Assembly (NCBI GenBank): GCA_947642455.1
Contig: CANRSN010000012.1
Span: forward strand, 1 to 58,140
Reading direction: 5' to 3'
DNA length: 58,140 bases
DNA from: an uncultured Clostridiaceae bacterium
GTDB taxonomy: Bacteria; Bacillota; Clostridia; TANB77; CAG-508
Shown: one piece after another, positions 1 to 58,140 of the stretch
Position numbering within the stretch: position 1 is the first letter of the stretch
Layout: each line of letters starts with the position of its first letter
The notes under the pieces: generated by a model
Database searches by the model: none
Seen by the model: only the letters and a program-made list of their open reading frames with translations
What the model was told of the DNA's origin: nothing
Made by a program: the position numbers and the translations under genes

Positions 1-2
1 TA

Positions 3-565
3 GAAAAATATGGAGGATATTATATAGGAAGGTATGAAACAGGAGGACTAAATGGAACAGCAAAAATAGTAAAAGGAGAAACAAATATAGGAAGTCAAAC
101 ATGGTATACAATGTATAAGAAATGTAAAGGGTTAGCAGGAGCAAATACAAATGTGGAGACAGGGTTAATATGGGGATGTGAGCAAGATAGAGTACTAATG
201 TGGTTAATAGAGAGTGGAAATAAGACAAAAGAGCAGGTGTGTAAAGATTCAGTAGAGTGGGGAAATTATAGTAATAATGCAGTAGAGTATGTAACAAGTA
301 GTGGAAGTGTAGCAACGACAACAGCAGGAAGTGGTAGAGTGATCCAGCAGGAGCAAGTGAGCAGACGAAAGCGAATAATATCTATGATTTAGCGGGGAAT
401 GTTAGAGACTGGGGGATGGAGGCTTACTCCACCGTCAACAGGAGGTTTTGTGGGGGCGATTACTACAACAGTAGTAGCGAAAGCCCAGCTAGTAGTCGTA
501 GCAGCAATTATCCGATTAAAAGCAACAACGACTATGGTTGTCGTGCCACACTTTATATAAGGTAG
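3..565 (+). pseudogene. C-terminal part of an FGE-sulfatase/C-type-lectin-like protein, frameshifted; possible DGR target
   Basis: The reading frame is open from the window edge (EKYGGYYIGRYETGG...) and resembles the formylglycine-generating-enzyme/C-type-lectin fold. It runs to SGRVI near 344 and then shifts by one base; the other frame continues as PAGASEQTKANNIYDLAGNV and ends at the TAG at 563-565. Left alone, the first frame stops at 392. The end (RFCGGDYYNSSSE..., closing in YGCRATLYIR) has the GG..N...GCRA layout of DGR variable regions and is much richer in G+C than its surroundings. The 5' part lies outside the window, so an intact N-terminus cannot be checked. The shift is not in a homopolymer. 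It could be real decay or an assembly error. The same fold occurs in the gene at 21431. Confidence 0.7.
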
Positions 566-607
566 CCCTGACCGAAAGGGCTGGGAGAGGGTGCCTCAAA
601 GGCACCC
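564..607 (+). terminator. Two adjacent hairpins after the frameshifted gene
   Basis: The first hairpin (564-582) has a 6-bp stem, AGCCCT/AGGGCT. The second (589-607) has a perfect 8-bp stem, GGGTGCCT/AGGCACCC, with a 3-nt loop. There is no T-run, so this is a poor intrinsic terminator. A short 8-bp hairpin just after a variable region is instead what DGR target-recognition sites contain. Either role is inference. Confidence 0.5.
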
Positions 608-659
608 AAAGAATTTGCCTTAGATACGACATTATGTAAACCAAAATTAGGAGTAACTC

Positions 660-760
660 GGAACAAAAATGTTCCAAAAATAATTTAATCGTTACTGTTC
701 ACTATTTAATATACATATAAAGTTTGTAGACAGATTAACTCGTGCAGTGTGAACAGTAAC
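660..760. repeat. Intergenic inverted repeats in a gene-free stretch
   Basis: The gap 566-926 holds no gene that I can support. It contains a small hairpin, GGAACAAAAATGTTCC (660-675), and a perfect 12-bp inverted repeat, GTTACTGTTCAC (691-702) and its complement (749-760). The rest is A/T-rich filler up to the promoter at 801. The 660 hairpin resembles the GGGACAAAAATGTCCC hairpin at 7463. Confidence 0.6.
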
Positions 761-800
761 ATTTAATCATGACTCTTTCGTTCTTTGTAACTCAAATCTG

Positions 801-829
801 TTGTAAAGAATAAACAAAAATGATATAAT
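801..829 (+). promoter_or_regulatory. SigmaA-type promoter for the exchanger gene
   Basis: TTGTAA (801-806), 17 nt, TATAAT (824-829): a near-consensus vegetative promoter about 100 nt upstream of the coding start at 927. Confidence 0.6.
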
Positions 830-926
830 ACATCAAAATACTGATGTTTTATAATATAATAAAAGAAAATGGAAACAATAATAAAAACAAAGAAGTTTGT
901 GCCTTGAGGAAGGAATGAGATTAAAT

Positions 927-1769
927 ATGGCTATAGAAATAATAAAATTTATAATATATTCACTAGGAATAGTATTAATTGCAAAATATATATTAGTAAC
1001 AATATTAAGAAAATTAGCAGAATCATTAAATCTATCTGCCAAAACAGTAGGAAATGTAGCAGGAATTGCAACATCAATACCAGAATTATTAACAGTATCA
1101 TTTTCGGCATTTTCAGGGCTTATAGGAGCAAGTGCATATAACATAATAAGTTCTAATGTCATTAATCTAGTACAATATTTAACATCAATATATATAAATA
1201 AAAATCAGAAAGTATTATCAAATAAAGCAATAAAAATTGATTTATTTTTAATCATATGTACAATATTAATACCAATTATAATGTTAGTTGCTAAAATAGA
1301 ATTTAGTATAAATATAGTACCAATATTTATAATATTATTCTTTTTCTTTTATTATATAAATGCAAAAGTACATGAGTTATATCTAAAAAAGCAAGACAAA
1401 AAAATATCAGAAGAAATAGAAAAAGAACAAAAATGGGTAAGAGGAAAAACAAAAGTAGTAGTAAAATACTCTACTTATTTATTATTAACAAGTGTTGCTT
1501 TATATTTAATAGGGGATAGGTTAAGTATATGTTTAGAAAATTTAGCACAAGTATTTACTATACCAGAATTTGTGCTAGGAATAGCATTAGGTTTTATAAC
1601 AAGCATACCAGAATTAATAACATTTTTTGAGTCACAAAAACATTATAAAAAAGAGGAAAATAGTGAGCTCGGAGTTATAGAAGCAACAAATAATTTACTT
1701 ACTTCAAATGTTTTAAATTTATTTGTTATTCAAACTATAGGAATTATAATATATTGGTTAATAATGTAA
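927..1769 (+). CDS. CaCA-family cation exchanger-like membrane protein
   Basis: Predicted polytopic membrane protein with two homologous halves. Each half carries the alpha-repeat signature of sodium/calcium exchangers: GIATSIPELLTVSFSAFSG with SSNVINLVQY in the first, and GFITSIPELITFFES with TSNVLNLFV in the second. The conserved Ser-Ile-Pro-Glu is the cation-binding element of the family. A charged loop rich in Lys/Glu (about residues 155-180) separates the halves. The start at 927 is chosen because GAGGAAGGA lies about 15 nt upstream, in the same leader that precedes metG; earlier TTG/ATG codons sit on or before the ribosome site. At about 280 aa it is short for the family, and its ion is unknown. 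Confidence 0.75.
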   Translation: MAIEIIKFIIYSLGIVLIAKYILVTILRKLAESLNLSAKTVGNVAGIATSIPELLTVSFSAFSGLIGASAYNIISSNVINLVQYLTSIYINKNQKVLSNKAIKIDLFLIICTILIPIIMLVAKIEFSINIVPIFIILFFFFYYINAKVHELYLKKQDKKISEEIEKEQKWVRGKTKVVVKYSTYLLLTSVALYLIGDRLSICLENLAQVFTIPEFVLGIALGFITSIPELITFFESQKHYKKEENSELGVIEATNNLLTSNVLNLFVIQTIGIIIYWLIM

Positions 1770-1852
1770 AATTAGAATAATATTCCATAAAATGAGTATA
1801 ATAGTATAAGATTTATAAGAGAGATTTACTCTGTATGAAAGGAATGATTTTT

Positions 1853-2128
1853 ATGGAAGATAGATATATAAGAGAAGATAAGATAATAGAAAAAACAGAA
1901 GAGCAGGTAAAACAAGAATTAATTGTAAGTATTTTAAGAGTTAAACAAGATTTAGATGAATCTAATAAAAATTATGAATATGCAGAAGAAGATTTAATAG
2001 ATTACTATTCATATAAAATTAAGGCTAATTGCTCAAAGATGGACTATTTATTGAAAAAAGCTAAAGAACATGGAATTACTATGGATATGATAAGACAACT
2101 AGAAATAAAGTTTAATACAGCAATATAA
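1853..2128 (+). CDS. DUF2508 (YaaL-like) small protein
   Basis: A 91-residue, charged, helical protein. The block DLIDYYSYKIKANCSKMDYL followed by LKKAKE matches the DUF2508/YaaL pattern. In Bacillus and many Clostridia, yaaL lies directly upstream of bofA, and the same order is seen here, which supports the call. The start at 1853 follows GAAAGGAATGATTTTT; an upstream in-frame ATG at 1835 overlaps the region before that site and is less likely. The molecular function of the family is not known. Confidence 0.75.
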   Translation: MEDRYIREDKIIEKTEEQVKQELIVSILRVKQDLDESNKNYEYAEEDLIDYYSYKIKANCSKMDYLLKKAKEHGITMDMIRQLEIKFNTAI

Positions 2129-2259
2129 TATTAATAAGCTTTTGTTTAAGTCTGAATAATGTAATAGACTTAATTGATAAAATATACAACCAAAAAATAC
2201 AAAAAAGGTATATTTGTCCAAAAATAATCATAATATGTTTTAAGAAGTTAAAAGGGAAT

Positions 2260-2538
2260 ATGGTGATTATATTGGAAGGTAGTTCAATTATTGTATTTTT
2301 GGGTTGTATAATTTTTTTGTTCATAATAGGAAAGATATTTATAATTCCTCTAAAAAGTATTTTTAAGTTAATTGCAAATTCTGTAATTGGTGGATTGATT
2401 ATATTTATAATTAATTTAATTGGTGGAATGTTTTCGTTTCATATAGGCTTAAACTTTTTTACTGCAATAATTATTGGAATATTGGGAATTCCAGGAGCTA
2501 TATTGTTAATAGTATTAAAACTTACAATGGGAATATGA
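2260..2538 (+). CDS. bofA: Pro-sigmaK processing inhibitor BofA
   Basis: A 92-residue protein made of two to three hydrophobic segments. It has the BofA signature around ANSVIGGLIIFIINLIGG and ends in GILGIPGAILLIVLKL. BofA sits in the outer forespore membrane in the mother cell, where it holds the SpoIVFB protease inactive and so delays sigmaK activation. AAAAGGGA precedes the ATG by five bases. It follows the DUF2508 gene, the usual arrangement. No spoIVFA/FB gene is seen in the window. Confidence 0.85.
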   Translation: MVIILEGSSIIVFLGCIIFLFIIGKIFIIPLKSIFKLIANSVIGGLIIFIINLIGGMFSFHIGLNFFTAIIIGILGIPGAILLIVLKLTMGI

Positions 2539-2551
2539 ATAAAAGTATAAC

Positions 2552-2768
2552 AAAAAAGAGTACAATTTATTATAATTCATAGTTTGAAATTAGAAGTCAA
2601 TAGGCAATATAATATTTATTTTGTCGAAGTTTTTTACTGGCTTCGCCAATCGCTCTGGGTCATGTCCACTTTGGGAGCTTCCCTGCGCAAAACTTCTAAA
2701 AATAAATATTATATTGCCTAGATAGATAATTAATATCTATGAATTATAATAAATTGTACTCTTTTTTG
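2552..2768 (-). mobile_element. MITE-like foldback element, copy 1 (arm type A)
   Basis: A 217-bp palindromic element between bofA and the next gene. The outermost 31 bp (AAAAAAGAGTACAATTTATT onward) are perfectly inverted at the other end. Inside are AATATAATATTTATTTT arms flanking the shared core, here in reverse orientation (CTGGCTTCGCCAATCGCTC, GGGTCATGTCCACTTTGGG, CTTCCCTGCGC). It has no ORF. Related copies are at 5608, 34545, 43815, 46361, 55051 and 55288. Confidence 0.8.
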
Positions 2769-2788
2769 CAAAGAAAAAGTTAAAAATA

Positions 2789-2817
2789 TTGACATTTATA
2801 GTAGTTTGTGATAGTAT
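2789..2817 (+). promoter_or_regulatory. SigmaA-type promoter
   Basis: TTGACA (2789-2794), 17 nt, TAGTAT (2812-2817), ending about 30 nt before the ATG at 2849. The promoter starts just outside foldback copy 1, so the downstream gene has its own transcription. Confidence 0.55.
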
Positions 2818-2848
2818 ATTTACATAAAAAAGTACAAGGAGGTTTCTT

Positions 2849-3277
2849 ATGTTAAAAATTGCAAAAGGAACAAAAAAATTTCATCAGCGGATAAATTCAG
2901 GTAAGAAGGACAAAATTCGCAAAAAAGAAAAAAATAGTAAAAAAGCCAAACAAAAAAATGTGAAAGAATTAAAAACTATTACATTTGAGTTTGCAAACCA
3001 ACATTTACTGGAAAATTATTATAAAGATCTAGCTAAAGCTGTAAAAAAAGAGGGATTGCAGAACTATTTTACAGTATGTACACAGGAAGGTAATTGTGTA
3101 ATACTTTCTACTAAAGAAAAACATTATAAAGCAGCAAATTATTGTGATCTAGCAATCAATCTGTTAGACATATTAACAGAAATCCAAGAAGAAGATCTTA
3201 CACATGATATATGTGTATATTCTAGAAAAGGAAAAAAACACTTATATATAAGTGTAGGAATAGTGGAAGGTAAATGA
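2849..3277 (+). CDS. Unknown basic protein, open in frame beyond its TGA stop
   Basis: A 142-residue protein that I do not recognise. The first 45 residues are very basic (KKDKIRKKEKNSKKAKQK). The rest looks like a small alpha/beta domain (FEFANQHLLENYYKDLAKAV, GNCVILSTKEKHYKAANYCD). ACAAGGAGGTTTCTT gives a strong ribosome site. The TGA at 3275-3277 is followed in the same frame by 87 more sense codons up to TAG at 3539-3541. The true product may therefore be longer, or the stop may be a mutation. TGA is used as a normal stop elsewhere, for example in bofA. Confidence 0.65.
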   Translation: MLKIAKGTKKFHQRINSGKKDKIRKKEKNSKKAKQKNVKELKTITFEFANQHLLENYYKDLAKAVKKEGLQNYFTVCTQEGNCVILSTKEKHYKAANYCDLAINLLDILTEIQEEDLTHDICVYSRKGKKHLYISVGIVEGK

Positions 3278-3541
3278 GAGGTATTCAGCGGATTTGCTAA
3301 GTCATTATCAGGAGAAAGGTTAATATATACATCTTATTATAGAGAAATGGAAGAAGATAAAGAAAACGTTTATGACAGTTTTTATGGTCATTATTGGAAA
3401 GATGATTGCCATGACATGGATTGGGAAGAAGATGATGATTATGATGAATACTATTCCGAATATAGGAGGAATATTGCTTGTAATGACGATGATTATTATT
3501 ATGATGATTATTATTATGATGATTATGATGATGAATACTAG
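3278..3541 (+). other. In-frame continuation after TGA: Asp/Tyr-rich acidic tail
   Basis: This continues the frame of the gene ending at 3277: EVFSGFAKSLSGERLIYTSY, then a very acidic region ending in DDDYYYDDYYYDDYDDEY. The end is built from GATGATTATTATTAT-type repeats. An internal ATG (3347) could start a 64-aa protein but has no good ribosome site; the AGGAGAAAGG at about 3310 is not followed by a start codon at a usable distance. The opposite strand gives only a His/Asn-rich shadow. Read as a detached C-terminus, a readthrough product or a separate short gene; I favour the first. Confidence 0.45.
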
Positions 3542-3566
3542 AATCAGCAGATGAAAATGTAGTTAT

Positions 3567-3605
3567 AAAAACACCCACTCAAGGTAATTTGAGTGGGTGT
3601 TTTAG
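3567..3605. terminator. Bidirectional terminator between the acidic ORF and glmS
   Basis: Perfect stem AAAACACCCACTCAA / TTGAGTGGGTGTTTT with a 6-nt loop. It has A-rich and T-rich flanks, so it can end transcription from both directions. It sits between two convergent genes. Confidence 0.8.
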
Positions 3606-3624
3606 CGGTAATAAGAAAGAAAAT

Positions 3625-5466
3625 CTATTCAACTGTAACAGATTTAGCAAGATTCCTTGGTTTATCAACATCCAATCCTTTATTTTTAGAAATATAGTAA
3701 GAAAGTAGTTGAAGAGGAATAACAGAAAGGATAGGAGAGATTAAACAAGAAGTAGAAGGTATATCAATAACATAATCAAAATGATTATTAGGCAAAATTT
3801 GATTAGAAATAACCAAAGTTTTAGCACCACGAGTAATAACTTCCTGTATATTACTAATACACTTTTCAACTAAAGACGAATCTGTTATAATGCCAATTAC
3901 AGTAACGCCATTTTCAATTAAAGCAATAGGACCATGTTTTAACTCACCAGCAGCATATGCTTCTGAATGGATATATGAAATTTCCTTTAATTTTAAAGAA
4001 CCTTCTAGAGCAACATTATAATCAGTACCTCTTCCTAAAAAGAACATATCTTTTTGAGTATATACACTTTTAGCAAAATCTTTTATAGGCTCTAAATTAT
4101 CTAAAACAATACCTATCTTTGTTGGTAAATCTAAAATATCACTTTTTAAATTTTCCAATGTTTCTTTATCAGAACTTTCCAAAATTTCAGCAAAATAAAT
4201 GGCAAGAATTGCAAGTAAAACAATTTGAGAAGTATAGGCTTTAGTTGAAGCAACAGCAATTTCAGGTCCTGCATGAGTATATATAGAATAATCGGCTTCT
4301 CTTGTAATAGAGCTTCCAATAACATTAGAAATAGCTAAAGTCTTAGCTCCTTTACTTTTAGCAAGTTTTAAAGCTGCAATAGTATCTGCAGTTTCTCCAG
4401 ATTGACTAATATAAATACACAAAGTTTTATTATCTATTAAAGGGTCTCTATATCTGAATTCTGATGCAATATCTACAATAACAGGAATTTTGCACAACTT
4501 TTCAATAATAGTTTTTCCAGAAAGTCCAGCATGCATAGCTGTTCCGCAAGCCACAATATATATTTTATTAATAGTAGATAAATATTCTTTTGAGAAATTC
4601 AAATCTTCAAAATCACATTTTTCATCTAATTTTAGTCTAGAGCCAATTGTTTCTCTAATAGAGTTAGGTTGTTCAAAAATTTCCTTTAACATATAGTCAT
4701 CATATCCATCTTTTTCCGCAGAAGAAGCATCCCATTCAATACTTTTTATGGCTTTATTATGCTTTTCTAAATTATTATCATAAAAGCTAATAGAATCTTT
4801 TGTAATAACAGTGTATTCATTATCATCTAGCAAATAGAAATTCTTAGTAAAAGACAATATTGCTGGAATATCAGATGCAATATAATTTTCTTTATTACCA
4901 GTACCTATAACAAGAGGGCTATCTTTTCTAACAACAATACACAATTCTGGAAATAATTTTGAAATGACTTCAATTGCGTAACTTCCTTTTAAATCATTGC
5001 AAGCACAACGAACAGCACGTAAAAATCTGTTATTGTCGTTAATTTCATCTTTTGAAAAATAGTAATGTATTAAATTAGGAATTGTTTCTGTATCTGTTTG
5101 AGAGTAAAATGTGTAACCTTTAGATATTAAAAAATCTCTTAATTCATTATAATTTTCAATAATTCCATTATGTACGACTGCAAAAGTTTTACTGTTATCA
5201 GTATGTGGGTGTGAATTCTCCTTTGATGGTTTTCCATGAGTTGCCCATCTTGTGTGTGCAATTCCTATGGTAGAAGCTAATTTATCAATTCCATCTATAC
5301 TTTCTAAATTACAAACTCTGCCCTTATCTTTAAGAACTTCTATATTATTATTTTCAATTACTGCAATTCCTGCCGAGTCATAACCTCTATATTCTAATTT
5401 TAAAAGACCATTTATTAATATTGGAGTGGCCTTTTTTTCTCCAACATAACCTACTATTCCACACAT
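3625..5466 (-). CDS. glmS: Glutamine--fructose-6-phosphate aminotransferase (isomerizing)
   Basis: Makes glucosamine-6-phosphate from fructose-6-phosphate and glutamine, the first step to UDP-GlcNAc for the cell wall. The start is at 5466 so that the protein begins MCGIVGYVG with the nucleophile Cys2; GGAGG lies 8 nt upstream, and the in-frame ATG five codons earlier overlaps that site. The glutaminase domain (1-220) has HTRWATHGKPS. Two SIS domains follow, with CGTAMHAG, SQSGETADT and LKHGPIALIE. The end, PRNLAKSVTVE, is typical. At 613 aa it has normal length. No glmS ribozyme sequence is visible upstream. Confidence 0.95.
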   Translation of the reverse strand: MCGIVGYVGEKKATPILINGLLKLEYRGYDSAGIAVIENNNIEVLKDKGRVCNLESIDGIDKLASTIGIAHTRWATHGKPSKENSHPHTDNSKTFAVVHNGIIENYNELRDFLISKGYTFYSQTDTETIPNLIHYYFSKDEINDNNRFLRAVRCACNDLKGSYAIEVISKLFPELCIVVRKDSPLVIGTGNKENYIASDIPAILSFTKNFYLLDDNEYTVITKDSISFYDNNLEKHNKAIKSIEWDASSAEKDGYDDYMLKEIFEQPNSIRETIGSRLKLDEKCDFEDLNFSKEYLSTINKIYIVACGTAMHAGLSGKTIIEKLCKIPVIVDIASEFRYRDPLIDNKTLCIYISQSGETADTIAALKLAKSKGAKTLAISNVIGSSITREADYSIYTHAGPEIAVASTKAYTSQIVLLAILAIYFAEILESSDKETLENLKSDILDLPTKIGIVLDNLEPIKDFAKSVYTQKDMFFLGRGTDYNVALEGSLKLKEISYIHSEAYAAGELKHGPIALIENGVTVIGIITDSSLVEKCISNIQEVITRGAKTLVISNQILPNNHFDYVIDIPSTSCLISPILSVIPLQLLSYYISKNKGLDVDKPRNLAKSVTVE

Positions 5467-5607
5467 ATGTAAAACCTCCATAATTTTATATGTTATTATT
5501 CAGATTAATAAAAAATCTAAATAGTATTTGTATATTATATTACTATAAAAGTTAAAAGGTGGCAAGTAATACAATTTAAGTTTTAGTATTTTTGCTTGAA
5601 ATTCAGC

Positions 5608-5820
5608 AAAAAAGAGTACAATTTGTTACATTTCACAGATATCACATTCGCTTAAGTACTATAATATTTATTTTAACAAAGTTTTGCGCAGGGAAGCTCC
5701 TACAGTGGACATGACCCAGAGCGATTGGCGAAGCCAGTAAAAAACTTTGTTAAAATAAATATTATAGTACTTATATAATTTTAATTTTAATCTGTGAAAT
5801 GTAACAAATTGTACACTTTT
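5608..5820 (+). mobile_element. MITE-like foldback element, copy 2 (arm type A)
   Basis: Lies in the 617-bp gap between glmS and the gene at 6084. Outer arms AAAAAAGAGTACAATTTGTT and their complement end at 5820. The inner arms run ATAATATTTATTTTAACAAAGT. The core is GCGCAGGGAAGCTCCTACAG, GTGGACATGACCCAGAGCG, CGAAGCCAGTAAAAAACT. It is preceded by ATTCAGC, as at copy 8. Confidence 0.8.
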
Positions 5821-5823
5821 GTT

Positions 5824-5869
5824 ATATAATAGGAAAGTATAACAATTTGTTATACTTTCCTATTATATA
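5824..5869. repeat. 46-bp near-perfect palindrome, GGAAAGTATAACA family
   Basis: TATATAATAGGAAAGTATAA reads into its own complement around AACAATTTGTT. It is followed by TATAAAAGCTTCGCCAAAC, a tail shared with other members at 13307, 23528 and 56811. It may act as a terminator or be a REP-like repeat. The rest of the gap up to 6004 holds only a short inverted repeat, CAAAATTGCTAAAGCAATTTTG. Confidence 0.7.
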
Positions 5870-6004
5870 AAAGCTTCGCCAAACGTTCCACACAAAATTG
5901 CTAAAGCAATTTTGGCGGCGAACAAAGACGAGGCATGAAAAGTAATCTAAAAGGTCTAAATGCTTTAATCATGCCTCTTTTGTTCTTGTTTAAATTTACA
6001 TAAA

Positions 6005-6034
6005 TTGACTTTTGGGTTAAAAGTATGGTACAAT
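6005..6034 (+). promoter_or_regulatory. SigmaA-type promoter
   Basis: TTGACT (6005-6010), 18 nt, TACAAT (6029-6034), about 50 nt before the ATG at 6084. Confidence 0.5.
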
Positions 6035-6083
6035 AAAGACATATAAAGTATTAACTAAAAAACAAAAACAGGAGGAAACAAAG

Positions 6084-6431
6084 ATGAAAAAGACATTAGA
6101 GGCAATGGAAGTAATAATTGTTGTAGGCTATTTAGCACTGGGGTTATTCATTGGATTAAGAGCAATGAATTTTTATCAGGCAAATGTTACTGATAGTGAG
6201 ATTTTTAAATGTATCAGTTTATTACTTGCAACTGCAATTGTAGGATTTATTGGAAATAAACTTCGGGAGCATATAATCTGTGCAATTGTATTAGCTATAA
6301 TAGCTTTTTTTAGCGTAAAAATATTGGCGTGGGGGGCAGTATGGCTAACATGCTTAGTACAAGCATGTTGGAATGCTATAGTAATTGTTTGTACATGTAT
6401 TGCTCATATAATAAAAATGATAACTTCTTAA
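6084..6431 (+). CDS. Unknown small membrane protein
   Basis: A 115-residue protein with three or four predicted transmembrane helices (about 8-28, 45-60, 64-85 and 88-110). It has a central charged NKLREH loop and Cys residues in the last helix (CLVQACW, CTCIAH). AGGAGGAAACAAAG precedes the ATG and a promoter lies upstream, so it is very likely expressed. I recognise no family. It is monocistronic, with a hairpin terminator at 6496. Confidence 0.6.
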   Translation: MKKTLEAMEVIIVVGYLALGLFIGLRAMNFYQANVTDSEIFKCISLLLATAIVGFIGNKLREHIICAIVLAIIAFFSVKILAWGAVWLTCLVQACWNAIVIVCTCIAHIIKMITS

Positions 6432-6495
6432 AAGAAATCTTTGTAGGCAATATGGAGGTTATTTTAGTAGAAATTAAGAAATAATTTTCTTATGT

Positions 6496-6534
6496 AGACT
6501 CAGAGTGTAGAAATACATCTGGGTCTTTTCTTCT
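6496..6534 (+). terminator. Hairpin followed by a T-rich run
   Basis: AGACTCAG pairs with CTGGGTCT (one G-T pair), followed by TTTTCTTCTT. It lies 65 nt after the membrane protein gene. Confidence 0.6.
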
Positions 6535-6540
6535 TGTATA

Positions 6541-6665
6541 GAAAGTTACAACCGCTCTTGGTCATGTCCACTGTGGGAGCTTCCCTGCGCAAAACTTCTT
6601 TAAAATAAATATTATATTGCTTAAAATATATAATTTTACAAACTGTGAATTTTAACTAGTTGTTA
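6541..6665 (-). repeat. Truncated MITE-like foldback element, copy 3
   Basis: Holds the reverse core (GGTCATGTCCACTGTGGGAG, CTTCCCTGCGCAAAACTT) and one arm (AAATAAATATTATATTGC, then TGTGAATTTTAA). The other arm and the CTGGCTTCGCCA end are missing. The 428-bp gap 6432-6859 otherwise holds only A/T-rich sequence. Confidence 0.75.
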
Positions 6666-6859
6666 CATCAAAGTAAATTAATTTGTCATTTTTTGTTGTT
6701 AAAAAATACATTTTATGATATAAAATATAATAATGATGTTATAAAAGAATCGAGAATTAAGATGATAAAAGTAGACTAATAAAATATCTGATATTTTATT
6801 AGGTTTATTTAAGACATAATGTTAGAAAAATAAAAATTGTAATAAATAAGGAGGAAATT

Positions 6860-7435
6860 ATGAAAATAGGAGTAGATATAGACGGAGTATTAACAGACAT
6901 AGAAAGATTTGTAGTAGATTATGGTAGTAAATTTTGTGTAGAAAAAGGTATTCCAATAAAAATAAAAGAAGGAGAATATGACGAAAAAGACTCATTTGGT
7001 TGGTCAGAAGAACAATCATTAGAATTTTGGAATACATATTTAGAGTACTATGTAACAAAATATAAAACAAGAGAATTCGCAGCAGAAATAATACACAAGT
7101 TAAGACAGGAAGGTCATGAAATATATATAATAACAGCAAGAAATGAGTGGGGATTACCACCTAAGTCAGTAGGAAAAATGAGGCAATTTGTTGAAAAATG
7201 GCTAGAAGATGAAAAAATAGAATATGATAGGTTAATTTATACAGAAGGAAGTAAATTAAAATATTGTGTTGGAAACTATATAGATGTAATGATAGAAGAT
7301 TGCCCACAAAACATAATAGACATATCAAGCAAAATAAAAGTACTATGTTATCATTGTATATATAATCATAAAGTAAAAGGTAAAAATATAGAAAGAGTAT
7401 ATAGTTGGAATGAAATTTATCAAAAACTGAGCTAA
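6860..7435 (+). CDS. HAD-superfamily 5'-nucleotidase-like phosphatase
   Basis: The N-terminus MKIGVDIDGVLTDIERF carries the HAD motif I (DxDGVL) with the nucleophile Asp6. IYIITARNEWG is motif II and the VMIEDCPQNI block is motif III/IV. The spacing fits the 5'-deoxynucleotidase (NT5C/YorS-like) branch with a helical cap at about 20-85. The likely job is dephosphorylation of nucleotides or a similar small substrate; the substrate is inferred only at family level. AAGGAGGAAATT precedes the ATG. Monocistronic, ending in a hairpin that overlaps the convergent spoVAE end. Confidence 0.75.
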   Translation: MKIGVDIDGVLTDIERFVVDYGSKFCVEKGIPIKIKEGEYDEKDSFGWSEEQSLEFWNTYLEYYVTKYKTREFAAEIIHKLRQEGHEIYIITARNEWGLPPKSVGKMRQFVEKWLEDEKIEYDRLIYTEGSKLKYCVGNYIDVMIEDCPQNIIDISSKIKVLCYHCIYNHKVKGKNIERVYSWNEIYQKLS

Positions 7436-7462
7436 AAGAGTAAAATGGGATTTAAGTAAATC

Positions 7463-7490
7463 GGGACAAAAATGTCCCATTTATTGTTTT
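7463..7490 (+). terminator. Small hairpin terminator
   Basis: GGGACAAAAATGTCCC (7463-7478), then ATTTATTGTTTTTTTATTTT. It serves the nucleotidase gene. The T-run overlaps the last codons of spoVAE on the other strand. Confidence 0.6.
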
Positions 7491-7867
7491 TTTATTTTAG
7501 GTTTTGCAATTAAGGAAGCAAGATAACCAAAGAATACTGCAGCGGCTATACCACCACTGGCACTTTTTACACCTCCAACAAAAGCACCAAGTAGACCACT
7601 ATTGTGAACTTCTTCAATAGCCCCTTTAGCGAGATTAGCACCAAAACCAGTAAGAGGAACAGTAGCACCACAGCCAGCAAAATCAATCAAATATTTGTAT
7701 AGTCCAAGTCCTCCAAGAATAGCACCAGTAGTAACAAAGACAACTAAAATTCTAGCAGGAGTGAGTTTTGTTTTATCAATAAGAATTTGACCAACAATAC
7801 AAATAAGACCACCAACAACAAAGCATCTTAGCATCTGCATCCAATCAATAGTTTGTAAAAATTCCAT
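7481..7867 (-). CDS. spoVAE: Stage V sporulation protein AE
   Basis: A 128-residue hydrophobic protein with typical SpoVAE blocks: GGLICIVGQILIDKT, GLYKYLIDFAGCGATVPLTG and FGANLAKGAIEEV. It belongs to the SpoVA channel, which moves Ca-dipicolinic acid into the forespore and out again at germination. It is the last gene of the minus-strand order dodecin-spoVAC-spoVAD-spoVAE. The C-terminus ends KPKIKKQ. A long hairpin (7882-7942) separates it from spoVAD. Confidence 0.92.
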   Translation of the reverse strand: MEFLQTIDWMQMLRCFVVGGLICIVGQILIDKTKLTPARILVVFVTTGAILGGLGLYKYLIDFAGCGATVPLTGFGANLAKGAIEEVHNSGLLGAFVGGVKSASGGIAAAVFFGYLASLIAKPKIKKQ

Positions 7868-7881
7868 AATAAATCCTTTCT

Positions 7882-7942
7882 GAACAATAGGGACGATCCT
7901 TTTTGTTCGGATTCCAAACAGAAAGGATCGTCCCTATTGTTC
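7882..7942. repeat. 21-bp perfect inverted repeat between spoVAD and spoVAE
   Basis: GAACAATAGGGACGATCCTTT (7882-7902) is exactly complementary to 7922-7942, with a 19-nt loop containing GTTCGGATTCC. It could attenuate transcription or stabilise the mRNA between the two spoVA genes. The GGACGATCC/GGATCGTCC core has a loose relative in the 40164 hairpin (GACGAACC). Confidence 0.8.
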
Positions 7943-7960
7943 GGAATCCAAAATATCAAT

Positions 7961-8965
7961 TTAATTTTCTATAGCAATAGCATGAGCTATACCAGGGATA
8001 GATTCTCCTTGTTGGCTACTTGTAGAATTCATTAAAGCACCTGTAGCAATAAGTAAAATCTTATTAATCTTTTTTTCTTGTAATTGTTTATAAAAATAGC
8101 CAGAAAAGACAGTTCCACAACAAGCACATCCACTACCACCAGAGTGTGTATCTTGTTTCAATTTATCGAAAATAAGAACGCCACAATCATTGTAATTACT
8201 ACTAATATTATAACCTTTAGTCTTAGCTAAGTCACTTAAAATGTCTTTCCCAACATATCCTAAGTCACCAGTAACAATGGCATCATAATAACTTGGTTTA
8301 CGACCAGTATCTTCAAAATGAGTAATTAAAGTATCAAAAGCTGCTGGAGCCATTGCAGCTCCCATATTGTTTGCATCTTTTATACCCATATCAACAATTT
8401 TACCAGGTGTAATATGAGTAATATAAGGTCCTTGACCAGTAGCAGATAAAATTGCAGCACCACTTCCTGTAACTGTCCATTGTGATGTTGGAGGTCTTTG
8501 GTTTCCAAGTTCTAGAGGAAATCTAAATTGTTTTTCAGCACTACAAAAATGACTAGAAGTAGCACATAAAACATTTTTGGCAGCCCCACTTTCAATAAAA
8601 ACAGAGCCTAAGCACATACTTTCAACAAAAGTAGAGCATGCACCAAATACTCCAAAAAATGGAATATTTAATTCTCTTAAACCAAAACTTGAAGAAATAC
8701 ATTGATTTAATAAATCACCTGCAAAGCAAAAATCAATATCATTAGAAGCTATTCCAGATTTTGAAACAGCCATATTAACAGTTTCTTTAATAATTTTACT
8801 TTCAGCTTTTTCCCAAGTTTTTTCGCCCCAGAATTCATCATCTAAACACTGGTCGAAATATTTAGCCATAGGTCCTTGTGCTTCTTTTGGTCCGACTATA
8901 GATGCAGTTTGAACTATAGTAGGAGGAGCATCAAATTTAATAGTTTGTTTACCTAATTTATTCAT
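7961..8965 (-). CDS. spoVAD: Stage V sporulation protein AD
   Basis: Soluble SpoVA component with a thiolase-like fold that binds dipicolinic acid. Recognisable blocks are PPTIVQTASIVGPKEAQGP, FCFAGDLLNQCISSSFGLRE, GACSTFVESMCLGSVFIESG and CACCGTVFSGYFYKQL. It has normal length at about 335 aa. AAGAAAGGA directly abuts one ATG (8977), so the second ATG (8965), 12 nt downstream of that site, is the better start. It lies between spoVAC and spoVAE, as in Bacillus and Clostridium. Confidence 0.95.
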   Translation of the reverse strand: MNKLGKQTIKFDAPPTIVQTASIVGPKEAQGPMAKYFDQCLDDEFWGEKTWEKAESKIIKETVNMAVSKSGIASNDIDFCFAGDLLNQCISSSFGLRELNIPFFGVFGACSTFVESMCLGSVFIESGAAKNVLCATSSHFCSAEKQFRFPLELGNQRPPTSQWTVTGSGAAILSATGQGPYITHITPGKIVDMGIKDANNMGAAMAPAAFDTLITHFEDTGRKPSYYDAIVTGDLGYVGKDILSDLAKTKGYNISSNYNDCGVLIFDKLKQDTHSGGSGCACCGTVFSGYFYKQLQEKKINKILLIATGALMNSTSSQQGESIPGIAHAIAIEN

Positions 8966-9030
8966 AACAAAATTCATTCCTTTCTTGTTTTGTTCTTGTC
9001 AATTGCAGTTACAATTCACAAATTGTAAAA

Positions 9031-9477
9031 TTATACAAAAAAAGTAGCAATAATTCCAATAATGACAGAAGCAGAAATACCAAACACAAGAACAGGACCC
9101 GCGACTGTAAACATTTTTCCACCTACACCCATAATATAGCCTTCAGACTTATATTCAATAGCTGGTGATACAATTGAATTTGCAAATCCTGTAATAGGTA
9201 TAAGAGATCCAGCTCCTGCAAATTTTCCAATTTTGTTAAAAATATTAAGACCTGTTAAAAAAGCAGCAATTCCTATTAGTACTATAGAAACAACAGTATT
9301 TGAAGCTTGTTGATCTAGTCCATGATATTTACAAAAATAGAATAGAAGTTGACCTATTGAACAAATAAGACCTCCAACCCAAAATGCGTTAAAACAGTTT
9401 TTTAAAATTGGTGAATTTGGGGATTTTTTGTCAACATATTTGCTATATTTTTCCTGAGTATCTAAAGGATTATCCAT
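9031..9477 (-). CDS. spoVAC: Stage V sporulation protein AC
   Basis: A 148-residue protein with an N-terminal cytoplasmic part (KYSKYVDKKSPNSPILKN) and four or five transmembrane helices. Typical SpoVAC blocks are AFWVGGLICSIGQLL, GAGSLIPITGFANSIVSPAI and FTVAGPVLVFGISASV. SpoVAC is reported to act as the mechanosensitive part of the DPA channel. AAAGGAGGTGTTTTT precedes the ATG. The next gene downstream is spoVAD. Confidence 0.95.
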   Translation of the reverse strand: MDNPLDTQEKYSKYVDKKSPNSPILKNCFNAFWVGGLICSIGQLLFYFCKYHGLDQQASNTVVSIVLIGIAAFLTGLNIFNKIGKFAGAGSLIPITGFANSIVSPAIEYKSEGYIMGVGGKMFTVAGPVLVFGISASVIIGIIATFFV

Positions 9478-9519
9478 AAAAACACCTCCTTTTTTATAAA
9501 ATTAAAATATGCGAACAGA

Positions 9520-9726
9520 TTAATCTCTATCTCTATCAATAACAAAAACTAAGTCTAAATCTACATAGTATTCTGCAATTTTTTTACCAGATACACTTGC
9601 TCTTTGATCTAAAATTTTAACAGAAGATATATAATCAATAGTTTTAGAAACTTCTCCAATAGTTTGTATAATTGCATCTTTCCATGAAACTGTAGAAGAT
9701 CCAGTTACAATAATATGTTTTTCCAT
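9520..9726 (-). CDS. Dodecin family flavin-binding protein
   Basis: A 68-residue protein with the dodecin layout: short strand (EKHIIVTGSSTVSWKDAI), long helix (IQTIGEVSKTIDYISSVKIL), then two strands (SGKKIAEYYVDLDLVFVID). Dodecins form hollow dodecamers that bind flavins or CoA. The SW and the DQ near residue 40 correspond to the usual ligand region. GAAGGGAATGATTATTTT precedes the ATG. It lies 42 bp upstream of spoVAC on the same strand, so co-expression with spoVA is likely. Confidence 0.8.
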   Translation of the reverse strand: MEKHIIVTGSSTVSWKDAIIQTIGEVSKTIDYISSVKILDQRASVSGKKIAEYYVDLDLVFVIDRDRD

Positions 9727-9970
9727 AAAATAATCATTCCCTTCAAAAATATTTACTACAAATATGTTTTCCGAAAATTTTAAAAATATACAAAAAAATG
9801 AAAAAATAACTTCACTAAAAATGTAATATGTGATATAGTAATATAAAAAATGAAATATAATTAAATTAATACATTTGTAAAATGAAATGTGGAAGTATGA
9901 TATTTATTGAATAATAAGAAATATTAATTTAATATATAGATACAAAAGGCAAAAATAAAGGAGTAAATAA

Positions 9971-11656
9971 ATGGAGTCAAAAATGAAAGTAAAAAAAGGT
10001 CCAAATTTTTTTATAAAAGGAATAATTGTAGTATTATTTGTAATAGTAGTAGGAATAATAATAAATGTAGCACCTAACTACATAGATACTCAAATAAAAG
10101 ATAAAATAAACTTAATAGTAAATAATAATAATGTAACATTAAGTTTAAAAAAAGATATATATGTAGATGAAAATGAAGTAATATATTTATCAAAAGAAGA
10201 TATAGAGAATTTCTTTGATGGGAATATATATTATGATGAAAAATATAATCAAATAGTAACAGGTTCAAATACAAAACTAGCAGCATTACCAATAGATAAA
10301 AAAGAAATAGAAGTAAATAGTTCAAAAGTAAGAATACTTGGAGCAGTAACAAAAAATGAAGAAAATTACTATATACCATTTTCAGAACTTGCAAAAATAT
10401 ATAATGTTGAAGTCAAATATATAAGAAAAAACAATGTAGTGGTAATAGAATCTTTAGAAAGAGAAAAAAAGATGGCAAACATTTCGAAGAATTGCCAAAT
10501 AAAATCTTTACCAACAATATTTTCAAGAAGTGTAGAAAATGTGGAACAAGGAAATAATGTAGTAATAGTTCCAACTAACGAAGAATTAGATGGCTGGGTA
10601 AAGGTAAGGACAGAAAGTGGAAAATTAGGCTATACAAAAGAAATAGCAAATACATATATAGTTAGAGAAACAATGAAAGAAGAAAAGCAAATACAAGGAA
10701 AAATAAGTTTAGTTTGGGATTATTACTCAGAATATGCTTCAGCTCCAACAAGAACAGAGCCTATAGCAGGAATAAATGTAGTATCACCATCATTTGCAAT
10801 ATTAAAAGATGAAGGAAAAGGTGAATTAGTAACAAATATAGGTGAGAAAGGACGAGCATATGTAGAATGGGCTCATAGCAATGGTTATAAAGTTTGGCCA
10901 ATGATATCAAATAATTCATATATACAAACAACATCAGACATTTTAAATGATTATAAATTAAGAGAAAAGTTAATAAATAATATAATGGAAATTGTTTCAG
11001 AATACAAACTGGATGGAATCAACATAGATTTTGAAAATATGTATGAGAAAGATAAAAAAATGTTTTCAAGATTTATTATAGAATTAGCACCTAGATTAAA
11101 AGAATATGGAAAAGTATTGACAGTAGATGTCACAGCACCAGATGGTTCAGCAACTTGGTCATTATGTTATGATAGAAATTTAATAGGAAAAGTAGCTGAC
11201 TATGTGGCATTTATGGCATATGACCAATATGGTACATCTTCTAAAAAAGCTGGAACAACAGGTGGATGTGACTGGGTGGAAGTAAATATTAATAAATTCA
11301 TAGGAACACAAGAAGAAGTACCAGCAGAAAAACTTATTTTAGGAATGCCATTATATACAAGGCTTTGGTGGAATACAGCAGATGGTTCAGAAGAAAGTAC
11401 AGCTATCTCAATGAAAAATGTAAATAAATATATTCCAAATGGAGTACAAAAACAATGGGATGATAATCTTAAACAAAATTATGTACAATATGACAAAGAT
11501 GGAAGAACCTATAAAATGTGGATTGAAGATGAACAGTCAGCAATGGCAAGGTTTGAATTAATGAAAAAGTATAACTTAGCAGGGGCAGCATATTGGCAAA
11601 AAGGATATGAATATGATGGATATTGGGATTTTGTGAATACATTAATAAATGAATAA
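9971..11656 (+). CDS. Spore-type GH18 glycosidase with SH3-like and Cu-amine-oxidase-N-like domains
   Basis: Membrane-anchored or secreted enzyme of 561 aa. A single TM helix is at about 15-32. A copper-amine-oxidase-N-like domain follows (NNNNVTLSLKKDIYVDENEV... YYIPFSELAKIY), then an SH3-like stretch (about 165-225, with DGWVKVRTESGKLGYTK). A GH18 domain starts at about 245. The catalytic signature is DGINIDFEN (about 347-355), with Glu as the proton donor. This is the YaaH/SleL branch, which has DGxNIDFE in place of DGxDIDWE and cuts spore cortex muramic-delta-lactam peptidoglycan. AAAGGAG lies 7 nt before the start. Confidence 0.85.
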   Translation: MESKMKVKKGPNFFIKGIIVVLFVIVVGIIINVAPNYIDTQIKDKINLIVNNNNVTLSLKKDIYVDENEVIYLSKEDIENFFDGNIYYDEKYNQIVTGSNTKLAALPIDKKEIEVNSSKVRILGAVTKNEENYYIPFSELAKIYNVEVKYIRKNNVVVIESLEREKKMANISKNCQIKSLPTIFSRSVENVEQGNNVVIVPTNEELDGWVKVRTESGKLGYTKEIANTYIVRETMKEEKQIQGKISLVWDYYSEYASAPTRTEPIAGINVVSPSFAILKDEGKGELVTNIGEKGRAYVEWAHSNGYKVWPMISNNSYIQTTSDILNDYKLREKLINNIMEIVSEYKLDGINIDFENMYEKDKKMFSRFIIELAPRLKEYGKVLTVDVTAPDGSATWSLCYDRNLIGKVADYVAFMAYDQYGTSSKKAGTTGGCDWVEVNINKFIGTQEEVPAEKLILGMPLYTRLWWNTADGSEESTAISMKNVNKYIPNGVQKQWDDNLKQNYVQYDKDGRTYKMWIEDEQSAMARFELMKKYNLAGAAYWQKGYEYDGYWDFVNTLINE

Positions 11657-11660
11657 AAGA

Positions 11661-11700
11661 TACACCTTTTACATATATATGTGTAAAGGGTGTATTTTTT
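11661..11700 (+). terminator. Rho-independent terminator after the GH18 gene
   Basis: TACACCTTTTACACAT-like arms (TACACCTTTTACA / TGTAAAGGGTGTA) followed by TTTTTT. A partial GGAAAGTATAACA repeat follows at 11708. Confidence 0.85.
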
Positions 11701-11779
11701 ATATACTAGGAAAGTATAACAATATGTACCTTCATAGCAAATAAAACATAGATTTTGCAGATAAAGAGAGGAATGTTTT

Positions 11780-12625
11780 ATGACAATATATATAAAAGAT
11801 TTAGAAAATGAAAAGCTAACTTTTTTGGAAAAGATAAAAGTAAAATTAAGAATCTTGTTAATTAGACAGATAGATGATAATAGAAAGGTGATGCTACTTC
11901 CAAACTTAGAAAATGAGAAAAAGATTATAAAAATAAATAAGAAAATTTCTAAATATCCAAACAGCAAAATAGTTCTATCAAAAAAATTGAAAAAGTATGA
12001 AAATCAAATTGAAAATAATATTATAAAAGGTAAAATAGTACAAAAAGCTATGATACATAAAATTTTGAAATTGGTAACAACTAATTTAAAAACTCAAGAT
12101 ATATACATCTTATCGAAAAAGTATGATTTAGATGTAGTAAAGTTATCACAACAATATATAGAGAAGGTTAAAACGGTTAATATTGTAACAAATGAAATTT
12201 CGAAATATAAAAAATTGGAAGAACAAATTTATAATGAAAAAGGAATTTTAATAACTATAACTAATAATAAGAAGAAAAGTCTGAAAAAAGCAAAATTAAT
12301 AATAAACATGGACTTTAATAATGAAGAAATTAATAAATATAATATTTGTAGAAATTCTATAATAATAAATATTTCAAATAATAAAGTAGATAAAATAACA
12401 GCTTTTGAGGGTATTATTGTTAATAATGTACAAGTAGAATTAGATGAACAGTTAAGAAATCTTTGTATAAATGATGGATTGTATGGATTTTTTGAAAATT
12501 CTGAATTATATGAATCTTTAGTAGGAGAAAAAATACAAAATGATAAAATAAGATTAAAAGAAATTGTAGGCAATAATGGGATAATTAGCTTTAATGAAAT
12601 ACAAAACAAACTAGTATATAAATGA
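11780..12625 (+). CDS. Unknown Lys/Ile-rich protein
   Basis: A 281-residue protein that I do not recognise. It is strongly charged and A/T-driven in composition (Lys, Ile and Asn make up much of it), with no signal peptide or TM helix. The N-terminal half is helical (LEKIKVKLRILLIRQID, KKLKKYENQIENN). The C-terminal half looks alpha/beta (LIINMDFNNEEINKYNICRN, SIIINISNNKVDKITAFEG). GAGAGGAATGTTTT precedes the ATG and a clean terminator follows. A mother-cell or sporulation role is possible from its neighbours only. Confidence 0.55.
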   Translation: MTIYIKDLENEKLTFLEKIKVKLRILLIRQIDDNRKVMLLPNLENEKKIIKINKKISKYPNSKIVLSKKLKKYENQIENNIIKGKIVQKAMIHKILKLVTTNLKTQDIYILSKKYDLDVVKLSQQYIEKVKTVNIVTNEISKYKKLEEQIYNEKGILITITNNKKKSLKKAKLIINMDFNNEEINKYNICRNSIIINISNNKVDKITAFEGIIVNNVQVELDEQLRNLCINDGLYGFFENSELYESLVGEKIQNDKIRLKEIVGNNGIISFNEIQNKLVYK

Positions 12626-12652
12626 AGACAGGAATACACTTCCTGTCTTTAC
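12625..12652 (+). terminator. Hairpin terminator
   Basis: AAGACAGGAA / TTCCTGTCTT with a 5-nt loop, directly after the stop codon. Confidence 0.75.
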
Positions 12653-12705
12653 TATGTAAAGGCAAAAAATACATTCCTGTTTTCAATATATTATAAAATC
12701 AATAA

Positions 12706-12906
12706 CTATTTGTTAGCCATTTGTTTTTCAGCAGTTTCGATTAATTTTCTAACCATGTTACCACCTATTCTACCAGCATCTCTTGAAGATAAGTCTCCAT
12801 TATATCCTTCTTTTAAAGTTACACCAACTTCGCTAGCAACTTCATATTTGAATTTATTTAGAGCTTCTCTTGCTTCTGGAACTACTTTTGTATTAGAATT
12901 TGTCAT
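12706..12906 (-). CDS. Alpha/beta-type small acid-soluble spore protein
   Basis: A 66-residue SASP that coats forespore DNA and protects it from UV and heat. Diagnostic blocks are the germination-protease site in KYEVASEVGVTLK, NGDLSSRDAGRIGGNMVRKL and a C-terminal EKQMANK. The start at 12906 is chosen because AGGAGGTGAAAATA stands just upstream; the GTG three codons earlier is part of that site. Monocistronic, as is usual for sigmaG-controlled SASP genes. A GCATTA ... CTAAATA pair upstream might be a sigmaG promoter, but that is weak. Confidence 0.93.
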   Translation of the reverse strand: MTNSNTKVVPEAREALNKFKYEVASEVGVTLKEGYNGDLSSRDAGRIGGNMVRKLIETAEKQMANK

Positions 12907-13086
12907 TATTTTCACCTCCTAGAATGTGAGTATTTAGTGAGAAAAAACAATTAATGCTTTTTCATTATTATAATGTGCAAAAAAAATAAAAATAAACTGG
13001 AAATTTTTTGTATATTGTAGAAATTGAAAAAAAAATATGATAAAATAAAAAAGTAACAAATATTAGAATCTTAGAAAGGAGTTTCT

Positions 13087-13266
13087 ATGTTTAAATTGAA
13101 TGTGGAAAATATAGAGCCATATTTAGTAGATAGGTTAATCGAGGACATTAACTTAGATGGAGGAAATGCAGAATTACGGAATCAAAAAGAGATACAAGTA
13201 GAAATTCCAAACTTTATAAAAAAAATAAAGTTAATAGCAAGAGTGATGAAAATGAAAGCTAAATAA
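13087..13266 (+). CDS. Small unknown protein (59 aa)
   Basis: A short gene with an excellent ribosome site (GAAAGGAGTTTCT). It encodes MFKLNVENIEPYLVDRLIED followed by INLDGGNAELRNQKEIQVEI and a basic amphipathic end (FIKKIKLIARVMKMKAK). I recognise no family. It lies alone between the SASP gene and a GGAAAGTATAACA palindrome, so a sporulation role is possible but unproven. Confidence 0.55.
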   Translation: MFKLNVENIEPYLVDRLIEDINLDGGNAELRNQKEIQVEIPNFIKKIKLIARVMKMKAK

Positions 13267-13306
13267 CATTTATTTGATATCACATGTATTGTTAGGGTAT
13301 TTATAG

Positions 13307-13342
13307 TTAGGAGAGTATAACAGTTTTGTTATACTTTCCTAG
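13307..13342. repeat. Palindrome of the GGAAAGTATAACA family
   Basis: TTAGGAGAGTATAACA / TGTTATACTTTCCTAG around a short centre, then TATATAAAAGTTTTGCTAAA. It is the same palindrome-plus-tail layout as at 5824 and 56811. It follows the 59-aa gene and may terminate it. Confidence 0.65.
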
Positions 13343-13450
13343 TATATAAAAGTTTTGCTAAATGTCAAGCAATTAGATAGAAACAGAGCCAATACAGAGA
13401 TATGTATAAAATAAAAAAAATATCATAATAATAAAATCAAAGGAGAAAAG

Positions 13451-14338
13451 ATGTATAAATTAGTAGCAATCGATTTAGATGGAACACTTCTTAATTCATA
13501 TGGAGAAGTATCAGAAAAAAACAAAATAGCAATTGAAAAGGCAACCCAAAAGGGTGTAAAAGTAATACTTGCATCTGGTAGACCAGTAATGTCAGTAAAA
13601 AATTTAGCAAATGAATTAAAAACTAAAAGTTATATAATATGTGGAAATGGAGCTATTACATATGATATGCAAAAACAAAATATTATATACAATAGGTTTT
13701 TGGAAAAAAGCAAGCTATTACAAATTATAAAAATATGTGAAGAAAATAGTATATATTATAATGTATATACAGAGGACACAATATTAACAAAATCATTAAA
13801 TTATAATATATTATTTTATCATCAAGAAAATGCAAAAAAACCAGATGATAAAAAAACTAATATAATAATAGTAGAAAATATATATAAATATGTAGAGGAA
13901 AATGACAAAAATTATTTAAAAATTACTATATGTGATAATGACAAAATAATATTTGATAGCATAATTAAAAAACTAAGACTAATAAAAGATGTAGATGTAT
14001 TAGATGTAGCACATATGTCAAGAAAGATGATAAAAGATGGTACAGATGATATTGAAATAAACTATTATTATACAGAAATAACAAATAAAAATGTCGATAA
14101 ATGGCAAGCAATTGAAGATTTAATAAATAGGTTACAAATACACAGAAGTGAAGTAATTGCAATAGGAGATAATATAAATGATAAACAGATGGTACAAAAT
14201 GCAGGTTTAGGTGTTATGATGGGTAATAGTGCCCCATATATAAAAGAAATTGCAGATATAGTAGTAGCAGATAATGATAATGATGGTGTAGCAGAAGTAA
14301 TAAATAAGTATATAAATGAAAATATCTACCACGAATAA
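13451..14338 (+). CDS. Cof-type HAD-IIB phosphatase
   Basis: A 295-residue cytosolic phosphatase of the Cof/YidA group. Motif I is IDLDGTLLNSYGEVS (Asp8 nucleophile). Motif II is VKVILASGRPVMSV, the C2 cap spans about 85-200, and the end carries IGDNINDKQMVQNAGLGVMM, the motif IV block for Mg2+. Typical substrates are sugar phosphates or FMN; the specific one cannot be read here. AAAGGAGAAAAG precedes the ATG. Confidence 0.85.
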   Translation: MYKLVAIDLDGTLLNSYGEVSEKNKIAIEKATQKGVKVILASGRPVMSVKNLANELKTKSYIICGNGAITYDMQKQNIIYNRFLEKSKLLQIIKICEENSIYYNVYTEDTILTKSLNYNILFYHQENAKKPDDKKTNIIIVENIYKYVEENDKNYLKITICDNDKIIFDSIIKKLRLIKDVDVLDVAHMSRKMIKDGTDDIEINYYYTEITNKNVDKWQAIEDLINRLQIHRSEVIAIGDNINDKQMVQNAGLGVMMGNSAPYIKEIADIVVADNDNDGVAEVINKYINENIYHE

Positions 14339-14382
14339 ATGATATAAAAAATGCACATAATCAAAATAAGAGGTGTGTATTT

Positions 14383-14532
14383 ATGAAAAAGAAAAGATAT
14401 AATTTTAAGATAAAAGAAGATGCAACTAAATATGGTGAGTTTGTATCTTCTTATTTTGCTTGGTTAACATTAGAACAACAAAAAGAGAATGCAGAAGACT
14501 TAGCAGAAATGACAAAAAAAGAAGATAAATAG
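14383..14532 (+). CDS. Small unknown protein (49 aa)
   Basis: Encodes MKKKRYNFKIKEDATKYGEF, then a hydrophobic patch (VSSYFAWLTLEQ) and an acidic end (KENAEDLAEMTKKEDK). AAGAGGTGTGTATTT gives a good ribosome site. It follows the Cof gene by 44 bp and may be co-transcribed. No family recognised. The stretch 14533-14650 that follows is A-rich and holds nothing else. Confidence 0.45.
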   Translation: MKKKRYNFKIKEDATKYGEFVSSYFAWLTLEQQKENAEDLAEMTKKEDK

Positions 14533-14653
14533 GTGTAAACTAAATTTGGAAAAGAATATATAAAAACAAAAGAAAAAGTGAGAAAAATAATAAAAACAAG
14601 AGAAAACAAGAGGAAATTAAGCTAAAATTAGAAAAAGAAAGCAAAAGAAGAAA

Positions 14654-14681
14654 TTGAAAAAACAAAGAAATATAGTATAAT
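14654..14681 (+). promoter_or_regulatory. SigmaA promoter of the ctsR operon
   Basis: TTGAAA (14654-14659), 16 nt, TATAAT (14676-14681). The CtsR operator begins 9 nt after the -10 box, so bound repressor would cover the transcription start. Confidence 0.75.
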
Positions 14682-14689
14682 TAATCATA

Positions 14690-14713
14690 GGTCAAAGAAA
14701 GTCAAAGTCAAAA
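14690..14713 (+). promoter_or_regulatory. CtsR operator
   Basis: GGTCAAAGAAAGTCAAA (14690-14706) matches the CtsR heptad direct repeat (RGTCAAA-NAN-RGTCAAA). A third partial heptad, GTCAAAA, follows at 14707-14713. It lies just before ctsR itself, indicating autoregulation of the whole operon by heat and protein stress. Confidence 0.85.
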
Positions 14714-14726
14714 AAGGGGAAATAAA

Positions 14727-15173
14727 ATGAGAATTTCAGATATGATAGAAGAATTTATAAAGCAATTATTTACAGAAGAAGATGATTATATAGAAATACA
14801 AAGGAATGATTTGGCTGAGCAATTCAATTGTGTACCATCACAAATAAATTATGTAATATCAACAAGGTTTAAGCCATCACAAGGTTACTATGTAGAAAGC
14901 AAAAGAGGTGGAGGAGGATGTATTAGAATAAAAAAAGTAAATATTACAAAAAGTAATTATCTAATGCATATAATAACAAGCATAGAAGATGTAATATCAA
15001 ATCAAGAAGTAGACATATTCATTAGTAACTTTTTATCATATGGAATTATAAGTAAAGAAGAAGCAAAACTAATAAAGGTAGCAACAAGTGATAATGTGCT
15101 TACAATACCACAGCCTCAGAGAGATGAAATTAGAGCAAATATATTTAAAAATATGTTATTAAATTTAGTATAA
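14727..15173 (+). CDS. ctsR: Heat-shock repressor CtsR
   Basis: A 148-residue DNA-binding repressor of class III heat-shock genes. The winged-helix part (1-70) has DLAEQFNCVPSQINYVISTR and the glycine-rich thermosensing wing RGGGGCIRIKKV. The C-terminal four-helix domain (75-148) ends PQPQRDEIRANIFKNML. First gene of ctsR-mcsA-mcsB-clpC, with its own operator upstream. AAAGGGGAAATAAA precedes the ATG. McsB and ClpCP are expected to inactivate and degrade it in stress. Confidence 0.95.
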   Translation: MRISDMIEEFIKQLFTEEDDYIEIQRNDLAEQFNCVPSQINYVISTRFKPSQGYYVESKRGGGGCIRIKKVNITKSNYLMHIITSIEDVISNQEVDIFISNFLSYGIISKEEAKLIKVATSDNVLTIPQPQRDEIRANIFKNMLLNLV

Positions 15174-15186
15174 AGGAGTGATTTTT

Positions 15187-15705
15187 ATGTTATGTCAAAA
15201 TTGTGGAGAAAATGAAGCAAATATAAAATATACACAAATAATAAATGGAGTAAAGAAGGAAATGTCATTATGTAGCAAATGTGCAAAAGAATTAGGAATA
15301 GAAGACATAAATTTTAATATGCCAATACATTTTTCAAGTTTTTTAGATGATATATTTGAAAAAAATGATTTTATGCCAAATCTATTAGAAAATCCAAAAG
15401 AGCTAACTTGTGAAAATTGCAAAATGAGTTATGATGATTTTCTAAAAGAAGGTAAATTTGGATGTAGCACATGTTATGATACATTTTCCAACAAAATAGA
15501 TGTATTATTGAAAAATATTCAAGGAACGAATAGACATGTTGGGAGAAGTAGCCAAAATAATGAAGAAAATAAAAAGCAAATAGAAGAAAAAAGGCCAAAT
15601 AATAAAGTAGAAGAATTAAAAGAAAGGTTAAAAGTAGAAATACAAGAGGAACGATATGAGGATGCAGCTAAAACAAGAGATGAAATAAAAAAACTAGAAA
15701 ATTAG
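15187..15705 (+). CDS. mcsA: Protein-arginine kinase activator McsA
   Basis: A 172-residue zinc protein with four CxxC pairs (CQNCGENEA, CSKCAKELG, CENCKMSY, CSTCYDTF). A C-terminal UVR motif follows (VEELKERLKVEIQEERYEDA, then AKTRDEIKKLE). It activates McsB and links it to ClpC. The start at 15187 gives MLCQNCGE with AAAGGAG at proper distance; the GTG nine bases earlier lies in the ribosome site. It is 13 bp after ctsR and 17 bp before mcsB. Confidence 0.93.
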   Translation: MLCQNCGENEANIKYTQIINGVKKEMSLCSKCAKELGIEDINFNMPIHFSSFLDDIFEKNDFMPNLLENPKELTCENCKMSYDDFLKEGKFGCSTCYDTFSNKIDVLLKNIQGTNRHVGRSSQNNEENKKQIEEKRPNNKVEELKERLKVEIQEERYEDAAKTRDEIKKLEN

Positions 15706-15722
15706 AAGGAAGGGATTTTATA

Positions 15723-16739
15723 ATGTCAAATTGGTATTTAGAAAATGGGAGAGACTCTGATGTAGTTATAAGTACAAGAATAAGGCTTGCAAGAAATATT
15801 GCTGAAATTCCATTTAAAATAAGAGAAACGCAGCAAGACAAAAATAAATTATTAGAAAAAATAAAATATATAACACCAAGTATAGGTTATGGTTTAAAAT
15901 TCTTATATATGAAAGACATAGATGATATTACAAAAATGAGTCTAGTAGAAAAACATATAATAAGTCCAGATATAGGAATATCTAAAGATGAATCATCAGC
16001 AATATTAATAAATGAAGAAGAAAATATATGTATAATGATAAATGAAGAAGACCATATAAGGATACAAATATTTACTTCAGGATTAGAACTAAAACAAACA
16101 ATGAATTTAGCTATAGAAATAGATGAAAATTTAGATAAATTATTACATTATGCACATAGTGAAGAATATGGCTATTTAACAGCATGTCCAACAAACATAG
16201 GAACTGGGCTTAGAGCCTCTGTAATGGTAAGTTTACCAGCATTAAAAATTACAGGAAATTTATCAAAAGTACTTCATATAGTAAATAATTTTGGAATGAC
16301 TATAAGAGGAATATATGGAGAAGAAAGTGAAAGTAAAGGAAATATATATCAAATTTCAAATAATCAAACATTAGGTATCACAGAAAAAGAAATTATTGCA
16401 AATTTAGAAAATATAACTAAAAAGGTAATAGAACAAGAAAGATTAGCAAGGAAATTTTTAGCAAAAAATTCTATAGAATTGGAAGATAGAGTATATAGAG
16501 CATATGGAATATTAGCAAATGCAAAAAAAATGTCGTCAGATGAGTGTGTAAATTTACTTGCAGACATAAAGTTGGGTACAGATTTAGGAATAATTCAAGA
16601 ATTAAATGATAGTAAGGTAAAGAAATTAGAATTATATACAAAACCAGCGAATTTACAAAAATATATTGGAGAGATACTTAATAGACATAATAGAGATATA
16701 AAAAGGTCAGAAATAATAAAACAAATAATAAAAGGTTAA
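15723..16739 (+). CDS. mcsB: Protein-arginine kinase McsB
   Basis: A 338-residue ATP:guanido phosphotransferase-fold kinase that phosphorylates arginines and so marks proteins for ClpCP. Visible family blocks are VVISTRIRLARNIAEIPF near the N-terminus, CPTNIGTGLRASVMVSLPAL (the catalytic Cys/nucleotide region) and RGIYGEESESKGNIYQISN. The C-terminal tail is slightly short. It is in an operon with mcsA before it and clpC after a gap of about 150 bp that holds no gene. Confidence 0.94.
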   Translation: MSNWYLENGRDSDVVISTRIRLARNIAEIPFKIRETQQDKNKLLEKIKYITPSIGYGLKFLYMKDIDDITKMSLVEKHIISPDIGISKDESSAILINEEENICIMINEEDHIRIQIFTSGLELKQTMNLAIEIDENLDKLLHYAHSEEYGYLTACPTNIGTGLRASVMVSLPALKITGNLSKVLHIVNNFGMTIRGIYGEESESKGNIYQISNNQTLGITEKEIIANLENITKKVIEQERLARKFLAKNSIELEDRVYRAYGILANAKKMSSDECVNLLADIKLGTDLGIIQELNDSKVKKLELYTKPANLQKYIGEILNRHNRDIKRSEIIKQIIKG

Positions 16740-16890
16740 GGATATTAGTAAATATATAAGCTTAAACAAAGTGTATTAGTAAAAAATAGAAAGATATAAA
16801 ATAATAATGAAATGTTAAGAATATTGGTAATAAAAAGGTTAAGATCCAGAAGTACATCAATTAAAGAAAATGTATATAGGAGGTAGTAAA

Positions 16891-19365
16891 ATGTATAAAT
16901 TCACAAAAAGAGCTGAAAAGGCTATTTCGATTGCAAATGATATTGCAACAGAATTAGGACACAACTATATAGGTACAGAACATATATTATATGGGCTTTC
17001 AAAAGAAGGTGTAGGAGTAGCAAGTAAAGTGCTAGATAATCAAAATGTAACACCAGAGGCAATATTACAAGAAATAGAGACATTAATAGGAAAAGTAGAA
17101 AATAGAGGAGAAGTAGAAACTATAGGTTTTACTCCAAGAACAAAAAGGATAATTGAAAATGCTTTTAGAGAAGCAAAAAAATTAGGTTCAGATTATATAG
17201 GAACAGAGCATCTACTAATTGGAATAATGAGAGAAGGAGACAGTATAGCAGTAAGAATAATGCTTAACCTAAATGTAGATCCTCAAAAGCTATATAATGA
17301 AATAGTAAAAGTGTTAAATGATGATGAAGCAATATCAAATGTAGACAAAAATAAAGCAAGTACAAAAATATCAGGAAGTTATAATCAAACACAAACATTA
17401 AATCAATTTAGCACAGATTTAACTAAACAAGCAAGAGATGGAAAAATAGATCCTGTAGTAGGAAGAAAAGATGAAATAGAAAGAGTAATACAAATACTTT
17501 CAAGAAGAATGAAAAATAATCCTTGTTTAATAGGAGAACCGGGAGTTGGAAAAACAGCAATAGCAGAGGGATTAGCACAAAAGATAATAAGTGAAGATGT
17601 TCCAGAAGTACTAAAAAATAAGAGATTAGTAAGTATAGATATATCAAGCATGGTAGCAGGAGCGAAATATAGAGGAGACTTTGAAGAAAGAATAAAAAAA
17701 TGCTTAAATGAGGTAAAAAAAGTAGGAGATGTTATTCTATTTATAGATGAAATTCACACAATAGTTGGTGCAGGATCAGCAGAAGGTGCAGTAGATGCAG
17801 CAAATATATTGAAACCACTTTTAGCTAGAGGAGATATTCAAGTAATAGGAGCAACTACTATAAATGAATATAGAAAATATATTGAAAAAGATAGTGCATT
17901 AGAAAGAAGATTTAGTCCTGTTACAGTTTCAGAGCCAACTCCAGAAGATACTATAAAAATATTAGAAGGAATTGTAGATAAATATGAAGCACATCATAAT
18001 GTAAAAATAACAAAAGAAGCAATACACTCAGCAGTTAGTCTTTCAGTTAGGTATATAAATGATAGATTTTTGCCAGACAAAGCAATAGACTTAATAGATG
18101 AAGCAGCATCAAAAGTAAGAATGAAAGCATATACACAACCAGAAAGTATACGTAAATTAGAAGAAGAAATAGTTAAAATAGCACAAGAAAAAGAAGAAGC
18201 TATTAGAATTCAAGATTTTGAAAAGGCAGCTAAATTAAGAGACAAAGCTCATGAACAGCAAGAAAAATTAGAAAAGCAAAAAGAAAAGTGGAAAAATAAA
18301 AATAGTAAAGAATTAATAACATTAACTCAAGAAGATATAGCAGATGTAATAGCTAGTTGGACCAAAATACCAGTTAAAAAGATAACACAAGATGAAAATG
18401 AAAAATTAATAAATTTAGAAAAAAATTTACATGAAAGAGTTATAGGTCAAAATGAAGCGGTAGAAGCTGTTGCAAAAGCAATTAGACGTAGCAGAGTAGG
18501 CTTAAAAGATCCAAACAGACCAATAGGTTCATTCTTATTCTTAGGACCAACAGGAGTTGGAAAAACAGAGCTTTCAAAGGCATTAGCAGAAGCATTATTT
18601 GGAAATGAATCATCAATAATCAGAATAGATATGTCAGAATATATGGAAGGTCATTCAGTATCTAAACTAATAGGTTCTCCTCCAGGATATGTTGGGTATG
18701 AAGAAGGAGGTCAATTAACAGAAAAAATTAGAAGACAGCCATATTCAGTAATATTATTTGATGAAATAGAAAAAGCACATCCAGATGTAATGAATATGTT
18801 ACTTCAAATATTAGATGATGGACGTTTAACAGATAGCAATGGTAGATATGTAAACTTTAAAAATACAGTAATTATAATGACTTCAAATGTTGGTGCAAGA
18901 ATGATTACAGACAAAAAGTCTTTAGGCTTTAGTATGAGTGCTAATAATGATACAGATAAGAAAAATGAAGAAACTAAAAAGGAATATGAAAATATTAAAA
19001 AAGATGTTATGGCAGAATTAAAAAAACAGTTTAGACCAGAGTTTATTAATCGTATAGATGAAATTATAGTATTTCATAAATTGCAAGAGCCTGAAATAAA
19101 ACAAATTATAAAAATTATGATAAAACAAGTATCTAATAGACTTGAAACTCAAGGATATAAACTAGAAGTTCATGAAAGTGTTATAGAAAAAATAATGCAA
19201 ACAGGTTTTGATATTAACTATGGGGCACGTCCACTGAGAAGAGCTATACAAAATAACATTGAAGATAAAATAGCAGAATCTATTTTAGAGGGGAAAATTA
19301 CTAATGATAAGGAAATAATAATTGATACAGATGAGAATGGAATAAAAGTTTCTCAAAAAGAATAA
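16891..19365 (+). CDS. clpC: ATP-dependent Clp protease ATPase subunit ClpC
   Basis: An 824-residue AAA+ unfoldase that feeds ClpP. Layout: double Clp-N repeats (1-145, starting MYKFTKRAEKAISIAND), D1 with Walker A GEPGVGKT (about 215) and Walker B VILFIDEIHT (about 281), a middle UVR-like segment IQDFEKAAKLRDKAHEQ (about 440), and D2 with GPTGVGKT (about 552) and LFDEIEKAHPDV. The end carries NYGARPLRRAIQ. ATAGGAGGTAGTAAA fixes the start at 16891 rather than the ATG seven codons earlier. Last gene of the CtsR operon. Confidence 0.95.
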   Translation: MYKFTKRAEKAISIANDIATELGHNYIGTEHILYGLSKEGVGVASKVLDNQNVTPEAILQEIETLIGKVENRGEVETIGFTPRTKRIIENAFREAKKLGSDYIGTEHLLIGIMREGDSIAVRIMLNLNVDPQKLYNEIVKVLNDDEAISNVDKNKASTKISGSYNQTQTLNQFSTDLTKQARDGKIDPVVGRKDEIERVIQILSRRMKNNPCLIGEPGVGKTAIAEGLAQKIISEDVPEVLKNKRLVSIDISSMVAGAKYRGDFEERIKKCLNEVKKVGDVILFIDEIHTIVGAGSAEGAVDAANILKPLLARGDIQVIGATTINEYRKYIEKDSALERRFSPVTVSEPTPEDTIKILEGIVDKYEAHHNVKITKEAIHSAVSLSVRYINDRFLPDKAIDLIDEAASKVRMKAYTQPESIRKLEEEIVKIAQEKEEAIRIQDFEKAAKLRDKAHEQQEKLEKQKEKWKNKNSKELITLTQEDIADVIASWTKIPVKKITQDENEKLINLEKNLHERVIGQNEAVEAVAKAIRRSRVGLKDPNRPIGSFLFLGPTGVGKTELSKALAEALFGNESSIIRIDMSEYMEGHSVSKLIGSPPGYVGYEEGGQLTEKIRRQPYSVILFDEIEKAHPDVMNMLLQILDDGRLTDSNGRYVNFKNTVIIMTSNVGARMITDKKSLGFSMSANNDTDKKNEETKKEYENIKKDVMAELKKQFRPEFINRIDEIIVFHKLQEPEIKQIIKIMIKQVSNRLETQGYKLEVHESVIEKIMQTGFDINYGARPLRRAIQNNIEDKIAESILEGKITNDKEIIIDTDENGIKVSQKE

Positions 19366-19371
19366 TTAGGT

Positions 19372-19497
19372 TAAGTTTCGGTACTTTTTTGAAATAACAA
19401 GTTTTAGGCTTAAAATATCTCCTACCAGAATATTATAGTACTTATATAACTCTGATTTTAATCTGTGAAATGAAACAAATTGTACTCTTTTTCACTG
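19372..19497. repeat. Hybrid foldback remnant (arm B joined to arm A)
   Basis: The first half, AGTTTCGGTACTTTTTTGAA to CCAGAATATTA, matches the arm of copy 7 (type B). The second half, TAGTACTTATATAA to GTGAAATGAAACAAATTGTA, matches the arm of copy 2 (type A). The core is gone. Two arm types meeting in one remnant indicates recombination between copies. Confidence 0.7.
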
Positions 19498-19514
19498 AAA
19501 CTTAACAATTTTTA

Positions 19515-19543
19515 TTGAAAAATAAAGGAAATTATGGTAAAAT
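19515..19543 (+). promoter_or_regulatory. SigmaA-type promoter
   Basis: TTGAAA (19515-19520), 17 nt, TAAAAT (19538-19543), about 100 nt before the start at 19645. The 5' leader in between (AAAGCATCAAGGAAG..., GTTGTCAATTGACAGG) has a small inverted repeat, TTGTCAATTGACA. Confidence 0.5.
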
Positions 19544-19644
19544 AATTAAAGTATATAAATTAATCTCCTAAAAAGCATCAAGGAAGTAGTAGAGTAACTA
19601 TTAATTAGCAAACATGAGTTGTCAATTGACAGGAGGAGGAAAAG

Positions 19645-20157
19645 ATGAATAATAACGTATTGGTATTTCATGAAGCGACAATAATTAGAGCTACTTTAGA
19701 GAAAGATAAAAAAGCATTTTATTTTGAATGTATGTACAATGAAACAAATAGTGTAAGTAATGCTGATATTGGAATAATACCAATTAGCTGCAAATCTGGT
19801 TACAAAAGATTTTTCAAGATGTTTGGAATAAAAATTACCCATAAAACAGCTTCCAAAAAAGGAAATTTGATTGAAAAAGAAGGTATTAAATGTAATCTTA
19901 TATTCTATGATGGAGCAATTGTAGCAATAACACCTGCAAATGTAAATCTTTGGGTCGCAAACTACTTTGAATTTACTAGGGGAGAAATTTGTTCCTTACA
20001 GCAACTTAAGGAATTATTAAAAGAGGAATTGCAGAAAGAGAAATTATTGCAAATAGAAAGATATAATGAAGAAATTAAACGGGTAAAAGAAGAACAAGAA
20101 GAACTTAAAAGAGCGTGTTTTTCAATTCTGATATGCAATATGAAATTTAACATTTAA
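19645..20157 (+). CDS. Unknown protein with C-terminal coiled coil
   Basis: A 170-residue soluble protein of unknown family. The first 115 residues look beta-rich (VLVFHEATIIRATLEKDKKA, FYFECMYNETNS, CNLIFYDGAIVAITPANVN). Residues 120-155 form a Lys/Glu coiled coil (LLKEELQKEKLLQIERYNEE, IKRVKEEQEELKR). A short hydrophobic end follows (CFSILICNMKF). AGGAGGAGGAAAAG precedes the ATG. Monocistronic, with promoter and terminator. Confidence 0.55.
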   Translation: MNNNVLVFHEATIIRATLEKDKKAFYFECMYNETNSVSNADIGIIPISCKSGYKRFFKMFGIKITHKTASKKGNLIEKEGIKCNLIFYDGAIVAITPANVNLWVANYFEFTRGEICSLQQLKELLKEELQKEKLLQIERYNEEIKRVKEEQEELKRACFSILICNMKFNI

Positions 20158-20217
20158 TAAAGTAACATACTATGAAAGTATAACATAATTTTATATTTTT
20201 CTAGCATAAAATAAAAG

Positions 20218-20256
20218 CACATATAATAAATCGGTAAGATATTATATGTGTTTTTA
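20218..20256. terminator. Hairpin terminator between convergent genes
   Basis: CACATATAATA / TATTATATGTG stem followed by TTTTTAGTTTTTTT. A degenerate GGAAAGTATAACA repeat (20172-20202) precedes it. Confidence 0.7.
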
Positions 20257-20319
20257 GTTTTTTTGACTATGTAGGCTTATAAATTCAAATATCAAATATA
20301 CTCTTTTTGCCGTCTAAAT

Positions 20320-21180
20320 TTAGCAAGGATTGACATGTATAATAGTATTATATATTTTATCAAGAGAATTAATGTCCTTTTCAAGGCTATCTGCAAGAGA
20401 GTGACTATCAAAAGTAGACATATTACCATCAACAAATATTGTTAAAACTACAATATATTGGTAGCCAACAGGAGAGGAAGAGACATTATCAATTTTAACA
20501 ATATCTTTATAATTTTTAGCCATAGAAAATATTATGTCTTGAGTATTTGGGTCAAGAGATTTATCCATTAATGTGTTATAACTTTCAATGAAGATTTTAA
20601 CTCCAGTAATTGCAATCCAAATAGAAATACCAATACCAACTAGACCATCAAGCCAGTAAATATTTGAAAGAGTTGCAAGTATTGAAATAAGGGTAAAAGT
20701 AGTAACAATACAATCATTGCGATGGTCTTTCATATTAGATTCTAATAAAATGTTTTCAAATTTTTTAGAGAGTTTGTAAGTATATATAAATAGGGAAAAT
20801 TTTACAATTATAGTAATTATACAAACTATCACAAGAAGCCAAGAAAATTGCATTTTATTTTGTTCTATTAAAGACATAATAGAGTCATATAAAAGTTTAA
20901 AAGCTACAAGAATCATTGATATACTAATAAAAAGCGAGAATATATATTCAGCCTTTCCATGTCCAAAGTTGTGGTTATCATCTTGTGGTTCACTTGCTAT
21001 TTTGTTTCCAATAGCAGTCATAATTGAAGCAAAAATGTCACCAGCACTGTTGGCACTGTCTGCTATCATTGATTGACTTTTTGAAATAAAGCCAATAGTA
21101 GCTTTTATTATTAATAAAAATATGTTTCCAATAATTCCAAAAATCCCAGCTCTTTTAGTAAGCTTAAATCTATCATCCAT
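20320..21180 (-). CDS. Cation diffusion facilitator (CDF) transporter
   Basis: A 286-residue metal/proton antiporter. TM helices fill the first 205 residues: FGIIGNIFLLIIKATIG, then the metal-site helix SMIADSANSAGDIFASIMTA and the FGHGKAEYIF block that marks the family. The cytosolic C-terminal domain (from about 210, MDKSLDPNTQDIIF) ends in IHVNPC. The first motif reads DSANSAGD where many CDFs have DSxHxxxD, so metal choice is open. The start at 21180 follows AAAAGGATGATATTTTT; an ATG ten codons earlier overlaps this site. Confidence 0.9.
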   Translation of the reverse strand: MDDRFKLTKRAGIFGIIGNIFLLIIKATIGFISKSQSMIADSANSAGDIFASIMTAIGNKIASEPQDDNHNFGHGKAEYIFSLFISISMILVAFKLLYDSIMSLIEQNKMQFSWLLVIVCIITIIVKFSLFIYTYKLSKKFENILLESNMKDHRNDCIVTTFTLISILATLSNIYWLDGLVGIGISIWIAITGVKIFIESYNTLMDKSLDPNTQDIIFSMAKNYKDIVKIDNVSSSPVGYQYIVVLTIFVDGNMSTFDSHSLADSLEKDINSLDKIYNTIIHVNPC

Positions 21181-21265
21181 AAAAATATCATCCTTTTTGT
21201 TTAAATGCAATGGTAACAGTATAACACTTAAAAATTAAATATTCAACCACATGAATTAAAAATTA

Positions 21266-21315
21266 GCAAAAAAGAATACAATTTATTACATTTCACAGAT
21301 TAAAATCAGATAATT
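21266..21315. repeat. Arm-only foldback remnant (type A)
   Basis: AGCAAAAAAGAATACAATTT then ATTACATTTCACAGATTAAA, the left arm of copy 2 with no core or partner arm. It lies in the 250-bp gap between divergent genes. TTGCCTT / AAAGGCAA (21374-21410) forms a weak hairpin before the next gene. Confidence 0.6.
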
Positions 21316-21430
21316 CATAAAACTTATAGAAAGTACTTGTAAAAAAATAAAAATATATGTAAAATAAATAAATAAGGTTGCCTTATCCAAAGAAAGATTT
21401 AGTAAAGGCAAGGAAGGAAAGAGTTAAATA

Positions 21431-22936
21431 ATGCAAAAGAGAAAAGAAGAAGGAATAACATTAGTAACATTAGTAGTAACAATAGTAGTATTAATTATAT
21501 TAACAAGTATTACCATAGTTGCAACTATAGGAGATAATGGGCTTATAACAGTATTAGAACAGGGAAGAGAAAATGTTATAAATGATATAGAAGGACAAAA
21601 ACAAAAGTTGAATGAAATAGAAGAAGAAAGAGAAAAGACAGGAATAACAAAACCAAACGGAGGAGGTACAAATAAGCCTACAAGAGACGATACAGGAGTA
21701 AACTCACCAGTCTTAGGAGATGGAATGATTCCTATAAAAAATAATGGGGAAAATTGGGTAATATGTTCTACTGATGATATAGAATGGTTTAATTATACAA
21801 AACAAGAAAGTAGTACAGAAAATGGAGGAACCAGTAAATGGGCAAATATTATGCTTTCAGATGGAAAATATAAATTTGGAGAAAATGCAAAGGTAGGAAC
21901 TATAGTACAAGATAAAGAATTAGGAAGCATGTTTGTATGGATTCCACGATATGCTTATAAAATTACATATTATACAGATAATAATAAAAATACAATAAGT
22001 TCAAACAACACAATTTATGGAAAAGTAGATATAAAATTTATAAAAGGAAATGAAAATATAACTTGGGATGAAAACAAATGCAAATATGCAGATGATAATA
22101 CATTAACTCAAAATGATTATATCGTACACCCAGCATTTACAGAAAATGCAAGTTTAGGAGGAGGTTTTGGGGAGATTTCAGGTATATGGATAGGAAAATT
22201 TGAAGCAAGTAGAAGTGATGCAACATCCACATTAATGGGAACAAGTGAAATCTTAAAAGTAGTTCCAAATGTAGCAAGTTGGAGAAATATAAGTATATCA
22301 CAAATGTATTCTATATCTAAACAATATAATGAAAATTTGAATAGTCATATGTTAAAAAATAGTGAATGGGGAGCAGTAGCTTATCTTTCACATAGCGAGT
22401 ATGGTAGAAATGGAACAGAAATATCAGTAAATCAATGTGAAAGTTATATAACAGGTGCAGGAGCAGGTAAAGGATTAAATAATACATTTAATAATACATA
22501 TACATATTCTACAGGAAACTTTGAAACTACATATGCTTATAATACGTCTCAAGGAAAAAAAGCTAGTACAACAGGAAATGTATATGGAATTTATGATTTG
22601 GTAGGTGGAGCAAATGAGCTAACAGCAACATATTATAATAATAGTGATGAATTAGTAAATGGTAGACCTTTTGCAAATACAGGAAAAATAAGTGATAAAT
22701 ATTCTATTTCATATTCTGGAACAGAATTAAATGATAATTATATAAAAGGAGATGCAACTTATGAAACAAGAAAATGGAATTCAGATAATTCAAATTTTGT
22801 AAATTCAGAGACTCCATTTTTAGCATATGGAGGATATTATAGTTTATTGGACAATGCTGGGATATTTGGCTTTGATGCCAATGATGGAAAGGCAAGCAAT
22901 TATACAGGCTTCAGAGCTTGCCTTATTGTAGAATAA
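21431..22936 (+). CDS. Surface protein: type IV pilin-like N-terminus plus FGE/C-type-lectin-like domain
   Basis: A 501-residue protein. The N-terminus KEEGITLVTLVVTIVVLIIL resembles a prepilin-type signal (charged leader, G, then a long hydrophobic helix). A coiled spacer follows (VLEQGRENVINDIEGQKQK). The body resembles sulfatase-modifying-factor/C-type lectin folds: SMFVWIPRYAYKI, GGGFGEISGIWIGKFEASR, NVYGIYDLVGGANELTATYY and a final NYTGFRACLIVE. It is related to the broken gene at 1-565, but its end lacks the G+C-rich Asn-codon pattern. Possibly an adhesin. AAGGAAGG precedes the ATG. Confidence 0.7.
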   Translation: MQKRKEEGITLVTLVVTIVVLIILTSITIVATIGDNGLITVLEQGRENVINDIEGQKQKLNEIEEEREKTGITKPNGGGTNKPTRDDTGVNSPVLGDGMIPIKNNGENWVICSTDDIEWFNYTKQESSTENGGTSKWANIMLSDGKYKFGENAKVGTIVQDKELGSMFVWIPRYAYKITYYTDNNKNTISSNNTIYGKVDIKFIKGNENITWDENKCKYADDNTLTQNDYIVHPAFTENASLGGGFGEISGIWIGKFEASRSDATSTLMGTSEILKVVPNVASWRNISISQMYSISKQYNENLNSHMLKNSEWGAVAYLSHSEYGRNGTEISVNQCESYITGAGAGKGLNNTFNNTYTYSTGNFETTYAYNTSQGKKASTTGNVYGIYDLVGGANELTATYYNNSDELVNGRPFANTGKISDKYSISYSGTELNDNYIKGDATYETRKWNSDNSNFVNSETPFLAYGGYYSLLDNAGIFGFDANDGKASNYTGFRACLIVE

Positions 22937-22939
22937 AGT

Positions 22940-23027
22940 AACATTCAGAGGTTAGAAAAATTTATATTCTACTGTATTTATATTACCTAAAATATATATG
23001 TTAATAACTGTGAATGTAAACCCGAAA
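22940..23027. repeat. Foldback remnant (type C arms)
   Basis: ACATTCAGAGGTTAGAAAAA, TTTATATTCTACTGTATTTA and an end AACTGTGAATGTAA follow the copy 5 arm (GAGAGGTAAGCAAAATTTAT). There is no core. It lies just after the surface protein gene. Confidence 0.5.
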
Positions 23028-23122
23028 TATTACATGAATATTACAAATTATTACAAAACTATTGCAATTTGTTTACAAATATGTTACAATATATTATATA
23101 TTCAAAAGAGAAGGTGGAAAAT

Positions 23123-23455
23123 ATGGAACTAATGATTATAATATATATGTTAATATTTGTAATATTTATATTAATTGCATTACCAATAATGCAACTTAAA
23201 TTATCAGGTATAAAAGTAAAAGACTTCTGGACATTTATAGAAGCAAATCAAATGCTAGATAAATTATACATTTTTTCAAAAAAATATGAGAAAATGAGTC
23301 CACAAGAGCAAATAATATTTTTAATGGAGGCAGAAAAAGTATTTACTGCATTTGACAAAATACCACAAGTTATTTGGGAAGAAGAATATCAAAAATATTC
23401 AGAAGTATTAAATACATATAAAAACATTAGAGTGCTAAGATGGGCATCAAATTAA
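23123..23455 (+). CDS. Unknown protein with one N-terminal membrane helix
   Basis: A 110-residue protein. The first 28 residues form a membrane helix (MELMIIIYMLIFVIFILIAL). The rest is helical and cytosolic (KDFWTFIEANQMLDKLYIFS, MSPQEQIIFLMEAEKVFTAF) and ends in a basic VLRWASN. The start at 23123 follows GAGAAGGTGGAAAAT; the ATG 18 codons earlier has no ribosome site. No family recognised. Confidence 0.6.
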   Translation: MELMIIIYMLIFVIFILIALPIMQLKLSGIKVKDFWTFIEANQMLDKLYIFSKKYEKMSPQEQIIFLMEAEKVFTAFDKIPQVIWEEEYQKYSEVLNTYKNIRVLRWASN

Positions 23456-23485
23456 TAAATAGTAATAAAAATTGTTATAAAAATG

Positions 23486-23527
23486 GAGAATATAAACTAT
23501 ATAATGGTGGATATTCTCTATTTTTTA
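23486..23527 (+). terminator. Hairpin terminator
   Basis: GAGAATAT / ATATTCTC arms followed by TATTTTTTATAT. Confidence 0.6.
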
Positions 23528-23583
23528 TATACTAGAAAAGAATAACAAATTGTTATGATTTTTTGGTATATAAAAGCTTTGCA
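23528..23583. repeat. Palindrome of the GGAAAGTATAACA family with tail
   Basis: ACTAGAAAAGAATAACAAAT then TTGTTATGATTTTTTGGTA, followed by the shared TATAAAAGCTTTGC tail. A later CAAAATTGCTAAAGCAATTTT also recurs after the palindrome at 5824. Confidence 0.6.
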
Positions 23584-23710
23584 GAACATTCACACAAAAT
23601 TGCTAAAGCAATTTTAACTGTGGAAATAAAGACCAAAAGCTATATAATAAGAATAATAAATAAAAAGACTAATATAATATTATAAAGTAGAATATGAAAG
23701 GGTGTATTAC

Positions 23711-24844
23711 ATGAAAATTAGATATTTTGACCATGCTGCGACAACAGCGGTAAAAGAAGAAGTATTAAAAGAAATGTTACCATTTTTTAATATAGAATAT
23801 GGAAATGCGTCATCTTTATATAGCATAGGAAGGCAATCTAGAAAAGCGTTAGATCAAGCGAGACATAGAGTAGCAAAAGCAATAAACTGTGAAGCAAAAG
23901 AGGTATATTTTACTTCATGTGGAAGTGAAAGTGATAATTTAGCATTAAAAGGAGTATCATATGCAAATAAAGGAAAGGGAAAACATATAATAACAACAAA
24001 AATAGAGCATCCAGCAATATTGCAAACATGTAATACATTAGAAAAACAAGGATTTGAAGTAACATATCTTAATGTAGATGAAGAAGGTTTAATAAATGTG
24101 CAAGAATTAGAAAATTCAATAAAAAATAATACAATATTAATAAGTATAATGTTTGCAAATAATGAAATTGGAACAATACAGCCAATAAAGGAAATTGGGG
24201 AGATAGCCAAAAAGCATAAAATTTTTTTTCATACAGATGCAGTTCAAGCAATAGGAAATGTTAGAATAGATGTAAACGAATTGAATATAGATTTATTATC
24301 AATGTCAGCACATAAATTTTATGGTCCAAAAGGAGTAGGCGCTTTATATATACGAAAAGGAATAGAATTTGAAAGAATCCAAGATGGAGGCCATCAAGAA
24401 AAAAATAAAAGGGCTGGAACAGAAAATGTGGCAGGAATTGTAGGGCTAGGAAAGGCGATAGAAATTGCATATCAAAATTTTGATAAATATAATGAGAAAT
24501 TAACAGATTTAAGAGATTATTATATATCACAAATAGAAAAAAAGGTAACAAATGCAAAATTAAATGGTCATAGAACAAATAGATTGCCAGGAAATGCTAA
24601 TATATCTTTTAAAGGTGTAGATGGTCAATTATTGCTATTAAATTTAGATGAAAGAGGAATTTGTGCTTCAAGTGGAAGTGCATGTTCATCAGGTTCAGAT
24701 TCACCTTCACATGTACTTACATCAATAGGATTACCAGCAGAATATGCACAAGGTTCTTTAAGAGTAACCATAGGAGACGAAAATACAAAAGAAGATATAG
24801 ATTATCTAGTAGATAGTATTGTAGAAATATTAAATAATAATTGA
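23711..24844 (+). CDS. Cysteine desulfurase (NifS/IscS family)
   Basis: A 377-residue PLP enzyme that takes sulfur from cysteine for Fe-S clusters or tRNA thiolation. Blocks: YFDHAATTAVKEEVL at the N-terminus, TSCGSESDNLALKG, HTDAVQAIGNV, the PLP lysine in SAHKFYGPKG (about Lys202), RAGTENVAGIVGLGKA, and the catalytic loop ICASSGSACSSGS with Cys at about 325. GAAAGGGTGTATTAC places the start at 23711. No iscU or thiI gene follows, so its sulfur acceptor is encoded elsewhere. Confidence 0.92.
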   Translation: MKIRYFDHAATTAVKEEVLKEMLPFFNIEYGNASSLYSIGRQSRKALDQARHRVAKAINCEAKEVYFTSCGSESDNLALKGVSYANKGKGKHIITTKIEHPAILQTCNTLEKQGFEVTYLNVDEEGLINVQELENSIKNNTILISIMFANNEIGTIQPIKEIGEIAKKHKIFFHTDAVQAIGNVRIDVNELNIDLLSMSAHKFYGPKGVGALYIRKGIEFERIQDGGHQEKNKRAGTENVAGIVGLGKAIEIAYQNFDKYNEKLTDLRDYYISQIEKKVTNAKLNGHRTNRLPGNANISFKGVDGQLLLLNLDERGICASSGSACSSGSDSPSHVLTSIGLPAEYAQGSLRVTIGDENTKEDIDYLVDSIVEILNNN

Positions 24845-25016
24845 GAAAGTAAATACTCAGATGTAAGCAAAGCTTATAACTTGTAGTATTATTAATATTA
24901 TTTTACATTAAATTATAAAAAGTGAATAAAAAATAGAAAAAAATAAATACTATTATAGAAATAAATGAAATTCCTATATCTGTATATAAATAGATGGAGA
25001 AAGGAAAGTTCTATAA

Positions 25017-25370
25017 TGGTAAAGAAAACAAAAAATATAGTATTAGGTTTAATTGCAGGATTTATTAGTCGGTTTCTTTGCTTCTGGAGGCGGACTAATA
25101 TTAGTTCCTGCTTTTGTTTATTTTCTAAAAATGGAAGATAAAAAAGCAAGAGGTACATCTGTATTTTGTATATTACCTATGGTAATAGCGAGTAGTATAT
25201 TTTATTATAAAGATAATTATATAAATTGGGAAATTGGTATAAAATGTGCAATTGGTGGAATAATAGGAGGAATAATAGGTGCAAAACTTTTAAAAAAGTT
25301 ACCAACAAAATATATTAGAATAGCATTTACTATTTTTTTAATATATGTAGCATTTAAAATGCTGTTTTAG
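25017..25370 (+). pseudogene. TauE/SafE-like transporter half, frameshifted
   Basis: The frame opens MVKKTKNIVLGLIAGFIS and then, after AGT at 25067-25069, an extra C (about 25070) shifts it. The other frame carries on as GFFASGGGLILVPAFVYFLK, ending VAFKMLF at 25370. Joined, this is a clean TauE/SafE N-terminal half (GGG motif, four TM helices). AGAAAGGAAAGTTCTATA precedes the ATG. There is no homopolymer at the break. It could be a true mutation or an assembly error. Its partner half follows at 25432. Confidence 0.75.
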
Positions 25371-25431
25371 TACCAGAAGAGTATAAAATTATAGAAAGAT
25401 ACCAATCTACAATATTTTCGTAGATGAGTAT

Positions 25432-25830
25432 ATGAGGAATAATAAGTTGTTAGAAGTAGTGTTTGGGTTAATTGCAGGAACAGTAAGTGGAATGGGAATG
25501 GGAGGAGGAACAATTTTAATACTTCTTCTTTCTGCATTTATGAATCTTGATCAACATGTGGCACAAGCAACAAATTTAGTGTTTTTTATTCCTACTTCAA
25601 TAGCTGCTATAATAATTAATTTCAAACAAAAAAATATAGATTTGAAAGTTGCAAGGGTAATTTCGATATGTGGAGTTATTGGAGCAGTAGTTGGAGCTAT
25701 AGTGTCAGATAAAATAGAAACACAAAGTTTAAAGAGATATTTTGCTATTTTTATTTTGCTTATTGCTGTTAGAGAAATATATAGTTTATATAAAGAGTAT
25801 ATAATTAAACGAAATAGACATAATAAATAG
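25432..25830 (+). CDS. TauE/SafE family half-transporter
   Basis: A 132-residue membrane protein with four predicted helices and the family signature LIAGTVSGMGMGGGTILILL, followed by ATNLVFFIPTSIAAIIINF. Full TauE/SafE permeases are about 250-270 aa with two such halves. Here the halves are encoded by adjacent genes (25017 and 25432) and probably form a two-subunit anion exporter. The ribosome site is weak (AGATGAG). The substrate is unknown. Confidence 0.8.
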   Translation: MRNNKLLEVVFGLIAGTVSGMGMGGGTILILLLSAFMNLDQHVAQATNLVFFIPTSIAAIIINFKQKNIDLKVARVISICGVIGAVVGAIVSDKIETQSLKRYFAIFILLIAVREIYSLYKEYIIKRNRHNK

Positions 25831-25855
25831 TGAATTTTGAAAAAAGGAGGAATTT

Positions 25856-26002
25856 ATGGATATGAAATTTGTTAAAGGTATGGTATTAGGAGGAATTGTT
25901 TCAGCAGGAGCAATGATGATGTATAAAGAAATGGCTGGAAAGAATAAAAAGCAAATGGTAAAAATGGGTAGACAATTTGCTAAAAAAATGGGAATAATGT
26001 AA
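25856..26002 (+). CDS. Small membrane-associated protein (48 aa)
   Basis: AAAAAAGGAGGAATTT precedes an ATG that encodes MDMKFVKGMVLGGIVSAGAM, then MMYKEMAGKNKKQMVKMGRQ and FAKKMGIM. It has a single Gly/Met-rich hydrophobic helix and a strongly basic tail, reminiscent of short YtxH/DUF3918-type proteins. That is similarity in layout only. It follows the TauE-like half and may be co-transcribed. Confidence 0.6.
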   Translation: MDMKFVKGMVLGGIVSAGAMMMYKEMAGKNKKQMVKMGRQFAKKMGIM

Positions 26003-26007
26003 AAAAA

Positions 26008-26072
26008 ATAGTTACAATTCACAGCTTGTAAAATTATAGTACTTAAATAGAATATTGAGTTATGAATTGTAA
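26008..26072. repeat. Foldback remnant (type A outer arms, core lost)
   Basis: GTTACAATTCACAGCTTGTA, TTATAGTACTTAAATAG, then TATGAATTGTA. It holds both outer ends of a type A element with the middle deleted. Confidence 0.5.
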
Positions 26073-26074
26073 AA

Positions 26075-26128
26075 AAATAACCCAATAGAAATTAGAGTTA
26101 TCACTTTAATTCTTTATTGGGTTATTTG
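26075..26128. terminator. Hairpin terminator
   Basis: AAATAACCCAATA / TATTGGGTTATTT around a partly paired centre. It lies between the 48-aa gene and the convergent Cys-rich gene. Confidence 0.7.
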
Positions 26129-26135
26129 GAATGTT

Positions 26136-26166
26136 AGGAAAGTATTACAGATTGTTATACTTTCCT
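26136..26166. repeat. Palindrome of the GGAAAGTATAACA family
   Basis: AGGAAAGTATTACAGATTGT then TATACTTTCCT, directly beside the 3' end of the minus-strand gene at 26176. The usual TATAAAAGCTTTGC tail is absent here. Confidence 0.6.
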
Positions 26167-26175
26167 ATATTAGTT

Positions 26176-26634
26176 CTAACAATCAGAACATTCTTCAGAA
26201 CATTCACATTCACTAGCTTCACTTCTTAAACAATCTTTTTTACAAGGAATTTCATGTTTACAATCCATTTTAACACCTTTTAAACATTTACCATCATGTT
26301 TAACAGAAGTACATACTTTACAGTGTTTTACGTGATCTACCCATACTTCTATAGCATAAACTTTATTTGCACATAAAGGACCAAATACAAAGTCACCATC
26401 TTTATCAGTAAAAGTATGAGATACAGGTCTTCTTTCTTCTTTTCCACATTCACATACTATTTCTATTAATTTAACTACTGCATCACATACAGGATCACCA
26501 TAACAATCCTTTATAACACCATAAATAACATTTCTATTATCTTCTGGTAAACGAATATCAAGATCAAATTGTTTTCCTGAAGCTATAAGTCCATCAACCT
26601 CCACAACTGGACACATATTTTTATCGTATTCCAT
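26176..26634 (-). CDS. Cys-rich protein with carboxypeptidase-regulatory-like (CNA-B-like) domain
   Basis: A 152-residue protein. Residues 15-110 form a transthyretin-like beta domain (VIYGVIKDCYGDPVCDAVVK, then FTDKDGDFVFGPLCANKVYA). The C-terminal 45 residues hold most of the many cysteines (CKVCTSVKHDGKCLKG, CKHEIPCKKDC, ECECSEECSDC). There is no signal peptide. Proteins of this layout occur among Clostridia and may be spore coat or metal-binding; that is inference. The start at 26634 follows AAAAAGGGGTATTGTATT. Confidence 0.65.
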   Translation of the reverse strand: MEYDKNMCPVVEVDGLIASGKQFDLDIRLPEDNRNVIYGVIKDCYGDPVCDAVVKLIEIVCECGKEERRPVSHTFTDKDGDFVFGPLCANKVYAIEVWVDHVKHCKVCTSVKHDGKCLKGVKMDCKHEIPCKKDCLRSEASECECSEECSDC

Positions 26635-26927
26635 AATACAATACCCCTTTTTCAAAAATTTAAGAATATACCAATAAAATTAGCATAACTTATAATATAT
26701 AATATGAAAAAAATAAAAAACTGTGTAGAAAAATAAAGAAAAAAGATATATAATAGAAAGAAATAAATATTAATAGTGTAGTACGTAATATAATACATCT
26801 AAATAGTTACCATAAAATACAAGAAAAATGCACTTTTGATATACAATTTATTTGTTAAAATTTAATTAATTTTAAACACAACATATTTAGGAAAATTAAT
26901 TAAATTATTAGGAAGGAATGATATAAA

Positions 26928-27728
26928 ATGGATAAAAGGGCAATTGGAGTTTTTGACTCTGGAGTAGGAGGAATAGCAGTATTTAAAGAAATAATAGAAA
27001 ACAATCCAAATGAAAATATAATATATTTAGGAGATACTAAGAGATTTCCATATGGAAATAAATCAAAAGAAAGTATAATAGAACTTACAAAAAATGGAAT
27101 AGAATTTTTAATGCAAAAAGATGTAAAAGAAATAATAATTGCTTGTGGAACAGCTACAAGTCAAGCACTAGAAGAAGTAAGGAAAATATACAATATACCT
27201 ATTATAGGAATAATAGAAGCTACAGTAAAGTATGTAAAGAAAGAAAACATTAAAAACATAGGAGTAATGGCAACTGTAGGAACAATAAGAAGTGATGCTT
27301 GGAGGAAGAGCATATTAAAAGAAGTACCAGAAGCCAAAATAATTAACAAAGCATGTGCATTATTAGCTCCAATGGCAGAAGAAGGTTGGATAGATAATAA
27401 AATAGCACAGCTTACAATAAGAGAATATTTAAAAGAAATAAGTAAAGAAAATGAGATAGAGGCAGTAATATTGGGATGTACACATTATCCATTATTTAAA
27501 AATATTATAAAAAAAGAGTTAAGAAGTAATGTAAAAATAATAGACACAGGAGAAATTCTAAGTAAAGAGTTAAGGGAAGAGCTAACAAAAAATGGTATGC
27601 AAAATGAAGAGAATAAACCAGAATATAAAATATTCCTAACAGATATAGAAACAAATTTTAAAAATGTTGCAACAAAATTATTACAAAAAGAAGATATAAT
27701 AAAAAATATAGAATTAGCAAAAATATAA
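26928..27728 (+). CDS. murI: Glutamate racemase
   Basis: Makes D-glutamate for peptidoglycan. A 266-residue protein with GVFDSGVGGIAVFKEI, LGDTKRFPYGNKS, the first catalytic Cys in ACGTATSQ (Cys73) and the second in LGCTHYPLF (Cys184). The usual Asn after the first Cys (ACNT) is Gly here, a notable change at the active site. The gene stands alone after a 293-bp gap in which I see nothing else. AGGAAGGAATGATATAAA precedes the ATG. Confidence 0.9.
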   Translation: MDKRAIGVFDSGVGGIAVFKEIIENNPNENIIYLGDTKRFPYGNKSKESIIELTKNGIEFLMQKDVKEIIIACGTATSQALEEVRKIYNIPIIGIIEATVKYVKKENIKNIGVMATVGTIRSDAWRKSILKEVPEAKIINKACALLAPMAEEGWIDNKIAQLTIREYLKEISKENEIEAVILGCTHYPLFKNIIKKELRSNVKIIDTGEILSKELREELTKNGMQNEENKPEYKIFLTDIETNFKNVATKLLQKEDIIKNIELAKI

Positions 27729-27795
27729 TTTTATAGGTCATAATATTTTAGTAAAACTAATAATATTATACAAATAAGTTTAGAAAGGGGCAAAT

Positions 27796-28410
27796 ATGAG
27801 AAAATCAAAATTAATTATTTGTATAATTTTAGTATTACTAATGACAAGTATATATGTATATACATATGCTCAAACAGAATTAGCGTTTGAAATCAACTAT
27901 GACGGAGTTGTTACAAAAGGAGAAGAAAAGGATGTAAAAATTGTATTAGCAGGAACAAATGCGACAGCATATACCAATGTGAGAGTAAATGTAACAATAA
28001 CAGGTCCTGCAACACCTAAATTAATAGCAACTGATTCAGCAGGTCAAAGTATAGATATTGCTACAATTGGATATTGGGGACCAGAAACAGGTTTTCCAGT
28101 ACAAGGAACTTTTCAAAATACAACACCAGTAAAGGCAACTTTCCCAGAAAGCGGAGATTATACTATTAAATTGGATTTAGTAGATTTACAAAATGCAAGT
28201 ACAGTGCTAGCAACCAAAACAGAGGCTATAACAGTTCTATCAAGTGATGTAACAAATACAATACAAAACACAATAGATAATACTATGCAAAATGTACAAG
28301 AATTACCTAAAACAGGAACAAGTGTGGTAGAATATGGATTATATTTTATAGTAGGAGCATTAATTTTATATTGTGTATATACAATAAATAAAAAGAAAAT
28401 AAACACTTAA
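27796..28410 (+). CDS. LPKTG-anchored surface protein
   Basis: A 204-residue sortase substrate. A signal peptide or N-terminal anchor is at 1-26 (KLIICIILVLLMTSIYVYTY). A beta-sandwich-like body follows (VTKGEEKDVKIVLAGTNATA, NVRVNVTITGPATPKLIA), then an Asn/Thr spacer (NTIQNTIDNTMQNVQ). The sorting signal is ELPKTG followed by a hydrophobic helix and KKKINT. The sortase gene starts 14 bp later, so the two form a dedicated pair. GAAAGGGGCAAAT precedes the ATG. Confidence 0.85.
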   Translation: MRKSKLIICIILVLLMTSIYVYTYAQTELAFEINYDGVVTKGEEKDVKIVLAGTNATAYTNVRVNVTITGPATPKLIATDSAGQSIDIATIGYWGPETGFPVQGTFQNTTPVKATFPESGDYTIKLDLVDLQNASTVLATKTEAITVLSSDVTNTIQNTIDNTMQNVQELPKTGTSVVEYGLYFIVGALILYCVYTINKKKINT

Positions 28411-28423
28411 CATGTGATGTATA

Positions 28424-29050
28424 ATGAAAGTTAGAATAATAAAAGTAAAGATTGTTTTTTCAATAATTATTTCTATAGCTTTTGTAATACTTACTTATAT
28501 GTTATGTAGTGAACAAGTTGATGATATAAATACAAAAACATATGAAACTGTAAAGAGAATTAGCACATATGAAAATACTACTAATAGTATAAAGAAAAAT
28601 GTAGAAAAGAATGAAAAGATAAATTTACCTGAATATGTAGATTTACCAAGAGAATATAAAGGCTATGAAGTTATTGGAAAAATATTAATACCAAAGCTAA
28701 AAATTGAAAAGTATATTTTGGGAACTACAACAGATGAGGCACTAAAGGTTGCAGTTACAAAAACTTGTGGACCTGATGTTAATGAAATAGGAAATTTATG
28801 TATTTCAGGTCATAATTATGTTCAAACTTTTGGAAGAATAAAAGAATTGGAAATAGGTGATGAAATTATACTAATAGATAAATTTTCTAGGAAAAGAACT
28901 TATATTGTGTATAAAAATTATAAAGTTTTGCCTAATGATGTAGAATGTTTAAGCCAAAATACTGAAGATGAAAGAGAGGTTACTTTAATTACATGTACTT
29001 TAGGAGCAATTAAAAGAAATATTATTAAAGCAATAGAAAAGTATGATTAA
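28424..29050 (+). CDS. Sortase
   Basis: A 208-residue membrane-anchored transpeptidase. An N-terminal TM helix lies at about 8-28 and a spacer reaches residue 80. The catalytic beta-barrel has LCISGHNYVQTFGRI (His130), VTLITCTLGA (Cys191) and AIKRNI (Arg198), the sortase triad. It most resembles the short class D/E-like sortases, though class is not certain. It cuts LPxTG-type signals, most likely that of its neighbour. The ribosome site is weak, suggesting coupling to the upstream gene. Confidence 0.88.
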   Translation: MKVRIIKVKIVFSIIISIAFVILTYMLCSEQVDDINTKTYETVKRISTYENTTNSIKKNVEKNEKINLPEYVDLPREYKGYEVIGKILIPKLKIEKYILGTTTDEALKVAVTKTCGPDVNEIGNLCISGHNYVQTFGRIKELEIGDEIILIDKFSRKRTYIVYKNYKVLPNDVECLSQNTEDEREVTLITCTLGAIKRNIIKAIEKYD

Positions 29051-29199
29051 GACAATTTATTATGTATAAATAAAATATAATTATTGTTATACTTTTTGTA
29101 GTAATTACCTTTTGGTATATAAAAGTTTTGTTTGATGAATAAGAATAAACCTTTTAATATAAGCATAGAATTAATTAGTTTATATTAGGAGGTTTTTTT

Positions 29200-29977
29200 A
29201 TGTTTATAGTATTTAATAAATCAAAAATAAAATCATATTTAATTTCATTGGCAACAGTAATAACATTGTTTGTAATGGCATTTTTTATAATGGAGGATGA
29301 TAGGACAGTAGAGACATCAGCAACACTAAAAGAGCTTCCAATATATAATGTAGCAACAGAAGAGAAAAAGGTGGCTTTTACTATGAATTGTGCATGGGAA
29401 GCAAAAGATATAGATTCTATATTAGAGACACTTTCAAAACATAATACTCATATAACATTTTTCATGGTAGGAGATTGGGTAGAAAAAAATCCAGAAGCGG
29501 TAAAAAAAATATCAATGGCAGGTCATGAGATAGGAAATCATTCAGATACACATCCACATGTAAATAACTTAACATTAGAAAAAAACATAGACCAGATTCA
29601 AAAAGCCTCAGATAAAATAGAGAAAATTACAGGAAAGAAAACTACTTTATATAGAGGACCATACGGAGAATATAATGATACTGTAATAAAGGCTGCAAAA
29701 TCACAAAATTATAATACAATACAATGGAATTTAGATACTTTGGATTATACAGGGCTTACAGGAGAAGAAATGTGGAAAAGGTTAGATTCTAAGCTTGAGA
29801 AGCGGAAGTATAATATTAAGTCATAATGGAACAAAACATACAGCAGATAGCTTAGATATGTTGCTTACAAATATAGAAAAAAAAGGCTATAAAGTAGTAA
29901 CTGTTTCAGAGCTAATATATAAAGAAAATTACATTATAGATGTAAATGGAACACAAAGATTAACAAAAAATGAATAA
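29200..29977 (+). pseudogene. PdaB/YlxY-like polysaccharide deacetylase, frameshifted near the C-terminus
   Basis: An N-terminal membrane anchor (about 10-29) precedes a NodB-like domain: VAFTMNCAWEAKDIDSILET, THITFFMVGDWVEKNPEAVK, GHEIGNHSDTHPHVNNLT, TTLYRGPYGEYND. After LDSKLE (about 29,805) one extra base shifts the frame to a stop at 29826. The other frame supplies the missing end, SGSIILSHNGTKHTADSLDM to 29977. The usual TFDDG metal motif is replaced by TMNCAWE, while HSDTH is kept, as in the YlxY-like sporulation branch. AGGAGGTTTTTT precedes the ATG. Confidence 0.75.
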
Positions 29978-30030
29978 AGAGGTGAAAAAAGGAAATAATA
30001 TTTATAGTTTAGAAAATAAGGGGGACAAAA

Positions 30031-30567
30031 ATGCCATTTATAGGAATAATAAGCGATGAGAAAAATGAAAATTTTATATGTCAAAAAATACAACATGAAT
30101 TAAATTTAAGTGATAGTTCAGTTTTATATATTAAAGAAAAAAGTATAGAAAATATAAGAAATATAAAATTTGAAACAATATTGTTAGCTAGAGAATTTGA
30201 AAAAGTAGATATACTAAAAACAATGTTAAAAGATACGAAGTATTTAATAGTTAACTCTGATATAGAAACAAACTTAAATATTTTAGATAATCTTGAATTA
30301 ACAGTAATAACATATGGATTTAATTCAAAGTCTACTATTACAGCCTCTAGTGTTACAGATGATGATTTGCTTATTTGCATACAAAGAAATTTAATTGATA
30401 TAAATGGAAAAGAAATAGAACCACAAGAAATAAATGTATGTAAAACGAAGGTTGATTTAAAGGATAATCAAGAAGCACAAAGATTTAATTCAGAAACTAT
30501 AAAAGATGCAAGTAGTATAATGGCTATAATGTCAATTTTACTACTATATGGTAAAAATAATCTATAA
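30031..30567 (+). CDS. Unknown protein resembling part of a Mur-ligase fold
   Basis: A 178-residue cytosolic protein. The stretch LTVITYGFNSKSTITASSVT, followed by DDDLLICIQRNLIDINGKEI, recalls the nucleotide-binding and domain-linker part of Mur ligases (the YGFN segment), but there is no GTNGKT ATP loop. It has an N-terminal alpha/beta half (FIGIISDEKNENFICQKIQH). Probably a Clostridia-specific family; no function can be assigned. AAGGGGGACAAAA precedes the ATG. It follows the deacetylase by about 50 bp. Confidence 0.5.
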   Translation: MPFIGIISDEKNENFICQKIQHELNLSDSSVLYIKEKSIENIRNIKFETILLAREFEKVDILKTMLKDTKYLIVNSDIETNLNILDNLELTVITYGFNSKSTITASSVTDDDLLICIQRNLIDINGKEIEPQEINVCKTKVDLKDNQEAQRFNSETIKDASSIMAIMSILLLYGKNNL

Positions 30568-30613
30568 AAACAATAAAAAATAAGGAAAAATTAAAATAAT
30601 TTAACATTTTATG

Positions 30614-30642
30614 TAGACAAAACCAAAAAAAGGTAGTATAAT
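30614..30642 (+). promoter_or_regulatory. SigmaA-type promoter
   Basis: TAGACA (30614-30619), 17 nt, TATAAT (30637-30642), upstream of the SSB-like gene. Confidence 0.55.
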
Positions 30643-30724
30643 AGGTTTTGTAAGAAAAGAATTCTAAAAGAGAAACTTAATGAATAAAATACAATAAATA
30701 AACAAATAAGGGGAGGAAATAAAA

Positions 30725-31429
30725 TTGAGCACAAACTATTTAGAAAACAACCAATTAAAACTAATTGGAAAGGTAACAAGTGACAAAAGATTTAGTCATG
30801 AAATATATGGAGAAAAATTCTATGTATTTGATTTAAGTGTACCACGTTTAAGTGGAAATGCAGACATTATACCAATAACAATATCAGAAAGGCTATTAGT
30901 TCAAGAAGACACAGAAGTAGGAAAAAATGTAATAATTGAAGGACAATTTAGATCTTACAATAGTTATCAAAATGAAAAAAGCAAACTAATACTTACAGTA
31001 TTTGCAAAAGAAATTAAATTTGCTGATGACCAAAATGAAGAGTTTATACCAAGCAAAGAATGTGCATCAAATGAAGTAACTTTAGATGGTTATATATGTA
31101 AAAAACCAATCTATAGAAAAACACCATTTGGAAGAGAAATAGCAGACATATTATTAGCAGTAAATAGAGCATACAATAAGTCAGATTATATTCCATGTAT
31201 AGCTTGGGGAAGAAATGCAAGATTTTGCGAAAATGTGCCAGTTGGAACAGAAGTAAGAATAATAGGTAGAGTTCAATCAAGACAATATGAGAAAAAATAT
31301 GAAGATGGAACTTCAGAAATAAAGGTAGCTTACGAAGTTTCTGTGGCAAGTTTAGAAGTAATAGATGAAGCAGGAAATACAGTACAAAGACAAGAAGAAC
31401 AAACATCAGATGTAGAAGAGGCAATATAA
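30725..31429 (+). CDS. Single-stranded DNA-binding protein with two OB folds
   Basis: A 234-residue protein. The first OB fold (about 8-105) has NQLKLIGKVTSDKRFSHEIY. The second (about 115-215) is the classic SSB type: NEVTLDGYICKKPIYRKTPF, ADILLAVNRAYNKSDYIPCI and AWGRNARFCENVPVGTEVRI. It ends in an acidic tail (EEQTSDVEEAI), although the normal DDDIPF tip is missing. The start is TTG, set by GGGGAGGAAATAAAA just upstream. Monocistronic, with its own promoter and terminator. Confidence 0.85.
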   Translation: MSTNYLENNQLKLIGKVTSDKRFSHEIYGEKFYVFDLSVPRLSGNADIIPITISERLLVQEDTEVGKNVIIEGQFRSYNSYQNEKSKLILTVFAKEIKFADDQNEEFIPSKECASNEVTLDGYICKKPIYRKTPFGREIADILLAVNRAYNKSDYIPCIAWGRNARFCENVPVGTEVRIIGRVQSRQYEKKYEDGTSEIKVAYEVSVASLEVIDEAGNTVQRQEEQTSDVEEAI

Positions 31430-31464
31430 GAGTAGCTTTCTTGTATAGGGGAAATTAGTCAATT

Positions 31465-31492
31465 AAGAACTAAGTGATTTCACTTAGTTCTT
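31465..31492 (+). terminator. Hairpin terminator
   Basis: AAGAACTAAGTG / CACTTAGTTCTT with a 4-nt loop. It is followed by the shared TATAAAAAGCTTTGC tail seen after family-2 palindromes. Confidence 0.75.
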
Positions 31493-31605
31493 ATTGTATA
31501 AAAAGCTTTGCTAACATTATGAATAAATTTATGGAAAGCCAAAGAAAAAAATTAAAATTATGCTAATTTAAAGGCTTTTCAATTTGTTCTCAAATTATTC
31601 CAATA

Positions 31606-31782
31606 TTATGGCTTTTCGATTTGTTCTTCATCATTACTTTTTTCTTCAGGAATGATTATTTTCTTTTTCTCTTTTTCCTTTTTTGGCTTTTCTATATTTA
31701 TATAGTCAGTAACAGGAGAAATATTTAAGTCTTTACCATTTCCAGAAACTATTTCTATTTTATTTGAATTTTTATCTTCCAT
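31606..31782 (-). CDS. Small charged protein (58 aa)
   Basis: A very polar, low-complexity protein: MEDKNSNKIEIVSGNGKDLN, ISPVTDYINIEKPKKEKEKK, then IIIPEEKSNDEEQIEKP. The start at 31782 follows AGGATGGTGTTATAC. It is divergent from scpB, with a short shared upstream region. No family recognised; unstructured by composition. Confidence 0.5.
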   Translation of the reverse strand: MEDKNSNKIEIVSGNGKDLNISPVTDYINIEKPKKEKEKKKIIIPEEKSNDEEQIEKP

Positions 31783-31930
31783 GTATAACACCATCCTAAC
31801 GATTAATCTAATTTAATATTAGCATATGTGTGGATAAAAATTCAATAGCTTTTGAGATTTTTTAATAAAAAGGCTTGTAAAAGCTAGAACAAAATGATTT
31901 AATATTCTTCTAGTGGAAAATGAAAAGAGC

Positions 31931-31959
31931 TTGTAATAGAAAATCTTTTATGATATAAT
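31931..31959 (+). promoter_or_regulatory. SigmaA promoter of scpB-proS
   Basis: TTGTAA (31931-31936), 17 nt, TATAAT (31954-31959), 29 nt before the ATG of scpB. Confidence 0.65.
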
Positions 31960-31988
31960 TTAGCAAATAAAAAAGCGGGGAGAAAAAC

Positions 31989-32816
31989 ATGGATATAGCA
32001 AAATTCAAATCAATAATAGAAGCAATATTATTTGCAGCAGGAAGAGAAGTAAATATAAAAGAATTAATGTCTGCTTTAGAGTTAGGGTCAGACGAGATAT
32101 TTGCTATTATAGATAATATGAGAATAGACTATGAAGAAAGAGGAATAGAAATTATAAAAATAAATGATAATTTTCAACTTGTAACAAGAAAAGAATATTA
32201 TGAATACATATATCCAATATTAGATAAAAGGTCAAAGCCAAATTTATCAAATGCAGCAATGGAAACATTAGCAATAATAGCATACAATCCCAAAATAACA
32301 AGAGCACAAATAGAGTCAATTCGTGGAGTAAATTCAGATGGAACAATGTACAAATTATTAGAATACAATTTAATACAAGAGGCAGGGAAATTAGATGCCC
32401 CAGGAAAGCCAACAATGTACACAGTAACAACTGAGTTTATGAAAATGTTTGGATTTACAAGTTTAGATGAATTACCAGAACTTCCAAGATACAAAATAGA
32501 TGAAAATCAACAAATAGTAATAGATGACATTATAGCAGAGCAAAAAATAGAAAAAGAGAATAATCAAGAAGAAAATGAGGAAACACAAATAGAAGATGCA
32601 GAAGACGACAAAAAAGAAAATGAGGAAACACAAATAGAAGATGCAGAAGACGACAAAAAAGAAAATGAGGAAACACAAATAGTAGATGCAGAAGATGACA
32701 AAAAAGAAAATGAGGATATACAAATAGTAGATGCAGAAAACAATAAAAGAGAAATAGAAAATACAATACAGGAGGCTCCAAGCCCCGAAAGGGAAGAAAT
32801 AATAGAAGAAAACTAA
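31989..32816 (+). CDS. scpB: Segregation and condensation protein ScpB with repeat tail
   Basis: Partner of ScpA and SMC in chromosome condensation. Residues 1-180 are the paired winged-helix domains, with KSIIEAILFAAGREVNIKEL, SNAAMETLAIIAYNPKITRA and QIESIRGVNSDGTMYKLLEY. Normal ScpB ends near here. This protein continues with four tandem 15-residue repeats (ENEETQIEDAEDDKK type, 32571-32750) and a tail ending EEIIEEN. scpA is not next to it, unlike in many Firmicutes. proS follows 29 bp downstream. Confidence 0.92.
   Translation: MDIAKFKSIIEAILFAAGREVNIKELMSALELGSDEIFAIIDNMRIDYEERGIEIIKINDNFQLVTRKEYYEYIYPILDKRSKPNLSNAAMETLAIIAYNPKITRAQIESIRGVNSDGTMYKLLEYNLIQEAGKLDAPGKPTMYTVTTEFMKMFGFTSLDELPELPRYKIDENQQIVIDDIIAEQKIEKENNQEENEETQIEDAEDDKKENEETQIEDAEDDKKENEETQIVDAEDDKKENEDIQIVDAENNKREIENTIQEAPSPEREEIIEEN
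32571..32750 (+). repeat. Four 45-bp tandem repeats inside scpB
   Basis: Units start at 32571, 32616, 32661 and 32706. The first two are almost identical at DNA level and the fourth has diverged (ENEDIQIVDAENNKR). All keep the frame, so copy number can change without breaking the gene. Confidence 0.9.
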
Positions 32817-32845
32817 AAAAGAGCATTAGAAGGGAAAGAATAAAA

Positions 32846-34534
32846 ATGAGATTAAGTGAGAGTTATTTTTACACATTAAGAGAAGATATGAAAGATGAAG
32901 ACTCAGAAAGTGGAAACTTATTAGTAAAAAGTGGTATGTTTAAAAAAGTAGGAAATGGAATATATATGAAATTACCACTAGGGAAAAGGGTAGTAGAAAA
33001 AGTAAAAAACATAGTAAGAAAAAACATGAATGAGGCAGGTGCAAGTGAAGTCACAATGCCAATGTTATTACCAGTTGAAGTATTTAAAAAATCTGGAAGG
33101 TATGCTGCATTTGGTCCATCAATATTCAAATTGAATGATAGATATAATAGACCATATGTATTAGGTCCAACACATGAGGAGTTTTTTGTATTAGCCTCAA
33201 TGATGAAATCAAAATCATACAAAGATTTTCCATATACCTTATATCAAATAGGAAATAAATATAGAGATGAAGTGCGTCCACGTTTGGGGTTAATAAGAAC
33301 AAGAGAATTTACAATGAAGGATGCATATAGCTTTGATATAAATCAAGAAGAGTCAGATAAATCATATAAAAAACAATATAATGCATATCATAAAATATGC
33401 AAGGAATTGGGATTGAACTATGTTGTAGTAAGAGCAGATACAGGTGTTATGGGAGGACTATTATCAGAAGAATTTCAAGCAGTAACAGATGTAGGAGAAG
33501 ACATATTGGTATTATGTGACAAATGTGAATATGCTTCAAACATTGAAGTAAGTGAGTGTATAGAGAAAGAACAACAAACTGATGAAGAACAAAAGCAAAT
33601 TGAAAAGATATATACTCCAAATGCAGGAACAATAGAAGAGGTAAGTAGCCTTTTACAAGAAAAACCAGAAAAATTTGTAAAAACACTAATATACAAAATA
33701 GATAATAAATTTTATGCCTGCCTAGTTCAAGGAAATAGAGAAATAAATGAAGTTAAACTTTCAAAATTATTAAAAGCACAAGAAGTGGAACTTGCAGAAG
33801 CAAATGATGTAGTACAAATTACAAATGCAAAAGTTGGATTTGCAGGTCCAGTAAAAATAGATATTCCTATAATAATGGATGAATCTATAAAATATATGAA
33901 AAATTTTGTAGTAGGGGCAAATGAAACAGATTATCATTATAAAAATGTAAATATATCAGACTTTAAACCAGAATATATATCAGACATAAAAAATGTACAA
34001 GAAGGAGACATATGCCCAAATTGTAAAAATGGTCATTTACAATTTAAGAAAGGTATAGAAGTAGGAAATACCTTTAAATTAGGAACAAAATATAGTGAAA
34101 GTCTAGGGCTTAATTATTCAGATGAAAATAATGACTTAAAACCAGTAGTAATGGGATGTTATGGAATAGGAATTGAAAGGTTAATTGCAGCTGTCGTGGA
34201 GCAAAACCATGATGAAAAAGGGATTATATGGCCAATGAATATTGCACCATATAAAGTTTGTATTGTATTAATAAGTAATAAAGATGAAAAGCAGGTACAA
34301 ATTGCAGAAGAAATATATAATAAATTGAATAAAATGGGAATAGATACAATATTAGATGATAGAGATGAAAGAGCTGGAGTAAAATTTAATGATATGGATT
34401 TAATAGGAATACCAGTAAGAATTACAATAGGAAAGAAAGTAAATGAAGGAAAATTAGAAATAAAAAGAAGAAATAGTGAACAAGTAGAAGAAATTGAAAT
34501 TTCTCAATTAGATAAATTTATTTCTAACATGTAA
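32846..34534 (+). CDS. proS: Prolyl-tRNA synthetase (bacterial type)
   Basis: A 562-residue class II synthetase. Motif 1 region: GNGIYMKLPLGKRVVEKVKN. Motif 2: YRDEVRPRLGLIRTREFTMK, followed by DAYSFD. An editing-type insertion domain (about 225-385, with FVKTLIYKIDNKFYACLVQG) clears mischarged tRNA. Motif 3: GCYGIGIERLIAAVVEQ. The anticodon-binding domain starts at APYKVCIVLIS. It has full length and follows scpB, likely in the same transcript. No T-box is visible before it. Confidence 0.96.
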   Translation: MRLSESYFYTLREDMKDEDSESGNLLVKSGMFKKVGNGIYMKLPLGKRVVEKVKNIVRKNMNEAGASEVTMPMLLPVEVFKKSGRYAAFGPSIFKLNDRYNRPYVLGPTHEEFFVLASMMKSKSYKDFPYTLYQIGNKYRDEVRPRLGLIRTREFTMKDAYSFDINQEESDKSYKKQYNAYHKICKELGLNYVVVRADTGVMGGLLSEEFQAVTDVGEDILVLCDKCEYASNIEVSECIEKEQQTDEEQKQIEKIYTPNAGTIEEVSSLLQEKPEKFVKTLIYKIDNKFYACLVQGNREINEVKLSKLLKAQEVELAEANDVVQITNAKVGFAGPVKIDIPIIMDESIKYMKNFVVGANETDYHYKNVNISDFKPEYISDIKNVQEGDICPNCKNGHLQFKKGIEVGNTFKLGTKYSESLGLNYSDENNDLKPVVMGCYGIGIERLIAAVVEQNHDEKGIIWPMNIAPYKVCIVLISNKDEKQVQIAEEIYNKLNKMGIDTILDDRDERAGVKFNDMDLIGIPVRITIGKKVNEGKLEIKRRNSEQVEEIEISQLDKFISNM

Positions 34535-34544
34535 AAAATATCAG

Positions 34545-34760
34545 CAAAAAGAGTACAATTTATTACAATTCATAGATATTAATTATCTATCTAGGCAATA
34601 TAATATTTATTTTTAGAAGTTTTGCGCAGGGAAGCTCCCACAGTGGACATGACCCAGAGCGATTGGCGTAGCCAGTAAAAAACTTCGACAAAATAAATAT
34701 TATATTGCCTATTGGTTTCTAATTTCAAACTATGAATTGTAATAAATTGTACTCTTTTTT
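34545..34760 (+). mobile_element. MITE-like foldback element, copy 4 (arm type A, best-preserved copy)
   Basis: Outer arms: AAAAAGAGTACAATTTATTA and AAATTGTACTCTTTTTT. Inner arms: GGCAATATAATATTTATTTT and its complement. Core: GCGCAGGGAAGCTCCCACAG, TGGACATGACCCAGAGCGAT, CGTAGCCAGTAAAAAACTTC. It is preceded by ATCAGC. It lies between the convergent proS and DUF4364 genes. Confidence 0.82.
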
Positions 34761-34772
34761 ACCTATTTATGA

Positions 34773-35312
34773 TTATTCTCTTTTTTTAGTTAGTGCTTCT
34801 AATATTTCAGGATATAAAACCTCAGCATTATTTTTCCAATTGTCAACAATTTCCTTTGCTTGATTGCGAGAACCTGCAAAAACCTTAACTTCAAAAATGG
34901 TATCATTATGTTCTACAATTTTACAAGTAACTGTAAAATTGTCTTCACTACGAGGAGTATATTCAGCAATTACAGAATGCTCATTATCAAAGGACTCCAG
35001 TTCAGTTTTAAAATTACTATCTACACGAAGTTTAATAATGCCAGGTAAAATATCTTGAGTAAGTTCCAAAGATTCACGACCAAAGTCAGTAATGTCATAA
35101 AAACTTTTATCATCTTTTAAATAATTTATAATATATCCATTTTCTAATAAGTCTAACAAAAATTGTTGAAAATAAAAATAATTCATATCAGTAACAGCAA
35201 GTACTAAGTTTAAAAGTGCATCATTAGAAATAGGCTTTCCTACTTTATACAAAATATATAAAATTAATATTTTATTTTCTGCTAATGTTTCATTATCTGA
35301 AGATAATTTCAA
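34773..35312 (-). CDS. DUF4364 winged-helix-like protein
   Basis: A 179-residue protein common in Clostridia. The N-terminal half is winged-helix-like (ENKILILYILYKVGKPISND, FQQFLLDLLENGYIINYLKD, SFYDITDFGRESLELT). The C-terminal half is a beta domain (DNFTVTCKIVEHNDTIFEVK). A regulatory role is inferred from the fold only. AAAGGAGTGATTACA places a TTG start at 35312; the GTG at 35321 is inside the ribosome site. Last in a minus-strand run with the 35326 and 35598 genes. Confidence 0.75.
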   Translation of the reverse strand: MKLSSDNETLAENKILILYILYKVGKPISNDALLNLVLAVTDMNYFYFQQFLLDLLENGYIINYLKDDKSFYDITDFGRESLELTQDILPGIIKLRVDSNFKTELESFDNEHSVIAEYTPRSEDNFTVTCKIVEHNDTIFEVKVFAGSRNQAKEIVDNWKNNAEVLYPEILEALTKKRE

Positions 35313-35325
35313 TGTAATCACTCCT

Positions 35326-35574
35326 TTAAAATTTTAATTGTGCATTTAGGTTATAAATATCTTTTTCATATTTAGCAATTAACTGTTCTAATTGTGTTTT
35401 TGATAAATCTAAATCATTAATATTTCCATTCTCATAACTGTTTTGAAGACTAATAATATGAGTATTTACATTAATACTTAGATTATTTTGAAAATTATCT
35501 CTAACATTAATATTATGTTTTTTTGGATTCTCTGGTGTTTTTATATTATTCTTTTTTAATAAATTTTTAAACAT
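35326..35574 (-). CDS. Unknown small helical protein
   Basis: An 82-residue polar protein: MFKNLLKKNNIKTPENPKKH, NINVRDNFQNNLSINVNTHI and a coiled C-terminus (DLSKTQLEQLIAKYEKDIYN). GGAGG lies 11 nt before the ATG at 35574; a TTG two codons earlier is equally possible. It lies 13 bp before the DUF4364 gene and 5 bp after the PHP gene, so the three form an operon. No family recognised. Confidence 0.55.
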   Translation of the reverse strand: MFKNLLKKNNIKTPENPKKHNINVRDNFQNNLSINVNTHIISLQNSYENGNINDLDLSKTQLEQLIAKYEKDIYNLNAQLKF

Positions 35575-35597
35575 ATTCAAAGATACCTCCATAATAG

Positions 35598-37067
35598 TTA
35601 TTTAGAATTTTCTTGATGTTTTTGTTCTTGTAATTTTATATTTTTTTCTGCTTTTTCTTCTTTGAGAGCTCTAAGTCTAAATATTAAATCTTTCATTTGG
35701 ATAGATTGATGTATAAAATCTTTTCCAGTCTTTAAAGAAGATTGAATCCAAGAAGTTTCAGGGATATTTGGAATGTCTACAGTTCCCATTTTATATTGAG
35801 GTCCGTCTTTAGGAATTAAGTGATCATCACTTCCGCCAGAAGCATATAATTCTTGTTTTCTGCACTCATCTAATAGAAAATCGATATCTATTTTTTTATT
35901 ATTTTTAGAGTCCTTTGAAGGATAATGATCTGGATAGAAAACCTCAATTCCATCAAGATTTTTTGTTATAGCACCAGAAGAAATAGCTTGTTGGATATCA
36001 AATTTTCCTTCATATCTACCAGGATGAGCTAAAAAGGCAAGCCCTCCAGCTTTTTTAATAGCACTAATAGTAGAATTCATAGATGGTCTACTTGGAGCAA
36101 CATCTATAAAAAATTTAGAATCAGGATTATATAGTTCTCCATAAATGAACTTTTTAAAATTAGTAGTATTTTTATCTAGTTTTGAAACATTTTCTGGGTG
36201 TTTTATAAGTTCATTATAGAATTCTCCTATTACAGCATGAGACTGTTCTATAACACCTTTATCAAATTTTATTTTGTCAGAATTGGCATCAATCATTTTT
36301 AAGATGTCTGCTCTTATATCTTTTATACTTCTATTTTCTGTTTTATTTAAGTCAACAAAAAAACTAGACTCTTTATTTTCTAAAAAAATTCTTGAAAAGT
36401 TGTCTGAACGTTCTTCTTCTGTAGCACCCTGTATTTGAGAAAATAATTCCTTGTTTTCAGGATGTTTTATTAATTCATGATAAAATAGTTTTTTAAAGTC
36501 TGTTCTATTGTCTATAACAAATTTATCAAATGTGAGATTGTTTTCTTTTATTACCCTATCTACACCCTCTGTCAAGATCTTAGAAACAGGAACTAAGCCT
36601 TCATGTATTTTTTGCATTTCATTTTCTAAAATATCTACATCTAAATTATAACCTAATATTTCAATAACATTTCCTCTATAGGTTGTTATCATTTCTACAG
36701 CAGGCAATATTTTAATTTCTTCTAATTTTTTTAATAACCTAGTAGCTCCAATTTTAACTTTTTCTTTTTCCTCTTTTTCTATTTTGGGGTTATTATTTAT
36801 TTCTTCTAAATTAACTAAGATATTAGTAATTTGCTTTACAAGTAATTGATATCCTGTTACACTATCATGGTCAGACATAGAAACTATATTTTTTCCATTG
36901 CGACTAGCTCTTAGTAAAAACATAAGTGGACTTTGAGCTCCATCAGAACCTTTTGTATGATTATGTAAGTCAGCTTGTATATCTGTTTTTTCATTTAATA
37001 TTTTTAGGTATTCTTGTATTTGATTTGAATTAAAACCTTTTTTATTTGTAGTTTTCATTTTAATCAA
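35598..37067 (-). CDS. PHP-domain metal-dependent phosphoesterase
   Basis: A 489-residue protein. PHP metal motifs: QADLHNHTKGSDGAQSP near residue 35, VSMSDHDSVTGYQLLV near 65, AFLAHPGRYEGK near 355 and YASGGSDDHLIP near 415. These match the RNase AM/TrpH-like branch. Between motifs 2 and 3 is a long unfamiliar insertion (about 110-330, Lys/Glu/Asn-rich), so the enzyme is larger than usual. Likely substrate: nucleotides or RNA ends. AAAGGAG with a TTG 8 nt later is the best start. First gene of the minus-strand operon. Confidence 0.8.
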   Translation of the reverse strand: MIKMKTTNKKGFNSNQIQEYLKILNEKTDIQADLHNHTKGSDGAQSPLMFLLRASRNGKNIVSMSDHDSVTGYQLLVKQITNILVNLEEINNNPKIEKEEKEKVKIGATRLLKKLEEIKILPAVEMITTYRGNVIEILGYNLDVDILENEMQKIHEGLVPVSKILTEGVDRVIKENNLTFDKFVIDNRTDFKKLFYHELIKHPENKELFSQIQGATEEERSDNFSRIFLENKESSFFVDLNKTENRSIKDIRADILKMIDANSDKIKFDKGVIEQSHAVIGEFYNELIKHPENVSKLDKNTTNFKKFIYGELYNPDSKFFIDVAPSRPSMNSTISAIKKAGGLAFLAHPGRYEGKFDIQQAISSGAITKNLDGIEVFYPDHYPSKDSKNNKKIDIDFLLDECRKQELYASGGSDDHLIPKDGPQYKMGTVDIPNIPETSWIQSSLKTGKDFIHQSIQMKDLIFRLRALKEEKAEKNIKLQEQKHQENSK

Positions 37068-37137
37068 TCTAATGCTCCTTTCTATAATTTTAAAATATTA
37101 TATCACGTATAATGCTAGAAGTAAAGGTATTTACATC

Positions 37138-37250
37138 TTTAAGTTTCGGTATTTTTGAAATAGCAAGTTCTAGTCTAATTTACTAAAAATTTACATAGAA
37201 TATTAATATTTATTTTTAGAAGTACTCTGAACATGTCATAAATTATAGAA
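37138..37250. repeat. Half foldback element (type B arm, core broken)
   Basis: AAGTTTCGGTATTTTTGAAA, AGCAAGTTCTAGTC, then ATTAATATTTATTTTTAGAA and a corrupted core (GTACTCTGAACATGTC). The second arm is missing. It lies in the 219-bp gap between divergent genes. Confidence 0.7.
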
Positions 37251-37286
37251 AAAAATATATAATAGTAATAAAAATCATTAGAGGGG

Positions 37287-38168
37287 ATGATTACAATTAT
37301 AAAAATAAGATGTATAAAATTAAACTATAAATTAATAATATGTATAGTACTTGCAATATTAATATTATCAACAGTTTTGCTAATATATTGTAGTGCTAGT
37401 GAAGATGAAGAAAAGGAAATTGAAGTACCAATTATAATGTACCATAGTATACTAAAAGAAAAGGCGAGAAGTGGCAAGTATACAGTAACGCCAGACACAT
37501 TTGAACAAGATTTAAAATATATATCAAGTAAGGGATATACAACAATTACAATGACAGAATTAATAAACTATGTATATAATAATGAACAATTACCAGAAAA
37601 GCCAATAATTATAACTTTTGATGATGGGTATTATAACAATTTTGGATATGTTATTCCAATTTTAAAAAAATATAATATGAAAGCAGTAGTTTCAATTGTA
37701 GGTGAATATACAGATAGATTTACAAAAACTGGAGAAGCAAACCTTAATTATGGATATATGAGATGGGAAGATATAAAAGAAGCAATGGAAGATGGCACTA
37801 TAGAATTCCAAAATCATACATATAGTATGCATAGTAATACAGGTTCAAGAAAAGGGACAATGAAAAAGAAGGGAGAATCAATTGAAAAATATAAAGAAGT
37901 TTTTATTTCAGATATTATGAAATTACAAAATGAATTTAAAGAAAATACAAATTATGTTCCAAATACATTTACATATCCTTTTGGAGCAATAAGCAAAGAA
38001 ACAACAGATTTTGTGAAAGAAATGGGATTTAAATCGAGTTTGTCATGCTCTTCAGGAGTCAATAAAATTACTAGAGATAAAGAATGTTTATATTTATTAA
38101 AAAGAAATAATAGACCTAGTAATGTTAGTTCAGAACAATTTTTCAAAAAATTATTAGTAGAGGAATAG
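37287..38168 (+). CDS. Polysaccharide deacetylase (NodB domain), membrane-anchored
   Basis: A 293-residue protein with one N-terminal membrane helix (about 15-36). The extracellular deacetylase domain has VPIIMYHSILKEKAR, the metal motif ITFDDGYYNN, FQNHTYSMHSNTGSRKGTM in place of the second His motif, and TYPFGAIS for motif 3. It probably trims acetyl groups from peptidoglycan or another wall glycan. The start is uncertain: GAGGGG abuts the ATG at 37287. A later non-ATG start such as the ATT at 37296 would give better spacing. Confidence 0.85.
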   Translation: MITIIKIRCIKLNYKLIICIVLAILILSTVLLIYCSASEDEEKEIEVPIIMYHSILKEKARSGKYTVTPDTFEQDLKYISSKGYTTITMTELINYVYNNEQLPEKPIIITFDDGYYNNFGYVIPILKKYNMKAVVSIVGEYTDRFTKTGEANLNYGYMRWEDIKEAMEDGTIEFQNHTYSMHSNTGSRKGTMKKKGESIEKYKEVFISDIMKLQNEFKENTNYVPNTFTYPFGAISKETTDFVKEMGFKSSLSCSSGVNKITRDKECLYLLKRNNRPSNVSSEQFFKKLLVEE

Positions 38169-38251
38169 ATTCTTACTGCAATTTTGGGCAAAATATAGAT
38201 TTTTTAAAATTGATATGATAAAATAGAAAAAAACAAACAAGGAAAGAAAAA

Positions 38252-39007
38252 ATGGAAAACTATTATGATATATTAGAAGTTAGCCAAAAGGCTTCAGAAG
38301 AAGTAATTGAAAAAGCATATAAGGTATTAGCAAAAAAGTATCATCCTGACTTACAAACTCCAGAAAATAAAAATCAAGCCGAAGAAAAAATGAAAAAAAT
38401 TAATGAGGCATATAGTATATTGTCAGATCAGCAAAAAAGAGCAGAATATGATGAAAAATTGCTAGAAAGTAAGGAAGAATACACAAAAAAATATACACAA
38501 CAAAATCAAACAGAGAATATATATACACAGCAAAAAGGAAATCAAGAAGAACTATATAGGCAACAAATAGAAAGACAAATAAGAGAAGAAGCATATAGAG
38601 AACAAATAGAAAAGCAAATAAGAGAAGAAGCATACAAAGAGCAAATAGAAAAACAAATGAGAGGACAAGCATATAAACAGCAAGCAGAAAATCAAAAATA
38701 TGAACAAAAATATAGAGAAAAAATGGAAGAAGAATATAACAATGCATATTATAATTATTTAAGAAGTTTAGGTTATAAAATAAAAGAAAAATGGACATGG
38801 AAAAAATTTCTAAATTTTATAAAAGCAATAGCAATAATGGCAACAATAGCTGTTATCTTATGGTTTTTTCCACCAACCAACAAATTAATGGTATCATTTT
38901 ATGAAAGTAATCCAATATTACAAGCAATATGTAATATAATTGGGAAAATAGTAGAAGCAATATGGAGTACAATTTACAATTTGTTTACACATCCGCCAAA
39001 GATATAA
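38252..39007 (+). CDS. J-domain protein with C-terminal membrane segment
   Basis: A 251-residue protein. The J domain (1-70) has [20 protein letters not shown] and the DnaK-activating KKYHPDLQ. Then comes a Gln/Glu/Arg-rich coil (about 75-165) built from 13-residue repeats ([39 protein letters not shown]). A TM helix follows at about 193-212 ([17 protein letters not shown]), with a short tail. Probably recruits DnaK to the membrane. GGAAAGAAAAA precedes the ATG. Confidence 0.82.
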
Positions 39008-39078
39008 TAGAATAAATTTTACAAAAGAGATAATAATATATATTATTATAAAAAATAAAGAAAAGGAGTAATCAAAAG

Positions 39079-40158
39079 ATGGAAAGAAAAGTGAAAGTAG
39101 TACAATATGGTACTGGAAAAATGTCTGTATACACAATGCGTTATGTATATGAAAAAGGAGCAGAAATTGTAGGTGCAATAGATGTAAACCCTGAAGTAAT
39201 AGGGAAAGATATTTCTCAAATAATGGGTGGAGAAGATAAAGGAGTAAAAATAACATCTGTAGAAAATGCAGAAGAAATGTTAAAACAGGTTAAGCCAGAT
39301 ATAGTAATTGTAACAACAATGAGTTTATTAAATGATATAAAAGATGCACTTCTATTATGTGCAAAACTAGGAATAAATGCAATTTCAACTTGTGAAGAGG
39401 CGTTTTTTCCATTTAACTCAAATCCAACACTTACAAAAGAAATAGATGATTTAGCAAAACAAAATGGTTGTACAATAGTTGGTAGTGGATATCAAGATAT
39501 CTATTGGGGTGAACTAATTTCAGCAATAGCAGGTTCAACACATACAATAAAAAAAATAAAAGGAAGTTCAAGCTATAATGTAGAAGACTATGGAATAGCA
39601 TTAGCAAAGGCACATGGAGCAGGTCTTTCATTAGAAGACTTTGACAAAGAAATTGCTTCTGTAGATAGAATAAGTGATGAAGAAAGACAAAAATTAATAA
39701 ATAATGGAGAGTATTTACCTTCATATATGTGGAATGTAAATGGATGGTTATGTTCAAAATTAGGGCTAACTGTTACATCTCAAACACAAAAATGTGTGCC
39801 ACAAACTTATAAAGAAGATATAGACTCACAAACATTAGGAATGACTGTAAAAGCAGGAGATGCTACAGGAATGAGTGCTGTAGTTACAACAACAACAAAA
39901 GAAGGAATAATAATAGAAAGTGAATGTATAGGAAAAGTGTATTCAAAAGAAGACTATGATAAAAACGAATGGACAATACAAGGAGAACCAGAAACAACAA
40001 TAGTTGTTGCAAGACCAGCTACAGTAGAGCTTACTTGTGCAACTATAGTAAATAGAATACCAGATGTTATAAATGGTGAAGCAGGATATTTAAGCTCAGA
40101 TAAGTTAGAAGAATTAAAATATAGAACAAAACCACTAAATGAATATGTAAAAATGTAA
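39079..40158 (+). CDS. 2,4-diaminopentanoate dehydrogenase-like oxidoreductase
   Basis: A 359-residue protein of the DapB-like group. The Rossmann N-terminus is VKVVQYGTGKMSVYTMRYVY with EIVGAIDVNPEVIGKDI. The rest matches the clostridial ornithine-degradation enzyme that makes 2-amino-4-oxopentanoate (GINAISTCEEAFFPF, GCTIVGSGYQDIYWGELISA, ATVELTCATIVNRIPDVING). The other genes of ornithine fermentation (oraE/oraS, ortA/ortB) are not in the window, so the pathway cannot be confirmed here. AAAGGAGTAATCAAAAG precedes the ATG. Confidence 0.75.
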   Translation: MERKVKVVQYGTGKMSVYTMRYVYEKGAEIVGAIDVNPEVIGKDISQIMGGEDKGVKITSVENAEEMLKQVKPDIVIVTTMSLLNDIKDALLLCAKLGINAISTCEEAFFPFNSNPTLTKEIDDLAKQNGCTIVGSGYQDIYWGELISAIAGSTHTIKKIKGSSSYNVEDYGIALAKAHGAGLSLEDFDKEIASVDRISDEERQKLINNGEYLPSYMWNVNGWLCSKLGLTVTSQTQKCVPQTYKEDIDSQTLGMTVKAGDATGMSAVVTTTTKEGIIIESECIGKVYSKEDYDKNEWTIQGEPETTIVVARPATVELTCATIVNRIPDVINGEAGYLSSDKLEELKYRTKPLNEYVKM

Positions 40159-40163
40159 AGAGA

Positions 40164-40205
40164 GACGAACCATCATAAATTATTATAATGGTTCGTCCAA
40201 TTTTT
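40164..40205. terminator. Hairpin terminator between convergent genes
   Basis: GACGAACCAT / ATGGTTCGTC with a 14-nt A/T-rich loop, then CAATTTTTAG. Confidence 0.75.
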
Positions 40206-40377
40206 AGGAAGCTAAGATTAGTTTTTTGTAGTAGTTCTCCAAGGTTTCTCCATCAAGAAAATACTTCATGATAGAAAGCTCATCTTCAGACGCATTAGGC
40301 ATAACAAAGTTATGGATGCCATATTTTTTTAACCGCCTGTTGAAAGTGTCTTTAGAATAACTAGTTGCTTCGCTCAT
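40204..40377 (-). CDS. Small unknown protein (57 aa)
   Basis: AAAAGGAGGGTTACACCA precedes an ATG for MSEATSYSKDTFNRRLKKYG, then IHNFVMPNASEDELSIMKYF and LDGETLENYYKKLILAS. It is helical and charged. Its codons are clearly richer in G+C than the neighbours, suggesting acquisition or strong expression. No family recognised. Monocistronic. Confidence 0.55.
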   Translation of the reverse strand: MSEATSYSKDTFNRRLKKYGIHNFVMPNASEDELSIMKYFLDGETLENYYKKLILAS

Positions 40378-40633
40378 TGGTGTAACCCTCCTTTTTTATA
40401 ATATGTATATTTTAACATATAATTTAAAGAATGTAAACATAAATCGTATAAAAAATAATGACATAACATAACATTATTTTACAAAATATGACAAATTGTA
40501 CTCTTTTTTTAATGCCTCTGAATTATTATATTTTAGGAATAATAATTTAAGACTTGAAAAAACTATAATAAGATGTTTTAATATTAGAGAAAGAATTAAT
40601 TAACTAAAAATAGTATAAATGGAGGAATAAATA

Positions 40634-41335
40634 GTGAGAATAAGATATAAGCCATGGGCAAGACCAGAATTAGAAGCAAGTAAATTTTATATAGATAATC
40701 CACAAGATTACAAAGGAAAATGGAAAGAACTATTCAAAAAAGAAGCACCAATCCATTTAGAATTAGGATGTGGTAAAGGAAAATTTATATCAGAGTTAGC
40801 AGTAAAAAACAAAAATATAAATTACATAGCAATAGATGTAGTAGATGCAATGTTAGGGTTAGCAAAAAGAAACATAGAGAAAAAATATGCACAAGAAAAT
40901 GAAGAAATAGATAATGTTTATATAACAAGATTTGATATAGAAAGAATATTATTAATGTTAGATGAAGAAGATAAAATAGAAAGAATCTATATTAATTTTT
41001 GTAACCCTTGGCCAAAGGGTAGGCACAGAAAGAAGAGATTAACACATAGAATACAGTTAGAAAAATATAAACAATTTCTAATAAAAGGCGGAGAAATAAG
41101 ATTTAAAACAGATGATGATGATTTATTTAGAGATAGTTTAATATATTTTAAAGATACAGGATTTAAAATTATTAAATATACATATGACCTAGAAAAAGAG
41201 ATAGAAAAGGAAAATGAACAAGGAAATCAATCAGAAAAAGAAGGAAAGTTTTGGGATAATATTCAGACAGAACATGAAAAAATGTTTATAGAGCAGGGAA
41301 TAAAAATAAAAGCAGTAATTGCAAAAAAGGAATGA
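40634..41335 (+). CDS. trmB: tRNA (guanine-N7-)-methyltransferase
   Basis: Methylates G46 of tRNAs. A 233-residue protein with RYKPWARPELEASKFYI near the start, the SAM motif IHLELGCGKGKFISELAV, and the family signature INFCNPWPKGRHRKKRLTHR followed by IRFKTDDDDLF. A GTG start at 40634 is set by GGAGGAATAAATA. The C-terminus holds a charged insertion (EIEKENEQGNQSEKEGKF). The next gene overlaps its ribosome site with trmB's end. Confidence 0.94.
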   Translation: MRIRYKPWARPELEASKFYIDNPQDYKGKWKELFKKEAPIHLELGCGKGKFISELAVKNKNINYIAIDVVDAMLGLAKRNIEKKYAQENEEIDNVYITRFDIERILLMLDEEDKIERIYINFCNPWPKGRHRKKRLTHRIQLEKYKQFLIKGGEIRFKTDDDDLFRDSLIYFKDTGFKIIKYTYDLEKEIEKENEQGNQSEKEGKFWDNIQTEHEKMFIEQGIKIKAVIAKKE

Positions 41336-41342
41336 GTCAAAT

Positions 41343-41960
41343 ATGAAAAATAATGCAATAAGAAAGGCGATACCAATTACAATATTATTATCTTTAGTAC
41401 TAGTAATATACATGTTAATAATATCAAATAGAATACAAAGTTTTGATAATGGAGTTTATAATATAATTTCAAAAACAATTTCAGAACCTTTAACAATATT
41501 TGCTAAAATAGTAACAACAATAGGTTCAGCATATGTTATAGGACCATTAGGAATTATCCTTACAATAATATTTTGGAAAAAAGGGTATGGAAAATATATA
41601 CTAATTAGTTTATGTATAATAGTTTTAATAAATCAGGGCTTAAAATTCATGATACAAAGACCTAGACCAATACAAAATAGTTTAATTATAGAAAATGGTT
41701 TTAGTTTTCCATCTGGTCACTCAATGGTAAGTATGGCTTTTTATGGAGATATAATTTATTTAATATATAAAAACGTAAAAAATAATTATTTAAAGTGGTT
41801 TTCTATAGGCTTTTTATCTCTAATAATTATATTAATTGGGCTTAGTAGAATTTACCTAGGAGTACATTATGCAAGTGATGTATTAGCAGGTTTTTTAATA
41901 TCAGTTGCATATTTAAGTATAAAATGTAGATTATTAGTAAATATTATAGTACTTAAGTGA
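41343..41960 (+). CDS. PAP2-family membrane phosphatase
   Basis: A 205-residue integral membrane enzyme. The three PAP2 motifs are KFMIQRPRPIQNS, FPSGHSMVSMAFYG and SRIYLGVHYASDVLAGF. Five or six TM helices surround them. Likely substrates are undecaprenyl diphosphate or phosphatidate. The start at 41343 follows AAGGAATGAGTCAAAT; an ATG eight codons earlier lies inside trmB and has no ribosome site. Probably translated from the trmB mRNA. Confidence 0.88.
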   Translation: MKNNAIRKAIPITILLSLVLVIYMLIISNRIQSFDNGVYNIISKTISEPLTIFAKIVTTIGSAYVIGPLGIILTIIFWKKGYGKYILISLCIIVLINQGLKFMIQRPRPIQNSLIIENGFSFPSGHSMVSMAFYGDIIYLIYKNVKNNYLKWFSIGFLSLIIILIGLSRIYLGVHYASDVLAGFLISVAYLSIKCRLLVNIIVLK

Positions 41961-42055
41961 ATGTTATATCTGTGAAATGTAACAAGATTTAAATTGTAAT
42001 AAATTTGCAATTTAAGAAAAACAATGTTAAAATGTAAAAATGAAAAGGGGGAAAA

Positions 42056-42179
42056 GGTTGAAAAATAATTACAATTTTGGCGTCGTCAAACTACATTTTA
42101 AACTTAATCAACGTACAATTAGTACGCCTCATAAATTTAAAATTTGTTTTCCTAGCCAAAATTTAATTCTTTTCCAACC
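42056..42179. repeat. 124-nt imperfect hairpin upstream of metG
   Basis: Left arm from GGTTGAAAAATAATTACAAT TTTGGC, right arm GCCAAAATTTAATTC TTTTCCAACC. Inner arms ACATTTTAAACTTAAT / ATAAATTTAAAATTTGT close on an apex CGTACAATTAGTACG. It ends 35 nt before metG. It has no T-box features. It may be a foldback repeat of a third family or a structured 5' leader. Confidence 0.75.
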
Positions 42180-42207
42180 AGATTTGTGCCTTGAGGAAGG
42201 AATGTGA

Positions 42208-43803
<1,596 letters not shown>

Positions 43804-43814
43804 TATATAAATAG

Positions 43815-43985
43815 TTCTTTTGTGAGAGGTAAGCAAAATTTATATTCTGCTGTGTTACTAATATTTATTTTTAGAAGTTTTGCGCAGAGAAGCTCCTAAA
43901 GTGGACATGACTCAGAGCTACCCACGAAGCCAGTAAAAAACTTCTAAAAATAAATATTAGTAACACAGCAGATAGTATAATACTT
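43815..43985 (+). mobile_element. MITE-like foldback element, copy 5 (arm type C)
   Basis: The 33-bp perfect inner arms start GCTGTGTTACTAATATTTAT. The outer parts are AAGCAAAATTTATATTCTGC and CAGATAGTATAATAC. The core is more diverged: GCGCAGAGAAGCTCCTAAAG, TGGACATGACTCAGAGCTAC, CCACGAAGCCAGTAAAAAAC. It fills most of the 343-bp gap after metG. Confidence 0.78.
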
Positions 43986-44146
43986 TTGAATTGTTACAAG
44001 AGCTAAATGAATTTTCAATAAACGTTCTACACAAAATTCACATAAAAAACACAATGAAAAATTACAATAGTATATTATAATAAACATAATGTATACCTAT
44101 TATTACTATAGTTTTGGCGTTGCCTTAGAAAGGAATATGATTAAAA

Positions 44147-44824
44147 ATGAATGATGTAACAGTATTAGTAGTAGATGATGAATCTAGAATGAGAAAACTT
44201 ATAAAAGACTTTTTAACACAAAAGGGATTTGATGTACTAGAAGCTGCAGATGGGGAGGAAGCGTTACAAATATATGCAGAAAATGAAAATAAAATTGGAA
44301 TAATTTTATTAGATGTAATGATGCCTAAATTAGATGGTTGGTCAGTACTTCGTCAAATACGTCAAAATTCAAGAGTTCCAATAGTTATGCTTACAGCAAG
44401 AGGAGAAGAACAAGACGAATTATTTGGCTTCGAACTAGGAGTTGATGAATACATAGCTAAACCATTTAGCCCCAAAGTTTTAGTTGCTAGAGTAGAGGCA
44501 ATTTTAAAAAGAGTAAGAGCAAAAGATAATGATGTAAAAGATTATGGAGGTATAGAAATAGACTCAGATGGAAGAACTGTAAAAATAGATGGGAAGCAAA
44601 TAGATTTAAGTTTAAGGGAATATGAGCTACTAAAATACCTAGTAGATAATGCCAATATAGCGTTATCAAGAGATAAAATATTAAATAATGTGTGGAATTA
44701 TGATTATTATGGAGATTCAAGAACTATAGATAGTCATATAAAGAAAATTCGTCATAAATTAGGAAAAAAAGGAAAGTATATACAGACGATGAGAGGAGTA
44801 GGTTATAAGTTTGAGGTGAAATAA
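44147..44824 (+). CDS. OmpR-family response regulator
   Basis: A 225-residue regulator. The receiver domain has VLVVDDESRMRKLIKDF, the phospho-acceptor Asp56 in LLDVMMPKLDGW, and KPFSPKVLVARVEAIL. The C-terminal winged helix has LSLREYELLKYLVDN, IDSHIKKIRHKLGKKGKYIQ and MRGVGYKFEVK. It lies 23 bp before the kinase gene, so the two form one system. GAAAGGAATATGATTAAAA leads the ATG. Its target genes are not evident; the cell-wall-binding gene after the kinase is a candidate. Confidence 0.92.
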   Translation: MNDVTVLVVDDESRMRKLIKDFLTQKGFDVLEAADGEEALQIYAENENKIGIILLDVMMPKLDGWSVLRQIRQNSRVPIVMLTARGEEQDELFGFELGVDEYIAKPFSPKVLVARVEAILKRVRAKDNDVKDYGGIEIDSDGRTVKIDGKQIDLSLREYELLKYLVDNANIALSRDKILNNVWNYDYYGDSRTIDSHIKKIRHKLGKKGKYIQTMRGVGYKFEVK

Positions 44825-44847
44825 TTTATGGAAGGAAAAATGCAAAG

Positions 44848-46356
44848 ATGGATAAGCTAAAAGAGAAATTTAAGTCTGTTAGAATTAAACTATTTTTGAC
44901 ATTATGTATAGTTGTAACTATTATAGTATTATTTTTAGTAATTATTAATAATGTAGTATTAGAAAGTTTTTATATGTATTCAAAAACAAAAACAATAAAA
45001 GAAGCATATATAACAATAAATGATTATTATAATAATTTAGAATCAGGAACAGAAATAAATGAAGAGCTAGATGAAGCATTAAAGAGAATTGCAATTAAAA
45101 ATGATTTTGATATACTAATAGAAGATGGAAAAAGTATAACAATATTTAGTTCAGATCAATCTTTTCAATCAGCTATACAAAAAATAAATGAAATAATGAA
45201 TCAAAATCTTAAAAATCCAGAAAAAAATAGAGTAATATTTTCAGATGCTAAAATGAAAATAACTAGATTAATAGATGAAAAAAATGCAATAAATTATATT
45301 TTATTAACAGCAACACTAGATAATGGTTATTTACTTTATATAAGAATACCAATAGCATCTATACAAGAAAGTGTAAAAATATCTAATAATTTATTATTAT
45401 TAATTGGTGGAATTTCTATTCTAATAGCAGGAATATTAGCATCATTTATATCAAGGAAATTTACAGAACCTATATCAGAACTAAATGATATTGCTAAGAA
45501 AATGTCAAAATTAGATTTTAGTAAAAAGTATAGAATAAAGGATACTGATGACGAAATAAATACTTTAGGCAAAAGCATAAATACAATGTCTGACAAATTA
45601 GAAGGTACTATAAAACAATTGAGAGCAACAAATTTAGAATTAGAAAAAGATATAGAAGAAAAATCGCAGATAGATGAAATGAGAAAACAGTTTATTTCAG
45701 ATGTATCACATGAACTAAAAACTCCAATAGCCTTAATTCAAGGCTATGCAGAAGGTTTGGTAGAAAATGTTAATTCAGATGAAGAATCTAGAAGGTTTTA
45801 TGCAGAGGTAATATTAGATGAATCCAATAAAATGGATATGTTGGTAAAACAATTATTAGAACTAATGAAGTTAGAATATGGAAAAAGAGATTTTGATAAT
45901 AAAGAATTTGATATTGTAGAATTAATTAATGAAGTAATTAGAAAATGTAAATTGATGTTGGAAGATAAAAATATTCAGATTGAATTTGCAGTAAATACAC
46001 CTGTATATGTAGTGGCAGACAGTTTTTATATTGATCAGGTAGTTACTAATTATTTTACTAATGCAATTAAGCATGTTAAAAATATAAATGGAAAAAATCT
46101 CATTAAAATAGATGTTAAACAAAATCTTCAAAATGGTAAAATTAGAATTAGTATATTTAATACAGGAGATAATATTGAAGAAGAAGATATACAAAGAATT
46201 TGGAAAAGGTTTTATAAGATAGATAGCTCTAGAAATAGAGCAGATGGTGGAACAGGTATTGGTTTAGCATTAGTAAAAGCTATTATGAATAATTATAATA
46301 ATGATTTTGGTGTTATTAACCATGAAGATGGAGTAGAGTTCTATTTTGAATTATAG
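44848..46356 (+). CDS. Sensor histidine kinase
   Basis: A 502-residue membrane kinase. TM1 is at about 13-36 and an extracellular sensor domain spans about 37-180. TM2 is at about 183-203, followed by HAMP (EPISELNDIAKKMSKLDFSK) and HisKA with FISDVSHELKTPIALIQGYA (His288). The ATPase domain has N-box NYFTNAIKHVKN, GTGIGLALVKAIM and a closing VEFYFEL. Residues 240-285 form a coiled stalk. Partner of the upstream regulator. The signal is unknown. Confidence 0.92.
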   Translation: MDKLKEKFKSVRIKLFLTLCIVVTIIVLFLVIINNVVLESFYMYSKTKTIKEAYITINDYYNNLESGTEINEELDEALKRIAIKNDFDILIEDGKSITIFSSDQSFQSAIQKINEIMNQNLKNPEKNRVIFSDAKMKITRLIDEKNAINYILLTATLDNGYLLYIRIPIASIQESVKISNNLLLLIGGISILIAGILASFISRKFTEPISELNDIAKKMSKLDFSKKYRIKDTDDEINTLGKSINTMSDKLEGTIKQLRATNLELEKDIEEKSQIDEMRKQFISDVSHELKTPIALIQGYAEGLVENVNSDEESRRFYAEVILDESNKMDMLVKQLLELMKLEYGKRDFDNKEFDIVELINEVIRKCKLMLEDKNIQIEFAVNTPVYVVADSFYIDQVVTNYFTNAIKHVKNINGKNLIKIDVKQNLQNGKIRISIFNTGDNIEEEDIQRIWKRFYKIDSSRNRADGGTGIGLALVKAIMNNYNNDFGVINHEDGVEFYFEL

Positions 46357-46360
46357 TTTA

Positions 46361-46593
46361 CTTAAGTTTTCAGTATTTTTTGAAATATCAAGTTTTAGGT
46401 TATATATTAAAAGTTTACACAGAATATTAATATTTATTTTTAAGAAGTTCTGCGCAGGGAAGCTCCCACAGTGGACATGACCCAGAGCTACCCACGAAGC
46501 CAGTAAAGAACTTTGCAAAAATAAATATTCATATTCGTGTATGCTGTTCTTTTATTCTAAAACTTGATATTTCAAAAATACCGAAAACTTAAA
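46361..46593 (+). mobile_element. MITE-like foldback element, copy 6 (arm type B)
   Basis: Outer arms AAGTTTTCAGTATTTTTTGA and CAAAAATACCGAAAACTT with AAGTTTTAGG / CTAAAACTTG. The core is GCGCAGGGAAGCTCCCACAG, TGGACATGACCCAGAGCTAC, CCACGAAGCCAGTAAAGAAC. It starts right after the kinase stop codon and fills most of the 345-bp gap. Confidence 0.8.
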
Positions 46594-46701
46594 TTATTGT
46601 TGACTTGTATTTTTCCATATATTGTGATAAAATATTAATAGACACATTATAAAAATAGCCCTAAATTTAAATAAAAGGGTCAAAAGGAAAGGAGAGTTCT
46701 T

Positions 46702-48099
46702 ATGAAAGGACGGAAAAATTTAGCATTATTATTAACAGTATTGTCAGTATTGGTATCTTTTTTATTTGCTACGACTGTTGTGGCACAGGAGGCAGGGACG
46801 CCGAAGGAAATCGAAAAGATTTCCATAAAAGTAAGTCAGAATAAGGTTGGAGATGTAACCCAAGTAGATGCACTAAAAGAAGGTTACACATTGTCTTATG
46901 TGGTAAGAGACAATTATGTAGATGTAGGAGATAAGCCAACTATAGAAGTAAGAGTTACTGCCAAAGCAGGTTATCAATTCAAAAAAAGTTTTGACAAGAG
47001 TAGCCATTTTTACATTTCAGGAGGAAGGTTTTTAGATGGCAATAAGGTAAGTGCAACTGTAGTTAATCTAGAAATAGAATGCAAAACAAGAGTATACGAT
47101 AAACTAGAAACCCCAGAGGGGTTAGATTGGGAAGATGGTATTGCAACATGGGAAGATGTTGAAGATGCTGATTATTACAGAGTGAAAATAAATGGAACAG
47201 AAGTAAATCAAAACATTTATAATAATTCTATCAATTTATCTGCTTATATTAAATATAAGCATAATAATCGGTTTCAGGTAAAGGCATTTTCAAACTCTAG
47301 TTATTTAAGAAGTAGTGACTGGTCTGAGAAATCGTACGAATTGTACATTGAAGACTGGGACGAATGGCAAAGTATTGGAAATAATAGTTATTGGAGTGAC
47401 AACAGTTCACCAAATTACTGGACAAACAATAATCCTAATTATTGGAATGGAGGTTATAATACTGGAGGAGCAAGAAACAGTTGGGTACAGCAAAATGGAA
47501 AGTACTACTATTATGATTCCAATGGTTACAAATTAACCGACGGAATGTACTTCATTGATGGAGAGTGGTTCTATCTAGATGGAGAAGGTCAAAGGAAAAC
47601 CGGTTGGCAAAAATACAATGGAGTACAATATTATTTTTCCAATAATGGAACAATGGTAACAGGGTGGAGATTCATAAATGGTGCATGGTTCTATTTTTCA
47701 GAAACAGGAGCATATCAGACAAATACGTATGTATATGGTTCAAATGGTAAAGTATATTATGTAGTAAGTTCTATGCTAATTAATAATTGGCATGATGGAA
47801 GATATTTCAAATATGATCCAGGCAATTCTTGGTATGATGGTGCTATGTTAAGGAACTGCTGGGAGTATATTGGTGGTTACTGGTATTATTTTAATGATGC
47901 AGGCTATGCAATTAAAAATGGTGTATATACCATAAATGGTTCAACATATAAATTTGATAGCAATGGTAGACTTTTAATTGGCTGGTTTGACTATTATGGT
48001 GCAAGCTATTATATTAAACCAGATGGAAACATGGCAAGAAATGAATGGATTGAAGGTTATTATGTAGATGGCAATGGTAGATGGGTTATGTACAGATAA
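46702..48099 (+). CDS. Secreted protein with fibronectin-III-like domain and cell-wall-binding repeats
   Basis: A 465-residue protein. Signal peptide at 1-28 (NLALLLTVLSVLVSFLFATT, then VVAQ). A beta domain spans about 30-130 (ISIKVSQNKVGDV, TIEVRVTAKAGYQFKKSFD) and an FN3-like domain about 135-225 (WEDVEDADYYRVKINGTEVN). An Asn/Trp/Tyr-rich linker leads to CW_binding_1 repeats from about 258 to the end (YYYYDSNGYKLTDGMYFIDG, EWFYLDGEGQRKTGWQKYNG, YYFSNNGTMVTGWRFINGAW). Such repeats hold proteins to the wall through choline or wall polymers. No catalytic domain. Codons are richer in G+C than nearby. Confidence 0.88.
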   Translation: MKGRKNLALLLTVLSVLVSFLFATTVVAQEAGTPKEIEKISIKVSQNKVGDVTQVDALKEGYTLSYVVRDNYVDVGDKPTIEVRVTAKAGYQFKKSFDKSSHFYISGGRFLDGNKVSATVVNLEIECKTRVYDKLETPEGLDWEDGIATWEDVEDADYYRVKINGTEVNQNIYNNSINLSAYIKYKHNNRFQVKAFSNSSYLRSSDWSEKSYELYIEDWDEWQSIGNNSYWSDNSSPNYWTNNNPNYWNGGYNTGGARNSWVQQNGKYYYYDSNGYKLTDGMYFIDGEWFYLDGEGQRKTGWQKYNGVQYYFSNNGTMVTGWRFINGAWFYFSETGAYQTNTYVYGSNGKVYYVVSSMLINNWHDGRYFKYDPGNSWYDGAMLRNCWEYIGGYWYYFNDAGYAIKNGVYTINGSTYKFDSNGRLLIGWFDYYGASYYIKPDGNMARNEWIEGYYVDGNGRWVMYR

Positions 48100-48173
48100 C
48101 AAATAAATTTAATATAAAGCATAATAAATTAACCAACTGACAAGTTGTTAAAATATAGTATTTATAAGAACGC

Positions 48174-48200
48174 AAAATCACCCAATATGGGTGATTTTGT
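48174..48200. terminator. Hairpin terminator
   Basis: AAAATCACCC / GGGTGATTTT with a 5-nt loop. It lies between the wall-binding gene and the convergent Cys-rich gene. Confidence 0.75.
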
Positions 48201-48251
48201 TGTAAAAGAGGATTCTAAGTAAAATTACTTAGTCCTTTTTAGGTAAAATGA

Positions 48252-48386
48252 TTAGCAACATCCGCAACCATTGTTGTTTCCTCCACAACAACAGAATATT
48301 AATATTAAAACTATTATGATCCAAATGCAGTCTCCTCCGAAACCGAAACCGCCGCATCCACATCCGCAACCTCTGTTCTCTGGCAT
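48252..48386 (-). CDS. 44-residue Cys/Gly-rich membrane peptide 1
   Basis: GAAAGGAGGGAAATAAT precedes an ATG for MPENRGCGCGCGGFGFGGDC, then a hydrophobic stretch IWIIIVLILIF, then CCCGGNNNGCGCC. It has nine Cys. It resembles tiny Cys/Gly-rich spore or envelope peptides (YjcZ-like size and layout). It has the same length and plan as its neighbour at 48432, so they are probably paralogues. Function unknown. Confidence 0.65.
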   Translation of the reverse strand: MPENRGCGCGCGGFGFGGDCIWIIIVLILIFCCCGGNNNGCGCC

Positions 48387-48431
48387 ATTATTTCCCTCCT
48401 TTCAAAGTAAAGTTTTCAGTAGCAAAGTAAA

Positions 48432-48566
48432 TTAGCAACAACCTGTGTTACATCCACATCCTGTATTACAGCTGCAACCTCTGTTACCACAGCTACAGAA
48501 AAGTAATAAGAATAGGATAATAAACCAAAGGATTTCACTATTACCTGAACAGCAACAATTTCCCAT
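48432..48566 (-). CDS. 44-residue Cys-rich membrane peptide 2
   Basis: GGGAGGTACATTAAA precedes an ATG for MGNCCCSGNSEILWFIILFL, followed by LLFCSCGNRGCSCNTGCGCN and TGCC. It has 11 Cys around one hydrophobic helix. The gene reads into the second twin 46 bp away, so the two are likely co-transcribed. Confidence 0.65.
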   Translation of the reverse strand: MGNCCCSGNSEILWFIILFLLLFCSCGNRGCSCNTGCGCNTGCC

Positions 48567-48669
48567 TTTAATGTACCTCCCTATATAGAACTTTTTTGTT
48601 GTTCTTTAGTATGGTATATATTATTCTTATTTTAAAAAAGTGTTACAGTAGAAAATAAAAAAGTTACAC

Positions 48670-48699
48670 TTTACAAATTAAAATAATTAGTGATATAAT
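48670..48699 (+). promoter_or_regulatory. SigmaA-type promoter of mutL
   Basis: TTTACA (48670-48675), 18 nt, TATAAT (48694-48699), about 40 nt before the mutL start. Confidence 0.5.
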
Positions 48700-48739
48700 T
48701 CATAAGAAAAAGAAAGAAGCAAAAGATGGAGGAAAATAG

Positions 48740-51127
48740 ATGGGAAATATAGTTTTATTAGATGATTTAACTATAAACAAAATAGCAGCAGGTGAAGTTA
48801 TAGAAAGACCAGCATCAGTAGTAAAAGAAATGGTAGAAAATTCAATAGATGCAGGAGCAACAAATATAAACATAGAAATAAAAAATGGTGGAATATCATA
48901 TATAAGAATAACAGACAATGGAAAAGGAATTATGCAAGATGATATGGAAATAGCATTTGAAAGACATGCAACCAGTAAAATAAGAAGTGCAGATGACTTA
49001 GAAATGGTAAAATCTATGGGTTTTAGAGGCGAGGCATTAGCAAGTATTGCAGCAATAGCCAGAGTAGAAATGACATCAAAAACAAAAGAAAGCGAAATGG
49101 GTTATAAAGTAATAGTAGAAGGTGGTAATATAATAGACAAGCATGAAGAAGGTTGCCCAAATGGTACAAGTATTACAGTAGAAAATTTATTTTATAATAC
49201 ACCAGTAAGATATAAATTTTTAAAAAAAGATTTTACAGAAGCAGGTTATATTGAAGATGTTGTAACAAGAATAGCATTAATAAATCCAGATGTAGCAATA
49301 AAATTAGTAAGCTCTGGAAAAACAATAATACAAACATCTGGAACAGGAGATATGAAAAGTGTAATATACAATATATATGGAAAAGATATTGCAGAAAATA
49401 TATTAAATGTAAATTATAATTATGAGGACATAAAAATAGTTGGAGTAGTAGGAAAGCCATCAATAGCACGTTCAAATAGATCAAATCAATTATTTTTTGT
49501 AAATAAAAGATATATAAAAGATAAAACATTAACAGGTAGTGCAGAACAAGCATTTAAAGGGATGATAACTATAGGAAAATTTGGATTTTTAGTATTAAAT
49601 TTAGAAATAAATCCACAAAAAGTAGATGTTAATGTTCACCCAGCAAAGCTAGAAGTTAGATTTGAAGAAGAAGGAAAAGTATTTAAGGCTGTATATCATG
49701 CAATTAAAGATACTTTATTAAAGGGAGACCTAGTTACAGATACAGAAAAAGAGGAAGTGTATGAAGATGCTTCTGAACCAAAAGATATGTTAGGCTTATT
49801 CCAAAAGTTCAGAGAAGAAAGTACACAAACTACAAACAACTCTCAAGAAAGTAAACCAGAAAATACTAAACTTAATGAAATAATGAGCAAAATGCAGGAA
49901 ATGAGAGCAGATTTAGAAAAACAAGGTTATGTACCTAAAAATATGAAAGATATTATAAAAGAAGAAGAGACACCATATGGCATGAACATAGAATTAAATA
50001 GAGAAAATATTAGCACAGAACAGGAAAGTACAGGAAGTGAAACTCAAGAAGGTAGCAGTTCAGAAATAGGAAAAGCAGAAAGTGAAGGTCAGTGGAATAG
50101 TGGAATAGAACAAGAAAAAATAGATGGAGAAGGACAAGGCAATAGTGGAATAGAACAAGGAAAATTAGAAGATGAAGGTCAAGGAAATAGTGGAATAGAA
50201 CAAGGAAAATTAGAAGGCGAAGGACAAGGCAATAGTGAAATAGAACAAAGAAAATTAGAAGATGAAGGACAAGGCAATAGTGGAATAGAACAAAGAAAAT
50301 TAGAAGATGAAGGTCAAGACAATAGTGGAATAGAACAAGAAAAAATAGAAGGCGAAAGTCAAGAAAATACTAAACTAGAAAATCTAAATAATGAAAACAA
50401 CAAAGACAGAAATTTTGATAATATATATGATTCTATATTTGGAAGAATAAGGACAAATGAAAAAGATGATGGAATTATACAAATAGATGCAAAGCCAGTA
50501 ACGATACAAGAAAATGTATCAATGTTTGAAGGAAAATCAGAGTATAATAAACAAGTATACAAATTTATAGGGATTGCATTTTCAACATATATAATGATTG
50601 AAATGGATAAGGAATTGTACATAATAGACCAACATGCAGCACATGAAAGAATACTATATGAAAAAGTAAAAGAAAATTATTATAGTGATGAGAAAAAAGA
50701 ATCACAACTAATGCTATTACCAGACATCATAACTCTTACAAACAAAGAAATGGGAATTGCAAAAGATAATATGGAAATGTTTAGAAAAGCAGGTTTTGAA
50801 TTAGATGAATTTGGAGAGAATACAATAAAATTAACAGGAGTACCTAACATTTGTATAGACTTAAATACAAGAGATTTATTTTTAGAGACATTAGATGAAA
50901 TAAATACAGTAGCAAGAACAGCAAAACAAGAAATAGAAGAAAAGTTTATTGCAACAGTAGCATGTAAAGCAGCAGTTAAAGCAAATATGGCTTTAACTAA
51001 AGAGGAGGTAGACAGTTTAATGGAAGAATTATTAGTACTACCTAATCCATTTACATGCCCACATGGAAGACCAACAGCTATAAAAATGACAAAAACAGAT
51101 ATAGAAAAGAAATTTTCTAGAAGATAA
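48740..51127 (+). CDS. mutL: DNA mismatch repair protein MutL with repeat-expanded linker
   Basis: Couples mismatch recognition to strand cutting. The ATPase domain (1-330) has KIAAGEVIERPASVVKEMVE, NSIDAGA, DNGKGI, GFRGEALASIAAIAR and NLFYNTPVRYKFLKK. The C-terminal endonuclease domain (about 600-795) has the metal site DQHAAHERILYEK and CPHGRPTAIKM, so the protein can nick DNA itself. The linker is unusually long and holds six 15-residue repeats (about 449-538). No mutS is in the window. AGATGGAGGAAAATAG precedes the ATG; the next gene is 68 bp downstream. Confidence 0.95.
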   Translation: MGNIVLLDDLTINKIAAGEVIERPASVVKEMVENSIDAGATNINIEIKNGGISYIRITDNGKGIMQDDMEIAFERHATSKIRSADDLEMVKSMGFRGEALASIAAIARVEMTSKTKESEMGYKVIVEGGNIIDKHEEGCPNGTSITVENLFYNTPVRYKFLKKDFTEAGYIEDVVTRIALINPDVAIKLVSSGKTIIQTSGTGDMKSVIYNIYGKDIAENILNVNYNYEDIKIVGVVGKPSIARSNRSNQLFFVNKRYIKDKTLTGSAEQAFKGMITIGKFGFLVLNLEINPQKVDVNVHPAKLEVRFEEEGKVFKAVYHAIKDTLLKGDLVTDTEKEEVYEDASEPKDMLGLFQKFREESTQTTNNSQESKPENTKLNEIMSKMQEMRADLEKQGYVPKNMKDIIKEEETPYGMNIELNRENISTEQESTGSETQEGSSSEIGKAESEGQWNSGIEQEKIDGEGQGNSGIEQGKLEDEGQGNSGIEQGKLEGEGQGNSEIEQRKLEDEGQGNSGIEQRKLEDEGQDNSGIEQEKIEGESQENTKLENLNNENNKDRNFDNIYDSIFGRIRTNEKDDGIIQIDAKPVTIQENVSMFEGKSEYNKQVYKFIGIAFSTYIMIEMDKELYIIDQHAAHERILYEKVKENYYSDEKKESQLMLLPDIITLTNKEMGIAKDNMEMFRKAGFELDEFGENTIKLTGVPNICIDLNTRDLFLETLDEINTVARTAKQEIEEKFIATVACKAAVKANMALTKEEVDSLMEELLVLPNPFTCPHGRPTAIKMTKTDIEKKFSRR
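50084..50353 (+). repeat. Six 45-bp tandem repeats inside mutL
   Basis: In-frame units start at 50084, 50129, 50174, 50219, 50264 and 50309, each of the type EGQGNSGIEQGKLED. Units 2-5 differ by a few bases only (GGTCAAGG / GGACAAGG, GGA/AGA). The unit length equals that of the scpB repeats, but the sequence differs. Confidence 0.9.
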
Positions 51128-51195
51128 GGAGAAATGTTGAGAAATAATTTGTTTTTTTCAACTATTTATACCTTAGGAAAGGAAGGTACTTAATA

Positions 51196-51615
51196 ATGAA
51201 TATATTAATTTTAGGAGCTATATTTTTAATAAATGCGTTTGCAATTATACTAGTATACCAATTTGTAAAAAAATTGCCGTCAAAAGAAAAACTAATATTT
51301 ATAGCAGTAAGTTTAGCAATACATTACATATTAATTACTATTGTATATTGGCTTTCAGGTCTTGGAAAGGATCAAGCTATTGTAGATGCTGCAAGTCAGT
51401 TTATAACATATATGTTTGTACCAGTTAATGTAATCTTAACAATACCATTTATTGCGAATTCATATTATAAATTTAAAAAAGAAAAATTACCAAAGAAGAA
51501 ATTTATAAATAGATGTATATTAATGATAGTATTTGCAATTATCATCTTAATAGCAGAGTATTTCTATTTTCAATCAATACAAGTTGGAATTGCAGATTTA
51601 ATGAAAACAAAATAG
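51196..51615 (+). CDS. Unknown four-helix membrane protein
   Basis: A 139-residue protein with about four TM helices: ILGAIFLINAFAIILVYQF, LIFIAVSLAIHYILITIVYW, ITYMFVPVNVILTIPFIAN and ILMIVFAIIILIAEYFYFQ. Basic loops (KKLPSKEK, KFKKEKLPKKKFI) suggest the cytosolic sides. No family recognised. It sits between mutL and miaA in the same direction and close together, so probably one transcript. AAGGAAGG precedes the ATG. Confidence 0.6.
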   Translation: MNILILGAIFLINAFAIILVYQFVKKLPSKEKLIFIAVSLAIHYILITIVYWLSGLGKDQAIVDAASQFITYMFVPVNVILTIPFIANSYYKFKKEKLPKKKFINRCILMIVFAIIILIAEYFYFQSIQVGIADLMKTK

Positions 51616-51629
51616 TTTAAGGAGTTTAG

Positions 51630-52550
51630 ATGGAAAAAGTAATAGTAATAGGAGGACCTACAGCTTCAGGAAAAACAGGATTATCAATACAATTAGCCAA
51701 AAAGATAAATGGTGAAATAATATCTAGTGATTCTATGCAAATATACAAAGAAATGAATATTGGAACAGCAAAACCTGATATAGAAGAAATGCAAGGAATA
51801 AAACACTATTTATTAGATTTTGTAAGTCCAGAAGAAAGATATAGTGTTGCACAATATAAAAAAGATGCTAAAAAAGCTATAAAAGAAATAATAGAAAAAG
51901 GAAAGGTTCCAATAGTAGTAGGTGGTACAGGTCTTTATATAGATTCTCTTATTTATGAAATAGAATACCCACAAATTGAAACAGATTTAAAATATAGAAA
52001 AGAACTAGAACAAGTAGCACAAGAAAAAGGATTAGAATATTTATATGAGCAAGCTAAGAACATAGATGAAAAAGCAATGCAAAAAATTAGTGTAAATGAC
52101 CAAAAAAGAATATTAAGAGTATTAGAAATATATAAACAAACAGGAAAAACAAAAACAGAGATTGAAATTGAGTCAAGAAAAAATAAGCCAGAGTATGATT
52201 ATAAAGTTTTTGCAATTAATATGGATAGAGAAGTATTATATAATAGAATAGACAAAAGGGTAGATATAATGCTAGAAAAAGGTTTAATACAAGAAGTTAA
52301 AAATCTATATAAAAAATATAACAAAATGCCTACAGCTATGCAAGGGTTAGGGTATAAAGAAGTGGTAGAATATATCGAAAAAAAATGTACAAAAAATGAA
52401 ATGATAGAAAAAATAAAACAAGAGACTAGAAGGTATGCTAAAAGGCAATTAACTTGGTTTAGAAAAAATAAAGAAACTATATGGCTAGATGGATCAGACG
52501 ATTTACAAGTAAATATACAGAAAATAATTAGTTTAGTATATCAACCATAA
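51630..52550 (+). CDS. miaA: tRNA dimethylallyltransferase
   Basis: Adds the isopentenyl group to A37 of UNN-reading tRNAs. A 306-residue protein with the P-loop GGPTASGKTGLSIQLA, then SSDSMQIYKEMNIGTAKPDI, VGGTGLYIDSLIYEIEYP, MQGLGYKEVVEYIEKK and RRYAKRQLTWFRKNKE. TAAGGAGTTTAG precedes the ATG, 14 bp after the membrane protein gene. mutL-miaA neighbourhood is common in bacteria. Confidence 0.95.
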   Translation: MEKVIVIGGPTASGKTGLSIQLAKKINGEIISSDSMQIYKEMNIGTAKPDIEEMQGIKHYLLDFVSPEERYSVAQYKKDAKKAIKEIIEKGKVPIVVGGTGLYIDSLIYEIEYPQIETDLKYRKELEQVAQEKGLEYLYEQAKNIDEKAMQKISVNDQKRILRVLEIYKQTGKTKTEIEIESRKNKPEYDYKVFAINMDREVLYNRIDKRVDIMLEKGLIQEVKNLYKKYNKMPTAMQGLGYKEVVEYIEKKCTKNEMIEKIKQETRRYAKRQLTWFRKNKETIWLDGSDDLQVNIQKIISLVYQP

Positions 52551-52640
52551 ATATAAAATTCTTGCTCAAAAATGATAATGTTCATTCTTGGTAGTGTATA
52601 AGTTACAAACATTATAGTTTAAAAGAAAAGGAGGTCAGAG

Positions 52641-53864
52641 ATGAAAAATGAAAAACAAAAGAGAATCGTTAAAGTAGTAGTAACATTACTAGTTATTATA
52701 GCTATATTGTTGTATTTTGCAAATTCTGTATACAATTTTTTAAAACAACCAGCTGACACCTTTTTAGTAGAAGAAGGAAAAATTACTTTAGAAGAAACAA
52801 CTCAAGGGTACATAATAAGAGACGAAGAAGTAATAATAGGAGAAAACTATAAAAACGGTATGTCAAGGATAAAATCAGAAGGAGAAAGAGTATCAAAGGG
52901 TGAAGCAATTTTTAGATATTATACAGCAGGAGAGGAAAATTTGATAAATAAAATAAAAGAGCTAGATCTAAAAATTCAAGAAGCATGGGACAAGAATAAT
53001 AATGTTCCTTCTCCTGATATTAAGTTATTAGAAAATCAAATACAAGAAAAGCTAAACTCAATATATGAAATTAATAATTTACAAAAAGTATCTGAATTAA
53101 AAAAAGAAATAAATGATTATATTACTAAAAAAGCTAAAATTGCAGGAGACTTAAGTCCAGCAGGTTCATATTTGAAAAGTTTAATAGAAGAAAGAAATGG
53201 ATATGAAAATCAGCTAAATTCAGGATCAGAATATGTAAAAGCATCACAAGCAGGAATAGTATCATATAGAGTAGATGGATTAGAAGAAATTTTAAGCCCA
53301 GCAGATTTTGGAAAAATAACAAAAAAGACTTTAGAGGGATTGAATCTAAGAACAGGTCAAGTTATAAGTACAAGTGAAGAAAGTGGAAAAATAATAGATA
53401 ATTTTAATTGCTATATAGCATGTATATTAACATCTGAAAAAGCGTTAGACTCTGTTGTTGGAGAAAAGGTTACCTTAAGATTATACAATTCACAAGAAGT
53501 AACAGCAGAAATTGAATATACTTCAAAAGAAAGTTCAAAGGAAATTTTAATTGTATTTAAAATAGACAAATCAATAGAAGATTTAATAAATTATAGAAAA
53601 ATTTCAGTAGACGTTATATGGTGGAATGCTAGTGGTTTAAAAGTACCAAATTCAGCTTTAAAATATGAAAATGATGTAGCCTATATTATAAGAAAAAGAG
53701 CAAATTATACAGATAAAATATATGTACAAGTATTAAGGCAAAATGAAAATTATTCTATTATAAAAAATTACACGAAATATAACGAATTAACGGAAAAAGG
53801 AATACCAGAAGAGCAAATTGACTTAACTAGAAAGATAGGTCTATATGATGAAATACTTTTATAG
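52641..53864 (+). CDS. HlyD-like membrane fusion protein
   Basis: A 407-residue protein with one N-terminal TM helix (about 10-28). A biotinyl-lipoyl-like half domain follows (GYIIRDEEVIIGENYKNGMS, RIKSEGERVSKGEAIFRYY). A coiled-coil hairpin spans about 105-200 (NKIKELDLKIQEAWDKNNNV, VSELKKEINDYITKKAKIAG), with the second lipoyl half (ASQAGIVSYRVDGLEEILS) and a beta-barrel (GEKVTLRLYNSQEVTAEIEY). No ABC or RND pump is adjacent. Genes of this type often precede sepF in Clostridia, so a role at the division site is possible. AAAAGGAGG precedes the ATG. Confidence 0.78.
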   Translation: MKNEKQKRIVKVVVTLLVIIAILLYFANSVYNFLKQPADTFLVEEGKITLEETTQGYIIRDEEVIIGENYKNGMSRIKSEGERVSKGEAIFRYYTAGEENLINKIKELDLKIQEAWDKNNNVPSPDIKLLENQIQEKLNSIYEINNLQKVSELKKEINDYITKKAKIAGDLSPAGSYLKSLIEERNGYENQLNSGSEYVKASQAGIVSYRVDGLEEILSPADFGKITKKTLEGLNLRTGQVISTSEESGKIIDNFNCYIACILTSEKALDSVVGEKVTLRLYNSQEVTAEIEYTSKESSKEILIVFKIDKSIEDLINYRKISVDVIWWNASGLKVPNSALKYENDVAYIIRKRANYTDKIYVQVLRQNENYSIIKNYTKYNELTEKGIPEEQIDLTRKIGLYDEILL

Positions 53865-54008
53865 GTAGGATTTAATAAAAATATTACAAAAATATTACAC
53901 ACATATTAAGTTATTATTACATTACGAAAAATACTTGACAATATGCAAAAAAAGTTAGATACTATTAGCAGTTGATTACAAAGGAAAATAAATTAGGAGG
54001 TTTTATAG

Positions 54009-54479
54009 ATGGCAGGAGCTATTATGAGTAAATTAATGGATTTTATAGGAATGGAACAAGAAGAAGAGGAATATGAAGATGTAGAAGATATAGAAGAAGT
54101 TGAACAAGATGATGAAGAGGAAGAAGAAGAAGCAAGAGGTTTTTGGAATAAGCGTAGCGGAAAAGTTGTAAATATGCCAGCACAACAACAAGTTAAAATG
54201 GTGATTTCACAACCAACTACTTTTGAACAATCAGAGACAATTTGTGATTTACTAAAAGAAAAAAAATCAATAATTGTAAATTTAGAATATGTGAATAAGG
54301 ATGTAGCAAGACGTATTGTAGATGTTATTAGTGGTGCAGTTCATGCATTAGATGGTCATATGCAAAAAGTATCTAATTCAATATTTTTAATTGCTCCATA
54401 TAATTATGATATTACAAATGAAATGGCTAGAGGTGAATTACCAGGGAAATTATCTGTTTCATGGTTAAAAAATAATTAA
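54009..54479 (+). CDS. sepF: Cell division protein SepF
   Basis: A 156-residue FtsZ-anchoring protein. The N-terminal amphipathic helix is IMSKLMDFIGMEQEEE, followed by a very acidic linker (EDVEDIEEVEQDDEEEEEE). The core beta domain spans about 67-150, with MVISQPTTFEQSETICDLLK, KKSIIVNLEYVNKDVARRIV and DVISGAVHALDGHMQKVSNS. AGGAGGTTTTATAG precedes the ATG. divIVA follows in the same direction. A TTGACA with a TACTAT 19 nt later (53935-53965) may be its promoter. Confidence 0.94.
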   Translation: MAGAIMSKLMDFIGMEQEEEEYEDVEDIEEVEQDDEEEEEEARGFWNKRSGKVVNMPAQQQVKMVISQPTTFEQSETICDLLKEKKSIIVNLEYVNKDVARRIVDVISGAVHALDGHMQKVSNSIFLIAPYNYDITNEMARGELPGKLSVSWLKNN

Positions 54480-54538
54480 TATCATAGATAGAACATTCTA
54501 TTTGCTAAAATTACATAAAACAAAGATGGAGGAAAAAT

Positions 54539-54988
54539 ATGTTAACACCATTAGATATAGAAAATAAAAAATTCTCAAAGCAGATGATGAATGGTTATAG
54601 TGTTGATGAAGTTGATGAATTTTTAGATGAACTAACAAATGATTATGAAAAAGCATATAAACAGAGCAATGAATTAAAAGTGAGAGTTGAAGAATTAGAA
54701 AAAAGCTTAGTGCACTATAAAACTATAGAAGATACATTACAAAGTACTTTAGTAATGGCTCAAACAACAGCTGAAGAAGTAAGAGATGTTGCAAGACAAC
54801 AAGCAGAGCAAATTATAAAAGATGCAGAAGGAAATGCTAGAAAATCAGTAGAAGATTTAGGTCAAGAAATATTACTAAAGAAAAAAGAGTTAGAAGATGT
54901 AAAAAAACAATTTGATGTTTACAAAGCGAAAATGGAGTCTTTACTAATTTCACAATTAGAATTAATAAAAGATTTAAATAAAGAATAA
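54539..54988 (+). CDS. divIVA: DivIVA-family cell division/polarity protein
   Basis: A 149-residue coiled-coil protein. The lipid-binding N-terminus is LTPLDIENKKFSKQMMNGYS, followed by VDEVDEFLDELTNDYEK, the family hallmark. Coiled coils run to residue 149 (SNELKVRVEELEKSLVHYKT, VARQQAEQIIKDAEGNARKS). It binds curved membrane at septa and poles. GATGGAGGAAAAAT precedes the ATG; a terminator follows directly. Confidence 0.94.
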   Translation: MLTPLDIENKKFSKQMMNGYSVDEVDEFLDELTNDYEKAYKQSNELKVRVEELEKSLVHYKTIEDTLQSTLVMAQTTAEEVRDVARQQAEQIIKDAEGNARKSVEDLGQEILLKKKELEDVKKQFDVYKAKMESLLISQLELIKDLNKE

Positions 54989-54995
54989 AATGTAC

Positions 54996-55025
54996 AAATC
55001 CTCAGTGTTACTGGGGATTTTTTTA
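54996..55025 (+). terminator. Rho-independent terminator after divIVA
   Basis: AAATCCTCAG / CTGGGGATTT, then TTTTT. Confidence 0.8.
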
Positions 55026-55050
55026 AAAATATTAATTGATTTAACTTTTG

Positions 55051-55277
55051 AGTTTCGGTATTTTCTGAAATAGCAAGTTTTAGGCTATATTTATTAAAAA
55101 TTTACACAGAATATTAATATTTATTTTTAAAAAGTTCTGCGCAGGGAAGCTCCCAGAGTGGACATGACCCAGAGCTACCTACGAAGCCAGTAAAGAACTT
55201 TGCAAAAATAAATATTAATATTCTGGTAAGAAATACTTTAAGCCTAAAACTTGCTATTTCAGAAAATGCCGAAACTT
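55051..55277 (+). mobile_element. MITE-like foldback element, copy 7 (arm type B), first of a tandem pair
   Basis: Outer arms AGTTTCGGTATTTTCTGAAA and TTTCAGAAAATGCCGAAACT, with TAGCAAGTTTTAGGCT / AGCCTAAAACTTGCTA and AGAATATTAATATTTATTTT inside. Core GCGCAGGGAAGCTCCCAGAG, TGGACATGACCCAGAGCTAC, CTACGAAGCCAGTAAAGAAC. Together with copy 8 it fills most of the 691-bp gene-free stretch between divIVA and rsmD. Confidence 0.82.
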
Positions 55278-55287
55278 AGAATTCAGC

Positions 55288-55502
55288 AAAAAATGGTATA
55301 ATTTGTTACAATTCATAGATATTAATTAACTATCTAAGCAATATAATATTTATTTCTAGAAGTTTTGCGCAGGGAAGCTCCCAGAGTGGACATGACCCAG
55401 AGCGATTGGCGAAGCCAGTAAAAAACTTCGACAAAATAAATATTATATTGCTTATTGACTTCTAATTTCAAACTATGAATTGTAACAAATTGTACCATTT
55501 TT
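55288..55502 (+). mobile_element. MITE-like foldback element, copy 8 (arm type A), second of a tandem pair
   Basis: Outer arms AAAAAATGGTATAATTTGTT and AACAAATTGTACCATTTTT, inner arms AAGCAATATAATATTTATTT. The core is identical to copy 7 up to CCAGAGC and then carries GATTGGCGAAGCCAG as in the other type A copies. It is preceded by ATTCAGC and followed by another AATTCAGC. Confidence 0.82.
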
Positions 55503-55521
55503 GGCTTAGAATTCAGCTGTG

Positions 55522-55550
55522 TTGCAAAATAAAAAATAATGTAGTATAAT
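55522..55550 (+). promoter_or_regulatory. SigmaA promoter of rsmD
   Basis: TTGCAA (55522-55527), 17 nt, TATAAT (55545-55550). It lies just beyond foldback copy 8. The 5' leader is about 120 nt. Confidence 0.65.
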
Positions 55551-55679
55551 ACCTCTATATGTTACAGAAATGTAAAAGTGTTACAATTGGATTAAATAAA
55601 TATTACATTTCTATTAATAATATTGACATATGGGCAAAAACATATAAAATATAAATATAAAAAACAAGGAGCAAAGAAC

Positions 55680-56237
55680 TTGAGAATAATAAGTGGAATA
55701 GCAAGAGGAACAAAAATAAATACAATAGAAAGTACATCAACAAGGCCAACTCTAGACAGAGTAAAAGAAGCATTATTTAGCATAATACAAAATTATATAG
55801 AAGATGCTAATGTTTTAGATTTATTTGCAGGAAGTGGAGCATTAGGCTTAGAAAGTATAAGCAGAGGGGCAAGTAAGTGCATATTTTGTGAAAAGTCATA
55901 TGAAACAACAAAAATATTAAAACAAAATGTACAAAAAACTCATTTTGAAGACAAATCTATTGTAATAAATAAAGATTATAAAATATGTTTGAAAGAATTA
56001 ACTGAAAAATTTAACATTATATTTTTAGATCCACCATATAGATTAAATATAGCAGTAGATGCATTAAAAAGAATATTAGACTTAAAATTATTATCTAAAG
56101 ATGCAATTGTAGTATTAGAAACAGATGATGAAAATAGAGAATTACAAGAAATAGAAAAACAAAATCTTAAAATAGAAATAAAAAAGATAAGAAAGTATGG
56201 AAGAGTAAAATTAATGTTCTTATGTGAAAGGGGCTAG
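55680..56237 (+). CDS. rsmD: 16S rRNA (guanine966-N2)-methyltransferase
   Basis: A 185-residue SAM enzyme. It begins at a TTG (55680), 7 nt after AAGGAG, giving the typical RIISGIARGTKINTIESTST start; the longer upstream frame lacks a ribosome site. Motifs: RPTLDRVKEALFSIIQNY, the SAM loop VLDLFAGSGALGLESISRGA, and the catalytic FLDPPYRLN. The next gene begins 2 bp after its stop, so they are co-expressed. Confidence 0.93.
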   Translation: MRIISGIARGTKINTIESTSTRPTLDRVKEALFSIIQNYIEDANVLDLFAGSGALGLESISRGASKCIFCEKSYETTKILKQNVQKTHFEDKSIVINKDYKICLKELTEKFNIIFLDPPYRLNIAVDALKRILDLKLLSKDAIVVLETDDENRELQEIEKQNLKIEIKKIRKYGRVKLMFLCERG

Positions 56238-56239
56238 TC

Positions 56240-56677
56240 ATGGAAATATTTACATTATTAGAAACAATAGAGGAAATGTTAGAAAATAGTAAAACAATAC
56301 CTTTTTCAGCAAAAAGTGTTGTTGATAAAGAAGAAATATTAGAAATAATAAAGGAAATAAGAATAAAGTTGCCAGATGAACTAAAACAAGCAAAATGGGT
56401 AAAAGAAGAAAGGCAACGAATATTAGTAGAGGCTCAAAAAGAAGCAGACGATATTGTCAAGGAAGCAGAAAATAGAATTATTTCTATGATAGATGAACAT
56501 GAAATTACTAGAAAAGCATATGAACAAAAGGCAGAAATTATAGAAACTGCAAATGAAATGTCAAGAGAAATTTCAAAAGGAACAAAAGATTATGCAGATA
56601 ATATTCTTCAAAATATAGAAGACTCTCTTGTAAATGCGTTGCAAATAATTCAAAATAATAGAAAAGAATTGAAATAA
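56240..56677 (+). CDS. Coiled-coil protein linked to rsmD
   Basis: A 145-residue, almost wholly helical protein. An N-terminal short domain (FTLLETIEEMLENSKTIPFS) leads to a coil with Ala/Glu/Lys heptads (RQRILVEAQKEADDIVKEAE, EITRKAYEQKAEIIETANEM). It resembles the DivIVA or ATPase stalk (subunit b/E) pattern. Such a protein sits between rsmD and coaD in many Clostridia; here coaD is absent and the next gene is on the other strand. Function unknown. GAAAGGGGCTAGTC precedes the ATG. Confidence 0.7.
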   Translation: MEIFTLLETIEEMLENSKTIPFSAKSVVDKEEILEIIKEIRIKLPDELKQAKWVKEERQRILVEAQKEADDIVKEAENRIISMIDEHEITRKAYEQKAEIIETANEMSREISKGTKDYADNILQNIEDSLVNALQIIQNNRKELK

Positions 56678-56751
56678 TGAACTAAAAGGTTCACAATTAA
56701 TTATGCTTATTAAATTTTGTACTTAACAGTAACCTTTATCATAAAAAATAA

Positions 56752-56802
56752 AAAGTCTGTAACAGATTCTTGACATTTATATGTCTAATCTTTTACAGAC
56801 TT
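56752..56802. terminator. Large hairpin terminator
   Basis: AAGTCTGTAACAGATT..GACAT pairs with ATGTC..AATCTTTTACAGACTT. It lies between the convergent coiled-coil and HD genes. Confidence 0.7.
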
Positions 56803-56810
56803 ATATTATA

Positions 56811-56860
56811 TACTAGGAAAACATAACAAATTGTTATGCTTTCCTGATATATAAAAGCTT
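56811..56860. repeat. Palindrome of the GGAAAGTATAACA family with tail
   Basis: TACTAGGAAAACATAACAAA then TTGTTATGCTTTCCTGATAT, followed by ATAAAAGCTTTGCC. It is the cleanest palindrome-plus-tail copy besides 5824. Confidence 0.7.
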
Positions 56861-56911
56861 TGCCAAACATTTTTATTTAAAATGCACAAATATCCATTAA
56901 AATTCTTTGAT

Positions 56912-57565
56912 TTATACTTCCTGTGAGTTGCTACAACTATTCTTCAATTTATTTATATAAGCTCTTTGAGTTTCTATAAACAACTTTTTATCTGCTAATA
57001 ATTCTCTAAGCTCTTTTAAGAAATTCTCATATTCTTCATCTTTAAAGAAAAATTTAGCATATCCATTTTCTCCAAATTTCATTTTAAGATGTTTATAGGC
57101 TCTTTCAAATAGTTCATCATCAGAACAGTTAGGCTCAAGTTTCTTACCATAAGTAAAACTTCTTCTTAAGCAAGCTTCTACGGTATTATTTCTATCTGCT
57201 GTTGAAACTATTTTACCATAAATGCTTCTGGGGTCATGGTCAGAAGATGATCTATGGTCTTCAATAGCTTCTTTAATAATTTTTAATTCTTCATCTGAAA
57301 AGAAGTTTTTTAAGTTTTCATCTTCTGACATTATTTTTCCAGAGATGATTTCATGCCTTTTAGGATCGATATGATGTCCAATATCGTGATAAGCTGCAAT
57401 TGTATATACCATATCATAATTTATATTTGGTACAGTATCAGCAAATTTAAAACTTCTATTGATCACATATTTTATATGGTCAATATTATGTGCTGGCTCA
57501 TTTTTAGAATACACAGGAAATATATTGTTTTCAATATATTCTTTTAAATAATTATTTACTTTCAT
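56912..57565 (-). CDS. HD-domain phosphohydrolase
   Basis: A 217-residue protein. Metal ligands of the HD fold: AHNIDHIKYVINRSF (first His), YHDIGHHIDPKRHE (HD pair), AIEDHRSSSDHDPRS and STADRNNTVEACLRRSF (last Asp). The C-terminal third is helical (LFERAYKHLKMKFGENGYAK). A nucleotide phosphohydrolase of the YedJ/YpgQ type is likely; the substrate is unknown. AAAGGAGGATACAAAAC precedes the ATG. Monocistronic. Confidence 0.85.
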   Translation of the reverse strand: MKVNNYLKEYIENNIFPVYSKNEPAHNIDHIKYVINRSFKFADTVPNINYDMVYTIAAYHDIGHHIDPKRHEIISGKIMSEDENLKNFFSDEELKIIKEAIEDHRSSSDHDPRSIYGKIVSTADRNNTVEACLRRSFTYGKKLEPNCSDDELFERAYKHLKMKFGENGYAKFFFKDEEYENFLKELRELLADKKLFIETQRAYINKLKNSCSNSQEV

Positions 57566-57662
57566 GTTTTGTATCCTCCTTTTATTTTTTCTACATTTTT
57601 AACTTATATTATTCTAGCACAAAATATCATAAATGTCTATGACACATATTAATTTAAGTTTC

Positions 57663-57749
57663 TGAATTGTAACCATTCAGAGGTAAGCAAAATTTATATT
57701 CTGCCTAAATATTAATAACACAGCAGATAGTATAAGACATCTGAATAGA
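57663..57749. repeat. Foldback remnant (type C, core precisely missing)
   Basis: AGAGGTAAGCAAAATTTATA TTCTGC joins directly to CTAAATATTAATAACACAGC AGATAGTATAAGAC. In copy 5 the same two flanks enclose the rest of the left arm and the core. The 415-bp gap 57566-57980 otherwise holds only A/T-rich sequence. Confidence 0.65.
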
Positions 57750-57980
57750 CTCTCTGAATTTTTTTAGAAAAAGACTTGCAAAACCTAGAGCAAAATGTTT
57801 TAATATAAAAGAAAAGCATTTTATTTAAAGATATTCTAAAAAATGTGCAAAACAAAAAAGCATAATAAGCAAATTGAAAATTTAATAAAGAGAATTTTAC
57901 TATAGTCAAAAATAAAAAGTAGTGTAAACTATGAATAAATATGTAGGAAAATAACAGAAACAATCAAAGGAGGAATAAAA

Positions 57981-58140
57981 ATGAAAGAAAAAGAAAATCG
58001 CAAAACCGTTGAGGGCGTAAGAAAATCGGGGGGGGGTAGCAACTAAACCACCAAAAAAAGAAAATGGGAAGCTAGTAGTTATAATATCAATAATATTAGT
58101 TATATTATTGGTAGCAATAGTTATAATAAGTAGCATAAAT
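57981..58140 (+). CDS. Start of a membrane protein gene interrupted at a G9 tract (runs off the window)
   Basis: AAAGGAGGAATAAAA precedes an ATG for MKEKENRKTVEGVRKSGGGS N then TAA at 58044. A run of nine Gs lies at 58028-58036. If it held eight, the frame would go on as MKEKENRKTVEGVRKSGG, then VATKPPKKENGKLVVIISII and a TM helix LVILLVAIVIISSIN, open to the window edge. The gene thus looks whole except for the G run: a slip of one base switches it on or off. Sequencing error in the homopolymer is the main alternative. The family cannot be told from 50 residues. Confidence 0.55.

Follow-up and report, generated by a model that had tools for sequence, protein, structure and literature searches.

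Small palindromic repeats scattered through the genome analysed here form a real, genome-wide and modular MITE-like system with a shared core, and one that is larger than the first-pass annotation stated. At least five families of arms surround this core. The core occupies the tips of many hairpins and has relatives in other hairpin families of related genera, and so acts as a component passed from one mobile element to another. The reading preferred here, to which we give a probability of roughly 0.5, is that the system is MITE-like, modular and non-coding, its core unit occupying the loops of several mobile palindromes. Among the options first raised for the core, namely a structured RNA, a recombinase site and the cargo of a modular element, the last is the best.

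The window is the whole stretch of DNA that was analysed, 58,140 bp with 27% GC. It belongs to a genome of 2.22 Mb in 85 contigs, designated G000; G-numbers denote genomes and L-numbers denote loci. All eight positions originally claimed for copies were borne out: a sequence model recovers exactly eight in the window, seven of them full and one cut at model position 55, matching the seven near-complete copies and one truncated copy first described. The elements and their remnants are as follows.

2552..2766, minus strand: near-complete element of arm family A; core 2629-2688
5604..5826, plus strand: element of arm family B, 223 bp; core 5686-5745
6550..6656, minus strand: truncated copy whose arm is C-like and whose core breaks off after about 40 nt; limits set by eye
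19371..19497, no strand assigned: chimera without a core; left arm D-type, right arm B-type
34542..34764, plus strand: element of arm family A, 223 bp, the subject of the first-pass annotation; core 34624-34683
37138..37221, no strand assigned: D-type half element, lost before the core
43825..43997, plus strand: element of arm family E; core 43882-43941, limits set by eye
46364..46590, plus strand: element of arm family D, 227 bp; core 46452-46511
55050..55277, plus strand: element of arm family D, 228 bp; core 55139-55198
55284..55507, plus strand: element of arm family A; core 55367-55426
57669..57752, no strand assigned: E-type element without core and inner arms

By their arms, the copies first placed at 2552, 34545 and 55288 belong to group A, that at 5608 to B, those at 46361 and 55051 to D, and that at 43815 to E, and the cut copy at 6541 is C-like. 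The core motifs first reported hold overall, but the copy at 34545 has CGTAGCC and the copy at 43815 has GCGCAGAGAAGC and GACTCAG. Genes in the window include those for BofA, DivIVA and DUF4364 proteins, in line with a host that is a Clostridia-like bacterium of the gut. The element at 34542..34764 sits between convergent genes, one for a tRNA ligase (proS-like) and one for a DUF4364 protein; the window's proline-tRNA ligase has its closest named relative, at 75% identity, in a 'Clostridia bacterium' MAG from roe deer rumen. The E element at 43825..43997 directly follows a methionine tRNA ligase-like ORF (42214-43803), the D element at 46364..46590 directly follows a histidine kinase ORF (44848-46356), and the second D element comes after a DivIVA ORF (54539-54988). 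This last element adjoins the A element at 55284..55507, the flanks of which by eye have TTAGAATT in common. Fold-back is certain, and the 216-nt copy at 34545 has a folding energy of -87.2 kcal/mol, where 200 shuffles average -33.6 (z -13.8).

A typical element is mostly about 180-230 bp long. Its outer arms are followed by AT-rich inner arms (often AATATTTATTTT), which lead into the core of about 60 nt, and the arms recur in mirror image on the far side. The core has the layout GCGCAGGGAAGCTCCCANAGTGGACATGACCCAGAGC, then a 7-nt block that is either GATTGGC or TACCCAC, then GAAGCCAGTAAAAAAC. Each of the 103 full copies has a single core. The conserved core of the first-pass annotation is therefore present, but its length is about 60 nt rather than 65: it measures 60 nt in 100 of the 103 full copies, with exceptions of 59, 70 and 72 nt (L012, which has extra A residues directly after its core, is counted as 60). 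The elements are short and non-coding and carry terminal inverted repeats, as MITEs do, with end sequences that include CAGCAAAAAAGAGTAC, GTTACAATTCACAG and TTTAAGTTTCGG. A coding origin of the core was considered and rejected; all six reading frames are interrupted by stops somewhere among 99 cores, with totals of 12 to 105 per frame, and the frame richest in synonymous codon differences, on the minus strand (109 of 294), has 20. The five arm families, A to E, were assigned by the nearest inner arm, and L117 shows a further arm type. The arms do differ between groups A, B, C-like, D and E, but not all pairs are unrelated, as had been proposed for at least three of them: A and B share the outermost ends CAGCAAAAAAGAGTAC and are thus related, and D and E look unlike A/B.

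The core pattern matches the genome 97 times at up to three mismatches, and the reversed-pattern control matches zero times. A sequence-only model built from 52 copies gives at least 145 matches at E <= 0.01, a lower bound because 150 of 1363 candidates were scored. The genome is also larger than the 26 other genomes of its genus that were compared (1.2-2.0 Mb), and has an estimated contamination of 5.6%.

The core is far less partitioned among arm families than the arms that enclose it. For 93 of the 103 full cores (those of length other than 60 nt, with a poor arm match or a short flank, and L012 with its extra A, being left out), cores from one arm family differ by 8.9% and cores from different families by 10.0% (Fst 0.109); for the arms the corresponding figures are 18-21% and 45-46% (Fst 0.606 and 0.547). 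The core thus does not decay as fast as the arms. Its Fst still lies above all 300 label permutations, so mixing is incomplete. In 42 of the 93 copies, the core 55-mer is also present in another arm family. Both states of the 7-nt block occur in all five families, and a rare variant of it, CTAGGGC, is found in one B copy and one D copy. On trees of the arms within each family (96 of the 103 copies, about 120 columns), the 7-nt block has switched state 18 times or more (4+3+4+2+5), 22 copies being in the minority, and the orientation of the core relative to asymmetric arms has switched 12 times or more (1+2+3+0+6), here with 13 copies in the minority; these counts are rough, as the trees had no shuffled control and one flipped copy, L053, had zero margin. 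Together with the relatives in other genera described below, these results uphold the original idea of a constant core with exchangeable arms. Exchange of the core between arm families is evident as a pattern, and the manner in which the core changes hosts is what we infer from it. Separately, two copies in this genome (C31), L089 and L020, lie less than 2 kb apart with identical left flanks, but the right arm is of type E in one and type A in the other, as would follow from a recombination that exchanged a single arm.

The elements also move as whole units. Target duplications, which point to whole-element transposition, were sought in the 87 of 110 copies with recognisable ends, the ends being set by family, and the 23 copies without ends were set aside. 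In A/B, 20 of 43 copies have 9-bp flanks that match at 8 or more of 9 positions, where 2000 shuffles gave 0.68 copies on average and 4 at most, and duplication lengths of 7, 8 and 10 fall within the permuted range. For E, the 8-bp flanks match at 7 or more of 8 positions in 4 of 10 copies (permuted maximum 3). Family C has a mean of 4.44 of 8 flanking positions matching (permuted maximum 4.22), with 7 or more matching in 4 of 18 copies, equal to the permuted maximum of 4. Elements of A/B, C and E therefore transpose as whole units, leaving 9 bp in A/B and 8 bp in C and E; that is, different end families leave different duplications around the same core. For D the signal is weak, and a 9-bp duplication is no more than suggested (the mean is 4.31, and permutation reached 4.62; 8 or more matching in 3 of 16 copies against a permuted maximum of 3). 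By eye, no IS-sized pair was seen among the 88 A/B ends listed in this genome, and hence no autonomous element with such ends, in a draft of 85 contigs that may lack a parent IS.

A possible but rather doubtful explanation for these patterns is descent from one ancestral MITE, the ends of which diverged under different transposases, and the cores of which stayed alike, and switched allele and orientation, by gene conversion among copies and inversion across the inverted arms, without insertion into loops. Inner arms with TATTTATTTT in common in most families fit such descent, as do parts of an end motif around GTTAC-ATTCA-AG seen by eye in A, B, C and E. So do the core alleles common to several families, the small but non-zero core Fst, and the existence of chimeras, which include the window's 19371-19497, L113 (C left, E right) and L020 (E left, A right). 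However, the arms of A and D, and likewise those of D and E, disagree at about half of all positions, and the corresponding cores differ by 8% and 13%, so that conversion tracts would need to end abruptly close to the boundary of the core. Two further observations would each need insertion or a long exchange: the D elements at the centre of B arms in L075 and L247, and the occurrence of the same unit of about 140 bp in two unlike palindromes from two genera.

That unit comes from relatives of the core in other genomes. A BLAST-type search of the genus's 26 other genomes, with a query of 105 bp and all candidates scored, gave no match. The sequence model matches 6 of 145 genomes of the family (at most 31 candidates scored per genome) and 4 of 385 genomes in a sample of the order (at most 12 per genome), G000 included in both; these searches used stricter filters, so that copy numbers there are rough and absence is weak evidence. 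Real matches outside G000 are found in G136 (17), G109 (6), G116 (3), G129 (1) and G366 (4), and a match in G083 (E 0.0019, L219) was set aside by eye as likely chance. The distribution is patchy. The search of other Clostridia proposed at the outset thus yields divergent cores in four other genera; in two of these the arms are different, and in the remaining two the ends resemble family C. G136 has arms of the AGCCGTTTTGGAGTAATATTT type, and G109 and G129 have AT-rich arms with a AAGCGACGCG junction. The outer ends of G116 and of most G366 copies resemble family C, and by eye two G366 copies have flanking repeats, which at L265 is a perfect one of 8 bp, ATCTTACT, the length that family C would predict, and at L259 one matching at 7 of 8 positions; L269 is less clear. 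The exact core pattern has no match among named genomes, a set that may lack the window's own record; neither a window copy nor the G136 unit matches a phage or plasmid, and viral contigs have no match to two exact patterns.

When the left and right flanks of each G136 copy were compared as inverted repeats, 7 of 17 copies proved to lie in locus-specific palindromes, with scores of 76, 73, 59, 46, 40, 33 and 31 against a control maximum of 28 over 103 permuted pairs; the other 10 fall below that maximum. (The count of 17 reflects 18 items listed, L226 matching on both strands.) Three copies, L235, L222 and L229, look related, and their scores of 23, 22 and 21 are within the control. By eye, the outer palindromes resemble a REPIN-like family, with inverted arms (e.g., TGTGTCAAAGGGGACGTAGAAAAATGACACAA and its mirror), GTAG in some loci and a loop of roughly 40 nt. 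Related palindromes without the core exist in G136 at the six loci displayed, and one further pattern match is a core-bearing copy. The motif of these outer palindromes has one match, with one mismatch, in G000, and none in G109. The G136 unit of about 140 bp aligns end to end, from TAGCCG to GAAAAT, with a unit inside C-like ends in G366 (score 153), and two other C-type G366 copies score at most 59. No target duplication was detected at the G136 core unit (the best of 540 offset and length settings gave z 3.4, 0.412 against 0.387), and insertion is therefore undocumented at a junction. The same genome also has REPIN-like palindromes with long near-perfect arms and loops of about 40 nt at L296, L301 and L304, and a Y1 transposase was undetected in it.

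In G000, where 107 of the 110 copies entered the same comparison, three (L032, L108 and L117) have locus-specific outer palindromes scoring above the permuted maximum of 37; L053 and L067 look alike by eye and score 32 and 28. Among the stretches with A/B ends and no core that were inspected by eye, there was no genuine empty palindrome, and these stretches resemble products of deletion between short repeats. On several occasions, then, a whole element or the core unit has come to lie at the tip of another palindrome. Since insertions elsewhere would break the palindrome, the loop location may partly reflect survival and not loop-aimed insertion.

The modular reading can be put as a mechanism. 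Its constant part is a core unit of about 60 conserved nucleotides, closed by AT-rich inverted inner arms and located at the loop end of several different palindromes. In a first step, which the duplications show for A/B, C and E and only weakly for D, the composite palindrome transposes whole by means of its own outer ends, leaving the duplication of its family (9 bp for A/B; 8 bp for C and E), with transposases that presumably act in trans. In a second step, seen as a pattern, the core unit changes hosts, such that the same core alleles circulate among arm families in either orientation. The most likely route would be insertion of the core unit, or of a whole element, into the exposed loop of another palindrome. 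The product would remain a palindrome with new ends, movable by the transposase of its host, and recombination between cores would add to the mixing. As the main route, hairpin-tip insertion is the best inference, at about even odds, with recombination as its main rival. A bolder version can be offered tentatively, namely that the core unit is itself mobile, a non-coding 'hyperparasite' seeking out the hairpin tips of MITEs and REPIN-like repeats, riding on their transposases, and crossing host families and genera.

DUF772 is usual in transposases of the IS1182 family. For IS1272, a member of that family, structure-dependent targeting of inverted repeats has been proposed in the available text of PMC5678879, and transposition of the kind proposed there, in which the transposase recognises a hairpin and not a sequence and leaves no target duplication, would suit those G136 copies that lie within palindromes without a duplication. 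It is nonetheless an improbable account of the system as a whole, given that A/B, C and E do leave duplications, that the target palindrome is kept here instead of being replaced, and that DUF772 was undetected in five of the six core-bearing genomes tested (G000, G136, G109, G116 and G129), with two matches in G366. A resident DUF772 transposase was accordingly rejected as the general agent. So was dependence on Y1/RAYT transposases, as Y1 was undetected in core-bearing G136 and G109; G000 has two (one over the cut-off), G116 two, G129 one and G366 six, and a congener that lacks the core, G017, has nine.

A different view would make the core a functional RNA or protein-binding site under host selection, for example in 3' untranslated regions, with the arms as passengers. 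By a mechanical ORF call, 97 of 110 copies in G000 have an ORF on either side, 7 fall inside an ORF (minimum 70 codons) and 6 are at an edge. Where the neighbouring genes are in tandem, the centre of the core follows the upstream stop codon by a median of 135 or 177 bp, which is in keeping with such a role. Against it, the strand of the core is not fixed with respect to genes: the two neighbours are both opposite in 43 cases, both on the same strand in 25, divergent in 19 and convergent in 10. Copies are thus mostly intergenic, with a mild strand bias, and many in this genome are decayed, which speaks against host selection, as does the lack of a match in the 26 congeneric genomes.

An alignment of 44 sequences, drawn from 61 stretches kept (59 distinct), has a mean column identity of 72% across genera, a sequence constraint that favours a functional site. 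Compensatory changes also favour it, and they are concentrated in the core-closing helix, which is part of the arms; four of its five pairs have 15, 15, 7 and 1 two-sided cells, and two pairs are unpaired in 12 of the 44 sequences. Inside the core, covariation was looked for and rejected, since the inner helix shows one-sided changes only. The last hairpin has single two-sided cells and varies mostly by whole replacement, as GGCGAAGCC, GGAGCGAAGCGACA, GGAGCCGAAGGCGACA or GGAGCAATCTTTGATTGCGACA; a close version of the GGAGCAATCTTTGATTGCGACA hairpin occurs once in G000, at L052. The suggestion of a structured RNA made in the first-pass annotation does not gain from this pattern, and a functional RNA or binding site appears quite unlikely. 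Rfam, to which the core might have belonged, gives no match at the gathering threshold in the window and none at E <= 1 over 20 loci from five genomes, and a single copy had only matches below the gathering score. The outcomes named in the first-pass annotation as refuting, an Rfam match or a core that decays at the pace of the arms, thus did not arise.

It is by their common ends that MITE families are usually defined. The elements described here resemble MITEs in being short and intergenic, without an ORF, with terminal inverted repeats and target duplications, but it is the middle that is common and the ends that are of several families, and no parent IS was found for the A/B ends. ERIC sequences are imperfect, intergenic palindromes with a well conserved centre. 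They are 127 bp long with TA at their ends, according to the available text of PMC2229807; unlike this TA target, duplications here are of 8-9 bp, and there are several kinds of arms. By analogy and from the available text of PMC3049150, BOX of Streptococcus suis is the closest known case of unlike ends around a common middle; there, boxA/boxC and boxE/boxF pairs flank the same type of boxB, and BOX repeats have been found inserted into one another. Compared by description in that text, BOX of Streptococcus (boxA-boxB-boxC) is likewise composite, fold-back, intergenic and MITE-like. BOX has a variable number of tandem middle modules, whereas here there is one core per element, flanked by at least five families, with 8- or 9-bp duplications and a core common to several genera. 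In contrast to REPIN/RAYT systems, the core unit does not track with Y1 transposases; GTAG repeats are listed in other phyla in the available text of PMC3733652, where the word Firmicutes does not occur. Palindromes serve as landing sites of ISs in the case of REP sequences (PMC1525189) and of IS1272 (PMC5678879), as far as the available texts go. Palindrome-targeting ISs thus share with this system the use of palindromes as targets of other elements, but they carry a transposase gene, whereas the insert here is non-coding, about 130-230 bp long, and leaves the target palindrome in place. No account of this core was found in a literature search that most subscription papers lay beyond, and that took in the available text of MITE reviews and repeat papers (PMC10969869, PMC2229807, PMC3733652 and PMC3049150); the single paper in which a 13-nt piece occurs is a PCR paper.

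The comparison bears on how such repeats are named. Small bacterial repeats are usually classified by their ends, but the conserved and shared part here is the middle, which crosses end families and genera, and an end-based classification would therefore split one system into many. With at least 145 copies, a single genome offers material on how palindromes exchange parts and on whether hairpin loops are preferred landing sites.

The window also holds other repeats. A second small palindromic repeat (AGGAAAGTATAACA...TGTTATACTTTCCT, followed in several copies by TATATAAAAGCTTYGC) has six copies at 60% identity or more, the first of which adjoins the B element at 5608:

5815-5887: second palindromic repeat
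13294-13366: second palindromic repeat
20156-20228: second palindromic repeat
23518-23590: second palindromic repeat
26120-26192: second palindromic repeat
56799-56871: second palindromic repeat

At 7878-7946 there is a hairpin with a 34-nt arm and a 1-nt loop that includes GGGACGATCCTTTTTGTTCG, and related sequences lie near the copies at L018 and L090. Lastly, 45-bp tandem repeats at 50017-50425 (ORF 48740-51127) and at 32541-32765 (ORF 31989-32816) belong to repetitive proteins.
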